Assembly: GCF_036231355.1 (NCBI RefSeq)
Contig: NZ_CP109496.1
Coordinates: 1,178,001 to 1,242,000, forward strand
Length of the DNA: 64,000 nucleotides
Direction: 5' to 3'
From: Streptomyces sp. NBC_01431
GTDB lineage: Bacteria > Actinomycetota > Actinomycetes > Streptomycetales > Streptomycetaceae
In this document: one piece after another, positions 1 to 64,000 of the stretch
Position numbering within the stretch: the first letter of the stretch is position 1
How the letters are laid out: each line of letters opens with the position of its first letter
Program-made: the position numbers and the translations under genes
The notes under the pieces: model-generated
The model's database searches: none
The model's input: only the letters and a program-made list of their open reading frames with translations
Told to the model about the DNA's origin: nothing

Positions 1-113
1 CGTGAGAGGCGCGTGAGAAGCAGCAACGCGAGCGGGAGTACGCAAGTGCCTTGCCACACACTCTCGCGTGCAGGGATGTTCCGCTTCCTTAGGAGTCCCC
101 GAGGGTTGATAGT

Positions 114-130
114 GGCCCGTCGTCCGGGCC
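114..130. terminator. Hairpin downstream of the cobalamin-binding gene
   Basis: GGCCCG and CGGGCC form a 6-bp perfect stem around a 5-nt loop, 55-70 nt beyond the stop codon of the minus-strand gene ending at 185. There is no clear T tract, as is common in Streptomyces. It is a weak terminator candidate. The rest of 1-184 shows no gene. Confidence 0.35.
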
Positions 131-184
131 AGGGGCGGACTCGGGCGGCCAACAGCGTGCGTCTCCCGTAACCTGCCGCAGGGA

Positions 185-1240
185 TCAGGCGTCCGTCCAG
201 GTGTGTCCGGCCCGCTCCAGTCGTCCTTGACCCGCTGCCAGGTGGGTCAGGGTGCGGGGAAGATCGCTCAACGGCTCGCAGAGGGCCCGGACCACCAGGT
301 CCAGGCCGGCCGGCGGTATCCCGCGGGGGGCCAGCACATCGGCGAGGAACACCAGGAAGTCCGTGAAAACGCGCGGGTCGTCGACGAAGACACCGGCGGC
401 GAGGAAGTCCACCAGGAACCCCAGGTCCTCGACCGCGGCCTCATATCGGTCGTCGGCACATCGCCGCATCGACGGGAAGCATCGGCGCAGGTGGTCGACC
501 AGGTGCCGCAGAAGATCACCGCGGCGGCTGACGAGTTGGGCATACTCCCCGTCAGCCAGGTGGTCCAGTGCGGGCGCCCCGGTCAGCGGCGGCGGCCACT
601 GCTCCCCCAGCAGGTCCGCGGCGTCCACGGCGGTGCGCGCGTACAGGTCGGCACCCAGCGCACGAGCCCAGATGCCGTCCGGTCCGAAGCCGGCCCCACC
701 GACCAGGACCGGTACACGCGCCAGTCGGCACGCCTCGATCGTGCGGTACATCCGGGGCAGGCGCACCGCCAGCATGCACGACAGGGCGATCAGATCAGAG
801 CCGTTCTGATGCAGATACGAGATCAGGTGTGCGGTGGGTACACCGGCACCGAGGAACCGCACCGCGAAGCCGCGCAGCCGCAGTACCTCCGCAACAATAT
901 GGGCGGGCAGGGTGTGCCATTCGCCGTCCGGACAGGCCACCACCACGCTCCCGAGAGGAGGGTCGGGGACCACGGTCGCGGCGGCGAGTGCGGAGACGGC
1001 CCGGTTGCTGACATGGGTGGCCGCGTGTTCCTGGGCCACACTCCACTCGTTGGTCACCCAGCGCTCGCCGACCGCTGCCTGGGCGGGTGCGATCAGGTCG
1101 AGCAGCAGGTCCTCGGCGCTGACGCCGCGGGCGAGAAGGTCCAGGACGAGCGCCACGGCGGCGGTCTCGTCCGCTCGGGCCAGGGTGTCGTCGAACGCCG
1201 TGCGAACACTCTCGATGGCGTCGGAGCGCTCGGCGGTCAC
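185..1240 (-). CDS. Cobalamin-binding sensor-like protein with CarH-type motif
   Basis: A 351-aa protein with a four-helix cap (about residues 10-85) followed by a Rossmann-like B12-binding domain (about 97-220), and an unassigned C-terminal region rich in helices. The cap carries W61, then nine residues, then E71-H72. This is the W-x9-EH pattern that packs on the adenosyl group in CarH-type photoreceptors. In the B12 domain the sequence DGEWHTLP keeps the histidine (H109) that serves as lower axial ligand. There is no DNA-binding domain, so output is probably by protein contact. The GTG start at 1240 overlaps the stop of the upstream phosphatase gene (GTGA), which argues for translational coupling and a joint role. 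A longer in-frame start (1330) exists but would lie inside the phosphatase gene. That AdoCbl and light are the signal is inference from motifs. Confidence 0.8.
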   Translation of the reverse strand: MTAERSDAIESVRTAFDDTLARADETAAVALVLDLLARGVSAEDLLLDLIAPAQAAVGERWVTNEWSVAQEHAATHVSNRAVSALAAATVVPDPPLGSVVVACPDGEWHTLPAHIVAEVLRLRGFAVRFLGAGVPTAHLISYLHQNGSDLIALSCMLAVRLPRMYRTIEACRLARVPVLVGGAGFGPDGIWARALGADLYARTAVDAADLLGEQWPPPLTGAPALDHLADGEYAQLVSRRGDLLRHLVDHLRRCFPSMRRCADDRYEAAVEDLGFLVDFLAAGVFVDDPRVFTDFLVFLADVLAPRGIPPAGLDLVVRALCEPLSDLPRTLTHLAAGQGRLERAGHTWTDA

Positions 1241-2937
1241 CGCGGCTGCCCCACATCCGCTGACGGCGCAAGCGCGGGAGCCTGCACGGCGAGAACGGCG
1301 AGGTCGTCGTGGTCGCCTCCGGCCAGCCACTGCCCGGTGCGCAGGTCGATACGCTCGGCGACCGCGCCGGCCGGCATGCCGAGGCAGGCGGCCAGGTCGC
1401 GCTTCAACCGCCGTTCGCCGTACATCTCCTGCTCCGTCGGCCCACCGCGCGCCTCGGTCACACCGTCGCTGTACAACAGCAACAGTTCGCCGGCTGCCAG
1501 CCGGATCTCCGTCTGGTGGAAGTCCGGGTCGGGCAGGGCGCCGACCAGCGTCCCACCGATGTGCACCTCGTCCACCCTGCCGTCCTTGCGCAGCACCAGT
1601 GGCGGCAAATGCCCACCGCCTGCCAGCACGACGTCCAGCGCGCCGTCTCGCGCCGAGCCGGCGGACCCCGTCACCAGTGTCGTGAAGGGAATGGGACCTC
1701 CCTCCAGAAGCGCCTCATTGAGCAGCTGCAGCATCCTTACGGGCCGGGATTCCACCAGAGCCAGCGATCGGAGGCTCTGCCGCACCCGTCCGGCGAACAC
1801 CGCCGCCTCGACCCCCTTGCCGCAGACGTCGCCGAAAAAGAACCTGACACCGCCCTCGGCGTCCGCCCGGACCTGGTAGAAGTCGCCGCCGAGCCACAAA
1901 GTTTCGCGGGCGGGCCGGTACGCGGCCCCGAGGTGGACCCCCGCCACGTGCGGAAGCGGGTCAGGTTCCAGCCCGTCCTGCAGCACGGCAGCGGTGTGCA
2001 CCTGCTCGGCATAGAAAGCCGCAGCCGCCAGCGCGAGGCTCGCACGCGCGGCGAACTGCCGCGCCAGCTCGACGTCCGCCGCACCGAAGCCCGTCCGCTG
2101 TGGTCTGTGCGCCAACACCAGTACGCCGGCCGGCATCCCGGGCCCGGGGAGCGTGACCACCAGGGCCTGACCAGCCGGACTCGGATCCTGCGGCAGCGCT
2201 CTGCCCAGCCGCGCCACTTCCTGCCAGTCGCACAGTACGGGCTGTTCCACCAACCCTCTCAGGGCGTGGGCCACTGATGGGGCCTGGTCCAACGCCGCTG
2301 CCGGCAACTGGCCGGCGCACTCGTCCGGCCCGTAGAGGTGCCAGGCTACGCAACGTCCCCGGACCGGCAGGAACAGGATGGCCGTGTCCGCCAGGGCGGG
2401 GACCGCCACCCGCACCACCGCACGCACCGTACGGCCGTGGTGGAGGGAGGCCGCGAGCTGCTTCCCCGCCTCCGCCAGGAAGGCGGAGCGGGCCCGCTCC
2501 GCCTTCAGCTCGTTCTGGCGCTCATGGACCGCGCTGTCGTCGCGCACCAACCACACACAGTGACCGGCGAGAGTCCCGTGGCCGTGCAGCACCACCCGGT
2601 GCCCTGACAACCGGCGCCCGTCAGAAACTGTCTCGAAGCAGTCCACACCCTCGGCCATGGGACGCGACAGCGGCCCAGGGAGCGGCTCACCGATGCGCAG
2701 CTGAGGGAAGAGTCGTTCCGCCTGGACGTTGCACCAACTCGGCAGCCCGGCCGCGTCGCAGACTACGACGGCCTGATCCACCAGATCCAGCAACCTCGCG
2801 CACACGCCGGCCGGCAGCTCTGGTGTCGCCGGCGTCGCACGTGGCCTGTCCTGTCGGCGTGACGCAGCAGACGAACCAGGGACCGAAAGGCCCGGCGCCT
2901 GCGTCCGCCAAGGTGTCTCGCGGCCGCCGCTGGTCAC
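1237..2937 (-). CDS. PAS/GAF-regulated SpoIIE-type PP2C phosphatase
   Basis: A protein of about 566 aa, probably a sensor phosphatase that dephosphorylates an anti-anti-sigma factor or similar target. In order: a PAS-like segment (about 40-130), a GAF-like segment (about 165-320), and a PP2C/SpoIIE domain (about 345-555). The metal-binding motifs are GGDFYQV, FFFGDVCGKG, GGGHLPPL, LLLYSDGVTE and the C-terminal HDDLAVL, so the catalytic core looks intact. The frame stays open to 3201, but the first 88 codons are arginine-rich and non-conserved in appearance. I prefer the GTG at 2937, although its ribosome site is weak. The last codons overlap the start of the cobalamin-binding gene, so the two are probably one signalling unit. 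Confidence 0.85.
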   Translation of the reverse strand: MTSGGRETPWRTQAPGLSVPGSSAASRRQDRPRATPATPELPAGVCARLLDLVDQAVVVCDAAGLPSWCNVQAERLFPQLRIGEPLPGPLSRPMAEGVDCFETVSDGRRLSGHRVVLHGHGTLAGHCVWLVRDDSAVHERQNELKAERARSAFLAEAGKQLAASLHHGRTVRAVVRVAVPALADTAILFLPVRGRCVAWHLYGPDECAGQLPAAALDQAPSVAHALRGLVEQPVLCDWQEVARLGRALPQDPSPAGQALVVTLPGPGMPAGVLVLAHRPQRTGFGAADVELARQFAARASLALAAAAFYAEQVHTAAVLQDGLEPDPLPHVAGVHLGAAYRPARETLWLGGDFYQVRADAEGGVRFFFGDVCGKGVEAAVFAGRVRQSLRSLALVESRPVRMLQLLNEALLEGGPIPFTTLVTGSAGSARDGALDVVLAGGGHLPPLVLRKDGRVDEVHIGGTLVGALPDPDFHQTEIRLAAGELLLLYSDGVTEARGGPTEQEMYGERRLKRDLAACLGMPAGAVAERIDLRTGQWLAGGDHDDLAVLAVQAPALAPSADVGQPR

Positions 2938-3217
2938 CGCCGCCCGCTCACGCTGTCGTCGGCCACGGCAGCGGCGCACCGGCAACCTGCTGCATGGCAA
3001 GGCAGGTTGTCCAACAGCTGGATCACCGCCTTCTTCACATCGCCAGAAGACTCCCCCGAAGCAACGGTAGCGCGATCTCGACAGGGCCGTCGTGGGCTCC
3101 GGCGGATCACGGCCGGGCGGATGCGCGGGCAGCGACACCAGACTTCCCCTCGCCCGGATGGACCGCGAAGAATCGGGTCGGGTCTCACCCCGCCACACCA
3201 CGGGGCATACATCCGTT

Positions 3218-3730
3218 ATGCGAGTTCTGACATCTTCCAGTCGCCATGAGGCGAAACGCCGCTGGCCCGCTTACGCGCTGGCTGCGGCTGCGGTGACGGC
3301 TACGGCGGTGACCGGCGCGCGAGCCGTGGATCCCAACAGCGCCTGGTACGAAGCCTTGTCCAAACCGCCATGGCAGCCACCCTCGTGGGCGTTCGGTGCA
3401 GTATGGACCCCCTTGTACGGGAGCATCGCCTTCGCCGCCGGGCACGCCGCGAACCGGACAGGTGGCGGCGAGCGCCGCCGACTGGTCGGGGCACTGGCTG
3501 CAAACCTGGCCCTGAACGCGTCCTGGAACTGGCTGTTCTTTGCCGCCAGGAGCCCCCGGGCCGGTCTCGTCGGCACCACCCTCCTTACCCTGAGCACTCT
3601 GGACGTCCTGCGGGTGACCGCCCGCGTCGACCGGGCCGCCGCGACGGCCCTGACCCCCTATGCGGCCTGGTGTGCCTTCGCCACCACCCTCAACGCCGAC
3701 ATCGTTCGCCGGAACGGCGGCTGCCGATAA
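3218..3730 (+). CDS. tspO: TspO/MBR family tryptophan-rich sensory protein
   Basis: A 170-aa integral membrane protein with five predicted helices, the usual bacterial TspO length plus a short N-terminal extension. Family signatures are clear: WYEALSKPPWQPPSWAFG in the loop after helix 1, VWTPLYGSIAFAA in helix 2, LNASWNWLFF in helix 3, and AWCAFATTLNADIVRRN in helix 5. TspO proteins bind or degrade tetrapyrroles and are linked to light and oxidative stress. The gene diverges from the cobalamin sensor/phosphatase pair, with about 280 bp between starts, so the promoters face each other. I chose the ATG at 3218; the frame is open further upstream but without coding character. Start placement is moderately certain. 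Confidence 0.88.
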   Translation: MRVLTSSSRHEAKRRWPAYALAAAAVTATAVTGARAVDPNSAWYEALSKPPWQPPSWAFGAVWTPLYGSIAFAAGHAANRTGGGERRRLVGALAANLALNASWNWLFFAARSPRAGLVGTTLLTLSTLDVLRVTARVDRAAATALTPYAAWCAFATTLNADIVRRNGGCR

Positions 3731-4253
3731 GCCGTCCGGCCTGGCGGCCGGCGGCTTCCGCGCCTTCTGGAGCCTCCGATGCCGCTCCTCACCATGGCAC
3801 GGCCGCGGCTGTCGGCTCCGGGGCTGAACAGCGATGGCTCACATCGAAGGGCTTCGGGGCGAACCAGTGGTCCGCGGCATGCGGGTCCGACAACGCGTCC
3901 GGAAGGACGGCAAGCAGGTCGCTGGTGTGCCCAACTCGCCCGGCGACTGGGCAGCCACTGGACCTGCCCACGTGCAGTTGATCGATGACAGATGCGTCCA
4001 GTGCGAACCCGCTGGCAAGGATCCCCCATCGCGGAAAGCAACCGTCCAACCCATTGCAGTGATCGTTAAGTCAGACACAAAGGAGAAATGGGGCATTCAT
4101 TCACGGCACCGGCGCCGGGCAGCACCCAGCCCAGCCATCGAACCGTGAAAACCGTGAGACGAATGTGAGGGGCAGGTCCCGGAGCGCACCGGAGGCCGCT
4201 TCCTCGCGAACGAGAAAACGGCCTCTGACCTGCGACAATGGGATGAACCCTTG
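3731..4253. other. Intergenic region, no supported gene
   Basis: About 520 bp between tspO and tRNA-Pro. Open frames exist on both strands but none has a ribosome site or recognisable domain. A minus-strand stretch (about 3789-4000) has fairly high third-position GC and could be an eroded coding remnant, which I cannot identify. Confidence 0.5.
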
Positions 4254-4327
<74 letters not shown>

Positions 4328-4446
4328 ATGCCCGTCTGACCTGGGGTTTCCCCCCGGCCGAACGCGCATCAGAACAATACCGCACTTGGCCGGGTGGTCA
4401 CGAACCCGATTCCGGGCCCGAGGTCCAGCCGCCCGTAGCATCGCCG

Positions 4447-4556
4447 TCACCCGGCGAGGGCGGCGAACCGACTCCGGGCACCGCTCCCCCCAAGCAGAGC
4501 GCCGCGCCGGGCGAAGGCGGCGAACCGACTCCCGGCACCGCTCCCCCCAGGCAAAG
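4447..4556. repeat. Two tandem copies of a 57-bp GC-rich unit
   Basis: The segment around GGCGGCGAACCGACT and CACCGCTCCCCCCA occurs twice with a 57-bp offset (CGAACCGACT at 4464 and 4521). It lies between tRNA-Pro and the 3' end of the oxidoreductase gene. No gene is supported between 4328 and 4601. Confidence 0.8.
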
Positions 4557-4601
4557 CCCGGTGGCGGCCGGTCCTCTCGGTCTCGCGTCCGCCTCCGTCC
4601 C

Positions 4602-5783
4602 CTACCGCTGCCCCCGCTCGAAGTACGCCACCAGTTCCGGGTCGAGGCGCGGGACCTCGCGCGGGGTGCCGCCGGCCCGCAGGGAGGATGTCGCCTGGTA
4701 CCCCGCCGCCACCGCCATCCGGGCCGCCACCGGAGAGGTGTCGGTGACGCCTCCCTCGCGTACGAAGCGGAGGAACTCGTCGATGATCAGCGGGTCGGCG
4801 CCGCCGTGGCCGTGGTCGTCCTCGGCCTTGGGGATCTCGTACGTCTCGTCGGGCTCGGCGCGGTACTCGGAGCGCCGGGAGTTCCAGACCTTCACCTGGC
4901 CGCCGGGGCCGTCGCCGAAGTTCTCCAGGCGGCCCGCGTCGCCGATGACCGTGTAGTTGCGCCAGTAGTCCGGGGTGAAGTGGCACTGCTGGTAGGAGGC
5001 GAGGACACCGTTGTCGAGGCGCATGTTGAGCAGCGAGACGTCCTCGATGTCGATGACCGGGTTGAGCGCGCGCTGGGTGTGCGGGGGCCAGTGGCCGTCC
5101 TCGGTGTACCAGTCGTCCGTCTTGGGCTCGCCCGGGGCCCTGCGGTGCGGGTTGCCTCCGTACACCATGAGATCGCCCATGGCCTGCACGTCGCGCGTGT
5201 AACCGCCGGACAGCCAGTGCAGCACGTCGATGTCGTGGGCCGCCTTCTGGAGCAGGAGGCCGGTGGTGTACTGGCGCTCGGCGTGCCAGTCCTTGAAGTA
5301 CCAGTCGCCGCCGTACCCCACGAAGTGGCGCACCCAAACCGTCTTGACGGTGCCGATGGCGCCGCGGCCGATGAGGTCGCGCATCATCCGCACCACGGGC
5401 ATGTGCCGCATGTTGTGGCCCACGTACAGGCGGGTTCCGGTGTCGCGCGCGGTGTGCAGGATCTCGTCGCAGCGCTCGACCGTGATGTCGAGGGGTTTCT
5501 CCACGAAGGCCGGTTTTCCGGCGAGCAGGGCGGCGCAGGCGAGGTCGGCGTGGGTGTGGTCGGGGGTGAGAACGAGCACCGCGTCCAGGTCCGGGGCGTC
5601 GATCACCTCTCGGTGGTCGCCGGAGACGACCGCGTCGGGGAAGGCCGCGGCCGCCGCCGTACGGGCCCGGGGGTCGGGGTCCGCGACGGCGGCGACGGTC
5701 GAGCCGCGGCCCGGCCGGTGCGCGGTGCGCGCGATGGTGCCGCGCATGCCGTATCCGATGACGCCGATACGGAGGTCGGTCAT
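4602..5783 (-). CDS. Gfo/Idh/MocA family NAD(P)-dependent oxidoreductase
   Basis: A 393-aa protein with an N-terminal Rossmann fold: GVIGYGMRG at residues 7-15 is the dinucleotide loop. The Gfo/Idh/MocA hallmark EKPLDIT follows near residue 92, with catalytic Lys in EKP. The C-terminal half is the substrate domain, with KAAHDIDVLHW near residue 186 matching the family HDID region. Such enzymes oxidise or reduce sugars, inositols and related polyols; the substrate cannot be read from sequence. The ATG at 5783 has AGGAAG about 8 nt upstream and is preferred over a TTG two codons earlier. It stands alone, with no sugar transporter or regulator beside it. Confidence 0.88.
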   Translation of the reverse strand: MTDLRIGVIGYGMRGTIARTAHRPGRGSTVAAVADPDPRARTAAAAAFPDAVVSGDHREVIDAPDLDAVLVLTPDHTHADLACAALLAGKPAFVEKPLDITVERCDEILHTARDTGTRLYVGHNMRHMPVVRMMRDLIGRGAIGTVKTVWVRHFVGYGGDWYFKDWHAERQYTTGLLLQKAAHDIDVLHWLSGGYTRDVQAMGDLMVYGGNPHRRAPGEPKTDDWYTEDGHWPPHTQRALNPVIDIEDVSLLNMRLDNGVLASYQQCHFTPDYWRNYTVIGDAGRLENFGDGPGGQVKVWNSRRSEYRAEPDETYEIPKAEDDHGHGGADPLIIDEFLRFVREGGVTDTSPVAARMAVAAGYQATSSLRAGGTPREVPRLDPELVAYFERGQR

Positions 5784-7015
5784 TTTCAACTTCCTTCACG
5801 TCGGGCGGTGTTGCCCTGCGGCGGGCGGCGGGGCGCGGCGCTGGAGCGATGACCCACGGAGCGCCGGCGGCGCCGATACCGACGGGCATGCTGCGCATTG
5901 TTCTCGATGTCGGCCTCCGAGGCGGGTACATCGCGGCACCCGGCTCCTGGCGTCAGCCGGGCGGGCGACTGTGCGGGGCGGCCGGTGGCCGGATTCCTCA
6001 CCACTTCCCCACACCTCGCGGGCCCCCGCGCCCCCATGCGGCGGCCGGGGCCGCCGGTCCGGCGCGGGCCTCGCCCATCGGGGGTGTCCGGATAGATTTG
6101 CTTCCCGGCCAAAACCCTTCGGTGGCGGGTGAGCGCAGCCGCGGCGGCGCTCGCTTCCGCATCCCGCACTTCGCCATGCGCCCCGCACCACCTTTTTGTG
6201 CCGTTCGCGCCGCACCGTGCCCCAACGCGCTGGTCATGAGCGTTGGCGTTCTGATGCGATCAGGGTGTTCGCGCTCTCACCGATGGTGATCGATTCCGTT
6301 GCGGCAAGCGGAAGTTGTGAAGCGGGGCGCCCGCAACACGCGGCTCTCGCGGGGCGGTGCCGTGCCGTCCGAGGCGTACTCCGCTCGGGCCGGCTCGCCC
6401 CGGAGCCGCTCGCACGGCCTTCGGACAGCATTCCGCCTCACCCCGCCCCGTACGGAAGGCGACAGGCCAGAGAGGGGGTCGCGGCACTCGCGCCGCGTTC
6501 CGGGACGATGGACGCCGACCGGCATCCGCAGGCCAACTCCTCTACAGTGCGGGGCGGTCCGCCACCCGACGCCACCCCAGCGGCGGGCAGCGTGTGGTCG
6601 ATCCGTCAGCACGGACCTCGATCGTTCACCCACATGCAGGAAGGAGAGTCCAGTTCCGTCGATCTCGCAGCCGAATCGGTTCTCCGGCTGTCCTCGGATG
6701 TCACGAGTGTGGTCATCTGATTCCGTTTACTGTCCCTCAGTGCCACATAGCCACGAAACCTTTGCCGTGGGCATGTGGCAGAAGGGCGTGTGAAGGGGAT
6801 GCAATCGACTCGGACCGAACGGGCCGGACCCCACAGAACACATCGCCGACCGCACGTCAACACGCCTGATTCTGGCCAAAGTTGACGATGAATGTTGAAC
6901 GAGCCGAAGGTGATCAACAGCATGAGGGGGTCGGCCTCTTCGGAACGGGACCACTGCCGATGCACCACCTGCGCGGGTCATCCGCGACAGGCGTTTCGCG
7001 GAGGAGGGCTCACGG
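5784..7015. other. 1.2-kb gene-poor region
   Basis: No frame on either strand has convincing codon bias, a ribosome site or a recognisable domain. It must hold the promoter of the minus-strand oxidoreductase and of the plus-strand flavoprotein. A 7-bp inverted repeat, CCAACGC/GCGTTGG at 6222-6246 with an 11-nt spacer, is the only small structure I can point to. Confidence 0.5.
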
Positions 7016-8221
7016 ATGGACGCGCACTTCAGCAGCCGACTGCACCATCAACTCAGGGAAGACGTCAGGCACTTCGCGGAACGCGAGGTCCGGCCACGGA
7101 TCGCCGAAATGGAGGCGGCCCGCACCGTCCAGCACGAACTGTCCCGGCTCATCGCCCGGCAGGGCTGGATCGGAGCCACCGTCGCCCCCGCATACGGCGG
7201 TATGGGGGTGGGGCACCTCGGCAAGACGATCATCATCGAGGAACTGTCCCGGGTCAGCGGTGCGATGGGTGCCATGGTGCAGGCCTCCCAGCTCGGCGTC
7301 GCCAAGATCGTCCACTTCGGCAGCGAGGAACAGAAGAAGACCTGGCTGCCCGCGGTCTCCTCGGGTGAGTGCCTGCCGACGATCGCGGTCACGGAGCCCG
7401 AGTCGGGCGGTCATGTGCTGGGGATGGCCGCGAGCGCGGTCCGCGACGGCGACGACTACATACTCAATGGCCGAAAAGTGTTTGTGGGCAACAGCCACGT
7501 CGGCGATCTTCACGGGGTGGTCCTCCGCACCGGACCCGGCTCCCGGGGGCTGTCCGCATTCCTGGTCGAGTCCGACCGGCCGGGCTTCTCGCTCGGCGAG
7601 CACCGCGAGTCGATGGGCCTGCACGGCTTCAGCTTCGGCGAGCTGTCCTTCGACAACTGCCGTGTCCCGGCGGCCAATCGGCTCGGCGAGGAGGGCGATG
7701 GGCTCGCCGTCGCGTACTCCTCCAGCGTGCTGTACGGGCGGGCCAACCTCACCGCCGTCTCGCTCGGCATCCACCAGGCGATCCTGGAGGAGACGGCCAG
7801 GTTCTGCACGGAGCGGATCCGCTACGGCAAGCCGCTGTACGAACTCCCCAACATCAAAATCAAGTTGGGGCAGTTGCAGTCCCGGCTGATGACGGCCCGT
7901 CTCGTCGCCTATCACGCGGTGCACCTGCTCGATCAGGGCCTGCCGTGCGACGCCGAGCTGATGAACGCCAAGGTGCTCAACGTGGAGTCGGCGCTGGATT
8001 CGGCACGCAACGCCATGGAGATCCACGCGGCGGCCGGTCTGTTCACCGACCGCCCCATCGAGCGCTATCTGCGCGACGCCCACCACATCTTCGCTCCGGC
8101 CGGCACCTCGGACGTACAGCTCCTGCGGCTGGCCGAGGTGGCTCTGGGCACGGCGAAGGGCCAGTGGTCACAGCGGCTCTCCGAAGTGGTGCGCACCGAG
8201 GAGCTGGCCACGGTCCACTGA
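7016..8221 (+). CDS. Acyl-CoA dehydrogenase-like flavoprotein lacking catalytic Glu
   Basis: A 401-aa protein of standard acyl-CoA dehydrogenase length. The N-terminal helical domain, the FAD/substrate motif AVTEPESGGHVLGM (about residue 122), the middle beta domain and the C-terminal FAD-binding helices (RIRYGKPLYELPNIKIKLG) are present. The segment that carries the catalytic base in medium-chain enzymes (YEGT) reads FAPAGTSD here, so Glu is replaced by Ala. The alternative position used by isovaleryl/long-chain enzymes aligns with a Gly (YGRANL). It may therefore act on a non-CoA substrate, be an oxidase or monooxygenase-like member, or be inactive. GGAGGAGGG precedes the ATG. It stands alone, convergent with the conservon. 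Confidence 0.85.
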   Translation: MDAHFSSRLHHQLREDVRHFAEREVRPRIAEMEAARTVQHELSRLIARQGWIGATVAPAYGGMGVGHLGKTIIIEELSRVSGAMGAMVQASQLGVAKIVHFGSEEQKKTWLPAVSSGECLPTIAVTEPESGGHVLGMAASAVRDGDDYILNGRKVFVGNSHVGDLHGVVLRTGPGSRGLSAFLVESDRPGFSLGEHRESMGLHGFSFGELSFDNCRVPAANRLGEEGDGLAVAYSSSVLYGRANLTAVSLGIHQAILEETARFCTERIRYGKPLYELPNIKIKLGQLQSRLMTARLVAYHAVHLLDQGLPCDAELMNAKVLNVESALDSARNAMEIHAAAGLFTDRPIERYLRDAHHIFAPAGTSDVQLLRLAEVALGTAKGQWSQRLSEVVRTEELATVH

Positions 8222-8248
8222 CCGTACGGCGGACGGGCGGGGCGGCGG

Positions 8249-8812
8249 TCAGAAACCGCCGTCCTCGCGCCGGTGGATCTGTTCCACCAGCTCCGCCGCC
8301 ATCGACTTGATCGTTTCGAGCCCGGCCCGGCCCCAGGGCCGGGGCTCGGTGTCGACCACGCAGATCGTGCCGAGCGCGATGCCCGTGCGGTCGATGAGCG
8401 GCGCCCCCAGATACGAGCGGATGCCGATCTCGTCGACGACCGGGTTGCCCGCGAAGCGGGGGTAGTCGCAGACGTCCTCCAGGACCAGGGCTTTGCGCCG
8501 GACCACGACGTGCGGGCAGTAGCCGTGATCGCGGGCCATGATCCGGCTGACCCCGCCGGACGCGGCCGCGAGGTCGGAGCCGGTGTGCGTGCCGTTCGGG
8601 GTGTGGAGTCCGGCGAAGAACTGCCGGTTCTCATCGATGAAGTTGACCATCGAGAAGGGCGCCCCGGTCACCTCGGCGAGCTTGTGGGCGAACTCGTCGA
8701 AGGCGGGGTCGGGCTGCTCCCCTATCCCCAGCTGGCGCAGCCGCTGCACACGCACCGGCGCCTCCCGGTCGACAGGGGTGAGCAGCAGATGTCCGGTCGG
8801 GTCGTACGTCAT
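8249..8812 (-). CDS. GAF domain protein, fifth gene of the conservon
   Basis: A 187-aa soluble protein made almost entirely of one GAF domain (about residues 30-180), with VTGAPFSMVNFIDENRQFF and IRSYLGAPLIDRTGIALGT as characteristic segments. GAF domains bind small ligands or dimerise. It has no output domain, so it probably passes a signal to the conservon proteins. It begins 2 nt after the stop of cvnD, so it is in the same operon. Some conservons carry a cytochrome P450 in this position, and here a GAF protein takes the place. Confidence 0.85.
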   Translation of the reverse strand: MTYDPTGHLLLTPVDREAPVRVQRLRQLGIGEQPDPAFDEFAHKLAEVTGAPFSMVNFIDENRQFFAGLHTPNGTHTGSDLAAASGGVSRIMARDHGYCPHVVVRRKALVLEDVCDYPRFAGNPVVDEIGIRSYLGAPLIDRTGIALGTICVVDTEPRPWGRAGLETIKSMAAELVEQIHRREDGGF

Positions 8813-8814
8813 AG

Positions 8815-9432
8815 TCAGGCTCCATGGCTGGTGGCTGCCGGAATGGTGGCGAGCAGGTGCTGGACGAGAGTGACCAGCGTGCGGATGCCGGAGCTGCCGA
8901 TGCGGGCGTCGCACAGTACGACGGGGACCTCGGGCTTGAGGTCTATGGCGGCTCGCACCTCCTCCGGCTCGTAGCGGTAGGAACCGTCGAACTCGTTGAC
9001 GGCGACGAGGAATCCGATTCCGCGCCGCTCGAAGAAGTCCACGGCGGAGAAGCATTCGTCGAGCCGTCGGGTGTCGGCGAGGATCACCGCGCCGAGCGCC
9101 CCCTCGGACAGCTCGTCCCACATGAACCAGAAGCGCTCCTGGCCGGGCGTACCGAACAGGTAGAGCACATGGCTGTCGTCGAGGGTGATGCGGCCGAAGT
9201 CCATGGCGACCGTGGTGGTGGTCTTGGACTCGACCCCTTCGAGGCTGTCGTGCGCCACGCTGACCGTGGTGAGCAGCTCTTCGGTGGAGAGCGGTTCGAT
9301 CTCGCTGACCGCTCCGACAAAGGTCGTCTTGCCGACCCCGAACCCGCCCGCGATGAGGATCTTCAGCGCGGTCGGGAACAGGTCCACGGCGTCCCCGGCG
9401 GGGAGGGCTTCAAAGCCGTCGTCGTAGGCCAT
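8815..9432 (-). CDS. cvnD: CvnD-type small Ras-like GTPase
   Basis: A 205-aa P-loop GTPase of the MglA/CvnD kind. The P-loop GGFGVGKTT lies near residue 29, the switch II motif FGTPGQERF near 93, the G4-like motif NEFD near 147 and CDAR near 174. CvnD cycles GTP in a complex with CvnB (roadblock) and CvnC at the membrane kinase CvnA. Its start overlaps the 3' end of cvnC by 23 nt, typical of tight coupling. Confidence 0.93.
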   Translation of the reverse strand: MAYDDGFEALPAGDAVDLFPTALKILIAGGFGVGKTTFVGAVSEIEPLSTEELLTTVSVAHDSLEGVESKTTTTVAMDFGRITLDDSHVLYLFGTPGQERFWFMWDELSEGALGAVILADTRRLDECFSAVDFFERRGIGFLVAVNEFDGSYRYEPEEVRAAIDLKPEVPVVLCDARIGSSGIRTLVTLVQHLLATIPAATSHGA

Positions 9433-9781
9433 CGAGGACTGCCTCCAGCAGAGATCGGTCGGTGGGCGTGTGGTGGAAGCGGGGGGCCCGTGCGGTCACC
9501 GCCCCGCAGTCCACCAGGTCGGACAGGAGCACCTTGGTGACGACGGCCGGCAACCGCAGGTGCGCCGAGATCTCGGCCACCGAAGTGGGCCCCTTGCACA
9601 GACCGAGGGCCTGCGAGTGCTCGGGGCCCAGGAGTGCCTGGGGCACCGAGCCGGTGGCCATGACCTGGGAGAGCAGGTCCAGGGTCGCGGTCGGCCGGGT
9701 GCGTCCGTTGCTGACGGTGTAGGGGCGGATCAGCCGCCCGGCCGCGTCGTCGAGCCACGGCCCGTCCTGCGGGGCCGGCAC
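9410..9781 (-). CDS. cvnC: CvnC-type DUF742 protein
   Basis: A 123-aa protein with the DUF742 pattern: LIRPYTVSNGRTRP near the N terminus and a winged-helix-like region in the second half (TSVAEISAHLRLPAVVTKVL). DUF742 proteins are regular conservon members of unknown biochemistry, thought to work with the GTPase and roadblock proteins. The GTG at 9781 is chosen because GAGGAG lies 6 nt upstream and it follows the cvnB stop by 2 nt; a TTG at 9787 is the alternative. Confidence 0.9.
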   Translation of the reverse strand: MPAPQDGPWLDDAAGRLIRPYTVSNGRTRPTATLDLLSQVMATGSVPQALLGPEHSQALGLCKGPTSVAEISAHLRLPAVVTKVLLSDLVDCGAVTARAPRFHHTPTDRSLLEAVLDGLRRRL

Positions 9782-9783
9782 GG

Positions 9784-10218
9784 TCAACTCCTCAGCCCGC
9801 TCGTTGATCCGGCTCCGTGCCTGGCCGGCGTCACGAGATACGGCCGTACGCTCTTGACGAGCATGGCCATCTCGTATCCCAGGACCGCGGCGTCGGCCTC
9901 CCGGCCCGCGAGGACCGCGAGACAGGTGCCGGAACCGGCCGTGGACACGAACAGCAGCGTGGAGTCCAGCTCCACCACCACCTGCCTGACCTCTCCCCCG
10001 TCGCCGAAGCGCGCCCCCGCGCTTCGGCCCAGCGAATACAGGCCGGAGGCGAGGGCTGCCATGTGGTCGGCGCTGTCGGTGTCCAGACCGTGAACGGATT
10101 TCACCAGACCGTCGGAGGAGAGCAGAACCGCATTGCGGGTGTAGGGCACCCGCTGGACCAGTCCGCTCAGCAGCCAGTCGAGGTCCGAGACGTGTCCGGT
10201 CGGCGCATCGCTCGCCAT
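9784..10218 (-). CDS. cvnB: CvnB-type roadblock/LC7 protein
   Basis: A 144-aa roadblock/LC7 domain protein. DLDWLLSGLVQRVP at the N terminus and AVLLSSDGLV near residue 30 are typical, as is the final beta sheet around TLLFVSTAGSGTCLAVLA. MglB-like proteins act as GTPase-activating partners of CvnD. The ATG is 7 nt after the cvnA stop. Confidence 0.92.
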   Translation of the reverse strand: MASDAPTGHVSDLDWLLSGLVQRVPYTRNAVLLSSDGLVKSVHGLDTDSADHMAALASGLYSLGRSAGARFGDGGEVRQVVVELDSTLLFVSTAGSGTCLAVLAGREADAAVLGYEMAMLVKSVRPYLVTPARHGAGSTSGLRS

Positions 10219-10225
10219 GGTGCAT

Positions 10226-12148
10226 CTACTCCTTGGAGTGTTCGGCGTCAGTGTCCAACTGGTGCGCCTGGGCGGTGAGGTGGGTCGGCTGTGCGGAGTG
10301 GCTCTGCTGGGACTCGGCGAGCCCGATGCCCCGCTGGAAGGCGGCCATCAACCCCGGGTCGTGCAGGGCGTATTCGTCGTCCCGGCGCGGTGCGGGTGCG
10401 TCCCGCAGTTGGGGTACGAGGTGTTCCTGGCTGCGGCGCCGGGGCAGGTCGGGGCGGCCCATGGTGCCGCGCACGGAGCCGTTCTGGGCCGGCGGGAAGG
10501 GGGCCGGGCGGGGGTCGGCGGGCTCGGGGGCGGCGGCGTGCTGGAGGCCGGGAGGCGCGGCGGCCGGATTGGGCCGCTCGTCGTGGGTGCCGCGCACGGG
10601 CAGGGGCGCGCTGCCGTGGCCGGCCGTGGTCGGCTCGTCCAGGTGCGGGCGGGGCGCGGGCGGCAGGTCGTGGGCCGGCCGGGCCTGGTACACGGGCTCC
10701 GGAGGTACGGAGGCGAGGGCGGGCGTGGGAACGGCAGCCGGTACAGGGGCCGGTACGGGGGCCGGGCGAGGCGGCTCGGCGGGCCGGGCGACCTGGGCGG
10801 GAACCGGGACGGCGGGCATCTGGCCGGTCGTCTCGGTGGCCTGCTGGGGGGCGCCGTTCGTCTGGTTGAGGCCTTCCTGCTCGGCGCCCAGCAGACCCTG
10901 CGGCAGCACGAGTACGGCCTGCACTCCACCGTAGATGTTGGTCTGGAGGCGAACCGCGATGCCGTGCCTGCGGGCGAGGGCCGAGACCACGAACAGTCCG
11001 ATGCGGCCGTCCTGGAGGAGGTGGGCGACGTTGACCTGGTCGGGGTCGGAGAGCAGCGCGTTCATCTTGTTCTGCTCGGTGACCGGCATGCCGAGGCCCC
11101 GGTCCTCGACCTCGACGGCCAGACCGGCCGTCACGTGCTGGGCGCGCAGCAGGACTTGGGTGTGCGGGGCGGAGAACACGGTCGCGTTCTCGACGAGTTC
11201 GGCGAGGAGGTGGATGACGTCGGCGACGGCGTGGCCGCGCAGCGTCCCGTCGATCGGCGGGACCAGTTTGACCCGGGGGTACTGCTCGACCTCGGCGATG
11301 GAGGAGCGCAGGACCTCGGTCATGGTGACCGGGTGCGACCACTGGCGCCGCGAGATGGCACCGCCGAGCACGGCGAGGTTCTCGGCGTGGCGGCGGATGC
11401 GGGTGGCGAGGTGGTCGACGTGGAACAGGCCCTTGAGCAGCTCCGGGTCCTCGACCTCGTTCTCCAGCTCGTCCAGGAGCTGGATCTCGCGGTGGACGAG
11501 CGACTGGAGCCTGCGGGCGAGGTTGACGAAGACCTCGACCTTCTGCTCGTTGCCGACGCTGCTGGAGAGCTGGGAGGCCTGCACCACGGCGACCACGGCC
11601 GCGTCGTGCGAGCGGGTCAACTCATGGGCGAGCAGCTCGAACTCGTCGGCGCCCGCCGGGAGTTGTGCCGGGGCGCAGCGCGCGGGCGGCCCTTCGCCGC
11701 GGCGCAGCGCCTCGACCACCGTACGGAGGTCGGCGGCGGAGCGGGCGCTGCCGCGGCGCAGTCCGTTGGCGCGGCCGAGCACTGTTTTGGCGGCGCGGTC
11801 CGCGCCGATTCCGGCCGCGACCAGTGCGGCGATCGCGAGCACGGCGAGGCCGGCCAGCGCCGCCCAGAGGCCCGCCGAGGGGTGCTTGCCGGTGGAGTGC
11901 AGGGTGAAGGCGACGGCGGCCGCGCCGCACAGCACCGCCACGGTGGCGGGCAGTACGGCGGCGCGCAGCAGCTGCGGGCGTATGCGGGACTCGGGCGACG
12001 GGCGCGGCCCGGGGGGCGTCGGAGCCCGGCCGGCCTGGGCCTGGTGGCCGTCGTCGGCGGGGGGCTGCTGCGGCCGGGCGGCGTTGCGGCCGTGCCGCCC
12101 GCCCTCGCGGCGGTCCGGCCGCGCGGCAGGTGCGCGGAGATGAGACAT
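10226..12148 (-). CDS. cvnA: CvnA-type membrane sensor histidine kinase-like protein
   Basis: A 640-aa membrane protein that leads the conservon. Two hydrophobic helices (about residues 61-84 and 93-115) flank a short external loop. A cytoplasmic helical region then leads to an HATPase domain with N box ELVENATVFS, G1 box DRGLGM and G2 box GRIGLFVVSALARRHGI (about residues 300-425). The C-terminal 200 residues are Pro/Ala/Arg-rich and presumably disordered. Family knowledge places it at the membrane with CvnB, C and D as a signalling complex resembling eukaryotic receptor-G protein units. No classic response regulator gene is adjacent. Confidence 0.92.
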   Translation of the reverse strand: MSHLRAPAARPDRREGGRHGRNAARPQQPPADDGHQAQAGRAPTPPGPRPSPESRIRPQLLRAAVLPATVAVLCGAAAVAFTLHSTGKHPSAGLWAALAGLAVLAIAALVAAGIGADRAAKTVLGRANGLRRGSARSAADLRTVVEALRRGEGPPARCAPAQLPAGADEFELLAHELTRSHDAAVVAVVQASQLSSSVGNEQKVEVFVNLARRLQSLVHREIQLLDELENEVEDPELLKGLFHVDHLATRIRRHAENLAVLGGAISRRQWSHPVTMTEVLRSSIAEVEQYPRVKLVPPIDGTLRGHAVADVIHLLAELVENATVFSAPHTQVLLRAQHVTAGLAVEVEDRGLGMPVTEQNKMNALLSDPDQVNVAHLLQDGRIGLFVVSALARRHGIAVRLQTNIYGGVQAVLVLPQGLLGAEQEGLNQTNGAPQQATETTGQMPAVPVPAQVARPAEPPRPAPVPAPVPAAVPTPALASVPPEPVYQARPAHDLPPAPRPHLDEPTTAGHGSAPLPVRGTHDERPNPAAAPPGLQHAAAPEPADPRPAPFPPAQNGSVRGTMGRPDLPRRRSQEHLVPQLRDAPAPRRDDEYALHDPGLMAAFQRGIGLAESQQSHSAQPTHLTAQAHQLDTDAEHSKE

Positions 12149-12598
12149 CGGCGTCCTCGGTGCGTGGGGTCCCAGGGATCATTGTGGCAGGCCCAACTAG
12201 GCTGATGTAGGGCCCGCATTGATCGGCGACCACTTACGGTAGTCGTCAATCCATCACCCTCGGTGCTCAGTTGGCAAAGTTCCACGCACAGCGTCCCGCT
12301 CTGGTATGACGCATCGTACGACAGAGCGATAACGTGCGGGATCTTCAACTGCCCACTACGGAACGGCTCATGCCATTTCCTGTCCCGGTGCGTTCCGTTT
12401 CGTGACGGTCCGCAGAAGCCACCGCGCCGTGACCCTGGATGGTGACGTGCCGCTACCGCGTAATGGCCGGAACGTGCTGCGACATGAGTTCGAAGAGCCG
12501 TGTCGGGCGCGGGCGGCGAGGGGCACCCCGCGGTGCCGCGTACGGGCGGAACGGGGGCACGGCTGTGAAACTGGCCGAAAGGAGGTGGTGGGGCAGCC
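12149..12598. other. Divergent promoter region of the conservon
   Basis: About 450 bp between cvnA (minus) and the broken phosphatase gene (plus). Local AT content is higher around 12180-12420, as expected for promoters. No gene is supported. Confidence 0.5.
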
Positions 12599-13790
12599 AT
12601 GGAGGCGGACGCCGCGGACCCGGAATTCGGCGAGCAGTTCCTGGAGGACATGCTCGCCCAGGCCCACGAGGCCACGCCGATGGACATCCCGGTGCTGGCG
12701 AACCGCTGCGCCGAGGCGTTCGGCATCGATGAGATCTTGATCTACCTGACCGACCTCCAGCAGCGCTGGCTGGTCCCGCTCACCGATGGGCTGCCGCCCC
12801 TGGACGTGGACGCCTCGCCGGCCGGCTGGTGCTACCGGACCGTTTCGCCACGGATGGAGGAATCGGGGAACGGTGTGTGCGTCTGGCTGCCCGTGGTCGA
12901 CGCGCCGAACGGCTGGGGGTGCTCGGGGTTCGCACGCGGTCCCTGGACGCCGTCCGGCTGCGGCGCTGCCGGACGCTGGCGGGGATCCTGGCCATGGCGA
13001 TCGCCTCGAAGCGGGCGTACAGCGACAGCTTCGCCCGGCGGGCCCGGACCGAGCCCATGCAGTTGCCCGCGGAGATGCTCCGCGCCTACCTCCCCCCGCG
13101 CACCATCGGAAACGCGCACGTCGTCTCGACCGCCGTCCTTGAGCCCGCGTACGAGATCGGCGGGGACGCCTTCGACCATTCACTCACCCAGTCCACGCTG
13201 CACGCGGCGATCCTCGACGCGATGGGCCACGACCTGGCGTCGGGCCTGACCACCTCGGTCGCCCTGGCGGGCTGTCGCAACGCGCGGCGGGCCGGGGCCG
13301 GGTGCCCGACCTTGTGGAGACCATCGACCAGGCCCTCGCCCAGTGGCTTCCCGACCAGTACTGCACGGGCATCCTCACCCAGCTCGACCTCGCCTCGGGC
13401 GTACTGAGGTGGTGCAACTGCGGACATCCGCCACCGCTGCTGATCCGCGCGGGACACGTCCTGGAGGGCGCTCTCGAACGCCAGGCCCAGCCGCCCATGG
13501 GCCTGCCCGCCCGGTTCAGCGACGAGGCGAGAACCGTCCACGAGATCGCGCTGGAGCCGGGTGACCGGGTGCTGCTCTACACCGACGGCGTCACCGAGTC
13601 ACGTACCACGGGCGGCGGGGAGTTCGGCATGGACCGCTTCGCGGATTCCATCATCCGGGCGACCGCGGCGGGCGAACTCGCCGCCGAGGCGCTGCGCCGC
13701 CTCATCCACTCCATCCTCGACGGCGAGGGCAGCGATCTGCGCGACGACGCCACCCTGCTGCTCATCGGGTGGTCACCGCCCGGGACGTAG
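12599..13790 (+). pseudogene. SpoIIE-type PP2C phosphatase split by two frameshifts
   Basis: Read across three frames this is one GAF-plus-PP2C phosphatase of about 397 aa. The first frame starts at the ATG 12599 behind AGGAGGTGGTG. It runs to about 12905, where VVDAPN should continue as ERLGVLGV in the next frame. That frame carries the PP2C start (EIGGDAFDHS, DAMGHDLASGL) to about 13300, after which the third frame resumes with PDLVETIDQALAQWLPDQYCTGIL and ends with LLYTDGVTES and LRDDATLLLIGW. Each shift equals one missing base, the second in a GGGG/GGG-rich stretch. Codon bias is intact throughout, so the lesion is recent or is a sequencing error. If the sequence is right, the catalytic domain cannot be made as one chain. 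Confidence 0.85.
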
Positions 13791-13802
13791 CGGTCGGCCC
13801 GG

Positions 13803-13979
13803 TCAGCGCCGACGCCGGCGCCCCGCCCAGGTACGGCCGATCCCGGCGATGTGCAGGGCCAGCAGCGCCAGGCCGATCAGCATGATGTTGGTGGACGTGA
13901 ACACGTGGTTGGTCGCGATGTCGGCGGCGTTGACGAGGAACGCGATGAAGAAGACAACGGCCGCGCCTATGGCGAGCAT
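13803..13979 (-). CDS. Small two-helix membrane protein
   Basis: A 58-aa protein with two hydrophobic helices (about residues 2-20 and 30-50) and a basic tail ending in RRRRR, which should stay in the cytoplasm. A strong GGAGGAGG ribosome site precedes the ATG. The function is unknown. It follows the penicillin-binding protein gene by 77 nt and may be co-transcribed with it. Confidence 0.75.
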   Translation of the reverse strand: MLAIGAAVVFFIAFLVNAADIATNHVFTSTNIMLIGLALLALHIAGIGRTWAGRRRRR

Positions 13980-14056
13980 GGGGTTCCTCCTCCGGGGTGC
14001 GAGGTGGTGACGGTCGAATACCCCGGCCGCCGGAAAGGAACCCTGCGGCACGGCTC

Positions 14057-16132
14057 CTACACCTTGCGCCCGCCGGGCAGCGGGGTCGTGGTCAGGTTTC
14101 CGGCGGGGACGCCGGCGAGTGCGCCCTCGATGGCGTCGCGCCAGACGGGGCCGGCCAGCGTGCCGCCGAAGGCCTGGCCGACGGTGGTGCCGCCGATGGT
14201 CTGGCCGTCGAGGTCCTGCGGGCTCCTGGTGTCGCTGACGACGGCCGCACCGGACAGTTCGGGCGTGTATCCGGCGAACCAGACCTGCTTGCTCTCGTCG
14301 GTGGTGCCGGTCTTGCCCGCGCTGTCGCGGTCGGTGAGCCCGGCGGGCTTGCCGGTGCCGTCCTGGACGACGCCCAGGAGCATGGTGGTGACGGTGTCGG
14401 CGGTCTGCGCGGACATCACCTGATGGCAGTTGGCCTGCGGCACCGCCATGTTCTGGCCGTCCGGCTTGGTCACCGAGGCGATGGCGACCGGCGTGCAGTA
14501 CGTGCCGTGGTTGGCGAAGGTGGCGTACACGTTGGCCATCTCCAGCGGGGTGAGGTCGTTGCTGCCCAGCGTCAGTGAGGGGACCACCTGGAGTTTGGTG
14601 CCGCCCGCCTGCCCGGTGATGCCGAGCGCGTTGGCCATCTTCGCCACCGCGCACAGGCCGGTGTCGGCCTCCAGCTGGGCGAAGTAGGTGTTGACGGACT
14701 GGGCCATGGCGTCGGGCATGGCGAACGGTCCGGTCAGCGAGGGGCTGTCGTTGTGGACCTCGCCGTTCTCCGGGAAGCTGTTGCCCGCGCAGTCGGTCAT
14801 GGCGGGCCAGGGCATGGAGTACGGGGACGGGTACTGCTGGTCGGGTGCCGTGCCGTTCTCCAGCGCGGCGGCAGCCACGATCGGCTTGAAGGTGGAGCCG
14901 GTCGGGAAGCCCAGGCCGCCGCCCATGTTCGTGCCGACGTTGAGGTTGATCTCGGTCTGGTGGGCGCCCAGGCCGTACTCGCGGCTCTGCCCCATGGCGA
15001 CGATCTTGCCGGTGCCGGGTTGGACGAGGCTCATCACGGCGGCGGCGTCGTCCGTGGTGTAGGCGTGCGAGGTCACCGACTTCTGGAGGGCCTGCTGCGC
15101 CTTCGAGGACAGCGTCGTGCGGATCTGTAGACCGCCCCGTCGCCACAACGCCTGCCGGTCGGCCGCGGTCTTGCCGAACGCCGGGTCGGTCAGGACGATC
15201 CGGTGAACGTAGTCGCAGAAGAAGCCCTCGCCCTGCTGGGCGGTGATGCAACCCTGGCGCGGTGCGCTGACCTGGAGTCTGATCGGTGTACTGATCGCCT
15301 GCTCGGCCTGCGCGGCGGTAATCGAGCCGTACTGGGCCATCTTCGTCAGCACCGTGTCGCGGCGCTGCTTGGCAAGCCGGGAGTTGGTGACCGGGTCGTA
15401 CATCGACGGCGACTGGACGAGCCCGGCCAGGAGCGCTGCCTGGGGCAGGGTGAGGTCCTTGGCGTGCACGCTGAAGTACCGCTCCGCGGCCGCCTCCACC
15501 CCGTACGCCTGCTCGCCGAAGAAGGTGATGTTCAGGTAGTTGGTGAGGATCTGGTCCTTGGGCAGGGTCTGCTCAAGCTCGATCGCGTAGCGCAGCTCCT
15601 GGATCTTGCGGCCGAGCGTCTGGCGCTGGGCTTCGAGGACCGCCTTCTGGTCACTGCCCGCCTGCTCGACGAAGACGTTCTTCACGTACTGCTGGGTGAG
15701 CGTGGAGGCACCCTGGGCGACGCTGCCGCTGGCCGCGTTCTTGTTCAGGGCGCGCAGCACGCCCTGAAGGTCGACGGCGCCGTGCTGGTAGAAGCGGTTG
15801 TCCTCGATGTCGACGAGCGCCTCCCGCATGACCGGGGCGATCTGGCCGCCGGGTATCACGGTGCGGTCCCGGTCGTAGACGGTGGCTATGAGGCCGCCGT
15901 CGCCGTCGTAGATCTGGGACGCCTGGGAGAGTGGCGGCGTCTTGAACTCGTCGGGAAGGCTGTTGAAGCTCTCCGCCGCGGACTTGGCGCCCAGGCCGAG
16001 TGCGCCGAAGGCGGGCAGCGCGATCCCTGCGGCCAGCGCGCCCGCCAGCACACTGACCCCGAGAAACCGGAAGGTACGGGTGATGGCGGATCCGGGCCGG
16101 CGGGAGCACGTCGAGGGCATACCGCGAAACAT
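14057..16132 (-). CDS. Class A penicillin-binding protein (glycosyltransferase/transpeptidase)
   Basis: A bifunctional peptidoglycan synthase of about 691 aa. A signal-anchor helix (about residues 25-50) is followed by a GT51 domain with EDNRFYQHGAVD (catalytic Glu) and GASTLTQQYVKN. The transpeptidase domain follows: the SxxK motif is STFK (in GSTFKPIVAAA), then SVN, then KTGT with the TDESKQVWFAGYTP segment. All catalytic motifs are intact. I favour the ATG at 16132, preceded by AGGTG 8 nt upstream; a start at 16159 is possible. Streptomyces carry several such paralogues, and nothing here points to a specialised role. Confidence 0.92.
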   Translation of the reverse strand: MFRGMPSTCSRRPGSAITRTFRFLGVSVLAGALAAGIALPAFGALGLGAKSAAESFNSLPDEFKTPPLSQASQIYDGDGGLIATVYDRDRTVIPGGQIAPVMREALVDIEDNRFYQHGAVDLQGVLRALNKNAASGSVAQGASTLTQQYVKNVFVEQAGSDQKAVLEAQRQTLGRKIQELRYAIELEQTLPKDQILTNYLNITFFGEQAYGVEAAAERYFSVHAKDLTLPQAALLAGLVQSPSMYDPVTNSRLAKQRRDTVLTKMAQYGSITAAQAEQAISTPIRLQVSAPRQGCITAQQGEGFFCDYVHRIVLTDPAFGKTAADRQALWRRGGLQIRTTLSSKAQQALQKSVTSHAYTTDDAAAVMSLVQPGTGKIVAMGQSREYGLGAHQTEINLNVGTNMGGGLGFPTGSTFKPIVAAAALENGTAPDQQYPSPYSMPWPAMTDCAGNSFPENGEVHNDSPSLTGPFAMPDAMAQSVNTYFAQLEADTGLCAVAKMANALGITGQAGGTKLQVVPSLTLGSNDLTPLEMANVYATFANHGTYCTPVAIASVTKPDGQNMAVPQANCHQVMSAQTADTVTTMLLGVVQDGTGKPAGLTDRDSAGKTGTTDESKQVWFAGYTPELSGAAVVSDTRSPQDLDGQTIGGTTVGQAFGGTLAGPVWRDAIEGALAGVPAGNLTTTPLPGGRKV

Positions 16133-16265
16133 ACGCACTACACCTATGAATTCCATCAAATAATCGTCTATGGAGGATGATTCCGGCCGCCCGGGGCTTC
16201 CACCAGGGCGTTCATCACCGCCACGGCGTCGGAAACAACCCCGTGCGGGTGCCTGCGGGGGCCGC

Positions 16266-17132
16266 TCAGCGCGCGGCGGAGTCCTCGTGTGCCGCCTCGG
16301 TGTCCGCCGTCGGGGGCGGTGTCTCCTCGGTCGCGGGGCGGCGGGTGGCGTACAGGTAGATGAGGGCGCCGACGAAGAGGGCCGCGGAGACCCAGTCGTT
16401 CAGGCGCAGGCCGAGGAAGTGGTTGGCGTGGTCCACCCGCAGTGCCTCGATCCAGGCGCGGCCCGCGGTGTACGCCAGCACATAGCAGGCGAACAGCCGC
16501 CCGCGGCGCGGCCGGTAGCGCCGGTCGAGCCACAGGAGCAGCGCCATGACGCCGAGGTCCCACAGTGACTCGTACAGGAAGGTGGGGTGGTAGAAGGCGA
16601 CGGTGGGGCTGTCGTCGGGGCGGTGCGCGGGGTCGATCAGGAGTTTCCAGGGCAGGCTGGTCGGGCCGCCGAAGAGCTCCTGGTTGAAGTAGTTGCCCCA
16701 CCGCCCGATGGCCTGGGCGAGCACCAGGCCGGGGGCGGCCATGTCCGCGAAGTCGGCGAGCCTGATGCCGCGCCGGCGGCAGCCCAGCCACGCGCCGACC
16801 GCGCCGAGTGCGACGGCGCCGGGGATGCCGAGACCGCCGTCCCAGATGTACAAGGCGCGGATGGGTTGCTGTCCCGCGGTGAAGTAGAGCTCCGGGTCGG
16901 TGATCACGTGGTAGAGCCGCCCGCCGAGCAGGCCGAAGGGCACCGCCCACACCGCGATGTCGGCGATGTCCTCCCGGTTGCCGCCGCGCGCGGCCCACCG
17001 GCGCCCGGTCAGCCACACCGCGACGAAGACACCGGTGATGATGCACAGCGCGTACGCGCGGATCGGCACCGGACCGAGGTGCCACACCCCCTGGGAGGGG
17101 CTCGGCAAATACGCCAGCGTCATGGGGGTCAT
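16266..17132 (-). CDS. lgt: Prolipoprotein diacylglyceryl transferase
   Basis: A 288-aa polytopic membrane enzyme that transfers diacylglycerol from phosphatidylglycerol to the lipobox cysteine of prolipoproteins. Signatures: LAYLPSPSQGVWHLGPVPIR at the N terminus, GGRLYHVI, and the diagnostic GRWGNYFNQELFG. A Glu/Pro/Ala-rich cytoplasmic tail follows the last helix. Start options are ATG 17132 and ATG 17123; neither has a strong ribosome site. Streptomyces often hold more than one lgt, so this may be a second copy. Confidence 0.93.
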   Translation of the reverse strand: MTPMTLAYLPSPSQGVWHLGPVPIRAYALCIITGVFVAVWLTGRRWAARGGNREDIADIAVWAVPFGLLGGRLYHVITDPELYFTAGQQPIRALYIWDGGLGIPGAVALGAVGAWLGCRRRGIRLADFADMAAPGLVLAQAIGRWGNYFNQELFGGPTSLPWKLLIDPAHRPDDSPTVAFYHPTFLYESLWDLGVMALLLWLDRRYRPRRGRLFACYVLAYTAGRAWIEALRVDHANHFLGLRLNDWVSAALFVGALIYLYATRRPATEETPPPTADTEAAHEDSAAR

Positions 17133-17483
17133 CGCTCTCGCCGTACGATCCGGGTCATTCGCCCGGGTGTCCACCGACATTACCTCGGGCCCCGGACCCC
17201 GGCGGGAGGGCCTTGGTCGTGGGGTGCGGGACCGCTCGGCCGGCGTCGCGCCGTGGCGGCTGGACGCAGGTGAGGGTGCGGTGGGAATCGAACTTGCCGG
17301 CGGCCTTGTCCGACACGGCAGTTGTTCGCTCGTCGCGACGGCCGCGGCGAGCCCGGCGGGTCGCGTGGAGCCGGCCCTCGGCATGGGCGGGGCGGCCGCC
17401 GTGGCCTCCTGCCCCGCTGCCGCCGCTGCTTTTCTCTCGCCAAAATCGGCCAACAGGCCGTCCGTTCCGCTAACTTCCTGCGT
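17133..17483. other. Divergent intergenic region lgt/kinase
   Basis: About 350 bp between two divergent genes. It should hold both promoters. No gene is supported. Confidence 0.45.
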
Positions 17484-19313
17484 GTGGACCAGCTGATCAC
17501 CGCAGACCCGACACGCATAGGCCCGTACCGCCTCATCGCCCGCCTGGGCGCCGGCGGTATGGGGCGCGTCTACCTCGCCCGCTCCGACAGCGGGCGGACC
17601 GTCGCGGTCAAGGTCGTCCAGGACGAATTCGCCCACGACCCCGAGTTCCGCAAGCGGTTCGCGCGTGAGGTGGCCGCCGCGCGCCGGGTGGGCGGCGCCT
17701 GGACGGCGGCCGTGCTCGACGCGGACACCGGGGCCGCGGTGCCGTGGGTGGTGACCCAGTACATTCCGGGGCCCGACCTGCACACCGTGGTCGCCCAGGA
17801 CTTCGGGCCGTTGCCCGAGCACTCGGTCCGCGTCCTCGCGAACCGTCTCGCCCTCGCGCTGCAAGCCGTGCACGAGGCGGGTCTGATCCACCGCGACCTC
17901 AAGCCGTCCAACGTCCTGGTGACCGTCGACGGCCCCCGCGTCATCGACTTCGGCATCGCGCGGGCGCTGGAGAGCCTCGCCGGGGACAGCCTGCACACCC
18001 GCACCGGCATGCTGGTCGGCTCCCCCGGGTTCATGTCGCCGGAGCAGGCCCGCGGCCTCGAACTCACCCCCGCCAGTGACGTCTTCTGCCTGGGCGCCCT
18101 CCTGGTCCACGCCGCCACCGGACGGCTCCTGTTCGGCGCCACGGACAGCGGCCTGAACGCCCACCTCTTCCGGATCGCGGAGGAGGAGGCGGACCTGACC
18201 GGCGTGCCGGATTCACTGGTCGGTCTCGTACGCGCGTGTCTGCACAAGGACCCGGCCGCGCGGCCCACCCCGCTGGAGGTGGCCGCGGGCACGGCGACCG
18301 ACCGGGCCGAGGAGTGGCTCCCCGGTCCCGTGCTGGCTCAACTCGGCCGCCATGCAGCCCAGTTGCTGGACTACGCGCCCGAGGCAGCGCCCGCGCCACC
18401 GGCCCCGGTGGCGCCCGTGCCCGCGCAGCCGACGCCCCCACCGCCCGCGTACAGCCCGACGGCCCCGGCGGACTTCCGTCCCCTGCCCGGCTTCGGCCCG
18501 GCGTATCCGAACCCCGGCGCCGCGCCCGCGCCTTCGACCGATGCGTTGGGTCCTCACCCCCGGCGCTGGTGGGGCCTGCCCGCGATCGCGCTGGCGCAGT
18601 TGCTCGTAGTGCTCAATACGTCCTATCTGTCGGTGATGTTCGTGGTCGTCCGGGTCGTTCTGCACGTGCGCCAGCAGCAGATGACGACGCTGCTCCTCTC
18701 CTATGCCGTCCCCTTCGGCGCGCTGCTCCTCGTCGGCGGGCGCGTGGCGGATTCCATGGGCCGTAAACGGGCGCTGATCACCGCACTGGCCGGCTTCGCG
18801 GTGGCCTCCGCGCTCAGTGCCACGGCCGTCGACAGCGACATACTGATCGGCTCCGTGGTCCTGCAAGGTGCCTGTGCCGCTCTGCTGTGGCCGTCGGCGC
18901 TGTCCCTGCTGGCCACCTCCTTCCCCGACCCGAGGGAACGCGGCGCGGCCTTCACCGTCTTCGGCCTGGTCGTCGCAGGGGGCTCGGTGGCCGGACTGCT
19001 CTCGAGCGACGGTCTGTTCAGGATGCTGAACTGGCGCCTCTTCCTGTACGCCGATGTCCTGGTCGCCGTGGTCGCCCTGATCGCCACCGCCGCTCTGGTG
19101 CACGAGAGGCGGGGAGGTGGCGCGGTGCGCCGGAACACGTTCGGTGCGGCGCTCGCCACCGGCGGTCTCATCACGCTCGCAGGCGGCTTCGCCAACCTGG
19201 AGGTGTGGCGCTGGACCATCCCGCTGATCGCCGTCATGTCGATCGGGGCCCTCCTGCTGCTCGGCGGGACCTTCGTGGCGTGGCGGACCAGGACGTCGAG
19301 TCCGCTGCCCTAG
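17484..19313 (+). CDS. Ser/Thr protein kinase fused to a half MFS transporter
   Basis: A protein of about 609 aa. Residues 12-270 form a Hanks-type kinase: LGAGGMGRVY (P-loop), VAVKVV (Lys), HRDLKPSNVL (catalytic loop), DFGIAR, and GSPGFMSPEQ (activation segment). A Pro/Ala linker (about 310-385) leads to about 220 residues with 6-8 membrane helices. These match the first half of a DHA2-type MFS transporter, including the loop 2-3 motif GGRVADSMGRKRAL. The second MFS half is missing, and the usual TM1 acidic residue of DHA2 pumps (LDxTIVN) is Asn here. The membrane part is therefore more likely a sensor or anchor than a pump. The GTG at 17484 gives the usual PknB-like beginning, without a clear ribosome site. 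Confidence 0.87.
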   Translation: MDQLITADPTRIGPYRLIARLGAGGMGRVYLARSDSGRTVAVKVVQDEFAHDPEFRKRFAREVAAARRVGGAWTAAVLDADTGAAVPWVVTQYIPGPDLHTVVAQDFGPLPEHSVRVLANRLALALQAVHEAGLIHRDLKPSNVLVTVDGPRVIDFGIARALESLAGDSLHTRTGMLVGSPGFMSPEQARGLELTPASDVFCLGALLVHAATGRLLFGATDSGLNAHLFRIAEEEADLTGVPDSLVGLVRACLHKDPAARPTPLEVAAGTATDRAEEWLPGPVLAQLGRHAAQLLDYAPEAAPAPPAPVAPVPAQPTPPPPAYSPTAPADFRPLPGFGPAYPNPGAAPAPSTDALGPHPRRWWGLPAIALAQLLVVLNTSYLSVMFVVVRVVLHVRQQQMTTLLLSYAVPFGALLLVGGRVADSMGRKRALITALAGFAVASALSATAVDSDILIGSVVLQGACAALLWPSALSLLATSFPDPRERGAAFTVFGLVVAGGSVAGLLSSDGLFRMLNWRLFLYADVLVAVVALIATAALVHERRGGGAVRRNTFGAALATGGLITLAGGFANLEVWRWTIPLIAVMSIGALLLLGGTFVAWRTRTSSPLP

Positions 19314-19387
19314 GGCTTCGAGGCCGGGGCCACCGGCCCTTGCCCACCATGGGGGTTGACACCTGGGGGCCTTCCGGCCTGTCCGGC

Positions 19388-19419
19388 GACCCCCGCCACA
19401 AGATCGTTTGGCGGGGGTC
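19388..19419. terminator. Strong hairpin after the kinase gene
   Basis: GACCCCCGCC and GGCGGGGGTC form a perfect 10-bp stem around a 12-nt loop, 75 nt after the kinase stop and 66 nt before the adaptor start. Confidence 0.7.
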
Positions 19420-19484
19420 CTTGGTCCGGAAGCTTGGCCGGGGGGACATGTCATGCGTGCGGGGTTCCTGTCAGGCTCCTGTGT

Positions 19485-20861
19485 ATGAAGGTCCTTCCAC
19501 GGCTGCCCCGAGCCGTTCTGCTGAACTCGGCGCTCGGCGTAGTGCTCCTTGCGGCCCTGGGCGGTGCTTACGCCGCGGTGAACTCCGACAGCACCACTGC
19601 CACCCCCCGGACGGACAGCCGCACGGTCGCCGTCTCCACGGGAAAGGTGCAGGCCACTGTCACCGGGTCCGGTTCGCTGGCATCGCCGAGCGATGCCGGA
19701 GTGAACTTCACCACCGGTGGGCAACTGTCTGAAGTCGCCGTCAAGGCCGGTGACAAGGTCAGCAAGGGGCAGGTGATGGCCAAGGTCGACGACACGGCGG
19801 CGCGCCAGGCACTCGCCCAGGCCAAGACGTCGCTGACCGCCGCGAAGGCGAACCTCACCAAGGTGACGGAGGGTCAGCCGGCCAGCCCGCCGGCCGGCTC
19901 CGGACCCAACCCCGGGAATAGTCCGAGCCACGATCCCTCCCCCTCACCCACTCCCTCCACGAAGCCCAGCCCGAACCCGTCGCCGTCCAAGCCGACACCC
20001 ACCCCGTCGGCCACCATCACCCCCGCGGGCGTGCCCTTCGCCGGGATATCCGTCCGCAACGCGGCGTATGTCGACGGGGCCCCCGCCGCCGCCCCGTCGG
20101 TCGATCCCGCGCTGCTCCTCCAGGCCCAGACGCAGGTGGCCCAGGCGCAGAGCGCGGTGGACAACGCCCAGCGCACGCTCGACGGGACCGTGCTGACCGC
20201 ACCGGTCGACGGGACGATCGCATCGGTTGGTGCGGCCGTCGGCCAGACCGTGGTGGGCACGACCTACACGTCCGGAGCGGGCGCAGCTCCCGGTTCGGCA
20301 CCGGGGCAGGCGCCGGGCCAGGCACCCGGCACGACGGGCGGCACCGGCACCGGTGGCGGCTCGCCCTCGCCGAGCGGTTTCATCGTCATCACCAATCCCA
20401 CCGGGATGCAGGTGAAGGCCAACTTCTCGGAGGCCGACGCGCTCCGGCTGAAGCCGGGCCAGTCGGCCACGGTCACCCTGAACGTCCAGGCGGGCACCGC
20501 GCTCAACGCGAAGGTCCTGTCGGTCAGCACGCTCGCGATGAGCGGTGGCGCTGGTGGCGCCGCGCAGTACCCCGTGACGTTCGACATCACGAGCGCGACG
20601 AAGGATCTGCACACCGGGCAGAGCGTCAGCGTCCAGGTGGTGTCGGGCGAGGCGGCCGAGGCTCTCTACGTGCCGACGGCGGCATTGAGCGGCACGGGCC
20701 CCACCCGCACGGTGACGGTGGTGGGACCGGACGGCGCCGCGCACCCCGCGTCGGTGACGGTGGGCGTCGAAGGAGACACGAACACCCAGATCACCAGCGG
20801 ACTGACGCAGGGTCAGAAGGTACGGGTCACCACCGTGGCGCCGTCCGGCCACAGCGGCTAG
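19485..20861 (+). CDS. HlyD/MacA-like membrane fusion (adaptor) protein
   Basis: A 458-aa secreted or membrane-anchored protein. A signal-like helix (residues 10-32) is followed by a split biotinyl-lipoyl domain. The first half is FTTGGQLSEVAVKAGDKVSKGQVMAKVDD; the second, LTAPVDGTIASVGAAVGQTV. Between them sit a short coiled-coil and a long Pro/Ser/Lys-rich insert (about 125-185). The beta-barrel half starts near residue 300 after a Gly/Pro linker. Such proteins usually work with a MacB-type ABC transporter encoded next door. None is present here, only a small membrane protein gene. Confidence 0.85.
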   Translation: MKVLPRLPRAVLLNSALGVVLLAALGGAYAAVNSDSTTATPRTDSRTVAVSTGKVQATVTGSGSLASPSDAGVNFTTGGQLSEVAVKAGDKVSKGQVMAKVDDTAARQALAQAKTSLTAAKANLTKVTEGQPASPPAGSGPNPGNSPSHDPSPSPTPSTKPSPNPSPSKPTPTPSATITPAGVPFAGISVRNAAYVDGAPAAAPSVDPALLLQAQTQVAQAQSAVDNAQRTLDGTVLTAPVDGTIASVGAAVGQTVVGTTYTSGAGAAPGSAPGQAPGQAPGTTGGTGTGGGSPSPSGFIVITNPTGMQVKANFSEADALRLKPGQSATVTLNVQAGTALNAKVLSVSTLAMSGGAGGAAQYPVTFDITSATKDLHTGQSVSVQVVSGEAAEALYVPTAALSGTGPTRTVTVVGPDGAAHPASVTVGVEGDTNTQITSGLTQGQKVRVTTVAPSGHSG

Positions 20862-20972
20862 CAAAGCCGCCGCGCCCCCGGTACCGATCCGGAGCCGGGG
20901 ATCTGCTTGCGGCCGCCTCCAGGATCCTCCAGCACGACCGCAGCACCATACGGACAAGGGAGTACCGAGATC

Positions 20973-21329
20973 ATGGTCCCAGACCGTGACGCGTTCACGA
21001 AGCCAGACGGCCAGGACCCCGCGCAGGTCTCTCAAGCCACCGCCCCCTCGCCCGTGCCCGACCCGGCTCCCGCGGTGGCTGGCGAGCAATCCACCGCGGG
21101 CAGTGACATGTCGGCCCTCTCGGCCGGCGAAGGCGCCGGAAAAGCTCCGGCCGCCTCGAAGGGGCGCACGCCGTGGCGGGAACTGCCGTGGCTGACACTG
21201 CTCCTGGCCGTCGGCGTGATGACGGTACTGGGCTTCATCGCGGGCGTACTGGTGGAGAAGCACCATCTCGACGCGCCGGACAAGCCCGCACCGGCCGCGG
21301 CCCCGCACACCTCCGCCAACGGAAGCTGA
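20973..21329 (+). CDS. Small single-pass membrane protein
   Basis: A 118-aa protein with an acidic Pro/Ala-rich N-terminal half, one hydrophobic helix (about residues 73-95: LPWLTLLLAVGVMTVLGFIAG) and a short outer tail. GGGAG lies upstream of the ATG. It follows the adaptor gene by 111 bp and precedes a terminator, so the two may form an operon. The family is not recognised. Confidence 0.7.
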   Translation: MVPDRDAFTKPDGQDPAQVSQATAPSPVPDPAPAVAGEQSTAGSDMSALSAGEGAGKAPAASKGRTPWRELPWLTLLLAVGVMTVLGFIAGVLVEKHHLDAPDKPAPAAAPHTSANGS

Positions 21330-21337
21330 TCCGTTCG

Positions 21338-21374
21338 AGGGCCGGGAAGGAAGCCAGGCTTCCTTCCCGGCCCT
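21338..21374. terminator. Long perfect hairpin terminator
   Basis: AGGGCCGGGAAGGAAGCC and its exact reverse complement are separated by one base. The practical loop is about 5 nt. It starts 9 nt after the stop of the small membrane protein and ends the adaptor operon. Confidence 0.85.
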
Positions 21375-21459
21375 TGTCGTATTCCCGGGGCCTGCGCAGG
21401 GGCGGTCTCGCCAGCCGCAGGGCGGGGAATCCGCCTCGATCGCGGGCGCGCTAGGCGGG

Positions 21460-22035
21460 TCAGGGCGCCAGCGGCCGCCCGCACCGCAGGTTCCAGCGCC
21501 CCGCCCGGCCGCTGAGTTCGGTGACGGTCAGCGCCGTCACGTCCAGGCGCCAGAACACCGTCGGCGAAAGCGCCAGGGCCCGCACGAGCGCCGCCCGCAC
21601 CACCGACGGCTGGACGACCGCGAGGACCCGCCCGCCACCACCGGACACCTCCTCCAGCCAGCCGTCGACGCGGCCGCACAGATCGATGAGCGACTCGCCG
21701 CCGTGCGGAGCCGCCGACGGATCGGTCAGCCAGGTGGACACCGCGTCCGGCTCGGCGGCGCTCACCTCTTCCAGGAGCCGCCCGCGCCAGCGGCCCGTGT
21801 CCCAGTCCGCGAGAGCCGGTTCGGGCGTGGCCCGCAGGCCAAGGGCGGCGGCGGTCGCACGGCAGCGCCGGGACGGCCCGCTCAGGTACCGGTCGGCGCC
21901 GGGTACCGCGCCGCGGACAGCCTCGGTCCGTCTCCTCCCCTCCCCGTCCAGCTCCGCGTCGTCGTCGAACCGGGCCTCGCGCAGCGCCTCGCTCATCGCC
22001 GGTGAGACCAACATCACCCGGGCCGTCACCGTCAC
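21460..22035 (-). CDS. Degenerate histidine-phosphatase-like protein
   Basis: A 191-aa protein with the overall phosphoglycerate-mutase/histidine phosphatase pattern: an N-terminal strand MLVSPAMS, the central WDTGRWRG segment, PHGGESL near residue 110, and VLAVVQPSVVRAALV. The catalytic RHG triad is replaced (VSPAM where LVRHGE is expected). The second catalytic His (xxHGGxIR) is replaced by QPSVVR. It should therefore lack phosphatase activity. It diverges from the cobalamin riboswitch and cbtBA; I recall similar degenerate proteins beside cbtA in other Streptomyces. A role in cobalt or cobalamin metabolism is inference. Confidence 0.75.
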   Translation of the reverse strand: MTVTARVMLVSPAMSEALREARFDDDAELDGEGRRRTEAVRGAVPGADRYLSGPSRRCRATAAALGLRATPEPALADWDTGRWRGRLLEEVSAAEPDAVSTWLTDPSAAPHGGESLIDLCGRVDGWLEEVSGGGGRVLAVVQPSVVRAALVRALALSPTVFWRLDVTALTVTELSGRAGRWNLRCGRPLAP

Positions 22036-22117
22036 ATCCTCGCCGTGTCACTGTTCATGTCCCCAGCACATCACGGCGGTTGGCGTGCTTCGCACCACCG
22101 CGCGCCGTAGCGGAGCG

Positions 22118-22240
22118 CGGCCGGGGACGGTACCGTCTGGTGGACATGACGAAGGTGTGACGGAAGCCCGGTGAGAATCCGGCACGGTCGCGCCACTGTG
22201 TACCCGCACCCCGTGCGGGAAGTCAGACCCAGCACCTCCG
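22118..22240 (+). promoter_or_regulatory. Cobalamin riboswitch
   Basis: The B12-box core is easy to see: GAAGCCCGGTGAGAATCCGG, then GCGCCACTGT within 22162-22199, and the GGGAAGTCAGACC element at 22217-22229. It lies in the leader of cbtB on the same strand. Downstream, ACCTCC at 22234-22239 is complementary to GGAGGT (22276-22281), the ribosome site of cbtB. This suggests translational repression when cobalamin is bound. The outer limits are approximate. Confidence 0.92.
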
Positions 22241-22287
22241 TCTCAGGCACCACAACCGGGACGCGTGTTCCCCCAGGAGGTTCTGCC

Positions 22288-22509
22288 ATGGCACAGTCCG
22301 CTGCTGCCCCCGTCGCCGTCGACACCCCGGCGATCACCCCCATCTCGCTCAAGGCGATCGCGCCCTGGGCCGTCTTCTTCGGCATCCTGATGCTCGTCCT
22401 GCTCTACTTCGTCGGTGCCGAGCAGGGCGCCACCTCGCTGATCTCCGGCACGGACGTCCACGAGTGGGTCCACGACGGACGCCACCTGCTGGGCTTCCCC
22501 TGCCACTGA
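22288..22509 (+). CDS. cbtB: CbtB, cobalt transport accessory subunit
   Basis: A 73-aa protein with one membrane helix (about residues 26-45) and the diagnostic histidine-rich C terminus HEWVHDGRHLLGFPCH, which probably binds cobalt. AGGAGG lies 7 nt upstream of the ATG. It follows a cobalamin riboswitch and precedes cbtA by 20 nt, so cobalamin should repress both. Confidence 0.94.
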   Translation: MAQSAAAPVAVDTPAITPISLKAIAPWAVFFGILMLVLLYFVGAEQGATSLISGTDVHEWVHDGRHLLGFPCH

Positions 22510-22529
22510 GACCAGGGGACACCGAGCTC

Positions 22530-23297
22530 GTGAACTCCGTATCCGTCCGCGCCCTGTTGGTGCGCGGAATGCTCGCCGGCCTCGCCGCCGGTGCTCTCGC
22601 CCTCGTCGTGGCGTATCTGCTCGGCGAGCCCCGGGTGGACTCGGCCATCGCGTTCGAGGACGCCCACTCCCACGAACACGGAATGGAAGTGGTCAGCCGC
22701 TCGCTGCAGTCCACCGCCGGGCTGGCCACCGGCGTCCTGGTCTTCGGCGTCGCGGTCGGCGGGATCGCCGCCCTGGCCTTCTGCTTCGCGCTCGGCCGCA
22801 TCGGCGGGTTCGGGCCGCGGGCCACCGCCGCACTGATCTCCTTCGGCGCGCTCCTCACGGTGTACGTCGTACCGTTCCTGAAGTATCCGGCGAACCCGCC
22901 GTCCGTCGGCGAACCCGACACCATCGGCCAACGCACCACGCTGTACTTCCTGATGATCGCGCTGAGCGTGCTCGTCGCCGTCGCGGCGGTCATCCTCGGC
23001 AAACGTCTGGCACCCCGTCTCGGCAACTGGAACGCCACCGTGGCGGCCGGGGCCGCCTTCCTCGTCGCGGTCGGCCTCGCCTACGCGTTCCTGCCCGCCA
23101 CCAACGAGGTGCCCAAGGACTTCCCGGCAACCCTGCTGTGGCAGTTCCGCCTCTCCGCCATCGCCATCCAGCTCACCCTGTGGACCAGCTTCGGTCTGCT
23201 CTTCGGTCACCTCGCCGAACGCCTCCTCATCCCCGCCCCGGCTCCCGGAGCCGCGAAGAAGACCAAGGCCGCACGGGCCGCCGCCCCCGTGAACTGA
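22530..23297 (+). CDS. cbtA: CbtA, putative cobalt transporter
   Basis: A 255-aa polytopic membrane protein with about five to six helices. The first helix is followed by an acidic/histidine segment (FEDAHSHEHG, about residues 47-56) typical of CbtA. It is thought to import cobalt for cobalamin synthesis with CbtB. The GTG at 22530 is preferred because the frame upstream has no coding look; the ribosome site is weak and translation may couple to cbtB. Confidence 0.92.
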   Translation: MNSVSVRALLVRGMLAGLAAGALALVVAYLLGEPRVDSAIAFEDAHSHEHGMEVVSRSLQSTAGLATGVLVFGVAVGGIAALAFCFALGRIGGFGPRATAALISFGALLTVYVVPFLKYPANPPSVGEPDTIGQRTTLYFLMIALSVLVAVAAVILGKRLAPRLGNWNATVAAGAAFLVAVGLAYAFLPATNEVPKDFPATLLWQFRLSAIAIQLTLWTSFGLLFGHLAERLLIPAPAPGAAKKTKAARAAAPVN

Positions 23298-23309
23298 CAG
23301 CCCATCACC

Positions 23310-23339
23310 AGAACCCGCCGGACGTGCCCGGCGGGTTCT
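23310..23339. terminator. Terminator of the cbtBA operon
   Basis: AGAACCCGCCGG and CCGGCGGGTTCT form a 12-bp perfect stem with a 6-nt loop, 12 nt after the cbtA stop codon. Confidence 0.88.
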
Positions 23340-23425
23340 CGCTGTGTCCACAGCCCTGGTGCGAGGTCGCCACCTCGGGGACCATGGGTAGCGGTGAAGC
23401 GACTCGGCATGGCGACGGGGGCGAC

Positions 23426-26400
23426 ATGAGTGGGGTGGAACTGGTGGTGGCCGCGCTGACCGCGGGCGCGTCGGCCGGGCTCACCGACACCGCGAGCAGT
23501 CCTGGTTCGTCCTGCATCCCCCGCCCGGTGTCCGGATCGTCTCCTTCTTCGTCACGGGACGGTTCGCGGCCCAGAGCGACCGGGAAGCGTTCCTCGACGT
23601 CATGATCGAGCAGCTCGCGACGCTCCTCGGCGAGCCCGTCCCCTCGTACTGGACGGCCGCCACGCGCACCGCGCACCTGTGGGCCATGTTCGACGCGGCA
23701 GCACACCACTGCCGCCGACAGGGACAGCGGCTCCTGCTCGTCGTGGACGGCGTCGACGAGGACCGCGGCACCGGCTCCCACAGCATCGCCGCGCTCCTCC
23801 CGGCGCGGCCGCGCGAGGGCCTGCGCATCGTGGTCTCGGGGCGCCACAACCCTCCCCTCCCCTCCGACGTACCCGCCGACCACCCGCTGCGCGATCCCGG
23901 CGTCAGACGCACTCTCACCGCGTCGGCGCACGCGCGGGGCATCCAGCGGGAGGCGCCGCTCGAACTGCGCAGGCTGCTGCTCGGCCCCGAGGCCGAGCGG
24001 GAACTGGTGGGCCTGGTGACGGCCGCGGGCGGCGGTCTCAGCGGCCGGGACCTGGCTGAGCTGACAGGTCGTCAAGTATGGGAGGTGGGGTACTCGTTGC
24101 GCACCGTCGCCGGACGCTCGTTCACGCACCGGCCGGGCGGGGGCCGTTCCGGTTCGACAACCGCCGGCGAGGTCTATCTGCTGGCCCACGAGGAACTCCA
24201 GGAAGCCGCCGTCCACTTCCTGGGCGGTACGCAGCTGGCCGCATACCGGCAACGCCTCCACGACTGGGCGGCCCGATGGCGCCGTGCGGGGTGGTCCGCC
24301 CAGACGCCCGACTACCTGCTCTTCGGATACTTCCGCATGCTCCACGCCCAGGGCGAGTCGGCCCACATGACGGCCTGCGCCCTGGACCCGGCCCGCCTTC
24401 GCACGCTGCTCGACGTGACCGGCGGTGACGGGGCCGCTCTCGCCGAGATCACCGCCGCCCAGGACGCGCTCCTCGACCGCGATCCCCCCGGACCTGGACT
24501 CCATGGTTCTGCTCGCCTTCCGGCGGGACACCCTCACCCACCGCAACCGCCGGATCCCCACGCGTCTTCCCGCTGTGTGGGGGCGCCTCGGACATCCCCT
24601 GCGGGCCGAAGCCCTCGCACGGTCGCTGCCCGATCCGGACCGCCGCGCCCGCGCGCTCGCCGCCCTGAGCGAGGCACTGGCCGAAGACGGTACGGACGGC
24701 CGGGCGGCAACCGGGCCGGGTGTGACCGTGGTCGGTGCGGTGGAAGTCGCCGACGAGGCCGAAGCCGCGGCCCGGTCCGTGACCGGGGCGGCGCCGCGCG
24801 CGCAAACGCTGGCGCAAGTGGCCGAAGCCTGGGCGGAGTTGGGCCACACCGACCGCGCAAAGGCTCTGGCCGACGAGGCCGAACGCCTGGCCTGGTCCGA
24901 TGTGGGTGACGCGTACGAAACGTCGCAGGCCGTGCAGGCGGTGGCCCGGACGTGGGCGCGGCTGGGCGCCGCGGACCGCGTCGAAGCGCTCGACCTCAAG
25001 TTGGGCGCACTGTCGCAGGAGCGCAACTGGTCATCCACAGTCGACGCATTGCCGCCCTGGGTCCTCACGCTGGCACGTGCGCTGGCACGGTCGGGCGAGG
25101 TCGACCGCGCCGAGACCGTCGCTCGCGGCATCACCAACGCCCAGGAGATGGTCCTCACGCGGCTGGAACAGCACCTCGATCAGCGCGGGTACGGCGCCCC
25201 TGACGGACGCCGGGCCCATGGCGCCGAGGAAGCGTCCATCGCCATCGGCGAACCCGAACTGTGGGCCCTGGCGCTCGCCGAGGTGGCGCAAGCGGGCGGG
25301 CGGGCGACGCCGAGCGCGCCGAGGCCCTGCTGGCAGAGGCCGAGAGTCTCACGGGAGCCGGGCCGGGCACCCCGTACCGGGCGAGAGCACGGGCCCGCTC
25401 GATCGTCGCGGTGGTACGTGGCTGGAGCGCGCTGGGGCACCTCGACCGCGCCGAAAGACTCGCCCGCCGCGCCGGAGCGCTGCTCCGGACCGGAATCCCG
25501 GTGCGGTACGCGTCCGAACTGGCCTGGGAAGCCGAGGTGTGGGCGCGGCTCGGGCACCGCGAGCGCGCCGGGGAACTGGCCCGCTCGGCGGAGACGGCTG
25601 CTCGTGGAGCCACCCGGCCGGGGCTCCAGCGGGGGAAACTGGCCGAAGTGGCCGTGACACTGGCCTGGTCCGGCGATACCGACCGCGCCGTGGCACTGGC
25701 GCGCGCGATCACCGATCCGGGTGCGCGCGATCACGCACTGGCCGAACTGACCGCTGTCGCCTGCGCCCGGGGCAACATCAGCCGCGCCCACGAGGTGGCG
25801 CGGAGCATCACCTCCCCGGAGCTGCGGGCGCGGGGGTTGGCAGCGGTCGCGGAGGGCATGACGAGGGCCGGGCCCATCGGCGCGGCCTCAACTGTGCTGG
25901 CCGATGCGGAGGTTGCGGCGCGAGCCACCCCCACCGTGGGAGAGCGTTCGCTCGCCTTGGCCGAAGTGGCGGCGGTGAACATGGTCATGGGCCGGGCCGC
26001 CCACGCCCGATCGGTCCTGCGCGAGGCGGAGCGCCTGGCCCAGTGGATCGCGGTCCGGGAGTCCGATCAGGGCAACCGGGTCATGGCGGTGGCAGATCTC
26101 ATGGCGCGGCTCGGCCATCTCGACGGCGCCGTCCAACTCGCGCGAAACATCATGGACTTGGGGCTGCGCACCGAAGCACTCCTCCAGCTGGCGGCCCAGC
26201 TGGCACGCGCGGGGCAGAGGGAGCGGGCCCGCCTCCTCGTCCATGATGCCGAAGAGGCCGTTCGGACCGATCCCGACTACCGGAGGTGGAAGCCCCGGGC
26301 GAACGGGCTGGCCGAAGTGGCGGAGAGGTGGGCGCGCTGGGGCGAAGCCGGACGCGCGGCTCAACTCGCCCGCGCGGCGTCCCAGTTCGCGCGCGCCGAC

Positions 26401-26895
26401 ACGGCCCGGAGCTGGCACGACGTCATGGCATTGGGCGATGCGGCGGCGGCACTCGCCCGCCAGGGAGACGTCGGGGGCGCCGAGGCGGTGACCCGGGCGA
26501 TTGCCGGGCCGTACTTCCGGGACCGCGCCCTGACCCAAGTCGCGGAGGCGCTGACCCAGTCGGGCCATGCCGACCGGGCCGAGGCACTGGCCGGGACGAT
26601 CACCCAACCGCACTGGCAGGCCGTGGCGCTCGTGGGGGCGGCCCGCCGGTCCGGCCGTGCCCGCACCCGCCATCTGCTCACGCGGGCCCTGCGGATCGAC
26701 GCCTGGCAGACGGCCGCCGACGTGCTCGTGCTTGAGACACCGGAGGCGCTGGCCTCGATCGTCGACGAACTCCTCACCGGTGTACCGGACTTGGGCGGAT
26801 CCGCGGAGGAGCCCACCTGGCTGCCCCACTCCCCGCGGCCGTGGACGCTCATGTTGAAAACGGTACGGAAGGGCAACGATCCGGAACCGAGCTAG
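23426..26895 (+). pseudogene. Decayed STAND-type NTPase with TPR-like repeats
   Basis: A 3.5-kb locus that reads as one large protein only if three breaks are repaired. The ATG at 23426 opens with ELVVAALTAGASAGLTDTAS, a common beginning of Streptomyces STAND/effector-associated proteins. At about 23490-23497 the frame jumps into SWFVLHPPPGVRIVSFFVTG, the strand just after a P-loop. The segment with the Walker A motif is therefore gone, while the Walker B-like RLLLVVDGVDED (near 23740) remains. A +1 slip in the C6 run at 24484-24489 and a -1 slip in the GGGC tandem near 25300 break the helical part. That part consists of roughly 30-40-residue repeats such as LAEVAEAWAELGHTDRAKALA, through to the stop at 26893. 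It can hardly be functional. The small slips could be sequencing errors; the lost P-loop could not. Confidence 0.78.
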
Positions 26896-26925
26896 GGGTG
26901 CTCGGAGGTCGCCCCTCGCGTACCG

Positions 26926-28125
26926 TCAGCGCTCGCCCGCCAGGTCGAGTTCGGCCAGATTCGGCTTCGACTCCACTTCGAGCGGCTTCGGTCGCCGCCA
27001 GTGATGTGCGATGGTCCCGGCCACGGGCCGCCACCACGGATCGGTCGGCAGATCGCCACCGGGCTCGAACGGCTCCCCCGGCCGCGGCGTGGCCAGCCCC
27101 TGGCCCACCGCTCCGGCGACGTCCACGGACCACTCGGCCGGCTCGGCCCACGGGTGCAGCGCGAGGTTGAACGTGCCCCAGTGGATAGGCATCAACGCGC
27201 CGTGCGGAACGCCGCCTTGGAGGTCGAGGTGGGCGCGGAGACCTTCCTCCGGAGTCATGTGGATGTCCGGCCAGAACTCGCTGTACGCACCGACCTGGAT
27301 CATGGTCGCGTCGAACGGGCCGTGCTCCGCGCCGATGTCGCTGAAGCCCCCGAAGTAGCCCGTGTCACCGCTGTGGTAGATCCGGTGCTCGGGCCCCGTC
27401 ACCGCCCACGACGCCCAGAGCGTGTGCTGCTGGTTGCGCAGGCCGCGGCCGCAGAAGTGGCGGGCCGGGGTCGCGGTGAGCGTGATTCCGTTGGCCTTGA
27501 CGGACTCGTTCCAGTCCAGCTCGTGAATCCGGTCGGCCGGTACGCCCCAGTGTTCCAGGTGGGCGCCGACGCCCAGCGGCACCGCGAAGACCGTGCCGGT
27601 TCCGGCCAGCGAGCGGATCGTGGGGAGGTCAAGGTGGTCGTAGTGATCGTGCGAGATGACCACGACGTCGACCGGTCCGAGCGAGGCCAGCGGCACCGGC
27701 ACGGGGTGCAGCCGCTTGGGCCCGGCGAACGGGAACGGAGAACAGCGCTCGCCCCATACGGGGTCGAAGAGCACCCGGCGCCCGTCGATCTCGGCGAGCA
27801 CGCTCGAATGCCCCATCCAGGTGAGCCGCAATCCGGTGACCGGCGGCTTCGCGATGTCCGCGAGCGTCGTCGGGTGCACCGGGATGTTGCCGGTGGGGGC
27901 GCGGCGTACCCGCTGCTCCTTCTCGAAGAACAGCTTCGCGAACTCCAGGGTGGAACCCGTGGGTCTGGTCCGGGCGCCCTCCGGGTTCTGGAACACGCCG
28001 TCCGCGAAGTTCGGCGAGCGGCGGATCCGAGCCATCCGCTCCCCCGTCGGGTCGGCGCCGAACGCGGCCGGCCGCAGTTCGCGCAGCCTGGAGCGGAGTG
28101 GAAGCAGAGAACCAGCGCCGGTCAC
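26926..28125 (-). CDS. MBL-fold hydrolase, NAPE-PLD-like family
   Basis: A 399-aa metallo-beta-lactamase-fold protein. Metal ligands: SHDHYDHLD (HxHxDH, about residue 158), the third His in ATPARHFCGRG, the Asp in IYHSGDTGYF, and a final His in MPIHWGTF. These match the N-acyl-phosphatidylethanolamine phospholipase D/UlaG-like branch, so a phosphodiester or lactone substrate is likely, but the exact one is unknown. The GTG start at 28125 follows AGGAGGTGCC. It is convergent with the broken NTPase gene, 30 bp apart. Confidence 0.88.
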   Translation of the reverse strand: MTGAGSLLPLRSRLRELRPAAFGADPTGERMARIRRSPNFADGVFQNPEGARTRPTGSTLEFAKLFFEKEQRVRRAPTGNIPVHPTTLADIAKPPVTGLRLTWMGHSSVLAEIDGRRVLFDPVWGERCSPFPFAGPKRLHPVPVPLASLGPVDVVVISHDHYDHLDLPTIRSLAGTGTVFAVPLGVGAHLEHWGVPADRIHELDWNESVKANGITLTATPARHFCGRGLRNQQHTLWASWAVTGPEHRIYHSGDTGYFGGFSDIGAEHGPFDATMIQVGAYSEFWPDIHMTPEEGLRAHLDLQGGVPHGALMPIHWGTFNLALHPWAEPAEWSVDVAGAVGQGLATPRPGEPFEPGGDLPTDPWWRPVAGTIAHHWRRPKPLEVESKPNLAELDLAGER

Positions 28126-28294
28126 GGCACCTCCTGGGGCTCGGGGGTCGTTCCATTATGTGCGGCGACCGTGCACGCGCCCGCGGGCAGGTGGCCGAGG
28201 AGGGTCCCTCGGACGCCGCCGCGACCGTGCCCGACTGTCTGTCCGCCGCGGGCGCCGACTTCGGGCGGTCAGGCCGGGCGATCTGGTCGGTCGG

Positions 28295-28741
28295 TCAGGC
28301 GCCTTGGCGGGGCTGGCCGTAGGCCCGCTCGACGCGGAGCCTCAGTACGAGGCGACGGTCGCGCACCATGGCGGCGCGGTACTCGTCCCAGTCGGGGTGC
28401 TCGCCTTGCACGTCCCGGAAGAGGGAGACCAGTTCCTCGACCGTTTCGTCGTGCGGGTCGGCCGCGACCGGGGTGAGATCGGCGGTCCCCTCGGCGACGG
28501 TCCAGGCCCAGCGGTCCTCGCTGGTGACGTGGTAGCTGGCACGGGGATCGCGGCGCAGGTTCCTGGTCTTGGCCCGGTCGTCGGTGAGCGAGACCTTGAT
28601 GACGCCGTCGTCGGGGTAATAGGCGTGGTTGACGTTGGAGAGCTGGGGCCGCCCGTCCCGCTTCAGGGTGACCAGGACGCCGCCGTCCTGCGCGCCGACC
28701 AGTTTCAGGAGGGCTTCCTGGGGTGCGTCGAATGCCGTCAT
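28295..28741 (-). CDS. F420-dependent PPOX-class oxidoreductase
   Basis: A 148-aa split-barrel flavin/F420 protein. VLVTLKRDGRPQLSNVNHAYY and VIKVSLTDDRAKTRNLRRDPR are typical of the TIGR03618 F420-binding group, as is the late segment YRAAMVRDRRLVLRLRVERAYG. It probably reduces a small substrate with F420H2 or binds F420/haem. It stands alone. Confidence 0.85.
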   Translation of the reverse strand: MTAFDAPQEALLKLVGAQDGGVLVTLKRDGRPQLSNVNHAYYPDDGVIKVSLTDDRAKTRNLRRDPRASYHVTSEDRWAWTVAEGTADLTPVAADPHDETVEELVSLFRDVQGEHPDWDEYRAAMVRDRRLVLRLRVERAYGQPRQGA

Positions 28742-29208
28742 GCCTGGGAAACGCCGAGAGGGACGGCCGGATTCCCCAGGCGCTGGTTCACCGCCGTCCG
28801 GCCAGGCCCTCGGGCCCGAAGATCGGCGGCCCGGCACCCCGGATGCACGCCGCAAGCGGCCCGGCGGGGGCCACGACTGCGGGGCTGAACCCCGGCCCAG
28901 CGCCCGGCGCCCGGCGGTGGCCCGGACGCCGGGCGCACCGCAGCCCTGGCCTCCCGGGGCCCCGCCCCGACGCCGCCGCAGAAATCGGCCCGGCAAAGGA
29001 CCACCACCGTCCAGCCGGCGCCCGGCCCAGCGCCCGACGCCAACACCCGACAAGCGGCCCGGCGACCCGAGGCCCCGGACGACGCCCCACCGCGGCCCGG
29101 CTTCTCTGCTTCCCGGCGACCGAATCGCACCGCAGACATCCAGTCACCGTCCGGCTCGGCCCGGCCAATCCCCGGAATCGGGCTTGCCGCGCCTGGCATG
29201 ATGCGCGG
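28742..29208. other. Divergent intergenic region, extremely GC-rich
   Basis: About 470 bp between two divergent genes. The middle (28800-29100) is dominated by CCCGG/GCCCGGC short repeats. No gene is supported. Confidence 0.5.
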
Positions 29209-29880
29209 ATGATCACGCCGATACCGCACGTAGTGCCCGCCGGCCGCATGGCCCGGCAGCCGCAGCCGTCGTTCGTCCTGCCCGGCGGGCGGGAACTGCG
29301 CCCCTGGCGGGAGTCGGACGCCTCCGTTCTGGAGGCCTCGTGCCGCGATCCGGAGATCGTCCAGTGGAACCGCGTCGAGGCCCTGTCGCCGCGCACCGCC
29401 CGCGAGAAGATCGCCCGCTGGGGACAGCGCTGGACGGAGGAGGCCGCCGCGATCTGGGCGATCTCACGGCGGGACGACGCCAAAGCCGTGGGGCTCATCG
29501 GGATCGGTGACCTCGATCTGCGCGGCGGCAGCGGCGAGCTCCTCTACTGGCTGCTGCCCGCCGGACGCGGGGCCGGTGCGGCGCTCGACGCCACCCTGCG
29601 GGTCAGCCGGTGGGCGCTGGAGGAACTCGGGCTGCACCGGATCCGGATCACGCATTCGGTGGAGAACCCCGCCTCCTGCCGAGTGGCCGAGCGGGCCGGT
29701 TACACCCTGGAAGGCACGATGCGCAGCGCACTGCTGCACTCCGACGGTTGGCACGACGAGCACTTGCACGCCCGGGTGGCCGGCGACCCCTGGCCGATGG
29801 GACCGGCCTTCGAGGAGGGCGAACCCGGTCGCCGCAAAGGCGGCCCGACCCGGGCGGCCCACGGCCGGGTGCGTGCCTGA
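29209..29880 (+). CDS. GNAT family N-acetyltransferase (RimJ/RimL-like)
   Basis: A 223-aa acetyltransferase of the Acetyltransf_3 type. LRPWRESDASVL opens the domain near residue 32. LLPAGRGAGAALDATLRV (about 115-132) is the acetyl-CoA-binding motif A, and RIRITHSVENPASCRVAERAGY (split here as VENPASCRVAERAGYTLEG) is the classic RimJ/RimL C-terminal signature. The protein target is unknown. The ATG at 29209 is chosen from where the coding pattern begins. Confidence 0.88.
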   Translation: MITPIPHVVPAGRMARQPQPSFVLPGGRELRPWRESDASVLEASCRDPEIVQWNRVEALSPRTAREKIARWGQRWTEEAAAIWAISRRDDAKAVGLIGIGDLDLRGGSGELLYWLLPAGRGAGAALDATLRVSRWALEELGLHRIRITHSVENPASCRVAERAGYTLEGTMRSALLHSDGWHDEHLHARVAGDPWPMGPAFEEGEPGRRKGGPTRAAHGRVRA

Positions 29881-29939
29881 GATCCGGCCAGTGAGCGTGG
29901 GACAGGGGTGGAGAACGTAAGACGCGGGTGGTGACGCGG

Positions 29940-30200
29940 CAGCGACACCGGGCCGCCGACCCTGGACGAAGTGACCGTAAGCGCGCTGAAACGGCAGCGA
30001 CACCGGACGGCGGACCCGGCACCATGTGCGGGCGGTGAAACCGCAGCGACACCGCGCGGCCGACTCCGCACCATGAGCGAGTCGTGAAACCCCAGCAACA
30101 CCCCACCGCCGACCCAGCACCACATGCGCGCGGAGAAACCCCAGCGACACCGCGCCGCGGACCCGGCACCATGTGCGGGTGGACCAAGTGACCGTAAGCG
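29940..30200. repeat. 49-bp tandem repeat leading into the immunity-like gene
   Basis: The segment CAGCGACACC recurs at 29940, 29995, 30044, 30093 (one mismatch) and 30142. The first interval is 55 and the next three are 49 nt. Each unit also holds GTGAAACC-like and GCACCATGTGCGG-like stretches. The 20-mer beginning GGAC and ending GTGACCGTAAGCG occurs at both ends of the array (29964 and 30181, one difference). The second copy includes the start codon of the following gene. Confidence 0.9.
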
Positions 30201-30700
30201 ATGAAGACCGCCGACTCCTCGGACTGTGGGCCGCCGACTGCGCCGAGCGGGTGCTGCCGCTGTTCGAGGCTGCGGCTCCCGATGACACCCGGCCTCGCGA
30301 GGCGATCGAGGTCCTGCGGAGCTTCACGCAGACCGGGAGGCGGACCGCGCGGCTGCGCTCCGTCAGCTGGGCGGCTCACAAAGCCGCGCGCGACGTCGAG
30401 GATCCGGCCGCCACAGCCGCCGCCCGTGCCGCCTGCTACGCGGCAGGCGCCCCTTACATCCACGCCCTGGCCACCCCTCACCAGGCGCGCCACATCCACG
30501 GGCCCGCGCTCTACGCGGCGCTCGCTCGCGAGTTCGCGGCGGGCGACGACCCCGCCGTCGGTGACAGGGAAGTGCACTGGGCGATCGGTCACGCCTCACC
30601 CGCCGTCCGCTCGCTGACGCGGCAGTTGCCTGCTTGCGAGCCAGGTCGCAGCCGACTGGCCGAGCTTCGCCATCGACTGGACGCAGCCCTTCGCCTCTGA
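30188..30700 (+). CDS. Imm5-like putative immunity protein
   Basis: A 170-aa helical, alanine-rich protein. DRRLLGLWAADCAERVLPLF near the N terminus and RPREAIEVLRSF after it resemble proteins annotated as putative immunity proteins with an Imm5-like domain. No toxin gene is adjacent, so it may be an orphan antitoxin or serve another role. I prefer the GTG at 30188, which gives the typical N terminus; GTG codons at 30173 and 30179 are also in frame. The start region is duplicated 217 bp upstream. Confidence 0.7.
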   Translation: MTVSDEDRRLLGLWAADCAERVLPLFEAAAPDDTRPREAIEVLRSFTQTGRRTARLRSVSWAAHKAARDVEDPAATAAARAACYAAGAPYIHALATPHQARHIHGPALYAALAREFAAGDDPAVGDREVHWAIGHASPAVRSLTRQLPACEPGRSRLAELRHRLDAALRL

Positions 30701-31129
30701 CCGGCGAGCGTGCACCCCCCTTCCCATTGACCCCCCGCGCTCGACGGCAGACGCGAGCCCCGCCGCGACCCACTACGCACGCGCCACCGCGAAGGCTCGC
30801 GCGACGAGCGACGACACCGCCCTCATCCGCATGCGGATACTCGACATGCGGGTACTCGACCGGGCCGGCCGTGACGGCGTCATCTGGCCGCACCACATCC
30901 ACGACGGCCACCTACGGCGGCACCGTGCCCCCGGTACGGGGAACGCCGACGAGCTCACGCGGCGCGGCTACACCTTCGCGGCCTCCCTCGGCAGCTCGCC
31001 CCGGCACCGCCGAAACCCGGCACCGTACACGGCCGTAACTACCCGCCATCACACCTCCGCCGGTCCGGCCGATTACGCCCACAGCAAGTAACCGTTCCGA
31101 ACCGCCCGCCCGGCAGGCAGAGTCGGGGC
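30701..31129. other. Intergenic region with possible coding remnant
   Basis: About 430 bp. A plus-strand frame (about 30760-30950) has high third-position GC and reads SDDTALIRMRILDMRVLDRA, including a 15-bp tandem duplication (ATGCGGATACTCGAC then ATGCGGGTACTCGAC, 30832-30861). No start, ribosome site or family is recognised, so I treat it as a possible remnant and not a gene. Confidence 0.35.
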
Positions 31130-32122
31130 ATGAGAGTGCTGATGCTGGGTGGTACGGAATTCGTCGGCCGGGCCGTGACCGAAGCGGCGCTGGCTCGCGG
31201 TCACGAGGTGACGGTGTTTCACCGGGGCCGCCACGAGGCGCCGGCGGGGGTGGTCTCACTGCACGGCGACCGCACCGCCAAGGGCGGGCTCGCGGCGCTG
31301 GAGGACGGCGAGTGGGACGTGGTCGTCGACACCTGGTCGCACGCCCCGGCCGTCGTCCGCGACGCGGCCCGGCTGCTGTGCGGGCGGGCCGGCCAGTATG
31401 CGTACGTATCGAGCCGGTCGGTGTACCCCCACCCCACCCCGGTCGGCGCCGACGAGGACACACCGCTGGTGGCGGGCTCCCCCGACGACGTGGACGAGGT
31501 GGACTACCCGTCGGCCAAGCGCGGCGGCGAACTCGCCGCGGTGCGCGAATTCGGCGCGGAGCGCACGCTGTTGGTGCGCGCGGGTCTGGTCCTCGGCCCG
31601 TGGGAGAACATCGGCCGACTCCCGTGGTGGCTGACCCGGGCCGCACAAGGCGGCGACATGCTGGCCCCCGGCCCGCGCGATCTGGGCGTGCAGTACATCG
31701 ACTGCCGCGACCTGGCGCAGTGGACCCTGGACGCGGCGGAGGCCGGGCTCAGTGGTCCGTACAACCTGGTCAGTCCGGCAGGCCACACCACCATGGGCGG
31801 ACTGCTCGAAGCGTGCGTCGAGGTCACCGGCGGCGGGGCGGTGCTGCGCTGGACCGAGGCCGAGCCGATCCTGGCGGCCGGTATCGCGCCGTGGCTCCAG
31901 CTGCCCGTGTGGATTCCGCCGGGCGAGATGCACGACACGATGCACGGCTCGTCGGTCGCGAAGGCCGTGGCGGCCGGGCTCCACTGCCGCCCCGTGTCGG
32001 AGACCGTCGCCGACACCTGGGCCTGGCTCCGCTCGGTCGGCGGGACCGCGCCGCAGCGCCCGGACCGCCCTCAGGTCGGCCTCGACCCGGAGACGGAGGC
32101 CAAGGTGCTCGGCCGCAGCTGA
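31130..32122 (+). CDS. NAD(P)-dependent epimerase/dehydratase (extended SDR)
   Basis: A 330-aa extended short-chain dehydrogenase. The dinucleotide loop is MLGGTEFVG (residues 5-13), and the catalytic pair is in YPSAK (about 125-129). The set FHRGRHE after strand 2 suggests NADP preference. Such proteins act on sugar nucleotides or reduce carbonyls; the substrate is not evident. It stands alone, followed by a repeat tract. Confidence 0.87.
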   Translation: MRVLMLGGTEFVGRAVTEAALARGHEVTVFHRGRHEAPAGVVSLHGDRTAKGGLAALEDGEWDVVVDTWSHAPAVVRDAARLLCGRAGQYAYVSSRSVYPHPTPVGADEDTPLVAGSPDDVDEVDYPSAKRGGELAAVREFGAERTLLVRAGLVLGPWENIGRLPWWLTRAAQGGDMLAPGPRDLGVQYIDCRDLAQWTLDAAEAGLSGPYNLVSPAGHTTMGGLLEACVEVTGGGAVLRWTEAEPILAAGIAPWLQLPVWIPPGEMHDTMHGSSVAKAVAAGLHCRPVSETVADTWAWLRSVGGTAPQRPDRPQVGLDPETEAKVLGRS

Positions 32123-32146
32123 CCGGCCGGACTCTCTCCTCGGGGC

Positions 32147-32310
32147 GATCAGCCCCAGCCCCTCGCACCACGGCCACCCCTGACCGGCCCAGCCCCACCC
32201 CTCGGGACGGTCAGCCCCAGCCCCTCGCACCACGGCCACCCCTGACCGGCCCGGACCCGCCCCTTTCGGGCGATCAGCCGAAGCCCCTCCGGCCACGGCC
32301 ACATCATCGC
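32147..32310. repeat. Three tandem copies of a 62-63-bp unit
   Basis: The unit begins GATCAGCCCCAGCCCCTCG and contains ACCACGGCCACCCCTGACCGG. TCAGCC anchors occur at 32149, 32211 and 32274. The first two copies are nearly identical and the third is diverged. The first copy also forms a GGGGC-gatca-GCCCC hairpin. It sits between convergent genes and may serve as a terminator region. Confidence 0.85.
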
Positions 32311-32336
32311 CACCGCCATCACCGACTGACGTACCG

Positions 32337-33128
32337 TCAAAGAGGCAGCAGATCAGGGCGCTTGGGCGTGACCTCGTCGCCCGAGGACTCGCCTCGCAGC
32401 CGCCGCCCGATCCACGGCACCAGGTATTCGCGCGCCCAGTGGATGTCGTCGCGCCGCACCTCCAGGGTGTTGCGCGGCGGCAGCGGGGGCCACGGCTGGT
32501 CCGGGTCGGCCGGTACGTCGAGGCCGAGCACCTGGGCGGCGCGCAGTGCGACCCGGGTGTGTCCCTCCGCCGAGAGGTGCAGCCGGTCGGCGTCCCAGGC
32601 CCGCCGGTCCTGGACGGACTTCAGCGACCAGAGGTCGAGCACCGGGCAGTCGTAGCGGTCCGCCATGGCCCGCACATGCCCGTTGTACGTCGCGATCTTG
32701 CCGCGCAGATGGCGGAGCAGGGTGACGCCTCGGGTGTCGAAGCCGGTGGTCACCATGACGGTGCCGACCGACGACTTCAGGTCGGCGAGCGCCCGCTCGA
32801 AGCGTTCGGCCACCTCGTCGGGGTCGGTGCCGGGCCGGATGATGTCGTTGCCGCCCGCGCAGAAGCTCACCAGGTCCGGGGCGAGCTCCTTGGCGCGGGG
32901 CACCTGGTCCTCGACGATCTGGTCGAGGAGCTTGCCGCGCACCGCGAGGTTGGCGTAGCGGAAGGCACCTTCCGGCCGCTGGTCTGCGAGCAGCACCGCG
33001 AACCGGTCCGCCCAGCCGACGAACGTACCGTCCGGGCCGGGGTCGCCGACGCCTTCCGTGAAACTGTCGCCGATCGCCGTATACGACCCGAACGCGCCGC
33101 TGCTGAATGATCTCGAATCGTCTGCCAC
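32337..33128 (-). CDS. SGNH/GDSL-family hydrolase
   Basis: A 263-aa esterase-like protein without a signal peptide. Block I AIGDSFTEGVGD gives the nucleophile Ser; block II holds Gly in NLAVRGK; block III is GGND; block V is WDADRLHLSAEGH with the Asp-His pair. All four invariant residues are present. The acyl substrate is unknown, and it probably acts in the cytoplasm. Confidence 0.9.
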   Translation of the reverse strand: MADDSRSFSSGAFGSYTAIGDSFTEGVGDPGPDGTFVGWADRFAVLLADQRPEGAFRYANLAVRGKLLDQIVEDQVPRAKELAPDLVSFCAGGNDIIRPGTDPDEVAERFERALADLKSSVGTVMVTTGFDTRGVTLLRHLRGKIATYNGHVRAMADRYDCPVLDLWSLKSVQDRRAWDADRLHLSAEGHTRVALRAAQVLGLDVPADPDQPWPPLPPRNTLEVRRDDIHWAREYLVPWIGRRLRGESSGDEVTPKRPDLLPL

Positions 33129-33278
33129 GAGGGCTCATCCTCCACCCCCGCAAGTGACCTACGCCACCGTAGGGAGGGGTTGACGACGGGTGAGATAGAC
33201 CACCCGGTCAGTTTTCCCGGACCGGGAATACGGGCCCGGGGGCTCCGCGCCGGCCGCCCCGGGCTCCGGTTCGCGAGG

Positions 33279-33308
33279 TGAACTGCCCCTACGGATCAGG
33301 GCAGTTCA
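33279..33308. terminator. Terminator of the alpha-galactosidase gene
   Basis: TGAACTGCCC and GGGCAGTTCA form a perfect 10-bp stem with a 10-nt loop, beginning 17 nt after the minus-strand stop codon at 33326. Confidence 0.85.
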
Positions 33309-33325
33309 AGCCGGGGAAGGCGTTA

Positions 33326-35422
33326 TCAGCGGGCGCGTCGCAGCCGGAACACCGCCGCGTCCAGATCACCGCGCAGTCCGGTGGCGAGCCCGCGGTGCAG
33401 CAGCACGGCTCCCCGGTGGACCGCCCCGGTGTCGAGGCACTCGTACGCCGCGGTGGCGTCGAGCCCGCGCAACCGGACGGCGGGCGGAAGCTCTCCGTGG
33501 CGCTGAGCCTGGAGCCAGGCCAGGACGACGGTGTCGTCGCCCCGGGTGTACTGGACGGCGCTCAGCCCGCCCTCGGGTGCCCGCAGCCGGTACTGGGTGC
33601 CGAGCTGCACCACCGGGCGGATCTCCTTGTACAGCGCCACCCACTCGCGCGCCTCGGCGAGTTCGGCCGCGCTCCACCGGTTCAGGTCGCCGCCCACGCC
33701 CAGCACGCCGGCCATCGCGCTCACGAAACGGAAGCGGAGGCTGCTGGCCCGCCCGTTGAGCTGCTCGTTGGGGCTGTCGGTCACCCAGGCCGCCATCACC
33801 CGGGCGGGGTGCAGCTGGCTGAAGCCGTGCTGGATGGCGAGCCGGTCCAGCGGGTCGGTGTTGTCGGAGGTCCACACCTGGTCGGTGCGCGAGAGCACCC
33901 CGAGGTCGACGCGCCCGCCGCCACCCGAGCAGGACTCGAAGGCGACCCGCGGGTGCGCGGCGCGCAGTTGGTCGAGCAGCGCGTAGAACGCCTCCACGTG
34001 TTCGACCCACAGCTTCTGCGGATACGGCTCGTCCGGCCAGCCCGCCTCGGTGAAGCACCGGTTGAAGTCCCATTTCACGTAGTCGACGGGAGCACTGGAG
34101 AGCAGCCCGTCCAGCTGCTCCCACAGGTATGCGCGGACGTCGCGGCGCGCGAGGTTCAGGACGAGCTGATGGCGGAACTCGGTGCGGCTTCGGCCGAGTT
34201 GATGCTGCACCCAGTCGGGGTGGGCACGGTAGAGGTCGCTGTCGGGGTTGACCATCTCCGGCTCGACCCAGATCCCGAACTGCATGCCGAGCGCGTGCAC
34301 TTCGTCCGCCAGGGGCTTCAACCCACCGGGGAATCGGGCCGGGTTGGGGCTCCAGTCACCGAGGCCCGCCGCGTCGTGGGTGCGGGCGCCGAACCAGCCG
34401 TCGTCGACGACGAACAGTTCCACGCCCATGTCGGCCGCGCGGTGCGCGAGGGCGCGCTGCTGATCCTCGGAGATGTCGAAGCCGGTCGCCTCCCAGGAGT
34501 TGAAGAGCACCGGCCGCGGTTCCCCGGCGCGCGGAATCACCCGGGCCAGCTGCCAGGCGTGCCATTCCCGGCTCGCGCCGCCGAAGCCGCCCCCGCTCCA
34601 CAGCCCGGCGAACACGGGCGAGGTGTACGCCTGACCGGGCGCGAGCAGCACCAGACCCGCGTCGTCGTGCCCGGCGCCGCCGTTGATCTGCACCCGCCCG
34701 TCGGGCAGTGCGTGCACCGCGATGCGCCAGGACCCCGACCAGCCGAGCGCGCACCCGTACACCTCTCCGCTCTCCTCGGTCGCGGCGCCGTCGGCGTCGA
34801 GCGCGACCCAGGGCAGGTGCTGGTGCCCGGTGTGACCGCGCCTGCTGCCGAGTACCTTCTCGCCGGGGGTGAGTTCGCTGCGTACGAGACGGGACTCGGC
34901 GGCCCAGCGGCCGTGCAGCTGGCTGAGCCGCCAGCCGTCGCGCTCCGGCAGCGTCCAGGCGGCGGCGTCCGCGCGCAGCAACTCCAGTGCGCCGTCGGCT
35001 CCTTGATGTGCGGCGGTCACCCATCGCTCCACGACGTCGAAGTCGTCGCGCATCCGGTAGTGCAGGGTGAGCGCGAGACCGTTGGCGGGGTCGGTGAACG
35101 TCAGGCGCAGCTCGTCACCGTCGACGTCCGAGTCGGCGAAGCGCCACTCGGTGCCCCGCGCCTGTCCGGTACGCACCGAGAGCGCCGGGCGCACGAAACG
35201 CGGCCCGCCCTCCACCGGGTACTCCTCCACGCCGTCCAGACGCGACTCGAACGGCCACGGGGGCGGCAGGGGCTCGCGGGCCAGAGCTGCCGCGTCGGCG
35301 ACCGAGATCCTGGGGCCCCAGTGGAGGTGCAGCAGTTCCTCCCGGTCCGTGAGGTGCAGCGCATAGCTGCTGGTCCGACCGGACAGCAGCCAAAGACGTC
35401 CGTTGTCACCGAGCTCGATCAT
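33326..35422 (-). CDS. GH36 alpha-galactosidase
   Basis: A 698-aa cytoplasmic glycoside hydrolase of GH36 length. An N-terminal beta-sandwich (to about residue 300) is followed by the catalytic barrel. FVVDDGWFG is near residue 347, GIWVEPEMV near 390, the nucleophile Asp is in DYVKWDFNR (about 455), and the acid/base Asp is in VWTSDNTDP (about 525), with ESCSGGGGRVDLG between them. It should release terminal alpha-galactose from oligosaccharides such as raffinose or melibiose. The ATG at 35422 is preferred. No transporter or regulator is adjacent. Confidence 0.93.
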   Translation of the reverse strand: MIELGDNGRLWLLSGRTSSYALHLTDREELLHLHWGPRISVADAAALAREPLPPPWPFESRLDGVEEYPVEGGPRFVRPALSVRTGQARGTEWRFADSDVDGDELRLTFTDPANGLALTLHYRMRDDFDVVERWVTAAHQGADGALELLRADAAAWTLPERDGWRLSQLHGRWAAESRLVRSELTPGEKVLGSRRGHTGHQHLPWVALDADGAATEESGEVYGCALGWSGSWRIAVHALPDGRVQINGGAGHDDAGLVLLAPGQAYTSPVFAGLWSGGGFGGASREWHAWQLARVIPRAGEPRPVLFNSWEATGFDISEDQQRALAHRAADMGVELFVVDDGWFGARTHDAAGLGDWSPNPARFPGGLKPLADEVHALGMQFGIWVEPEMVNPDSDLYRAHPDWVQHQLGRSRTEFRHQLVLNLARRDVRAYLWEQLDGLLSSAPVDYVKWDFNRCFTEAGWPDEPYPQKLWVEHVEAFYALLDQLRAAHPRVAFESCSGGGGRVDLGVLSRTDQVWTSDNTDPLDRLAIQHGFSQLHPARVMAAWVTDSPNEQLNGRASSLRFRFVSAMAGVLGVGGDLNRWSAAELAEAREWVALYKEIRPVVQLGTQYRLRAPEGGLSAVQYTRGDDTVVLAWLQAQRHGELPPAVRLRGLDATAAYECLDTGAVHRGAVLLHRGLATGLRGDLDAAVFRLRRAR

Positions 35423-35592
35423 CACGACCCCCAGATCCGCACACATACGCACACATACGCACAGGATCGGGGTGGAGGTGCCTCGGGGGCAACGCTTGTG
35501 CGGTGTGCAGGGAGATGGTTGCCCCAGGAATGCATGTCGTATCGTCGGGAGACGCGCAGGCCGCGCCACCCGGATCGACGTCAGGAGCCGCC

Positions 35593-36408
35593 GTGACCCA
35601 GCAGATTCCGCAGGTCCCCTCGACAGAGCCCGAGCTGTCCGGGGTGCGCAACTTCCGTGACGTGGGCGGGTTGCCGACCGTGGACGGTCTGCGGGTGCGC
35701 GGCGGCCGGCTCTTCCGCAGCGGACACCTCGCGCACGCCACCGAGGCGGACGCGGCCTTCCTCGCCACCCTCGGACTGCACACGGTCTTCGACTTCCGCA
35801 ACGCGGGCGACCACAAGCTGGAAGGCCCGGACATCGCGCTGCCGGGCGTGCGCAACATCAACATTCCGCTGACCGATCCGGCCGACGGCGCGGAGTTCTG
35901 GAAGATGGTCCGCGACGGCGGGCTCGCCGAACTGCGCTCCGCCCTGTCCGACGGCCGAGCCGCGGACCGGATGATCCACTCGTACCGGGAGATCATCACC
36001 CGGCGCACCGCCGAGCACAGCCGGGTCCTGCACGCGCTCGCCGAGGACAGCGTCCCGGCGCTGATGCACTGCGCCGCGGGCAAGGACCGGGCGGGTCTTT
36101 CCATCGCCGTGGCGCTGCTCGCGGTCGGCGTCGAGCGGGACGCCATCGAGGCGGACTACCTCAAGTCCAACGAGCCGCACCGCCGCTACAAGGTGCGCCG
36201 CACCAGCGAGTCGGCGGACGCGATGTCCCCCGAGGTCATGGAGCTCCTGAGCCCCCTCTTCGACGCCCGCGCCAGCTATCTGCACGCGGCCTTCGACACC
36301 ATCGACAAGACCTGGGGCAGCACCGAACGCTACTTCTCCCAGGGTCTCGGTCTCGCCCCCGAGACCCGCGCGCGGCTGCGCGAGCGTCTCCTGGACGGTG
36401 CGGTGTGA
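35593..36408 (+). CDS. Tyrosine-protein phosphatase (lipid-phosphatase-like, DUF1706-type fold)
   Basis: A 271-aa protein phosphatase of the PtpB/Y_phosphatase3 kind. GVRNFRDVGGLPT (about residue 16) is the family N-terminal signature. The active-site loop is HCAAGKDRAG (CX5R with Cys near 161), including the Lys-Asp that gives activity on phosphoinositides in relatives. The GTG at 35593 has AGGAG 6 nt upstream and decides the start over an upstream ATG at 35530. It ends 4 bp from the convergent DUF6126 gene. Confidence 0.88.
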   Translation: MTQQIPQVPSTEPELSGVRNFRDVGGLPTVDGLRVRGGRLFRSGHLAHATEADAAFLATLGLHTVFDFRNAGDHKLEGPDIALPGVRNINIPLTDPADGAEFWKMVRDGGLAELRSALSDGRAADRMIHSYREIITRRTAEHSRVLHALAEDSVPALMHCAAGKDRAGLSIAVALLAVGVERDAIEADYLKSNEPHRRYKVRRTSESADAMSPEVMELLSPLFDARASYLHAAFDTIDKTWGSTERYFSQGLGLAPETRARLRERLLDGAV

Positions 36409-36412
36409 CCCG

Positions 36413-36583
36413 CTACTTCGCGCCCACCGCGAAGAGCAGGTAGAGGAAGCCGGCGAAGATGTGCCCGGCGATGAGGTAGGCGAAGAGCCGGACCACCAGC
36501 CCCCGGGGGAACTTGGTCTCCGCCGTCTCCTCGATGTTCTTGCGGGGTGTCGCCGCGACGGGCGCGCTCTCGTGCTCGGACAT
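36413..36583 (-). CDS. DUF6126 family small membrane protein
   Basis: A 56-aa protein: a polar N-terminal 26 residues (MSEHESAPVAATPRK...) then one long hydrophobic segment LVVRLFAYLIAGHIFAGFLY. The composition and its place just after an XRE-cupin regulator fit DUF6126. GAGAGGACGGG lies upstream of the ATG. It is probably co-transcribed with the regulator, 15 nt away. The function is unknown; it may be a membrane partner of the regulator or of the hopanoid system next door. Confidence 0.8.
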   Translation of the reverse strand: MSEHESAPVAATPRKNIEETAETKFPRGLVVRLFAYLIAGHIFAGFLYLLFAVGAK

Positions 36584-36598
36584 GTCTGTCCCGTCCTC

Positions 36599-37192
36599 TC
36601 AGCTGTGCGGGTGGTGCGGATGCGGATCGGGGCTCTGGAGCAGGGTGTGCACGAACAGGAACTCGGCTCCGCCGGGCGAGGCGGCGGAGATCCGGTGCGG
36701 GGTGAGCGAGTCGAAGTGCGCGCTGTCACCGGGGTCGAGTTCGTGGGTGGCGTCCCCCAGGCTGAGCCGGAGCCGGCCGGTCAGGACGTAGAGCCACTCC
36801 TCACCGGGGTGGACCCGGACGAGTTCGCGCTGCGTGCCGTACGGGACCTCGACGCGCAGTGCCTGCATGGCCCGGCCGGGGCCGCCGGTCTGGTGGTAGG
36901 TCCAGCCGTCGGCCTCGCGGGGCGCGGCGCGGCCGGCCCGGATGACGGGTTCGCGCTCGGGCGGCATCTCGCCGAGCAGTTCGGAAACCGTCGTACCGTA
37001 GATGCGGGCGAGCGCGAGCAGCATCGGCAGCGAGGGTTGCCTGGCGCCCGTCTCCAGCCGGGAGAGGTGCGCGGGCGAGAGACCGGCCCGCTGGGCGGCG
37101 GCCTCCAGGGTGAGACCGCGACGGCGGCGCAGTTCGCGCAGCCGGGGCGCGACGCCGGGGAGCGCCGCGACGTCGTCGGCAGGAGTGCTCAT
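36599..37192 (-). CDS. XRE-family regulator with C-terminal cupin domain
   Basis: A 197-aa transcription factor. The helix-turn-helix lies at about residues 17-70 (LRELRRRRGLTLEAAAQRAG, LSPAHLSRLETG) and the cupin sensor at about 105-185 (VHPGEEWLYVLTGRLRLSLG, LDPGDSAHFDS, HRISA). Such regulators respond to small molecules or metals. Two palindromic sites lie directly upstream of its start, so autoregulation is likely. It sits between the hopanoid aminotransferase gene and DUF6126 and may control either. Confidence 0.9.
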   Translation of the reverse strand: MSTPADDVAALPGVAPRLRELRRRRGLTLEAAAQRAGLSPAHLSRLETGARQPSLPMLLALARIYGTTVSELLGEMPPEREPVIRAGRAAPREADGWTYHQTGGPGRAMQALRVEVPYGTQRELVRVHPGEEWLYVLTGRLRLSLGDATHELDPGDSAHFDSLTPHRISAASPGGAEFLFVHTLLQSPDPHPHHPHS

Positions 37193-37212
37193 GCACTCCA
37201 TTCAGACAGGTC

Positions 37213-37249
37213 TTTGCCTCAGGGACAAACTTTTTGCCTCTGAGGCAAA
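37213..37249. promoter_or_regulatory. Two-site operator upstream of the XRE-cupin gene
   Basis: TTTGCCTCTGAGGCAAA at 37233-37249 is a perfect 8-1-8 palindrome. TTTGCCTCAGGGACAAA at 37213-37229 is the same site with imperfect right arm. Their centres are exactly 20 bp apart, about two helical turns, which suits cooperative binding of two dimers. The sites lie 21-57 bp before the regulator start and close to the stop of the aminotransferase gene. Confidence 0.75.
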
Positions 37250-37258
37250 TTTCCCTCG

Positions 37259-38695
37259 CTAGCGGTTGGCGACCGCCTGCTTGACCAGGGTGCGGCCGAA
37301 GTCCCACATGAGTCCGCCGCCGCCGTGCGCGTCGTCCATGACGGCGGTGAAGGCCTCGACGAACCGGTCGACCTCGCGTTCCTTGATGGTCAGCGGCGGA
37401 ATCAGCTTGATCACTTCCAGATGGTCGCCGGAGACCTGGGTGAGGATGCGGTGTTTCTGGAGCAGCGGCACGACGACCATCTGCGCGAACAATCCCTTGC
37501 GGGCCGCCTGGAGCATGGTCCAGCGGCTGCGCAGTTTGAGCGAGGACGGCCTGCCGAACTCGATGCCGATCATGAGCCCGCGCCCTCGTACGTCCGAGAG
37601 CAGTTCGTAGCGGTCGATGAGGGCGGCGAGCCGGGTCCGCAGCAGATCGCCGGTGGTGCGGGCGTTCTCGATCACCGACTCGTCCGCCATGACCGACAGG
37701 ACGGCGAGGCCGGCCGCCATCGCCTGGGCGTTGGAGCCGAAGCTCGCCGAGTGGACGAGGACCCGGTCCATGGACGAGTAGACCTTTTTGAAGATCCACT
37801 CCTTGCCCAGGGTGGCGCCGACCGGCACGTACCCGCCCGAGAGCGCCTTCGCGACGCACACCAGGTCCGGTTCGACGCCCTGGTCGTGCTGGTAGGCGTA
37901 GAAGTCACCGGTCCGGCCGAGGCCGGTCTGCACCTCGTCGGCGATGAGCAGCGCCTTGTGCCGGTGCAGCAGTTCCTGCGCGGCGAGCAGATAGCCGGGC
38001 GGCGCCTCGTGCACGCCCTTGCCCTGGATCGGCTCGACGATGAGCGCGGCCACGTCTCCCCGCTTCAACTCCCTTTCCAGGGCGGCGAGATCACCGAGCG
38101 GCAGCGCCGTGTCGGGCAGGAGCGGCGCGAAGCCGTCGCGGAATCCGGACTCGCCGTTGACCGACAGGGAACCGGTCGTCAGGCCGTGGAAGGCGTGCGA
38201 GCAGTACAGGACGCGGGGCTTGCCGGTGGCGTACCGGGCGAATTTGAGGGCGGTCTCCACGGCCTCGGTGCCACTGTTGCCGAAGAACACCCGGTCCAGG
38301 TGCGGACTGTGCGCGAGGAGCTTCTCGGCGAGCAGTCCGGGCAGCGGCTGGCAGTCGAAGCGGGTCAGGTCGGCGAGCGAGGCGTCGAGCACGTCGTGCA
38401 GGGCCTTGCGGACGACGGGGTGGTGACGGCCCAGGCCCATCACCCCGAAGCCGGCGAGCATGTCGAGGTAGTCGTTGCCCTCGGCGTCCCAGAAGTACGC
38501 GCCCTCGGCCCGCTCGTAGACCTTGTCGAAGCCGATGGTGTGCAGCATTCGGGGAAGCTGGTGGTTGAGGTACTTGGCGTGCAGTTCGTAGCGTTCGGCC
38601 CCGCGTGCGGCGAGGAGTTCCGCAAGGTCGAAGCCCTTGGCTCCAGAACCTTCGGGGGTCGGTGGTGCGAAGCCCTTCGGCTCGCCGTCGGTCAT
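37259..38695 (-). CDS. hpnO: HpnO-type hopanoid aminotransferase
   Basis: A 478-aa class III PLP aminotransferase. [18 protein letters not shown] and [12 protein letters not shown] bind the cofactor phosphate and ring. The Asp is in [13 protein letters not shown] and the Schiff-base Lys in [12 protein letters not shown]. Its place at the end of the hopanoid operon suggests it aminates the ribosylhopane-derived aldehyde to aminobacteriohopanetriol. The start overlaps the dxs stop (ATGA). The long N-terminal lead (to about residue 40) is typical of the actinobacterial form. Confidence 0.88.
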
Positions 38696-40599
38696 GCGTC
38701 GATCTCCTTGTCGGCCGCCGCGGCGGCTTCCTCCGTGGCCGCCAGTGCGGCACCGATCCGTCCCGCGATCTCCACCGGTGTGAGCCCGATGTCGGCCAGC
38801 ACCTCGGCGCGCTTGGCGTGCGCGAGGAACTGCTCGGGGATGCCGAAGGTACGCAGCGGGACGTCGACCCCGGCGTCGCGCAGAGCCTGCCCGACGGCCC
38901 AACCGACGCCGCCCGTACGGACGTTGTCCTCGGCGACGGCGACCAGCCGGTGCCGAGCGGCCAGCGGGGCCAGCTGTTCGTCGACGGGTTTGACCCAGCG
39001 AGGGTCGAGCACCGTGCACGTGATGCCGCGCCCGGCGAGCAGCTCGGCCGCCTGGAGGCAGACCGGCGCGAGGACACCCACCGCCACGAGCAGCACGTCG
39101 GCGTCCTCGTCGGCACGCAGCACGTCCATGCCGCCGATCCTGGCGACGGCCGGAACGTCGGGCCCGACGGACTCCTTGGGGAAGCGCAGGACCGTCGGCG
39201 CGTCGGCCACGTCCACGGCCTCGCGCAGCTGGGCCCGCAGCTGGCCGGCGTCGCGCGGCGCGGCGATCCTGAGCCCCGGTACGACCTGGAGCACCGACAG
39301 GTCCCACATGCCGTTGTGCGAGGGGCCGTCGACGCCGGTCACCCCGGCCCGGTCCAGGACGAAGGTCACCGCGCACCTGTGCAGCGCGACGTCCATCAGC
39401 AGTTGGTCGAAGGCCCGGTTGAGAAAGGTCGCGTACACGGCGACGACCGGGTGCAGACCACCGGTGGCGAGCCCGGCCGCACAGACCGCCGCGTGCTGCT
39501 CGGCGATACCGACGTCCCACACCCGCTCCGGGAAGCGCTCGGCGAACGCGCTGAGACCGGTGGGGTGCAGCATGGCCGCCGTGATGGCGACGATGTCCGG
39601 CCGCTGGGCGCCGAGTTGAGCGAGTTCGGCGCCGAACACCGACGTCCAGGAAGGCCCGCTGGAGGGGGTGAGGGGCTCGCAGGTGAGGGGGTCCATCGCG
39701 CCGACCGTGTGGAAGCGGTCGGCCTCGTCGTCGAGCGCGGGCTGATAGCCGCGGCCCTTCTCGGTCAGGCAGTGCACGAGTACGGGTCCGTGGAAGCGCT
39801 GGGCCCGCCGCAGCGCCGACTCGACCGCCTCGGTGTCGTGTCCGTCGATCGGTCCGACGTACTTCAGGCCGAGGTCCTCGAACATGCCCTGCGGGGCGAA
39901 CGCGTCCTTGAAGCCCTTCTTCGCGCCGTGCAGCGACTCGTACAGCGGCTGCCCCACGACGGGCGTGTGCTGGAGGACTTCCTTGCCCCAGGCCAGTATC
40001 CGCTCGTAGCCGTCGGTGGTGCGCAGCGTGGCCAGGTGGTTGGCGAGCCCGCCGGTGGTCGGCCCGTACGAGCGCTCGTTGTCGTTGACGACGATGATCA
40101 GTGGCCGGTCCCGGGCGGCGGCGATGTTGTTGAGCGCCTCCCAGGCCATGCCGCCGGTGAGCGCTCCGTCCCCTATGACGGCGACGACGTGGCCGTCCCT
40201 GCCGAGCACCTGGTTGGCCTTGGCGAGCCCGTCCGCCCAGCCGAGCGCGGTGGAGGCGTGCGAGTTCTCGATGACGTCGTGCTCGGACTCGGCGCGCGAG
40301 GGGTAGCCGGAGAGGCCGCCCTTGGTGCGCAGCTTCGAGAAGTCCTGCCGACCGGTGAGGAGTTTGTGGACGTAGCTCTGGTGTCCGGTGTCCCACAGGA
40401 TGCGGTCGACCGGTGAATCGAAGGCCCGGTGCAGGGCGATGGAGAGCTCGACCACCCCCAGGTTGGGTCCCAGGTGGCCCCCGGTCCGCGCCACCGCGCT
40501 GATCAGGAACTCCCTTATCTCATGGGCGAGTTGGCCGAGTTCGTCGCGGTCAAGCGCTCGCAGGTCGTGCGGCCCCCCGATGGTCTCCAAGATCGTCAC
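38692..40599 (-). CDS. dxs: 1-deoxy-D-xylulose-5-phosphate synthase
   Basis: A 635-aa thiamine-diphosphate enzyme that condenses pyruvate and glyceraldehyde-3-phosphate, the entry to the MEP isoprenoid pathway. Motifs: [19 protein letters not shown] (His for substrate), [18 protein letters not shown], the ThDP/Mg site GDGALTGGM...N, and the transketolase-like [15 protein letters not shown]. All look intact. Placed in the hopanoid operon it should raise precursor supply; a housekeeping copy is expected elsewhere. It starts with GTG, 241 bp after hpnH, a gap much longer than others in the operon. Confidence 0.95.
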
Positions 40600-40840
40600 G
40601 CTCGGGCCCCCTCTTTCGGATCCTGTTCAGCTCACGATCAAGCTCAGGCGTGACCCGCGCCGTCGACTGCCGGAGCCCCGATGTCCGGTGTGCGCGTCGT
40701 CGTGGACCGCACCGGGACGGGTGCGTCCCCGCCCACCGCCACCGGCCCGGCCCGGATGCGCCGCTGGGTGGCGGATCACCCCTGGCCGGGCCGGCGGCGC
40801 GGTGAGCCCCGGGGAGACCGGCCCCCCGGGGCCCGTCACG

Positions 40841-41863
40841 TCAGCCGCGGTTTCCCTGGACGGTCTCGCGCACCGCCCTGAGCGACTCCTTCAGCGACCC
40901 CATGGTCGCGAGCACGGCGGTCGGCTCGTAGCCGCAGTGCGCCATGCAGTTCGCACACCGCTCGTCCTTGCCGCGGCCGTACTTGCTCCAGTCGGTGTCC
41001 TCGACCAGCTCCCGGTACGTCGGCACGTACCCGTCGCTCATCAGGTAGCAGGGCCGCTGCCAGCCGAAGAGCGAGTAGTTCGGGATCGCCCACGCCGTGC
41101 ACGGGAAGTCCGCCTTGCCCTCCAGGAAGTCCAGGAAGAGCGGCGAGTGGTTGAGCCGCCAGCGCCTGCGGTTGCCGCCGGCGAAAGCCTTCTTGAACAG
41201 CTCCCGGGTCTGCTCGACGCCCAGGAAGTGCTCCTGGTCGGGTGCCTTCTCGTAGGCGTACGCGGGCGAGATCATCATCTCGTCGACCTTGAGGTCGTCA
41301 TTGAGGAAGTTGAGGACCTCGATGATGGTCTGCGGGGTGTCGGTGTTGAAGAACGTCGAGTTGGTGGTGACCCGGAAGCCCTGCCGCTTGGCCTCCTTGA
41401 TCGCCTCCACCGCCTCGTCGAAGACGCCCTCCTTCGCCACCGACTCGTCGTGCCGCTCGCGCAGCCCGTCGATGTGCACGGCGAAGGCGAAGTACGGCGA
41501 CGGCGTGAAGTCCTTGAGCTTCTTGCGCATCAGCAGGGCATTGGTGCACAGGAAGACGTACTTCCTCTTCGCCACCAACTGCCGCACGATCTCATCGATC
41601 TGAGGGTGCATCAGCGGTTCGCCGCCCGCGATGGAAACCATCGGCGCCCCGGATTCGAGGACCGCTCCGACGGCCTGCGCCACCGGCATGCGCTGCTTCA
41701 GGATCCCGGCCGGATGCTGGATCTTTCCGCAGCCCTCGCATTTGAGGTTGCAGGCGAAGAGCGGTTCCAGCTCGACGATCAGCGGGAACTTCTCACGCCT
41801 GCGCAACTTCTGTTCAAAAAGATAGGTCCCGACCCTGATGGACTGACGAAGCGGCATGGCCAT
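40841..41863 (-). CDS. hpnH: Adenosyl-hopene transferase HpnH (radical SAM)
   Basis: A 340-aa radical SAM enzyme with the cluster motif C38-xxx-C42-xx-C45 (ACNLKCEGCGK), SIAGGEPLMHP (SAM-binding) and a C-terminal cysteine set (ERCANCMAHCGYE). It adds the 5'-deoxyadenosyl radical to diploptene to form adenosylhopane, the first step of side-chain extension. The ATG at 41863 sits behind AGGAGGTGA, in which the TGA is the hpnG stop, so the genes are coupled. A longer start at 41902 is less likely. Confidence 0.95.
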   Translation of the reverse strand: MAMPLRQSIRVGTYLFEQKLRRREKFPLIVELEPLFACNLKCEGCGKIQHPAGILKQRMPVAQAVGAVLESGAPMVSIAGGEPLMHPQIDEIVRQLVAKRKYVFLCTNALLMRKKLKDFTPSPYFAFAVHIDGLRERHDESVAKEGVFDEAVEAIKEAKRQGFRVTTNSTFFNTDTPQTIIEVLNFLNDDLKVDEMMISPAYAYEKAPDQEHFLGVEQTRELFKKAFAGGNRRRWRLNHSPLFLDFLEGKADFPCTAWAIPNYSLFGWQRPCYLMSDGYVPTYRELVEDTDWSKYGRGKDERCANCMAHCGYEPTAVLATMGSLKESLRAVRETVQGNRG

Positions 41864-41868
41864 CTGGC

Positions 41869-42516
41869 TCACCTCCTGGGGAGCAGCAAAGAACGGTGCC
41901 ATTCAAAGAACGCGGGAAGGACGGCACGAAGAACGCGGAAGGCTGATATTCCACCGCGTACCGTGCCAATTCGGACGAGTTCATGTTCTGGAGCGTCCAC
42001 GACCACCCGTACGGCCGCAACCGGACGCGCTCCGGTCCGCACGGCGGTCCACAGCGTGGCGGCGGACTCCATGTCCACCGCGATGGCCCCGGTCGCCCTC
42101 AGATCGGCCCGCTCGGGCCCTCGTACGACGTGGTCGGAGCCGGTGAGCGGGCCGGTGTGGACGGTGCGGCCCGGCAGCGCCTCGGCGAGCGCCTTGGCGA
42201 GCACCTCGGTGTCGGTGCATTCGGTGGAGCCCCGCGGGTCGCGGGTTTCCTCGGCGACGACCAGGTCCCCGGGGTGCATCCCGGGGACGAGGCCGGCGCA
42301 GAAGCCTGAGGCGATGACCGCCGCGTCGTGGTTCACGGCCGCCCCCAGCGCGCCCGCCACAGCCCGTTCGGCGGCCCGGGGGCCCATGCCGGTGCGCAGC
42401 ACGGTGACCGGGGCGCCCGCGCCGGTCCGGGCGGCGCCGCGCAGCGCCAGCCGCTCGATGGTGAGCGCGCACGCGATCACCAGCGGCAGGGGCTGCGGGG
42501 CCTGGGGAGCTTCCAT
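41869..42516 (-). CDS. hpnG: HpnG, adenosylhopane nucleosidase/phosphorylase
   Basis: A 215-aa member of the purine nucleoside phosphorylase/MTA nucleosidase fold, short but complete. VIASGFCAGLVPGMHPGDLVVA gives the phosphate/ribose site, AIAVDMESAATLW the ribose-binding Glu, and VRVVVDAPEH the base-binding Asp. It removes adenine from adenosylhopane to give (phospho)ribosylhopane. Its ATG overlaps the shc stop (TGATG). Confidence 0.92.
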   Translation of the reverse strand: MEAPQAPQPLPLVIACALTIERLALRGAARTGAGAPVTVLRTGMGPRAAERAVAGALGAAVNHDAAVIASGFCAGLVPGMHPGDLVVAEETRDPRGSTECTDTEVLAKALAEALPGRTVHTGPLTGSDHVVRGPERADLRATGAIAVDMESAATLWTAVRTGARPVAAVRVVVDAPEHELVRIGTVRGGISAFRVLRAVLPAFFEWHRSLLLPRR

Positions 42517-44498
42517 CAACTCCCCTTGGTGGCGTTGGGGGAGAACGGTTCTCCATGGACGTAGCGACCCAGCGCGGTCAGCGGGAAGACCTGCCGGTAG
42601 AGGTGGTAGTTGATCGAGAAATCCCAGGGGAAGCCCGTACCGGTGAAGTACGGCTCGTCCCAGGAGCCGTCCTCGCGCTGGTTCTCGGCGAGCCAGACGA
42701 TGCCTCGCTCGGCGGCCTTGCCGTCCCGCTCCCCCGCCGCGAGCAGCGCGAGCAGCGCCCAGGCGGTCTGCGAGGCCGTCGAGGGCCCCCGGCCCATCCA
42801 TTCGGTCTCGCCGTACGAGCGCAGGTCCTCACCCCAGCCGCCGTCGTCGTTCTGTACGGATTCCAGCCAGGCGACCGCCCGGCGGATCGCGGGGTGCGAG
42901 GCGGGGATCCCGGCGGCGGTCAGCGCGGGCACCACCGAACCTGTTCCGTAGACGTAGTTGACGCCCCAGCGGCCGAACCAGGCGCCGTTGGCCTCCTGTT
43001 CGGCGAGCAGCCACTCGATGCCGTGCCGGGTGCGCGGATCGTGCGACTTGCCCTCGAAGGCGAGCATCTCCACCATGTGCGCGGTGACGTCGGCCGACGG
43101 CGGGTCGATGACCTCGCCGAAGTCGCAGAACGGCAGCCGGTTGGGAAAGGCGCTGGTGTTGTCGGCGTCGAACGCGCCCCAGGCGCCGTTCTTCGACTGC
43201 ATGCCGAGGCTCCAGCGCGCCCCCCGGGCGATGGCGGCCTCGATCTTCTCCGGCTCTGGGTGCCGCACGCGGCGCAGCGCCAGGATCACTTCGGCGGTGT
43301 CGTCGATGTCCGGGTAGTTGTCGTTGTGGAACTCGAACGCCCAGCCGCCGGGGTCGAGTTGGGGCCTGCGTACGACCCAGTCGCCGGGGCGGGTGATCTC
43401 CTCGCCGAGCATCCAGTCGGCCGCCTTGACCAGGGCGGGATGGTCGGCGGGCAGGCCCGCGTCGGCGAGCGCGATGGTGGCCAGGCAGGTGTCCCACACC
43501 GGGGACTGACAGGCCTCGATCATCCGGGCGCCGTCCTCGCGCCACACGGCGAACCGGTCGAGCGACTCCAACCCGGCCCGCATCACGGGGTGTTGGAGGT
43601 CGTAGCCGAGCAGGTGCAGGGCGATCACGGAGTACACGGCGGGTGGCTGGATGCCGCCCCAGCAGCCGTCGTTCTCCTGGCGCTCGATGATCCAGCGGGC
43701 GGCGCTGCGCATCGCGGCCCGGCGCAGCTTGCGGGGCGCCACCTTGCGGTAGCCGTGCAGCACCTGGTCGAGCCGCTGGAAGACGCCGTCCCAACTCGCC
43801 ATCGGGGCAAGGGGTTTGGCCGGATTGGGGGTGCGGGCGTCGGTGTGCAGCTCATCGAGCGGGAAGGGCGCGGGCCGTACCGGGCGCTTCGCGGAGACCA
43901 CGGTGAGCGGCACGATGGTCTGCCGGGCCCAGCAGCCGAAGTCGTAGATGTTGAGCGGGACCCACTTGGGCAGGAAGATCAGCTCGGGCGGCAGCTCGGG
44001 CAGGTCGTCCCACTTCCACCAGCCGAACAGGGCCAGCCAGATCCGGGTGAACACCCGTGCCGAAGCGATTCCGCCGTTCGCCCTGATCCACCCGGAGGCG
44101 CGGGCCATGTGCGGGTCCTCGGGCCGGTCTCCGGCGAGTCTGAGGGCGACGTACGCCTCGATGGTGGTGGACAGTTCGCCGGGGCCGCCGAAGAAGGTGG
44201 CCCAGGTTCCGTCGTCCCGCTGCTCGCCCCGGATGAACAGGGCGGCCGCCTGGACGGTCTTCTCGTCCTGCACCCCGAGGAACTGGCGAAGCAGCAGATC
44301 CTCGGCGTCCATGGTGACGTTGGTCTCCAGGTCGCCCTTCCACCAGCCCTGGGCGTCCTGCCTGCCGAGCAGGTGCTCGATGCCGCGTTCCGCGGCCCCC
44401 CGTGCGGCGTCGAGCACCGTGTCCGCGCCGGGTGGTGCACTGGCCGCGGCGGCGCGGGGCCGCGGGGCCCCGGTGCTTCCGTCGGTCGTCGCTGTCAT
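42516..44498 (-). CDS. shc: Squalene-hopene cyclase
   Basis: A 660-aa membrane-associated triterpene cyclase. The protonating motif is DIDDTA (about residues 397-402). QW repeats are visible, for example QDAQGWW, QENDGCWGG, QSKNGAWGAF, QNDDGGWGE and QREDGSWDE. The Phe/Tyr-rich cavity segment WFGRWGVNYVYGTG is present. It folds squalene to hopene/hopanol in one step. It precedes hpnG with a TGATG overlap and follows the prenyl synthase gene by 107 bp. Confidence 0.97.
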   Translation of the reverse strand: MTATTDGSTGAPRPRAAAASAPPGADTVLDAARGAAERGIEHLLGRQDAQGWWKGDLETNVTMDAEDLLLRQFLGVQDEKTVQAAALFIRGEQRDDGTWATFFGGPGELSTTIEAYVALRLAGDRPEDPHMARASGWIRANGGIASARVFTRIWLALFGWWKWDDLPELPPELIFLPKWVPLNIYDFGCWARQTIVPLTVVSAKRPVRPAPFPLDELHTDARTPNPAKPLAPMASWDGVFQRLDQVLHGYRKVAPRKLRRAAMRSAARWIIERQENDGCWGGIQPPAVYSVIALHLLGYDLQHPVMRAGLESLDRFAVWREDGARMIEACQSPVWDTCLATIALADAGLPADHPALVKAADWMLGEEITRPGDWVVRRPQLDPGGWAFEFHNDNYPDIDDTAEVILALRRVRHPEPEKIEAAIARGARWSLGMQSKNGAWGAFDADNTSAFPNRLPFCDFGEVIDPPSADVTAHMVEMLAFEGKSHDPRTRHGIEWLLAEQEANGAWFGRWGVNYVYGTGSVVPALTAAGIPASHPAIRRAVAWLESVQNDDGGWGEDLRSYGETEWMGRGPSTASQTAWALLALLAAGERDGKAAERGIVWLAENQREDGSWDEPYFTGTGFPWDFSINYHLYRQVFPLTALGRYVHGEPFSPNATKGS

Positions 44499-44605
44499 GG
44501 CTTCCCCTTCGTGCAGTAGCTACTTCTGCTGTGCTGGGGTCTCCGTCGGACGGAGCCCGGTCTCCCGGGCCCTTCCGGCGACTGCGAGTCATATGCGAAT
44601 GGTGA

Positions 44606-45715
44606 TCATCTCTTTCGTACGACGACGAAGTCCGCCAGCGCGGTGAGCTGCGCGCGGATCTTTTCCGGCATCTCGACGGCTCCCAGCGCCTCGATCGCGA
44701 TGGTGTGCTGCCTGCGGGCCTCCTGGGAGGTCCACTCGCGGCCGCCGGCCTCCTCGATGAGGGCCGCCCGGGTGGCGAACTCCGCCTCGGAGAAGCTGTC
44801 GAAGTCATTGCTCTTGGCATCCGCGGCGAGCAGTTCGCCGAGCCGTTCGGAGGCCGGGCCGCCCGCCGCGAGCGCCGCGACGACCGGCAGCGACTTCTTG
44901 CGCTGGCGCAGGTCGCTCCAGGTCTGCTTGCCCGTGGCGTCCGGGTCGCCCCAGATGCCGAGCAGGTCGTCGACGGCCTGGAAGGCGAGGCCCAGGTGGT
45001 AGCCGTACGCCTCCAGGGTGTCGGCGGTGCGGTCGTCGGCCCCGCCGAGAACCGCGCCGATGGAGACGGCGCAGGCGAGCAGCGCGCCCGTCTTGTTGCC
45101 CTCCATCTCCAGGCACTCCTCGACGGTGACCCGCTCGCGGTGCTCGTAGGAGATGTCCTGGGCCTGACCGTCGATCAACTTCCGCGTGGCGGTGGTGAGT
45201 CGGCGGGTGGCGCGGCCCGCCTCGACCGTGCCGAGTTCGAGCAGGACCTCGTTGGCGAGGGCGAACAATGCGTCGCCGACCAGGATCGCCTGCGCGGGTC
45301 CGTGCACCTTCCACACCGTGTCGCGGTGGCGGCGCTGCTCGTCGCCGTCCATCAGGTCGTCGTGCAGGAGCGAGAAGTTGTGGACGAGTTCCACGGCGAC
45401 CGCGCCGGGGACACCGACCTCGGCGGCGGCGCCGGCCGCCTCCGCGGAGAGCAGGGCGAGCGCGGGCCGCACGGCCTTGCCGCCGTCGCCGTCCGCCGGG
45501 CGCCCCTGGGCGTCGATCCACCCGAAGTGGTAGGCGGCGACGGTGTCCATGGGAGCCGCGAGCCGGTCGACGGCCGCGCGCAGCTCCGGCGTCGACAGCG
45601 CGCGCCCCCGCTCCAGCAGGGCGGTGACGTCCACGGTGTCCACAGCCGGATTCGCCGAAGCCGAAGGCACAGTCGGCACAGTCTCTCCTCTTGTTCCAGT
45701 ACTGCTAATAGTCAT
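44606..45715 (-). CDS. Polyprenyl diphosphate synthase
   Basis: A 369-aa trans-prenyltransferase. The first Asp-rich motif is DDLMD (in LVHNFSLLHDDLMDGDEQRR) and the second is DDLLGIWGD. FARM has no two-residue insert and an aromatic residue at -5, a pattern also found in short-chain GGPP synthases. In this operon it most likely supplies farnesyl diphosphate for squalene. The ATG at 45715 overlaps the hpnE stop (ATGA). Confidence 0.92.
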   Translation of the reverse strand: MTISSTGTRGETVPTVPSASANPAVDTVDVTALLERGRALSTPELRAAVDRLAAPMDTVAAYHFGWIDAQGRPADGDGGKAVRPALALLSAEAAGAAAEVGVPGAVAVELVHNFSLLHDDLMDGDEQRRHRDTVWKVHGPAQAILVGDALFALANEVLLELGTVEAGRATRRLTTATRKLIDGQAQDISYEHRERVTVEECLEMEGNKTGALLACAVSIGAVLGGADDRTADTLEAYGYHLGLAFQAVDDLLGIWGDPDATGKQTWSDLRQRKKSLPVVAALAAGGPASERLGELLAADAKSNDFDSFSEAEFATRAALIEEAGGREWTSQEARRQHTIAIEALGAVEMPEKIRAQLTALADFVVVRKR

Positions 45716-47094
45716 GCCGCCTCCTGAAGCGGATGAACATGGGGGCGGCCCAGGGCGCCGAGGGCGGCACCGGCGGCGCTGAATCCGCTGCGCACGGCGC
45801 CCTCCATGGTCGCGGGCCAGCCGGTCGCGGTCCACGCGCCGGCCAGGTACAGGCCGTCCGCACGGGTCCGCGCCGACGGCCGCAGCCGTCCGACGCCGGG
45901 GGTGGGGGCGAACGTCGCTGTCCGCTCCCGGGTGACGAAGAAGTCGAGGATCTCCGCGCCGCGCGCGGCGGGCAACAGCTTTTCCAGCTCGGGCAGGTAC
46001 CGCGCGCGCAACTCGGCCACCGGCAGGTCGATCTCGTCATCGGCGGCCGACTGGGAGATGGCCAGATACTGCCCCCCGCCCATGAGCCCCGAGGAGTCGG
46101 TCCGGTCGAAGACCCACTGCACCGGAGTGCCGAGCGCGGCGAAGAAGGGCTGCTTGAGGACCTTGCGGTCGTAGACCACGTGGACGTTGAGGATCGGCGC
46201 GGTGCCGATGTCGAGCAGCTTGCCCGGATCGTCGAGCGCGCCGTCGGGCAGCAGGTCGTACGTCTCCTTCTGCGGGACGGCGAGCACGACGACCTCGGCG
46301 TCCAGCGTCTCGCCGGCCACCTGGACCTGCCAACTTCCGTCCTGCGTACGGGAGATGGACTCGGCCTTGGTTCGCGTCTCGGTGCGTACGCCGGCCGAGT
46401 CGAGGGCCTTGCGGGCCAGCGTGTCGTGGAGTTCACCGAGCGGCACGCGGGCCCAGCCGATGTCGGCGGCGCCCGGCTCGGAGAGCAGCCCGGTCTTGAA
46501 GACCATGGCGGCGAGCCCGAGCGAGGCGTGCGGCGCGGTGGCGTTCAGGGTCGCCACGCCCACCAAATCCCACAGCGCCTCGATGGTGCGCGCCGACTGC
46601 CCGTGCCGGCCCAGCCAGGTCGCGAAGTCCACGCCGTCGAGCGCCGGGTCGGCCGGGTCGAGCCGCTTGAGCGCGAGCGCGGCGCGCCCGACGGAGGCCC
46701 GCTCGGCGAGCGAGAGGTGCGGGTAGGTCGCCAGGCTCCTGGCCAGATGCAGCGGCACGGGCAGCGCGGCGCGGCGCAGCCGGCCGAGCCGCGGCCCCCT
46801 GGGGTGCGCCACGTCGAGGACGGGGACGTCCAACCGGGCCTGGACCGGGGCGAGTTCGGCTCCGCCCACCCGGTCGAGGAACCAGCGGTAGGCGGTGCAG
46901 CACCGCAGGTAGACGTGCTGGCCGTTGTCGACGGTGAGGTCGCCGCGCCGGAAGGAGAAGGCGAGACCGCCGAGGCGGGGGCGGCCCTCGATGAGGGTCA
47001 CGCTCAGCCCCGCGTCGGCCAGTTCGAGCGCCGAGGTGATGCCGGCGAGACCGCCGCCGACCACCACCGCGCGTCCGGGCCGCGTCCCGCTCAT
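45712..47094 (-). CDS. hpnE: HpnE, hydroxysqualene dehydroxylase/squalene-associated FAD oxidase
   Basis: A 460-aa amine-oxidase-type flavoprotein. VVVGGGLAGITSALELADAG (residues 10-29) binds the ADP part of FAD, followed by GRPRLGGLAFSF. The C-terminal DGLYLAGAWTATGWPATMEG closes the FAD site. HpnE reduces hydroxysqualene to squalene. GGAGGGGAGG precedes the ATG, which overlaps the stop of the small DUF6380 gene. Confidence 0.93.
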   Translation of the reverse strand: MSGTRPGRAVVVGGGLAGITSALELADAGLSVTLIEGRPRLGGLAFSFRRGDLTVDNGQHVYLRCCTAYRWFLDRVGGAELAPVQARLDVPVLDVAHPRGPRLGRLRRAALPVPLHLARSLATYPHLSLAERASVGRAALALKRLDPADPALDGVDFATWLGRHGQSARTIEALWDLVGVATLNATAPHASLGLAAMVFKTGLLSEPGAADIGWARVPLGELHDTLARKALDSAGVRTETRTKAESISRTQDGSWQVQVAGETLDAEVVVLAVPQKETYDLLPDGALDDPGKLLDIGTAPILNVHVVYDRKVLKQPFFAALGTPVQWVFDRTDSSGLMGGGQYLAISQSAADDEIDLPVAELRARYLPELEKLLPAARGAEILDFFVTRERTATFAPTPGVGRLRPSARTRADGLYLAGAWTATGWPATMEGAVRSGFSAAGAALGALGRPHVHPLQEAA

Positions 47095-47231
47095 GCGCCC
47101 TCCCCTCCGGCCGGCCCGGGGTGCTGCGCACGGCGGGCCGATGCAGTCAGGGACGCGGCGGCGCGCCGCGAAGTTGCACGTCGGGCCCGCGTAATGGTCC
47201 TCAGCCCTTCGTCCGGGTACGCGTGGGGCAT
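47091..47231 (-). CDS. DUF6380 family small protein within the hopanoid operon
   Basis: A 46-aa basic peptide. The centre RRATSRRAAASLTASARRAQ and the end GPAGGEGA match my recollection of DUF6380 proteins (pattern RRATLR-GAASLTATAxRAP...GPAGEGA). The ATG overlaps the hpnD stop (TGATG) and its stop overlaps the hpnE start (ATGA), so three genes are chained by translational coupling. This makes chance occurrence unlikely. The function is unknown. Confidence 0.72.
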   Translation of the reverse strand: MPHAYPDEGLRTITRARRATSRRAAASLTASARRAQHPGPAGGEGA

Positions 47232-48181
47232 CAGGCGCGCCTCCTGGCGGTCTGCCGGGACACGTACCGGGTGTCGAGGCCGGACAGTCCGCGTACCGCG
47301 ACGTACGCCTTCTCCCGTCCGGGCAGCGAGACCCGCCCGCGCAAAACCGCCTCCGGGTCGCGTTCGATCCGGTCCAACAGACGCCGGTAGATTCCGGCCA
47401 TGGCCGCCACGCAGGCGCCGCTGCGCCGGTCCAGCATCGGCAGCAGCCGGTAGCCCTCGGCGAACAGGGCTCTGGCGCGCCGCACTTCGAAGTGGACGAG
47501 GCCGGCGAAGTCGGAACCGGCCGGCGGCACCGGGCTGTGGAAGCCCGCCGAGCAGCCGAACTTGGCGAGGTCGTCGGCGGGCAGATAGGTCCGCCCGTTG
47601 CCGGCGTCCTCGCGGACGTCCCGGAGGATGTTGGTGAGTTGGAGTGCGAGCCCCAGCGTGTCGGCGTACTCGGCGGCGCGCTCGGTGCCCGGTGCGCCCT
47701 GCTGCGTACCGAAAACGCCCAGGGAGAGCCGGCCGATGGCGCCCGCGACACACCGGCAGTAGACCTTCAGGTCGTCCCACGTCTCGTAGCTCTCGCCGTG
47801 CACGTCCATCAGGACGCCGTCGATGAGCTCGTCGAGCCCGCCGAGCGGGACGGGGAAGCGGCGCGCGGTGTCCGCGAGCGCCACCGCCACCGGGTCGGTG
47901 TCGTCCTCGTCGACCTCGCCGTCCCGGACGCGCCCGAGCAGCGCCCGGGTCTCCTCCAGGCGGGACTTCTTGGCGTCCACCGGCAGCGTGCCGTCGCCGA
48001 TGTCGTCGACGCGGCGCGAGAACGCGTACAGCGCCGACATCGCCTGCCGCTTGTCCGCCGGCAGCAGCCTGATGCCGTAGGCGAAATTGCGCGCCTGCTG
48101 CCCGGTCACGGCCTCGCAGTAGCTGTATGCGGCCTGTACCGGTGCGGACACGGGTGCCTGTGCCTCCACGGTCCGGCTCAC
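47231..48181 (-). CDS. hpnD: HpnD, presqualene diphosphate synthase
   Basis: A 316-aa all-helical squalene/phytoene synthase family enzyme. The first Asp-rich motif is SRRVDDIGD (about residue 54) and the second LTNILRDVREDAGNGR (about 188). AMSALYAFSRRVDD and GRTYLPADDLAKFG are typical. It couples two farnesyl diphosphates to presqualene diphosphate. The start overlaps the hpnC stop (ATGA). Confidence 0.95.
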   Translation of the reverse strand: MSRTVEAQAPVSAPVQAAYSYCEAVTGQQARNFAYGIRLLPADKRQAMSALYAFSRRVDDIGDGTLPVDAKKSRLEETRALLGRVRDGEVDEDDTDPVAVALADTARRFPVPLGGLDELIDGVLMDVHGESYETWDDLKVYCRCVAGAIGRLSLGVFGTQQGAPGTERAAEYADTLGLALQLTNILRDVREDAGNGRTYLPADDLAKFGCSAGFHSPVPPAGSDFAGLVHFEVRRARALFAEGYRLLPMLDRRSGACVAAMAGIYRRLLDRIERDPEAVLRGRVSLPGREKAYVAVRGLSGLDTRYVSRQTARRRA

Positions 48182-49089
48182 CCCTCTCTACGCGCTCTTC
48201 GCAAGACGGCTCCCACCTCGCGCATCAGCCTTGCCTTGGTGGGCTTGGGCGGCCCCGGGAGTACGTCGTGGCCGGCGGCAGCGACCGCGTCGAGCGCGGC
48301 GCGTCCTCCGGCCACGAATCCGGCCAGTAGCAGCTTGAGTCTGCCGTGGACGCTACCCACCAGGGGGGTGCCTTCATTCAGCAACGACCCGGCGCGTTCC
48401 GCCTCGAACGCGACCAGGGCACGCACCGAGGCGCTCCCTCGGGGAGCCGCCAGATCGGCCTCGGTGACGTGGAAGCGCGCCATGTCCTCGGCGGGCAGAT
48501 AGATCCGGTCCCGGCCGAGGTCCTCCTTCACGTCCTGGAGGTGCTCCACGATCTGCAGCGCCGTGCACACCGCGTCGGAGCGGCGCACGCGCTCGGCGCT
48601 CGCGGTGCCGGTGATGGCCAGCACCAGGCGCCCCACGGGGTTGGCGGAGAGCTCGCAGTAGGCGACGAGTTCCTCGTACGTCCCGTACCGCCCGACCTGC
48701 TGGTCCTGCCGGTTGGCCGCGATCAGCCCGAGGAACGGCTCGGGGGTCAGCGAGCGGCGGCGCACGGTGGGCTGGAGGGCCTTGAGCAACGGGTGGTGCG
48801 GGGTCCCGTCGAAGACGCGGCGCAGATCCGCCTCGAAGGCGTCGAGCAGCAGGAGGCGGTCGTCCGCCTCGGCGGGGTCGACACCGAGGTGGCGGGCGTC
48901 GGCGCCGCCGGGGGCGAGGTCGCCGTCACCGATGTCGTCGACGAGACGGGCATAGCCGTAGACGGCCATCAGGTCGTCTCGCCAGGCGCGCGGCAGAAAG
49001 AAGGGGGCCACTGGGAAGTTCTCTTCCGTGGCCTTGTCGAGCGTGGTGCGCGAGGAGGATCCGGTGCGCACGTCCCGGACTGGAGTCAC
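48178..49089 (-). CDS. hpnC: HpnC, hydroxysqualene synthase
   Basis: A 303-aa squalene/phytoene synthase family enzyme. ENFPVAPFFLPRAWRDDLMA is the HpnC hallmark. The Asp-rich motifs are RLVDDIGDG and EHLQDVKEDLGRDR. It turns presqualene diphosphate into hydroxysqualene. It is the first enzyme gene of the operon, starting with a GTG that overlaps the stop of a 21-codon frame just upstream. Confidence 0.95.
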   Translation of the reverse strand: MTPVRDVRTGSSSRTTLDKATEENFPVAPFFLPRAWRDDLMAVYGYARLVDDIGDGDLAPGGADARHLGVDPAEADDRLLLLDAFEADLRRVFDGTPHHPLLKALQPTVRRRSLTPEPFLGLIAANRQDQQVGRYGTYEELVAYCELSANPVGRLVLAITGTASAERVRRSDAVCTALQIVEHLQDVKEDLGRDRIYLPAEDMARFHVTEADLAAPRGSASVRALVAFEAERAGSLLNEGTPLVGSVHGRLKLLLAGFVAGGRAALDAVAAAGHDVLPGPPKPTKARLMREVGAVLRRARREG

Positions 49090-49151
49090 CGGGTACCGCC
49101 CGGCGCGGGAACGGCGGCCGTCCCTTTGAGCCGGAGATCTTCCGTAGCCAT
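49086..49151 (-). CDS. Candidate 21-aa coupled leader ORF upstream of hpnC
   Basis: The frame MATEDLRLKGTAAVPAPGG plus two residues runs from ATG 49151 to a TGA that overlaps the hpnC GTG start (GTGA). GGGAGA lies about 10 nt upstream of the ATG. It could be a leader peptide that couples translation to hpnC, or a chance frame. No family is recognised. Confidence 0.35.
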   Translation of the reverse strand: MATEDLRLKGTAAVPAPGGTR

Positions 49152-49489
49152 GGCCGTCACATCTCCCGTTCTACACCGCCGACCCAATACATCCTATTTC
49201 GGACACGCCGCCTGACCTCCCCGGACGGGGTGACCCGTCGCGCGAGGCGCCCGGGGCGTATTACCCCACTTGCCGCGAATCAGCACCGGTACAGCTTACG
49301 TTGTACAACGGCCGACAACACGTCGGGGTGTTGCGAGCATTACGAGAACACTCCAATCCGGCCCAACCTTCCCCGCATACTGGCAACTTGACGGGTTCTT
49401 GACCCCGCGACCACACCATAGGACGCGAAGACCCCCGCCGGGGTTGATCGACGGGGGCCGGGATTTCACGTCCGGCGGGTGACTGGGCG
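49152..49489. other. Hopanoid operon promoter region with palindrome
   Basis: About 340 bp between the hopanoid operon and the 3' end of the exporter operon, both on the minus strand. AT content rises at 49180-49420. CGTTGTACAACG at 49299-49310 is a perfect 12-bp palindrome, with GTACA repeated in inverse at 49289. It is a candidate regulator site about 150 bp before the first ORF. I could not place a convincing -35/-10 pair. Confidence 0.45.
49432..49457. terminator. Hairpin after the exporter operon
   Basis: CCCCCG (49432-49437) and CGGGGG (49452-49457) form a 6-bp stem about 35-58 nt past the minus-strand stop at 49490. It is a plausible terminator for the seven-gene operon. Confidence 0.45.
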
Positions 49490-50305
49490 TCAGCGGCCGG
49501 ATTCCTTCTGGTACGCCTTGACGACCTCGTCGGTCGGACCGTCCATGAGGAGCTCACCGCGCTCCAGCCAGAGCACGCGGTCGCAGGTGTCCCGGATGGA
49601 GCCGATGCTGTGGCTCACCAGGAAGACGGTTCCGGCGTGCTTGCGCAGTTCCCGGATGCGCTCCTCGGAGCGGATCTGGAACTGCCGGTCACCGGTGGCC
49701 AGCGCCTCGTCGATCATGAGGACGTCGTGGTCCTTGGCCGCGGCGATGGAGAACCGCAGCCGGGCCGCCATACCGGAGGAGTAGGTCCGCATCGGCAGGG
49801 AGATGAAGTCTCCCTTGTCGTTGATGCCGGAGAAGTCCACGATCTCCTCGTAGCGCTCCTTGACCTCCTCGCGGGACATGCCCATGGCCAGGCCGCCGAG
49901 AATGACATTGCGCTCGCCGGTCAGGTCGTTCATCAGCGCCGCGTTCACGCCGAGCAGCGAGGGCTGGCCGTCGGTGTAGACCCGGCCGCTCTCCGGCGGC
50001 AGCAGTCCGGCGATGGCCCGCAGCAGGGTCGACTTGCCCGAGCCGTTGGAGCCGATCAGGCCGATCGCCTCGCCGCGGTACGCGGTGAACGAGACGCCCT
50101 TGACCGCGTGCACCCGGCGCATGCCCCGGGAGGCGCCGCCGGTCTTGTCCCGTTTGACTATGCGGCTTAGGGCCGCGGTGGCGCTGCCCTTTCCGCCACC
50201 GCCTCCGTTGACGGTGTACACGATGTGCACGTCGTCACAGATGACGGTGGGGATGCGCGCGTCGACCACGTCGGCGCGCTCCTTGATGTCCTCAGCCACG
50301 GCCAT
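49490..50305 (-). CDS. ABC exporter ATPase, TagH/Wzt type
   Basis: A 271-aa ATP-binding subunit. Walker A is GSNGSGKST (about residue 86), the signature-like segment YSSGMAARLRFSIAAA, Walker B HDVLMIDEALATGD, and the H-loop VSHSIGSI. The YxSGM signature and absence of a long C-terminal domain are typical of teichoic acid/O-antigen exporters. It overlaps the permease gene by 14 nt and should export the product of the upstream enzymes across the membrane. Confidence 0.92.
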   Translation of the reverse strand: MAVAEDIKERADVVDARIPTVICDDVHIVYTVNGGGGGKGSATAALSRIVKRDKTGGASRGMRRVHAVKGVSFTAYRGEAIGLIGSNGSGKSTLLRAIAGLLPPESGRVYTDGQPSLLGVNAALMNDLTGERNVILGGLAMGMSREEVKERYEEIVDFSGINDKGDFISLPMRTYSSGMAARLRFSIAAAKDHDVLMIDEALATGDRQFQIRSEERIRELRKHAGTVFLVSHSIGSIRDTCDRVLWLERGELLMDGPTDEVVKAYQKESGR

Positions 50306-51173
50306 ACCGCTCCTCAGCCTTCCAGAAGTACACGAAGCCCAGTCCCCCGACGACGACCGCCCAGCCGACCGCGAGGGCCCACACGTGCGGGGGCAGCGTG
50401 TGGCTGCCGTAGCCGTCCATCAGGGCGTAGCGCGCCAGGTCCATGTAGACCGCGGCGGGGTTGCACTGAAGGATGACCTTCAGCCAGTGCGGCTTGCCCC
50501 TGAGCACGGTGCCGAGGCTGAACATCACGCCGGACGAGTACATCCACGTACGCATGATGAACGGCATGAGCTGCGCGAGGTCCGGCGTCTTGGCACCGAG
50601 GCGCGCGAAGGTCAGCGCCAGCCCGGTGTTGAAGACGAACTGGAACGCGAGCACCGGGATGATCAGGAGCCAGGTCATGCCCGGCATGAAGCCGGACGAG
50701 ACCACCACGATCATCAGGACGATCATGGAGAACAGCAGCTGCTGGAGCTGCTGGAGTGCGAAGGAGACCGGCAGCGAGGCGCGCGGGAAATGCAGGGCCC
50801 GCACCAGGCCCAGGTTGCCCGAGATCGCGCGTACGCCCGCCATCAGCGAGTTCTGCGTGAACGTGAACAGGAACACGCCGGTCACCAGGAACGGGATGTA
50901 CGCGTCCGAGGCGATGCCCCGCTTCGCGTTCATGAGAACGCCGAAGATGAAGTAGTAGACCAGCGCGTTCAGCAGGGGCGTCGCCACCTGCCAGATCTGG
51001 CCGAGCTTCGCCTCGCTGTACTGGGCGGTCAGCTTGGCCGACGAGAACGACAGGATGAAGTGGCGCCGACCCCACAGCTGCTTGATGTAGGCGGTGAGCT
51101 GGGGCCGGGCCCCGCTCACCGACAGCCCGTGTTTGGCGGCGAGGTCCGCCGGGGACAGGGTTGTGTCACTCAC
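50292..51173 (-). CDS. ABC exporter permease, TagG/Wzm type
   Basis: A 293-aa ABC2-type permease with six helices. YSEAKLGQIWQVATPLLNALVYYFIFG near residue 50 is the conserved TagG/Wzm start of the membrane domain (…LGxxWxxLxPLxxxxxYxxxF). It pairs with the adjacent ATPase for polysaccharide or polyol-phosphate export. The GTG at 51173 is used; the ribosome site is weak. Confidence 0.92.
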   Translation of the reverse strand: MSDTTLSPADLAAKHGLSVSGARPQLTAYIKQLWGRRHFILSFSSAKLTAQYSEAKLGQIWQVATPLLNALVYYFIFGVLMNAKRGIASDAYIPFLVTGVFLFTFTQNSLMAGVRAISGNLGLVRALHFPRASLPVSFALQQLQQLLFSMIVLMIVVVSSGFMPGMTWLLIIPVLAFQFVFNTGLALTFARLGAKTPDLAQLMPFIMRTWMYSSGVMFSLGTVLRGKPHWLKVILQCNPAAVYMDLARYALMDGYGSHTLPPHVWALAVGWAVVVGGLGFVYFWKAEERYGRG

Positions 51174-51239
51174 AAGTGAAAACTTTCGTGTTCATGAAGT
51201 ACGCCCGATGGTCTCAGAGACCTCTCAGAGCCGAGACTC

Positions 51240-52124
51240 TCAGATGACGGGAGGACGGCCCAGCCGGGTGAGTCTGAAGACCGTACGCCACTTCATGGGG
51301 CGCCGTGGTCCGCAGGGCGTCGTCCAGCCCTCCTTGAAGCCGCCGAACCACGCCTTCAGCGCGGGGCCGGACGGCTTGCGGGCGAGGGTGAGCAGCAGCC
51401 AGACCCCGAGGTAGACGGGGACCAGCGGCGCGGGCAGGTTGCGCCGGGCCAGCCAGACCCGGTTGCGGGCCACCATCCGGTGGTAGACCGCGTGCCGGGA
51501 CGGGGCGGTCGTCGGGTGGTGCAGGACCATGTCCGCGCGGTAGTCGATCATCCAGCCGGCGTCGAGCGCCCGCCAGGCGAGGTCGGTCTCCTCGTGAGCG
51601 TAGAAGAACTCGTCCGGCAGCCCGCCGACCTCCGCGAACACCTTGGTGCGCACGGCATTGGCGCCGCCGAGGAACGTCGTCACGCGCGAGGAGCGCATCG
51701 GGTCGGCGGCGCGCAGCCTCGGGACGTGGCGGCGCTGGGTGATCCCGGTGTCGGGGTCGGCGATGCGGAAGCTGATGATGCCCAGCTCCGGGTCGGCGGC
51801 GAAGGCCTGCCGGCACAGCTCGGCGGTGTCCGGGTTCGCGAGCAGCCCGTCGTCGTCGAGGAAGAGCAGCACGTCCATCCGCGCGCCCGACGGTCCGAAC
51901 GCCTCGATGCCGACGTTGCGGCCGCCCGGAATGCCCAGGTTCTCCGGCAGCTCCACGGTGCGTACGCCCTCGGGGACGTCCGGCACGGGGGCTCCGTTGC
52001 CGACCACGACGACCTCGATCCGGTCGCCGTCCTGCTTGGCGACGGAGTCGAGCAGGGCCCGCAGCTCGGCGGGGCGGTTGCCCATGGTGATGACGACCGC
52101 GCCGACCTTCATCGGGGCGCTCAC
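51240..52124 (-). CDS. GT2-family glycosyltransferase
   Basis: A 294-aa inverting glycosyltransferase. VVITMGNRPAELRALLDSV opens the GT-A fold. The nucleotide-sugar Asp lies in VVVVGNGAP/ENLGIPGGRNVG, the DxD-like motif is FLDDDG, and the base region FFYAHEETDLAWRALDAGW carries the ED pair. It likely adds a sugar to the polymer made by neighbouring enzymes. The GTG at 52124 overlaps the upstream stop (GTGA). Confidence 0.9.
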   Translation of the reverse strand: MSAPMKVGAVVITMGNRPAELRALLDSVAKQDGDRIEVVVVGNGAPVPDVPEGVRTVELPENLGIPGGRNVGIEAFGPSGARMDVLLFLDDDGLLANPDTAELCRQAFAADPELGIISFRIADPDTGITQRRHVPRLRAADPMRSSRVTTFLGGANAVRTKVFAEVGGLPDEFFYAHEETDLAWRALDAGWMIDYRADMVLHHPTTAPSRHAVYHRMVARNRVWLARRNLPAPLVPVYLGVWLLLTLARKPSGPALKAWFGGFKEGWTTPCGPRRPMKWRTVFRLTRLGRPPVI

Positions 52125-52900
52125 TTCAGCCTGCTCGAAGCGAGCACGGACACGAGGTGCAGCAGCGTCTGAAGGAGCGCGATGCCCGCGAGCACTGCGA
52201 CGCCCAGGCGCGAGAAGTACAGGTCGCCCCGGACCTGGTCCACGACCGCGAGGACCAGGATCAGCAGGGACGCCTCGATGCCGAGGACCAGCCGGTGGAA
52301 CTTCAGCGCGGCGGCGGCCCTGCGGGCCAGCGCCATGCCGGAGGAGCGCGGCTCGGCGGCCGCGTCCTTGACCTGGGGCAGCCCGGCCTGGTGGCGGGCG
52401 ACGCCGACCAGGTCGGTCTCGGCCTTGATCAGGATGGCGCCGAGCGCGGCGAGCGTACCGAGGAAGGCCCACAGCCAGTCGATCCGGCCGCCGCCCCACA
52501 GGTCCGCGGCGCGCAGACCGAAGCCGACGAGTACCGCCGCGTCGCACAGGTAGGCGCCGACGCGGTCCAGGTACACGCCGGACAGCGAGAACTGCCTCTT
52601 CCAGCGGGCGACTTCACCGTCGACGCAGTCGAGCAGCAGATAGCCCTGTACGGCCACGACGCCGAGGACCGCGCCCCAGATGCCCGGGACGAGCAGGGCC
52701 GGGGCGGCGAGCACACCGCTGAGGGTCATCACGTAGGTCAGCTGGTTCGGCGTGACCTTGGTGGTGACCAGGAGGCGGGTGATGCGCAGCGAGATCTCGC
52801 GCATGTACAGGCGGCCGCCCCAGTGTTCTCCGCTGACCCGGTCCTTCACACCCGCCGGGTGCACGACCGGGCGGAGCTCAGCTACGGATGGTCTTGGCAT
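52121..52900 (-). CDS. CDP-alcohol phosphotransferase with altered D4
   Basis: A 259-aa membrane enzyme with about six helices. The CDP-alcohol motif reads DCVDGEVAR, then G-VYL-D. The fourth Asp (catalytic base in relatives) is replaced by Ala in LDRVGAYL. The family transfers a phosphoalcohol from a CDP-activated donor to an alcohol. Conservation of the first part with loss of D4 suggests a variant mechanism or non-catalytic partner for the DUF5941 homologue in the same operon. Both ends overlap neighbours. Confidence 0.85.
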   Translation of the reverse strand: MPRPSVAELRPVVHPAGVKDRVSGEHWGGRLYMREISLRITRLLVTTKVTPNQLTYVMTLSGVLAAPALLVPGIWGAVLGVVAVQGYLLLDCVDGEVARWKRQFSLSGVYLDRVGAYLCDAAVLVGFGLRAADLWGGGRIDWLWAFLGTLAALGAILIKAETDLVGVARHQAGLPQVKDAAAEPRSSGMALARRAAAALKFHRLVLGIEASLLILVLAVVDQVRGDLYFSRLGVAVLAGIALLQTLLHLVSVLASSRLK

Positions 52901-53939
52901 AGTCGGCGTACGCGTCCCTGATCTGGTCGGTGGACAGGTCGAGGTGCTCGAGGATGGTGTAGCGGCCGGGGCGGGTCTGCGGTGCGAACTCGACGGCCTG
53001 GACGAACTCGGCGTCCGTGAAGCCGATTTCACTCGCCAGGACCGGCAGCGCGTGCCTGCGCAGCACCTCGGCCATCAGCGCGGACTGCTCGGGCGCGCCG
53101 CGCAGGTGCATCGCGAAGGCCGCGCCGAGGCCGCACTGCTCGCCGTGGCTGGCGGCCCGGGTCGGGAAGAGCAGGTCGAAGGCGTGGCTGATCTCGTGGC
53201 AGGCGCCGGACGAGGGCCGGCTGTCGCCGCTGATCGACATGGCGATGCCGGACATGACCAGGCCCTCGGAGAGGGTGACCAGGAAGTCGTCGTCGCCGAC
53301 GGTGCCGGGGTGGCGCAGGACCGCCTCGCCGGCGCTGCGCGCCATGGCGGCGGCCAGGCCGTCGACGGGCTCCCCGGTCTCCCGGTGCGAGAGCTCCCAG
53401 TCCGCGATCGCCGACAGGTTGGAGATCGCGTCGCCGATGCCCGAGCGCACGAAGCGCGCGGGCGCGTCCCGGATGACGTCCAAGTCGATCAGGATGGCCA
53501 GCGGGGTGGGCACGCCGTAGGAGCCGCGCCCGTTGTCGTTGTCGAGCGTGGAGATCGGCGAGCAGATGCCGTCGTGCGAGAGGTTCGTCGCGACCGCGAC
53601 CATCGGAAGACCGACCCGGGCCGCCGCGTACTTCGTGACGTCGATGATCTTCCCGCCGCCGAGCGCCACGACCGCGTCGTAGCGCTTGCCGCGCATCGCG
53701 TCGGCGAGCTTGACCGCCGCGTCGATGGTGCCGCCGTCGACGGGGTACCACTCGGCGCCGGGCAGCAGCGGGCCGAACTGCTCACGCAGCTTCAGGCCGG
53801 AGCCACCGCTGATCGCGATCGCCAGGTTCCCGTTGGCCGAGATGCGCTGGTCGGCGAGGACGACCGCCAGGTCGTCCAGCGCCCCCCGCCGGATGTCGAC
53901 GACAACCGGCGAGGGGATCAGCCGCGTCAGTACTGGCAC
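52878..53939 (-). CDS. Glycerol-1-phosphate dehydrogenase-like (AraM/G1PDH) enzyme
   Basis: A 353-aa member of the dehydroquinate synthase/iron-alcohol dehydrogenase fold. VVALGGGKIIDVTKYAA binds NAD. NLSHDGICSPISTL and SRPSSGACHEISHAFD are close to the archaeal G1PDH/AraM patterns (SHDGxASP; SRPxSGxEHxxSHA). Metal ligands are Asp in GIGDAISN, His in ISHAFD and His in SHGEQCGLG. It may reduce dihydroxyacetone phosphate to sn-glycerol-1-phosphate, the archaeal enantiomer. A related polyol-phosphate substrate is the alternative. It overlaps genes on both sides (23 and 13 nt). Confidence 0.82.
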   Translation of the reverse strand: MPVLTRLIPSPVVVDIRRGALDDLAVVLADQRISANGNLAIAISGGSGLKLREQFGPLLPGAEWYPVDGGTIDAAVKLADAMRGKRYDAVVALGGGKIIDVTKYAAARVGLPMVAVATNLSHDGICSPISTLDNDNGRGSYGVPTPLAILIDLDVIRDAPARFVRSGIGDAISNLSAIADWELSHRETGEPVDGLAAAMARSAGEAVLRHPGTVGDDDFLVTLSEGLVMSGIAMSISGDSRPSSGACHEISHAFDLLFPTRAASHGEQCGLGAAFAMHLRGAPEQSALMAEVLRRHALPVLASEIGFTDAEFVQAVEFAPQTRPGRYTILEHLDLSTDQIRDAYADYAKTIRS

Positions 53940-54664
53940 GCGATCTCACGGCCCTTCGCGAGGTCGTCGTGGTTGTCGATCTCGACCCACGAGACCTCGC
54001 CGATGGGCGCGACGTCGACGGCGAAGCCGCGGTTGACGAGCTCCTGGTAGCCGTCCTCGTAGTAGAGGTCGGGGTCGCGCTCGAAGGTGGTCTTCAGGGC
54101 GTCGGCGAGCTCCTCGGCGGCCTCGGCCTCGATGAGCGTGACGCCGATGTACTCGCCGGTCGCGGTCGCCGGGTCCATCAGCTTGGTGATGCGCTGGACG
54201 CCCTTGCCCTCGGCCGTGATGACCTTCATCTCCTCGTCGGCGAGGCTCTTCACCGTGTCGAGGGCGAGGATGATCTTCTGGCCGTCGCCGCGCGCGGCGA
54301 GCAGCGTCTTCTCGACGGAGACCGGGTGGACGGTGTCGCCGTTGGCGAGGATCACACCGCGCTTGAGGACCTCACGCGCGCACCACAGGGAGTAGGCGTT
54401 GTTCCACTCCTCGGCCTTGTCGTTGTCGATCAGCGTGATCGCGACGCCGTACTTGGCCTCCAGGGCCTCCTTGCGCGCGTACACGGCCTCCTTGCGGTAG
54501 CCGACGACGACGGCGACCTCGGTGAGCCCGACCTCGGCGAAGTTCTTCAGCGCGATGTCCAGGACGGTGGTGTCACCGTCGACAGGCACGAGGGCCTTCG
54601 GGAGCGTGTCGGTGTAGGGGCGCAGACGCCGTCCGGCACCGGCTGCCAGTACGAGGCCAATCAT
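53927..54664 (-). CDS. Nucleotidyltransferase (CTP:phosphoalcohol cytidylyltransferase-like)
   Basis: A 245-aa NTP transferase: LVLAAGAGRRLRPYT and PKALVPVDG form the nucleotide site, WNNAYSLW and ILANGDTVHP the metal site, and WVEIDNHDDLAKG the C-terminal signature of LicC/inositol-1-phosphate cytidylyltransferase relatives. In this operon it likely makes the CDP-activated polyol for the phosphotransferases. The ATG overlaps the upstream stop (ATGA). Confidence 0.88.
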   Translation of the reverse strand: MIGLVLAAGAGRRLRPYTDTLPKALVPVDGDTTVLDIALKNFAEVGLTEVAVVVGYRKEAVYARKEALEAKYGVAITLIDNDKAEEWNNAYSLWCAREVLKRGVILANGDTVHPVSVEKTLLAARGDGQKIILALDTVKSLADEEMKVITAEGKGVQRITKLMDPATATGEYIGVTLIEAEAAEELADALKTTFERDPDLYYEDGYQELVNRGFAVDVAPIGEVSWVEIDNHDDLAKGREIACQY

Positions 54665-56454
54665 GCTGTTTCTCCTTCGTCATGTACGGCAGGTGCTCCG
54701 GAGGACACCCAGAAGCGGATGGACTCCACGAGCACCACGAGCGCGATGGCCGCCGCGAGGGCGGTGAGCGCCAGGGTGAAGTCTGTGCCTCGCGTGGCGA
54801 GGACGGCGGCGAGCACCGTCACCACGAGCGTGCGGCCGTCGTGGCCGCCGATCAGCCGCACCAGCCACGAGGGCGGCGCGCCGGAGCCGCCCTTGATGCG
54901 GTAGACCGTGTCGTAGTGATGGTAGGCGACCGCGGCCACGAGGCCGAAGGCCGCGGGCAGGGCCCCGTTCACGTCCGAGCGGGCCGCCAGGATCAGGACC
55001 GTGCAGTATTCGGCCACGCGGAAGAGCGGCGGTACGAGCCAGTCCAGGGCGCCCTTGAGGGGGCGACCGACGGCGATGCCCGACAGGACCGCGTAGAAGA
55101 CGGCCGCGACGATCATCTGGCGGCTGCCGACCGGCTGCGTGAGTGCGGTGGCGATGAGGGCCGTGGTGCCGACGGCCGCCACCACGGGGGCGCCCGGCAC
55201 CCGGGGTGCCTTCGCGGCGACCAGTTGCGCGAGCGGCCCGCTGTCCGCGAGGTCGGCGAGCGCCTGGGCTGCGCGGTCGGTGCGGGTGGCTCGACGGGTC
55301 AGCGAGCGAAGGACGCGTCCCGCGGTGGTGTAGCAGGCGGCGAAGGCACAGCCGATGAGGAGCGCGTAGAACACGATGCGGGGCGTGGTGACGGCGGTCA
55401 GCACGGCGATCATCGCCCAGCGCTCGCCGATCGGCAGCACGATCATGCGGCGCACCCACACCGTCCAGCCGACCGAGTCGAGTTTGTCGGAGAGGGCGGC
55501 GGTGGGGCTGGTGTTGGCCGTCGCGTCGTGGTTGGCCTCGTTGAACGAGAAGTCCACGACGTGGCGGCAGGTCTGGAGCACCATGGCGCCGAGCGCGAGC
55601 GCCCATACGTCGTCGCCGCCGCGAGCCGCGCCGAGGGCGAGCCCCGCGTAGTAGGCGTACTCCTTGGCGCGGTCGAACGTGGCGTCGAGCCAGGCGCCCA
55701 TTGTCGAGTACTGGAGCGAGTAACGGGCGAGCTGCCCATCGGTGCAGTCCAGGACGAAGGAGAGGATCAGCAGCACTCCGGCCGCGACGTAGCCGCCGCG
55801 GGTCCCGGTCGCCGCGCAGCCGGCCGCGATCAGCGCGGTGATCAGCGAGGCGGTGGTGACCTGGTTGGGGGTGAGCCCCCGCCGGGCGCACCAGCGGGCG
55901 AGGTAGCGGGAGTACGGGCTGATGAAGTGGGTGGTGAAGAAGCCGTCGCGGGACTTGACCGCGTTGCGCAGTCGTACGGCCTCGTCGTCCACGGCTGCGA
56001 CGGCCCGGCTGGCGGCGGCCGCGGCCGCCTCGTCGGCGGGGACGGTCGCGACCAGCGAGCCGAGCTCGGGGTGGTGCACCGCGACGTCCTGCGCCTCAAG
56101 GGCGGCGGCGATGTCATCGGCGAGCACCGAGGCGGTACACACGTGGGCTGCCGGAGCCGGGACGCCGGCCAGGGCGCGGTCGAGCGCCGGGCGGGCCTCG
56201 GCCTTGACCGTCAGCGCGCCGGGCACGGAGGCCGCCGGGAAGCGCGGGTCGGTCAGCGCCAGGCGCAGGGAGTGGAGGTGTCCGACGAAGCGCGGGTCGA
56301 CCAGGGCGACGCGTTCACCGGCGGGCACCTCGGCTAGCAGGGCGGCCACGTCCTCGGGCCGCTGGGCGGAGCGGACGTCGAAGCCCAAGGAGCCCAGCTC
56401 GGGTCCGAGCTGCGACCCGGGGACCGGCAGACCGGTCAGGATGGCGGTCGACAG
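54661..56454 (-). CDS. CDP-alcohol phosphotransferase with DUF5941 domain, CTG start
   Basis: A 597-aa protein leading the operon. An N-terminal soluble domain (to about 195) resembles a degenerate nucleotidyltransferase-like region. A CDP-alcohol phosphotransferase domain follows with complete motif DCTDGQLAR, G-AWL-D-ATF-D (about 255-285). The C-terminal membrane half has many helices and the DUF5941 region. The start is a CTG at 56454: AGGAG lies 9 nt upstream and the product then begins STAILTG as in homologues I recall. The next in-frame TTG (56388) would cut off 22 residues, and a stop lies three codons above the CTG. Confidence 0.85.
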   Translation of the reverse strand: MSTAILTGLPVPGSQLGPELGSLGFDVRSAQRPEDVAALLAEVPAGERVALVDPRFVGHLHSLRLALTDPRFPAASVPGALTVKAEARPALDRALAGVPAPAAHVCTASVLADDIAAALEAQDVAVHHPELGSLVATVPADEAAAAAASRAVAAVDDEAVRLRNAVKSRDGFFTTHFISPYSRYLARWCARRGLTPNQVTTASLITALIAAGCAATGTRGGYVAAGVLLILSFVLDCTDGQLARYSLQYSTMGAWLDATFDRAKEYAYYAGLALGAARGGDDVWALALGAMVLQTCRHVVDFSFNEANHDATANTSPTAALSDKLDSVGWTVWVRRMIVLPIGERWAMIAVLTAVTTPRIVFYALLIGCAFAACYTTAGRVLRSLTRRATRTDRAAQALADLADSGPLAQLVAAKAPRVPGAPVVAAVGTTALIATALTQPVGSRQMIVAAVFYAVLSGIAVGRPLKGALDWLVPPLFRVAEYCTVLILAARSDVNGALPAAFGLVAAVAYHHYDTVYRIKGGSGAPPSWLVRLIGGHDGRTLVVTVLAAVLATRGTDFTLALTALAAAIALVVLVESIRFWVSSGAPAVHDEGETA

Positions 56455-56632
56455 TCGAACTCACTCCTTTTGAACGGGCAGAACGGGCAGGATGCCTGGC
56501 TGCTCGGCCCGGCACGGCGGCGGGCGGCACGTCGGCAGAGGCTATCGGATGCCCGGGACCGCGAATTCACTGGCCGTTTACGCCCGAGCGGGCCCGGCGG
56601 CGCCTGCTCGGGACGCCGCGACCATCATTGTC

Positions 56633-56704
56633 GATCAAGGCCACAGCCCACAAACCGCGGTCCGCGTCGATCAGGGCCACAGCCCACAAACCGCGGCCCG
56701 CGCG
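56633..56704. repeat. 36-bp unit repeated twice
   Basis: GATCAAGGCCACAGCCCACA (56633) and GATCAGGGCCACAGCCCACA (56669) begin two 36-bp copies that differ at about four positions and share ACCGCGG. They lie 85 bp upstream of the Zur-like box. Confidence 0.85.
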
Positions 56705-56787
56705 CTGGGGGTGACGGCCGTCCCACCGAAAGCGCGGCCCTCGCACCGAGCCGTTGACCTGCGAGCATTTCCGCAGGTCAGGGCACA

Positions 56788-56802
56788 TGACAACGGTGTT
56801 CA
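56788..56802. promoter_or_regulatory. Candidate Zur box upstream of zitB
   Basis: TGACAACGGTGTTCA is a near-palindrome that matches 11 of 15 positions of the Zur consensus TGAAAATGATTTTCA. Its centre lies about 74 bp before the predicted transcription start of the CDF gene. This is the upstream position expected for zinc-dependent activation by Zur, as reported for S. coelicolor zitB. Confidence 0.6.
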
Positions 56803-56833
56803 GTCTCGTGTTGCACATACCCCCTACCCGTAG

Positions 56834-56862
56834 TTCACTTGGCCCTCGTACACAGATATGAC
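56834..56862 (+). promoter_or_regulatory. Candidate zitB promoter
   Basis: TTCACT (-35) and TATGAC (-10) are separated by exactly 17 bp. The expected start near 56869 gives a leader of about 26 nt with GGGAGG before the ATG at 56895. Confidence 0.55.
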
Positions 56863-56894
56863 CATCGAATGAAACCGGATCCGGGAGGCGTTTC

Positions 56895-57836
56895 ATGGGG
56901 GCTGGGCACGACCACGGGCACACCCACGGGGGGCCGCCACCGACCGGCACCGCCGCTGCCGCGTACCGAGGGCGGCTGCGGATCGCGCTCGGAATCACAC
57001 TGACCGTGATGGTCGTGGAGATCGTCGGCGGCCTGCTCGCGGATTCGCTTGCGCTCGTCGCGGACGCGGCCCACATGGCGACGGACGGCCTCGGGCTCGC
57101 GATGGCACTGCTCGCCATCCACTTCGCCAACCGGCCGGCCGGCGGCAACCGCACCTACGGCTACGCCCGCGCCGAGATCCTGGCCGCGCTCGCCAACTGT
57201 CTGCTGCTGCTCGGTGTGGGCGGCTACGTCCTGTTCGAGGCGGTCTCCCGGTTCCTGGAGCCCGCCGACACCTCGGGCGGCACGGCCGTGGTCTTCGGCC
57301 TGATCGGTCTGGTCGCCAACTCGGTGTCGCTGTCGCTCCTCATGAAGGGGCAGCAGGACAGCCTCAACGTGCGCGGCGCCTTCCTTGAGGTGCTCTCCGA
57401 CGCGCTCGGCTCGGCGGCCGTCGTGGTGGCCGGCCTGGTCATCATGGCCACCGGATGGCAGGCGGCCGACCCGATCGCCTCGCTGATCATCGGCCTGATG
57501 ATCGTGCCCCGTGCCGTCAAGCTGCTGCGCGAGACCCTCAACGTGCTGCTCGAATCGGCTCCCAAGGGGGTCGACATGACGCAGGTGCGGGCGCACATCG
57601 TGGAGTTGCCCGGCGTCGAGGACGTCCACGATCTGCACGCGTGGACGATCACCTCCGGGATGCCGGTGCTCTCGGCGCATGTGGTGGTCAGCCAGGACAT
57701 CCTCGACTCGGTGGGGCACGAGAAGCTGCTGCACGAGTTGCAGGGATGCCTGGGCGACCACTTCGACGTCGAGCACTGCACCTTCCAGCTGGAGCCCAGC
57801 GGCCACGCCGAACACGAGGCGAGGCTCTGCCACTGA
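56895..57836 (+). CDS. zitB: CDF-family zinc/cation exporter (ZitB-like)
   Basis: A 313-aa cation diffusion facilitator with six helices and a cytoplasmic C-terminal domain. An N-terminal His cluster (HDHGHTHG) probably binds metal. TM2 carries HxxxD in DAAHMATD. TM5 has FLEVLSDALGS, so Glu stands where many zinc CDFs have His. The C-terminal domain has DVHDLHAWTI and ends with further His (HAEHEARLCH). It should export Zn2+ in exchange for protons. The gene order zitB-idi and the upstream Zur-like box agree with S. coelicolor. Confidence 0.9.
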   Translation: MGAGHDHGHTHGGPPPTGTAAAAYRGRLRIALGITLTVMVVEIVGGLLADSLALVADAAHMATDGLGLAMALLAIHFANRPAGGNRTYGYARAEILAALANCLLLLGVGGYVLFEAVSRFLEPADTSGGTAVVFGLIGLVANSVSLSLLMKGQQDSLNVRGAFLEVLSDALGSAAVVVAGLVIMATGWQAADPIASLIIGLMIVPRAVKLLRETLNVLLESAPKGVDMTQVRAHIVELPGVEDVHDLHAWTITSGMPVLSAHVVVSQDILDSVGHEKLLHELQGCLGDHFDVEHCTFQLEPSGHAEHEARLCH

Positions 57837-57852
57837 CCCGCCTCTCGCGGTT

Positions 57853-57871
57853 CCCCGCGCCCCGAGCGGGG
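57853..57871. terminator. Hairpin after zitB
   Basis: CCCCGC and GCGGGG with a 7-nt loop, 17 nt after the stop. It resembles the CGGTTCCCCGCGCCCC element that is common behind Streptomyces genes. Confidence 0.6.
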
Positions 57872-57958
57872 CAGGGACATGCGGGTGCCCGCGGAAGTAC
57901 GGACACGCCGCTTTTGTGCGGCAGACTGGGCAGCCGAGGACCGAAGCGAAGGATGGTT

Positions 57959-58564
57959 ATGCCGAGCACACCAGCCACTACGGCGAACAACTCGTCGAAC
58001 GGGACCACGGGCGCAGCCGCGCAGGAAATCATGCTCGAACTGGTCGACGAGAGCGGCAACACCATCGGAACGGCGGAGAAGCTCGCCGCGCACCAGGCGC
58101 CCGGTCAGCTGCACCGGGCCTTCTCCGTCTTCCTCTTCGACCCGGCGGGCCGCCTGCTGCTCCAGCGGCGGGCGCTCGGCAAGTACCACTCCCCCGGCGT
58201 CTGGTCCAACACCTGCTGCGGCCATCCCTACCCCGGCGAGTCCCCCTTCGCGGCGGCCGCCCGGCGCACGTACGAGGAGCTGGGCATCTCGCCGACGCTG
58301 CTCGCCGAGGCGGGCACGGTCCGCTACAACCACCCGGACCCGGAGTCGGGCCTGGTGGAGCAGGAGTACAACCATCTGTTCGTGGGCCTGGTGCAGTCGC
58401 CGCTGCGGCCGGACCCCGAGGAGGTCGGCGAGACGGCCTTCGTGACGCCCGAGGAGCTGGCCGAGCGGCACGCCCGCGCCTCCTTCTCGGCGTGGTTCAT
58501 GACGGTGCTCGACGCGGCGCGGCCCGCGGTGAAGGAGCTCACGGGGCCCGACGCGGGCTGGTGA
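57959..58564 (+). CDS. idi: Isopentenyl-diphosphate isomerase, type I
   Basis: A 201-aa Nudix-fold enzyme that interconverts IPP and DMAPP. VWSNTCCGHPYPGE holds the catalytic Cys with a metal His, and VEQEYNHLFVG the catalytic Glu. LQRRALGKYHSPG is typical. AAGGA lies 9 nt before the ATG at 57959. It fits the isoprenoid demand of the hopanoid cluster 8 kb away. Its 3' end overlaps the convergent ATPase gene by 26 bp. Confidence 0.95.
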   Translation: MPSTPATTANNSSNGTTGAAAQEIMLELVDESGNTIGTAEKLAAHQAPGQLHRAFSVFLFDPAGRLLLQRRALGKYHSPGVWSNTCCGHPYPGESPFAAAARRTYEELGISPTLLAEAGTVRYNHPDPESGLVEQEYNHLFVGLVQSPLRPDPEEVGETAFVTPEELAERHARASFSAWFMTVLDAARPAVKELTGPDAGW

Positions 58565-59039
58565 TCCCGGGCAACGGGGCCAGCGGGAGTGCGGCCCAGA
58601 TGATCTTTCCGCCGTTCGCGGTCTGCTCGACGTCGCACACCCCGCCGGCCTCCTCCGTGACCTCCCGCACCAGGAGCAACCCGCGGCCGCCGGTCCGGCC
58701 GTAGTCGGCCTCCAGGGCCTTGGGCCGGTAGGGGTGGTTGTCCTCGACCGCGATCCGGATCCACTCGGCGCCGATCGCCACCTCGACGGCGACCTGGGGC
58801 GAAAGCAGTGCCGCGTGTCTGACCGCGTTGGTGACCAGCTCCGAGACGATGAGGAGCAGTCCCTGCACGAGGTCGTCGTGGGCCGGAACGCGCTGGCGGG
58901 CCAGCAGGTCGCGTACCGCGTGCCGGGCCTGCGGGACGGAGACGTCGACGGCGGGAGCGGTGAACCGCCATACGCCCTCGTACGACCGAGGAGTGGTCGG
59001 AGCGGCGGGTTCGGGCGGCAGGCTCCCGCGGATCTCCAT
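58539..59039 (-). CDS. Anti-sigma-regulator-type ATP-binding protein (HATPase_c_2)
   Basis: A 166-aa protein with an RsbW/SpoIIAB-like GHKL domain. The N box is SELVTNAVRHA, the G1-like box VEDNHPYRP, and the G2 box GGRGLLLV. Streptomyces have dozens of these small serine-kinase-like proteins, usually with unknown partners. The ATG at 59039 gives the compact form. Confidence 0.88.
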   Translation of the reverse strand: MEIRGSLPPEPAAPTTPRSYEGVWRFTAPAVDVSVPQARHAVRDLLARQRVPAHDDLVQGLLLIVSELVTNAVRHAALLSPQVAVEVAIGAEWIRIAVEDNHPYRPKALEADYGRTGGRGLLLVREVTEEAGGVCDVEQTANGGKIIWAALPLAPLPGITSPRRAP

Positions 59040-59174
59040 GTTCCGGCACCCACCCTCACGGCTCGACTGCACACCCGTCTGCTGAAGAGTGTCGGGAGTG
59101 CGTTGGTCCGGACCGGCCGACTGAACAGAAGTCAGCGCCTATCGCCGCCTTTTGCCCGGCGATGCAAGGGAACG

Positions 59175-59324
59175 TCACTTCTCCATGGATTTCTGACCCT
59201 CGCCTGACGGCTTTGCCATGGCTTGCGGGGGTGTCGGAGGCATCGGAGGTGTGCCTTCCCCGGTCTCCGCGGGGGCCACCGCGTCGTTCACCATCGTGAC
59301 GATTTGGCGCCCGGCCACTGCCAT
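59175..59324 (-). other. Possible 3' remnant of a small gene
   Basis: The minus-strand frame ending at 59175 has strong coding bias (AVAGRQIVTMVNDAVAPAET, then Pro/Met-rich to QKSMEK). It can be opened at ATG 59324 (49 aa), but there is no ribosome site. The frame continues upstream into the duplicated 52-bp enoyl-CoA hydratase segment. A real gene whose 5' end was replaced is the simplest reading. The family is not recognised. Confidence 0.4.
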
Positions 59325-59353
59325 GGCGAGCAGGCCGAGGCCGTCGAAGAGCA

Positions 59354-59405
59354 GCGGTGCGCGGCCACTGCGTGGGCGGCGGGAGCCAGCTCGCGGCGGC
59401 GTGCG
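59354..59405. repeat. 52-bp exact copy of an enoyl-CoA hydratase segment
   Basis: Bases 59354-59405 are identical to 59769-59820 (offset 415), the part of the hydratase gene that encodes RGHCVGGGSQLAAAC. The copy sits upstream of that gene in same orientation, next to the small remnant. Confidence 0.92.
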
Positions 59406-59480
59406 TGCGGCTCCCGCGCCGTGTCCGTTGGACGCCCCCTGACGATCACAGGTACCGGGCGCCCGGATAGCATCCGGCGC

Positions 59481-60248
59481 ATGCAGCCGCAGTTGGAGCA
59501 GAGCCTTGCCGAGGGCGTCGCCACCGTCGTCATCAGCAATCCCGCCAAGCGCAACGCGCTGACCTCCGCGATGTGGCGCGCGCTGCCGCCGCTGCTCGCG
59601 CGCCTTGCGGCCGATCCGGACGTACGGGTGCTGGTCCTGACCGGGGCCGGGGACACGTTCAGCGCGGGCGCGGACATCTCCTCGCTGCGCGAGCCGGGCG
59701 CGGACCCCAAGCGCCTCGCGGTAGCGGCCGAGGAGGCGCTGGCGGCCTTCCCGAAGCCGACGCTGGCCGCGGTGCGCGGCCACTGCGTGGGCGGCGGGAG
59801 CCAGCTCGCGGCGGCGTGCGATCTGCGGTTCGCCGAAGAGGGCGCGTCCTTCGGGATCACTCCCGCGAAGCTCGGCATCGTCTACCCGGCCTCCGCCACC
59901 CGGCGGCTGGCCGCGCTGGTGGGACCTTCGACCGCCAAGTACCTTTTGTTCTCCGGTGAGTTGATGGACTGCGCGCGGGCGCTGCGGACCGGTTTCGTGG
60001 ACGAGGTGCTGCCCCAGGGGCAACTGGCCGAGCGGGTGGCCGAGTTCACCCGGATCCTGGTGTCACGCTCGGCGCTCACCCAGGCGGCGGCGAAGGAGTT
60101 CGCGGACGGCAGGTCCGGCCGCGAGGCCCACTGGGCACAGCAGGAGCGCGCCAGCGGCGACCCCGCGGAAGGGGTCGCCGCCTTCCTGGAGCGCAGGCCC
60201 GCGCGTTTCACCTGGCGGGTCAGCCCCGCGGGAAACCCTTCGTCCTGA
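59481..60248 (+). CDS. Enoyl-CoA hydratase/isomerase family protein
   Basis: A 255-aa crotonase-fold protein. The oxyanion-hole strands are FSAGADISSL (about residue 58) and GHCVGGGSQLAAACDLRFA (about 98-116). In the place of the hydratase Glu pair, only one acidic residue is seen near FAEEGASFG, so hydratase, isomerase or hydrolase activity are all possible. The ribosome site is weak. The 3' end overlaps the convergent DJ-1 gene by 29 bp. Confidence 0.9.
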   Translation: MQPQLEQSLAEGVATVVISNPAKRNALTSAMWRALPPLLARLAADPDVRVLVLTGAGDTFSAGADISSLREPGADPKRLAVAAEEALAAFPKPTLAAVRGHCVGGGSQLAAACDLRFAEEGASFGITPAKLGIVYPASATRRLAALVGPSTAKYLLFSGELMDCARALRTGFVDEVLPQGQLAERVAEFTRILVSRSALTQAAAKEFADGRSGREAHWAQQERASGDPAEGVAAFLERRPARFTWRVSPAGNPSS

Positions 60249-60858
60249 ACTCCTCCACCAGGTCGGCGGGCGCCTTGTCGGGCGAGCCCGCGTCGTAGGG
60301 CGGCCGCGGGTCGTACTCGGTGAGCAGTTGCACGGCTTGGGCGTACCGGTCCCCTGCGATCCGGCCGAGCAGGGTGAGCCCCATGTCGATGCCGGCGGAG
60401 ACGCCGGCCGCGGTCACGTACTTGTGGTCGAAGACGACCCGCTGCCTGGTCGCGCTCGCGCCGAAGAATCGCAGTTCGTCCAGGGCGAGCCAGTGCGAGG
60501 TGGCCCGGCGGCCCTTGAGGAGCCCGGCCGCACCCAGCAGCAGCGAGCCCGTGCACACCGAGGTCGTCCACGTCGAGATGACGTCCGCGGTGCGCAGCCA
60601 GTCGACTATCGCGCCGCCCTTGAGGTGCGGCTCGATGCTCTCGCGCGGTGCGCCCGGCACGACCACGATGTCCGGACGGGTCACCTCGTCCAGGGGCTTC
60701 TCGGCGACGAGCGTGAGGCTCCCGCTGGCGTTGCGTACGGACCCGGTCTGCTCGGCGACGAACACCGTCTCGGCACCGGGGAGCCGGCTGAGGGTTTCAT
60801 AGGGGCCCACCGCGTCGAGCGCGGTGAAGCCGGGGTAGAGGAGGATGGCGATCTGCAT
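60220..60858 (-). CDS. DJ-1/PfpI family protein
   Basis: A 212-aa protein of the isonitrile hydratase/DJ-1 type. AILLYPGFTALDAVGPYE opens the fold; the nucleophile-elbow Cys is in TSVCTGSLLLGAAGLLKG, followed by RRATSHW and VSAGIDMGL. It could be an isocyanide hydratase, glyoxalase-like or regulatory protein. It lies downstream of the GlxA-type regulator, 217 bp away on the same strand. Confidence 0.9.
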   Translation of the reverse strand: MQIAILLYPGFTALDAVGPYETLSRLPGAETVFVAEQTGSVRNASGSLTLVAEKPLDEVTRPDIVVVPGAPRESIEPHLKGGAIVDWLRTADVISTWTTSVCTGSLLLGAAGLLKGRRATSHWLALDELRFFGASATRQRVVFDHKYVTAAGVSAGIDMGLTLLGRIAGDRYAQAVQLLTEYDPRPPYDAGSPDKAPADLVEEFRTKGFPRG

Positions 60859-61075
60859 GAACTGCCCTTCGACATACGCGAGTTGGACATGCGTCAGGGG
60901 ACGCGCGGCAGGATGCGGTCAGTGGTGGGCTTCGGTGCGGCGGCGCATCGTCGGACCGCTCTTTGGTGGAAGTCGGGGTGCACCCCCGCGCCCCGTAGGG
61001 CCCCGGAGCCGCGACCTCGTGGGGCTCCGGCGCGACGAGCCCGCGGCCGACGATCGCCACTTCCCGCGGGAGCGT

Positions 61076-62038
61076 TCAGGCGGGGGCGGGGCGGAAGCGG
61101 CGCCGGTATTCGGCGGGGGACGTTCCGAGGCTCTTGATGAAGGCGCGCCGCATCGCCTCGGGGGTGCCGTAGCCCGCCGCGCGGGAGACCTCCTGGACGC
61201 CGCCCGGGGTTTCTTCGAGGAGGCGGCGGGCGTGTTCCAGGCGGACCCGCTCGACGTAGCGGCCGGGCGTCGTGCCGGTCTCGGCGTGGAAGGCGCGGGC
61301 GAAGTGGCGCGGTGAGAGCCTGGCCCGCCCGGCGAGCGCCTCGACCGACAGATCGCCGTCGGGATGCTCGGTGATCCACTGCTGGAGTTCGCGCAGCGGT
61401 TCACGCCGGGCCGTCTGCGCGGCGAGCTGCGCACTGAACTGGGCCTGGTTGCCGGGGCGGCGCAGGAACACGACCAGCTGACGGGCCACGGTCAGGGCCA
61501 CGTCCCGGCCGTGATCCTCCTCCACCAGGGCGAGCGCGAGGTCGATCCCCGCGGTGACCCCGGCCGAGGTGGCGATCGAGCCGTCCCGCACGAAGATCGG
61601 GTCCGGCTCGACGCGCACCGCGGGGTACTCGCGGGCCATGTGGTCACAGGCCGCCCAGTGCGTGGTGGCCCGGCGCCCGTCGAGCAGCCCGGTCTCGGCC
61701 AGCAGCAGTGCGCCGGTGCACACGGAGACGAGGCTGCGGGCGCGCGGGCCGTGCTCCCTCAGCCAGTCGATCAGCCGGGAGTCGGGATGACGGGCTCCAT
61801 CGCCGCCTGGGACGAGCAGGACGTCCGGCGCCTCGGCGTCCGCGAGCGCGAGGTCCGCCATCAGGCGCAGCCCGCTGTGCGAGGCGACCGGGGCGCCGTC
61901 GAGCGAGGCGAAGCGCAGCCGGTAGGCACTGGGGTCCCCCAGGGCGCTGCCGGCCCTGGCGAACACCTCGGCCGGCCCGGTCACATCGAGACTCTGGACG
62001 CCGTCGAAGAGGACGACCAGCACGGAGCGCTTCTTCAT
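61076..62038 (-). CDS. GlxA-type AraC regulator with DJ-1/PfpI domain
   Basis: A 320-aa transcription factor. The N-terminal DJ-1/PfpI domain (about residues 1-190) has LVSVCTGALLLAETGLLDG and TTHWAACDHMA. The C-terminal AraC helix-turn-helix pair (about 220-315) has LSPRHFARAFHAETGTTPGRY and GTPEAMRRAFIKSLGTSPAEYRRRF. It probably senses a small metabolite through the DJ-1 domain and regulates neighbours such as the DJ-1 enzyme gene. GGAGAC lies just before the ATG at 62038. Confidence 0.92.
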   Translation of the reverse strand: MKKRSVLVVLFDGVQSLDVTGPAEVFARAGSALGDPSAYRLRFASLDGAPVASHSGLRLMADLALADAEAPDVLLVPGGDGARHPDSRLIDWLREHGPRARSLVSVCTGALLLAETGLLDGRRATTHWAACDHMAREYPAVRVEPDPIFVRDGSIATSAGVTAGIDLALALVEEDHGRDVALTVARQLVVFLRRPGNQAQFSAQLAAQTARREPLRELQQWITEHPDGDLSVEALAGRARLSPRHFARAFHAETGTTPGRYVERVRLEHARRLLEETPGGVQEVSRAAGYGTPEAMRRAFIKSLGTSPAEYRRRFRPAPA

Positions 62039-62160
62039 GTCTCCATACTTGGGCCTCGCCGTGATGGCCGCAATGACGAGAATCCCACCTATCCTGCCAT
62101 CGCGCACCTCGTTGGACCCTGCCCCTTCACGGCGTACCGACCAGTCGGTAACGTGCTGGT

Positions 62161-63024
62161 ATGACCTCTCTCCCGCCGCGCGCCGGACGCCACTGCCACA
62201 GTCCCCTCAACTCGCTGCACGCCACGGTCTACTTCTCGCCGGACGTCGCCAAGGAGCTCGCCGGGATCGGCATCGAGGACCCCAGCGCCGCCTACTTCGC
62301 GGGGCGGGCGGCCGCGATGGGCGCCGTGGGACCCGGCGTCGTGGCGGCCGCGTTCTACAACTTCCGCCACGACCTGATCGCCCGCCACCTGCCCGCCGTG
62401 TGGCGGACCGCGTCCCCCGAGGCCGTCCTTCAGGCGCGGCTGCGGGCCGTCGACAGCACGCTGCGCCGACTGCTCGGCGAGGAGGCGGTGGACTCGGACG
62501 AGATGGCCGAGGCGGCGCGGCTCGCGCTGCGCGCCACCGAGGGCTGTACCCGGCACGCCCGGCCGCTGTACGCCGCGCACGCCGACCTGCCGGTGCCCGA
62601 GCAGCCGCACCTCGCGTTGTGGCACGCGGCGACCCTGCTGCGCGAGCACCGGGGCGACGGCCACCTCGCCGCGCTGCTCGAACTCGGCCTGGACCCGCTG
62701 GAGGCCCTGGTCAGCCACACCGCGACCGGCAAGGGCATGGCGCCCCGCTGGGTGCTGACCACGCGCGGCTGGCAGCGGTCGGACTGGGACGCGGCCGCCG
62801 AGCGGCTGCGCGAGCGCGGACTGCTCGACGCCGACGGCGAGTTGACCGCGGCGGGGGTGGCGCTGCGCGCCGACCTGGAGGACCGCACCGACCGTCTGGA
62901 CCTCGCCCCGTACGAACTCCTCGGCGAGCAGGACGTGGCGCGGCTCACCGAACTCGCCAAGGGGTTCCTGGTGACCGCGGCGCTGGCGGGCGGCTTCCCG
63001 GGGGACCTCGTCGGCAAGGGCTGA
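62161..63024 (+). CDS. SCO6745-like helix-turn-helix family protein
   Basis: A 287-aa protein resembling the actinobacterial SCO6745 family (winged-helix-like). HSPLNSLHATVYFSPDVAKE near the N terminus and LHAAT-like LWHAATLLREHRGDGHLAAL in the centre are characteristic. The later GWQRSDWDAAAERLRERGLLDADGELTAAG looks like a wing/DNA-binding region. Its role is unknown. It sits between a GlxA regulator and tex as in S. coelicolor. Confidence 0.85.
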   Translation: MTSLPPRAGRHCHSPLNSLHATVYFSPDVAKELAGIGIEDPSAAYFAGRAAAMGAVGPGVVAAAFYNFRHDLIARHLPAVWRTASPEAVLQARLRAVDSTLRRLLGEEAVDSDEMAEAARLALRATEGCTRHARPLYAAHADLPVPEQPHLALWHAATLLREHRGDGHLAALLELGLDPLEALVSHTATGKGMAPRWVLTTRGWQRSDWDAAAERLRERGLLDADGELTAAGVALRADLEDRTDRLDLAPYELLGEQDVARLTELAKGFLVTAALAGGFPGDLVGKG

Positions 63025-63090
63025 TCGTCGATTGCCGGTGCCGCCTGCCACAATGGCGCCTCAGGCTCAGCGAGAAGGCGGTACGGCAAC

Positions 63091-64000
63091 GTGACGACGT
63101 CCATCGAAGGCAGGATCGCCGAGGAACTCGGCGTACGGGAGCGGCAGGTGAAGGCCGCCGTCGAGCTGCTCGACGGCGGGTCCACTGTCCCGTTCATCGC
63201 GCGCTACCGCAAGGAAGCGACCGAGATGCTCGACGACGCGCAGCTTCGCACCCTCGAGGAGCGGCTGCGCTATCTGCGGGAACTGGAGGACCGCCGTACG
63301 GCGGTGCTTGAGTCGGTGCGCGAGCAGGGCAAGCTCACCGACTCCCTCGAAGCGCAGATCCGGGCCGCCGACACCAAGGCCCGCCTGGAGGACATCTACC
63401 TGCCGTTCAAGCCGAAGCGCCGCACCAAGGCGCAGATCGCGCGCGAGGCGGGCCTGGAGCCGCTGGCCGACGGCCTGCTCGGTGACCCGTCGACGGAACC
63501 GCTCGTCGCGGCCGCCGCGTTCGTGGACGCGGACAAGGGCGTCGCCGATCCGGCGGCCGCGCTTGAGGGCGCCCGCGCCATCCTCGCCGAGCGGTTCTCG
63601 GAGGACGCCGACCTCATCGGTGAGCTGCGCGAGCGCATGTGGACCAAGGGCCGCCTCGCGGCGAAGGTGCGCGAGGGCAAGGAGGAGGCGGGCGCCAAGT
63701 TCGCCGACTACTTCGACTTCACCGAGCCGTTCACCGCGCTGCCCTCGCACCGGGTCCTCGCGATGCTGCGCGGCGAGAAGGAGGACGTCCTCGACCTGGT
63801 CCTGGAGCCCGAGGAGCCGTCGGCCGAGCCGGGCCCCTCGACGTACGAGAACATGGTGGCGCGCCGCTTCGGCGTCAACGACCGGGGCCGCCCCGGCGAC
63901 AAGTGGCTTGCGGACACGGTGCGTTGGGCCTGGCGCACCCGCATCCTGGTGCACCTCGGCATCGACCTGCGGCTGCGGCTGCGCACCGCCGCCGAGGACG
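63091..64000 (+). CDS. tex: Tex-family RNA-binding transcription accessory protein (5' part)
   Basis: Only the first 303 codons lie in the window; the full protein is usually about 750-800 aa. The N-terminal Tex helical domain is clear: ELLDGGSTVPFIARYRKE, TEMLDDAQLRTLEERLRYL, and LEDIYLPFKPKRRTKA. The S1 and YqgF-like domains would follow beyond 64000. The GTG at 63091 gives the expected start. It probably binds RNA and affects transcription or mRNA stability. Confidence 0.95.
   Translation, partial: MTTSIEGRIAEELGVRERQVKAAVELLDGGSTVPFIARYRKEATEMLDDAQLRTLEERLRYLRELEDRRTAVLESVREQGKLTDSLEAQIRAADTKARLEDIYLPFKPKRRTKAQIAREAGLEPLADGLLGDPSTEPLVAAAAFVDADKGVADPAAALEGARAILAERFSEDADLIGELRERMWTKGRLAAKVREGKEEAGAKFADYFDFTEPFTALPSHRVLAMLRGEKEDVLDLVLEPEEPSAEPGPSTYENMVARRFGVNDRGRPGDKWLADTVRWAWRTRILVHLGIDLRLRLRTAAED

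Follow-up and report, generated by a model that had tools for sequence, protein, structure and literature searches.

Several described systems resemble, each in part, the locus reported here. Wall teichoic acid synthesis (TagD, TagB/F, and TagGH) shares with it a TagG/TagH-like exporter and a CDP-glycerol logic, which for our locus is putative; however, the locus lacks TagD and TagF and uses a glycerol-1-phosphate dehydrogenase (G1PDH)-type enzyme, a LicC-like nucleotidyltransferase, and membrane CDP-alcohol phosphotransferases. The IPCT-DIPPS pathway, which is the glycerophosphoinositol synthesis of hyperthermophiles, also combines a LicC/IPCT-type nucleotidyltransferase with a CDP-alcohol phosphotransferase, whereas in the locus the genes are separate and come with a G1PDH partner as well as a glycosyltransferase and an exporter. 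In the available part of the literature, the Bacillus AraM-PcrB system likewise has a bacterial G1PDH, but in the locus nucleotidyl activation would replace prenylation. Lipoteichoic acid made by LtaS has the sn-glycerol-1-phosphate (Gro-1-P) stereochemistry that the product of the locus would share (PMC8262930, accessible text), but LtaS draws Gro-1-P from phosphatidylglycerol while that of the locus would be CDP-linked. Streptomyces is reported to contain lipoteichoic acid and to lack a clear LtaS orthologue (PMC3196553, accessible text). The G1PDH homologue has so far been discussed, in the accessible parts of PMC6431249 and PMC5059525, for archaeal-type lipids and lipid evolution.

The locus lies in the window, the whole 64-kb stretch of DNA from Streptomyces sp. 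NBC_01431, and consists of seven genes (A to G) on the minus strand, from 56454 to 49490. In a Pfam scan, the protein families of all seven were above cut-off, which bears out the gene list of the initial annotation. The genes are as follows:

Gene A, 54661..56454, minus strand: CDP-alcohol phosphotransferase with DUF5941 (PF01066, 4.9e-10; PF19365, 8.8e-95)
Gene B, 53927..54664, minus strand: nucleotidyltransferase, likely a CTP:glycerol-phosphate cytidylyltransferase (NTP_transferase PF00483, 9.4e-15)
Gene C, 52878..53939, minus strand: G1PDH-family dehydrogenase (Fe-ADH_2, 5.6e-28)
Gene D, 52121..52900, minus strand: second CDP-alcohol phosphotransferase, with Ala for the fourth motif Asp (PF01066, 3.7e-6)
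Gene E, 51240..52124, minus strand: GT2 glycosyltransferase (PF00535, 1.6e-10)
Gene F, 50292..51173, minus strand: TagG-like ABC exporter permease (ABC-2 membrane PF01061, 7.3e-16)
Gene G, 49490..50305, minus strand: TagH-like ABC exporter ATPase (ABC_tran PF00005, 6.4e-21)

Genes A through E overlap by 4, 13, 23, and 4 bases in turn, E and F are separated by 66 bases, and F and G overlap by 14 bases. The ORF lister begins gene A at a TTG (56388); a CTG at 56454 is preceded by AAAGGAG, which makes the end coordinate given earlier plausible, and gene A would encode 597 residues when read from this codon. No TagO/TagA-like primase is present in the operon. Three PF00953 proteins are encoded elsewhere in the source genome, outside the operon, and this family covers MraY in addition to TagO/WecA.

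Our current hypothesis, to which we assign a probability of about 0.5, is that the operon serves to make and export a lipid or short polymer of the envelope that contains glycerol phosphate, for which B and C provide CDP-(sn-1)-glycerol. In the proposed pathway, C would reduce dihydroxyacetone phosphate to Gro-1-P, which B would activate with CTP to CDP-(sn-1)-glycerol. A, with a predicted choline/ethanolamine phosphotransferase-like fold, would transfer Gro-1-P to a membrane acceptor, either of diacylglycerol type or a glycolipid, and D, which is AF2299/DIPPS-like and without the usual catalytic base, would carry out a second transfer. E would then add a sugar to the glycerol-phosphate product, and the F-G exporter, which has a paralogous pair close to a teichoic-acid-type glycerophosphotransferase gene of the source genome, would move it out of the cell. 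Gene content, overlaps, conservation, family placement, motifs, and neighborhoods are observed here; we infer the substrates, enantiomer, order of steps, and product, and the folds are predictions. The initial annotation had likewise proposed that G1P is made, CDP-activated, transferred, glycosylated, and exported; this gains partial and indirect support from the phylogeny of C, the B-C pairing, the CDP-alcohol-using transferases beside B-C, and the copies at teichoic acid loci. Its premise on archaeal stereochemistry has to be amended, because Gro-1-P is already found in bacterial envelopes: phosphatidylglycerol and lipoteichoic acid carry it, from sources other than CDP-1-glycerol, according to the accessible text of PMC8262930, in which CDP-1-glycerol itself is likely absent from bacteria. 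What would be new is therefore the CDP-1-glycerol route, and bacteria would be makers of CDP-1-glycerol if the hypothesis is true.

The best PDB match of C is glycerol-1-phosphate dehydrogenase 4rgq (E 6.4e-41), and 3ce9, deposited as "Glycerol dehydrogenase", scores nearly as high. A tree of 60 rows was built from 36 of the best 80 of 584 relatives, 16 further A1 rows, the window, four PDB stretches, two GldA rows, and one Shinella AraM-like sequence, with some rows beginning at the match and not at the gene start. An ingroup with C and the G1PDHs is split from the two GldA rows at 100/100, with moderate support for its deeper forks. Both dehydrogenase motifs named earlier, SHDGICSP and SRPSSGACHEISHA, were found in C, which carries xDGxxSP and SRPxSG along with D170, H248, and H265, which we take to be metal-ligand positions with roles after those in GldA. 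Three of the 17 aligned rows (L016, L026, and L027) have Glu at this first position. Against the NCBIfam G1PDH equivalog PRK00843, C reaches 235.2 bits versus a cut-off of 413, and we therefore name it G1PDH-family and not EgsA.

A homologue of G1PDH could also make Gro-1-P for archaeal-type ether lipids, as the accessible text of PMC6431249 suggests for some Streptomyces, a genus that it lists among those in which some species have all three archaeal genes. We consider this role very improbable, because 108 of 119 genomes from the order have C while none of the 119 has PcrB/GGGPS, nor does the source genome (0/1), with positive controls; moreover, the partner of C is a nucleotidyltransferase and not a prenyltransferase. 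An archaeal ether lipid was therefore rejected as the product. Under our hypothesis, the C homologue, present in all 104 genomes of the genus Streptomyces, would gain a testable job other than archaeal-style membrane lipids. The B-C pair as such occurs in nearly all of the Streptomyces genomes covered.

For B, the best PDB match is CTP:phosphocholine cytidylyltransferase 1jyk (E 1.7e-14). B also matches 4jd0 (E 1.6e-9), an inositol-1-phosphate cytidylyltransferase according to the accessible text of PMC12275187. The top NCBIfam matches of B are sugar-1-phosphate enzymes, every one under cut-off. B carries an NNAYSL motif; NNxYS occurs in 16 of 27 nucleotidyltransferases and is only partly useful as a general test of B. 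That B uses CTP and a glycerol phosphate is suggested solely by its neighbors. In the set of the best 80 of 584 relatives, with loci grouped by their record titles, C has B as its direct neighbor in 59 of 62 bacterial loci outside WOR-3/Stahlbacteria and in none of the 11 archaeal loci. The bacterial count is enriched by design, since most of the proteins behind the search profile were B-linked copies of C. Three families of CDP-alcohol-using transferases lie beside B-C: PF01066 widely, the CDP-glycerol transferase family PF04464 in L024 and L092, and LicD in one locus. None of the three was found in nine of the 62 bacterial loci, and L061, a relative of L024, has no PF04464-like match. A match on a Nitratidesulfovibrio plasmid has no annotated module genes beside it.

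From this gene context, B and C together likely supply CDP-(sn-1)-glycerol. It is also possible, with a smaller but real chance, that their substrate is a different polyol phosphate, such as glycerol-2-phosphate or a phosphate of the erythritol, arabitol, or inositol type, and that the donor is another CDP-linked, or even UDP- or GDP-linked, alcohol. Such a substrate would fit the score of C under the equivalog cut-off and its SGACHE motif, in which Cys stands where 4rgq and 5fb3 carry the Glu of SG.EH, as well as the matches of B to IPCT and sugar nucleotidyltransferases and the resemblance of A and D to AF2299, DIPPS, and phosphatidylinositol phosphate synthases. However, the grouping of C with G1PDH, the PF04464 genes beside B-C, and the presence of GDPD genes close to this pair in L024 and L099 indicate glycerol phosphate.

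The initial annotation had listed two CDP-alcohol phosphotransferases, and both A and D do belong to PF01066, but they are not alike. A carries the complete motif DCTDGQLARYSLQYSTMGAWLDATFD (DxxDGxxAR-x8-GxxxDxxxD). The fourth Asp of this motif is the general base of CDP-alcohol phosphotransferases, and it is missing from all 57 D-type loci, of which 50 have Ala and 7 have His there, whereas an Asp closes the motif in 73 of 73 cases that are not of D type; these counts leave out L001, which duplicates the window's locus, and include genome G053 twice (L005 and L054). The predicted structures of A and D match AF2299 and 4mnd, and D retains the AF2299 match despite the missing Asp, although it may be inactive. 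In the A model, residues 145-566 align with choline phosphotransferase, a match that ties with AF2299. Compared with CPT1/CEPT1, A is only 12% identical, has an extra N-terminal domain of low model confidence, and is linked to B-C and not to choline activation. If the model is right, DUF5941 would gain a structural meaning as the C-terminal half of a CPT1-type fold; a literature search for DUF5941 found no papers.

A more speculative version of our hypothesis, which we regard as doubtful, is that the operon provides the lipoteichoic acid route, independent of LtaS, that has been missing in Streptomyces. Here, A would use CDP-1-glycerol and its choline-phosphotransferase fold to put sn-Gro-1-P directly on a membrane lipid within the cell. 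D, having lost its catalytic base, would take a phosphate acceptor such as polyprenyl phosphate, making a TagO-type primer unneeded, and the finished glycerophosphoglycolipid would leave the cell whole. Already under the main hypothesis, Gro-1-P envelope molecules in Streptomyces may arise without LtaS.

Both exporter proteins have paralogues. F shares 64.6% identity with a permease encoded close to a PF04464 gene at another place in the source genome, and G is 71.6% identical to its paralogue in L043. G reaches 175 bits against NCBIfam TagH (cut-off 320) and is therefore called TagH-like only. Copies of C or B-C lie in the teichoic acid locus of seven Streptomyces genomes; in L047, no PF04464 gene is present within 19.9 kb. 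These copies could mean that the operon merely supplies CDP-glycerol to wall-teichoic-acid polymerases encoded elsewhere, with A, D, and the exporter being part of wall teichoic acid synthesis. In support, PF04464 is above cut-off in 105 of the 119 genomes and TagD in none (44.5 bits at best in the source genome, cut-off 165.4). Weak TagD-like matches do occur in 74 of 119, and for four of these a further CDP-alcohol transferase motif was observed alongside; thus another CDP-alcohol source may exist. We find a pure supply role unlikely, given that the operon has its own exporter in addition to the TagG/TagH-like pair of L043 and that A-G is kept in all four fetched of the five Streptomyces genomes without a PF04464 match (G086 left out). 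A soluble solute such as glycerophosphoinositol was considered as the product as well; the exporter and glycosyltransferase in the operon speak against it.

B is found in 107 of the 119 genomes, two matches (G060) being fragments of 52 residues only, and the A-G order is identical in all six further operon loci examined. This conservation, together with that of C, excludes a chance grouping. The genomes are not independent of one another. In Streptomyces coelicolor, gene order suggests SCO6754, SCO6753, and SCO6752 as the probable orthologues of C, B, and A, respectively. Neighboring genes were mostly identified by tblastn, with Pfam scans on chosen ORFs only, and a protein search (4,953 matches, 120 listed) was of no help with distant kin, since nearly all of the listed matches came from streptomycetes or from unnamed sources. 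Hopanoid genes are adjacent to the operon, and a role in hopanoid modification is not favored: hpnC lies 400 bp away in this locus but ∼3.5 kb away in L055, L057, and L058, and neither hpnC nor hpnD was found in the fetched stretch of L026 and L027, which extends ∼5 kb past G. G315 has a distant DUF5941 gene.

The operon comprises seven genes, A to G, which run from 56454 to 49490 on the minus strand of the window and carry the following Pfam assignments.

A, minus strand: CDP-alcohol phosphotransferase with DUF5941
B, minus strand: nucleotidyltransferase
C, minus strand: iron-ADH/G1PDH superfamily
D, minus strand: second CDP-alcohol phosphotransferase
E, minus strand: GT2 glycosyltransferase
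F and G, minus strand: ABC exporter pair

Genes A through E overlap by 4, 13, 23, and 4 bases in turn, a gap of 66 bases separates E from F, and F and G overlap by 14 bases. Gene A probably starts at the CTG at 56454, judging from the AAAGGAG ahead of it. In three loci (L055, L057, and L058) the motif of A is DATDG, not DCTDG. By eye, the genes upstream of the operon encode a cation-diffusion protein and an IPP isomerase, and squalene/hopanoid genes lie downstream. Homologues of hpnC and hpnD follow the cluster (window 49490-48178), as they do in all six Streptomyces operon loci compared, at a distance of about 0.4 to 3.5 kb. The Streptomyces coelicolor counterparts of A-G should be SCO6752-6758, since they are flanked by anchors that published work gives as sco6750 (IPP isomerase, PMC6767563), SCO6751 (zitB, PMC5472717), and SCO6759-71 (hopanoid genes, PMC2374992). 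A 2026 synteny study (PMC13118837) refers to this region, naming crtB, tagH, tagG, and araM, in the context of teichoic acid biosynthesis and secondary metabolism. A literature search that covered partial texts, and had most subscription journals outside its reach, found no paper proposing a B-C or A-G pathway.

To judge from its sequence, C is a G1PDH-family enzyme. The top PDB matches are the G1PDH entries 4rgq and 4rfl (E 6e-41), followed by 3ce9 (4.4e-40), deposited as 'Glycerol dehydrogenase', and two further G1PDHs (3.5e-31 and 1.1e-22); other glycerol dehydrogenases rank lower (1kq3, 1.4e-17). The closest homologue among the matches listed, from Streptomyces xanthochromogenes, is 96% identical. 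The initial annotation had noted archaeal G1PDH/AraM motifs in C. In a 60-row tree, C shares the ingroup with archaeal G1PDHs, AraM-like rows, and 3ce9, and the branch that separates this group from two GldA rows has support of 100/100. Several reference rows sit on long branches, and the inner forks that place the clade of C have moderate support (88/90 and 83/71). C keeps the xDGxxSP and SRPxSG motifs. Counting against full G1PDH membership are an NCBIfam G1PDH score of 235 bits (cut-off 413) and a Cys in the motif where 4rgq and 5fb3 carry Glu.

An ether-lipid role was considered and rejected. PMC6431249 raised the possibility of archaeal-like lipids in Streptomyces that possess all three archaeal genes; the sampled genomes are at odds with this suggestion, as PcrB/GGGPS was matched in 0 of 119 genomes (7 of 14 controls were positive).

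Genes B and C occur side by side across a wide range of bacteria. Among 80 named loci, the best of 584 relatives of C, 59 of 62 bacterial loci (WOR-3/Stahlbacteria excluded) have B next to C, including 28 of the 31 outside Streptomyces; one of the three loci lacking an adjoining B is at a contig edge. In the same sample, B was found beside C in none of seven WOR-3/Stahlbacteria loci and none of 11 archaeal loci. The matches listed come from lineages as diverse as Micromonospora, Kerfeldbacteria, and a Clostridia MAG. Within the order, C is present in 108 of 119 genomes (104 of 104 in the genus of the window) and B in 107, and all 11 genomes without C are also without B; genome G112 carries C without B, and in G060 B is represented only by fragments. 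The best solved relative of B is CTP:phosphocholine cytidylyltransferase. One actinobacterial family (f13) has a gene for a Golvesin/SpoIID protein situated between B and C (L017:9886-12879).

Transferase genes accompany the pair. A CDP-alcohol phosphotransferase match occurs in 51 of the same 62 loci, and Pfam confirmed PF01066 in the window and in L012, L017, L062, and L065; in L017 a WecG/TagA-type transferase adjoins the CDP-alcohol transferase. A gene of PF04464, the family of CDP-glycerol glycerophosphotransferases, directly follows C in L092 and lies beside B-C on the opposite strand in L024, while L061, a named relative of L024, is without one. LicD lies two genes past B in the Clostridia locus L077, and the searches made found none of these three transferase types in nine of the 62 loci. 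L024 and L099 also have GDPD genes in the vicinity of B-C. In two phyla, a gene resembling type I phosphodiesterase/nucleotide pyrophosphatase turns up repeatedly close to G1PDH-family genes and a CDP-alcohol transferase (L018:2332-3951 and L062:10824-12455, PF01663 confirmed in both), with look-alike ORFs seen by eye in L020, L022, and L065.

These neighborhoods, together with PF04464 above cut-off in 105 of the 119 genomes of the order versus TagD in 0 of 119 (controls 2 of 14; weak TagD matches in 74 of 119), are consistent with B-C supplying CDP-glycerol. In seven Streptomyces genomes, a copy of C or of B-C also lies beside obgE (by eye), the position at which PMC13274773 puts the wall-teichoic-acid locus on the basis of its L21/L27 anchors. 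In five of the seven genomes this copy is full-length and the second of its kind (the B-C pair in G024 and G039; C by itself in G018, G066, and G097); in G060 and G112 it stands at a contig edge. A PF04464-like gene lies inside the fetched stretch at six of the seven loci and was not found in that of L047. An alternative candidate CDP-glycerol source in some strains is the PF01467 gene of L040, which adjoins a different CDP-alcohol transferase. It belongs to a set of TagD-like genes, under the TIGR01518 cut-off, in the Streptomyces loci L039-L042 (e.g., L040:735-1941); the CDP-alcohol phosphotransferase next to them is not that of the operon and has a canonical motif, so that they may represent a second CDP-alcohol route in some Streptomyces.

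PMC8262930 names phosphatidylglycerol and lipoteichoic acid among bacterial carriers of Gro-1-P stereochemistry, which there stems from sources other than CDP-1-Gro, and regards CDP-1-glycerol as likely absent from bacteria. With B-C as the putative source, Gro-1-P could be moved from CDP-1-Gro onto a diacylglycerol. On chemical grounds, the head group would then have the same stereochemistry as lipoteichoic acid, which makes a putative lipoteichoic-type product attractive. Lipoteichoic acid has been reported in Streptomyces, where a clear LtaS orthologue is absent according to PMC3196553.

The genome of the window carries two PF04464 genes. Close to one of these lies an exporter pair with which F and G share 64.6% and 71.6% identity. 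A PF04464 match is absent from five genomes of the genus, and A-G are kept in all four of these that were fetched, which argues that the operon probably makes a product of its own.
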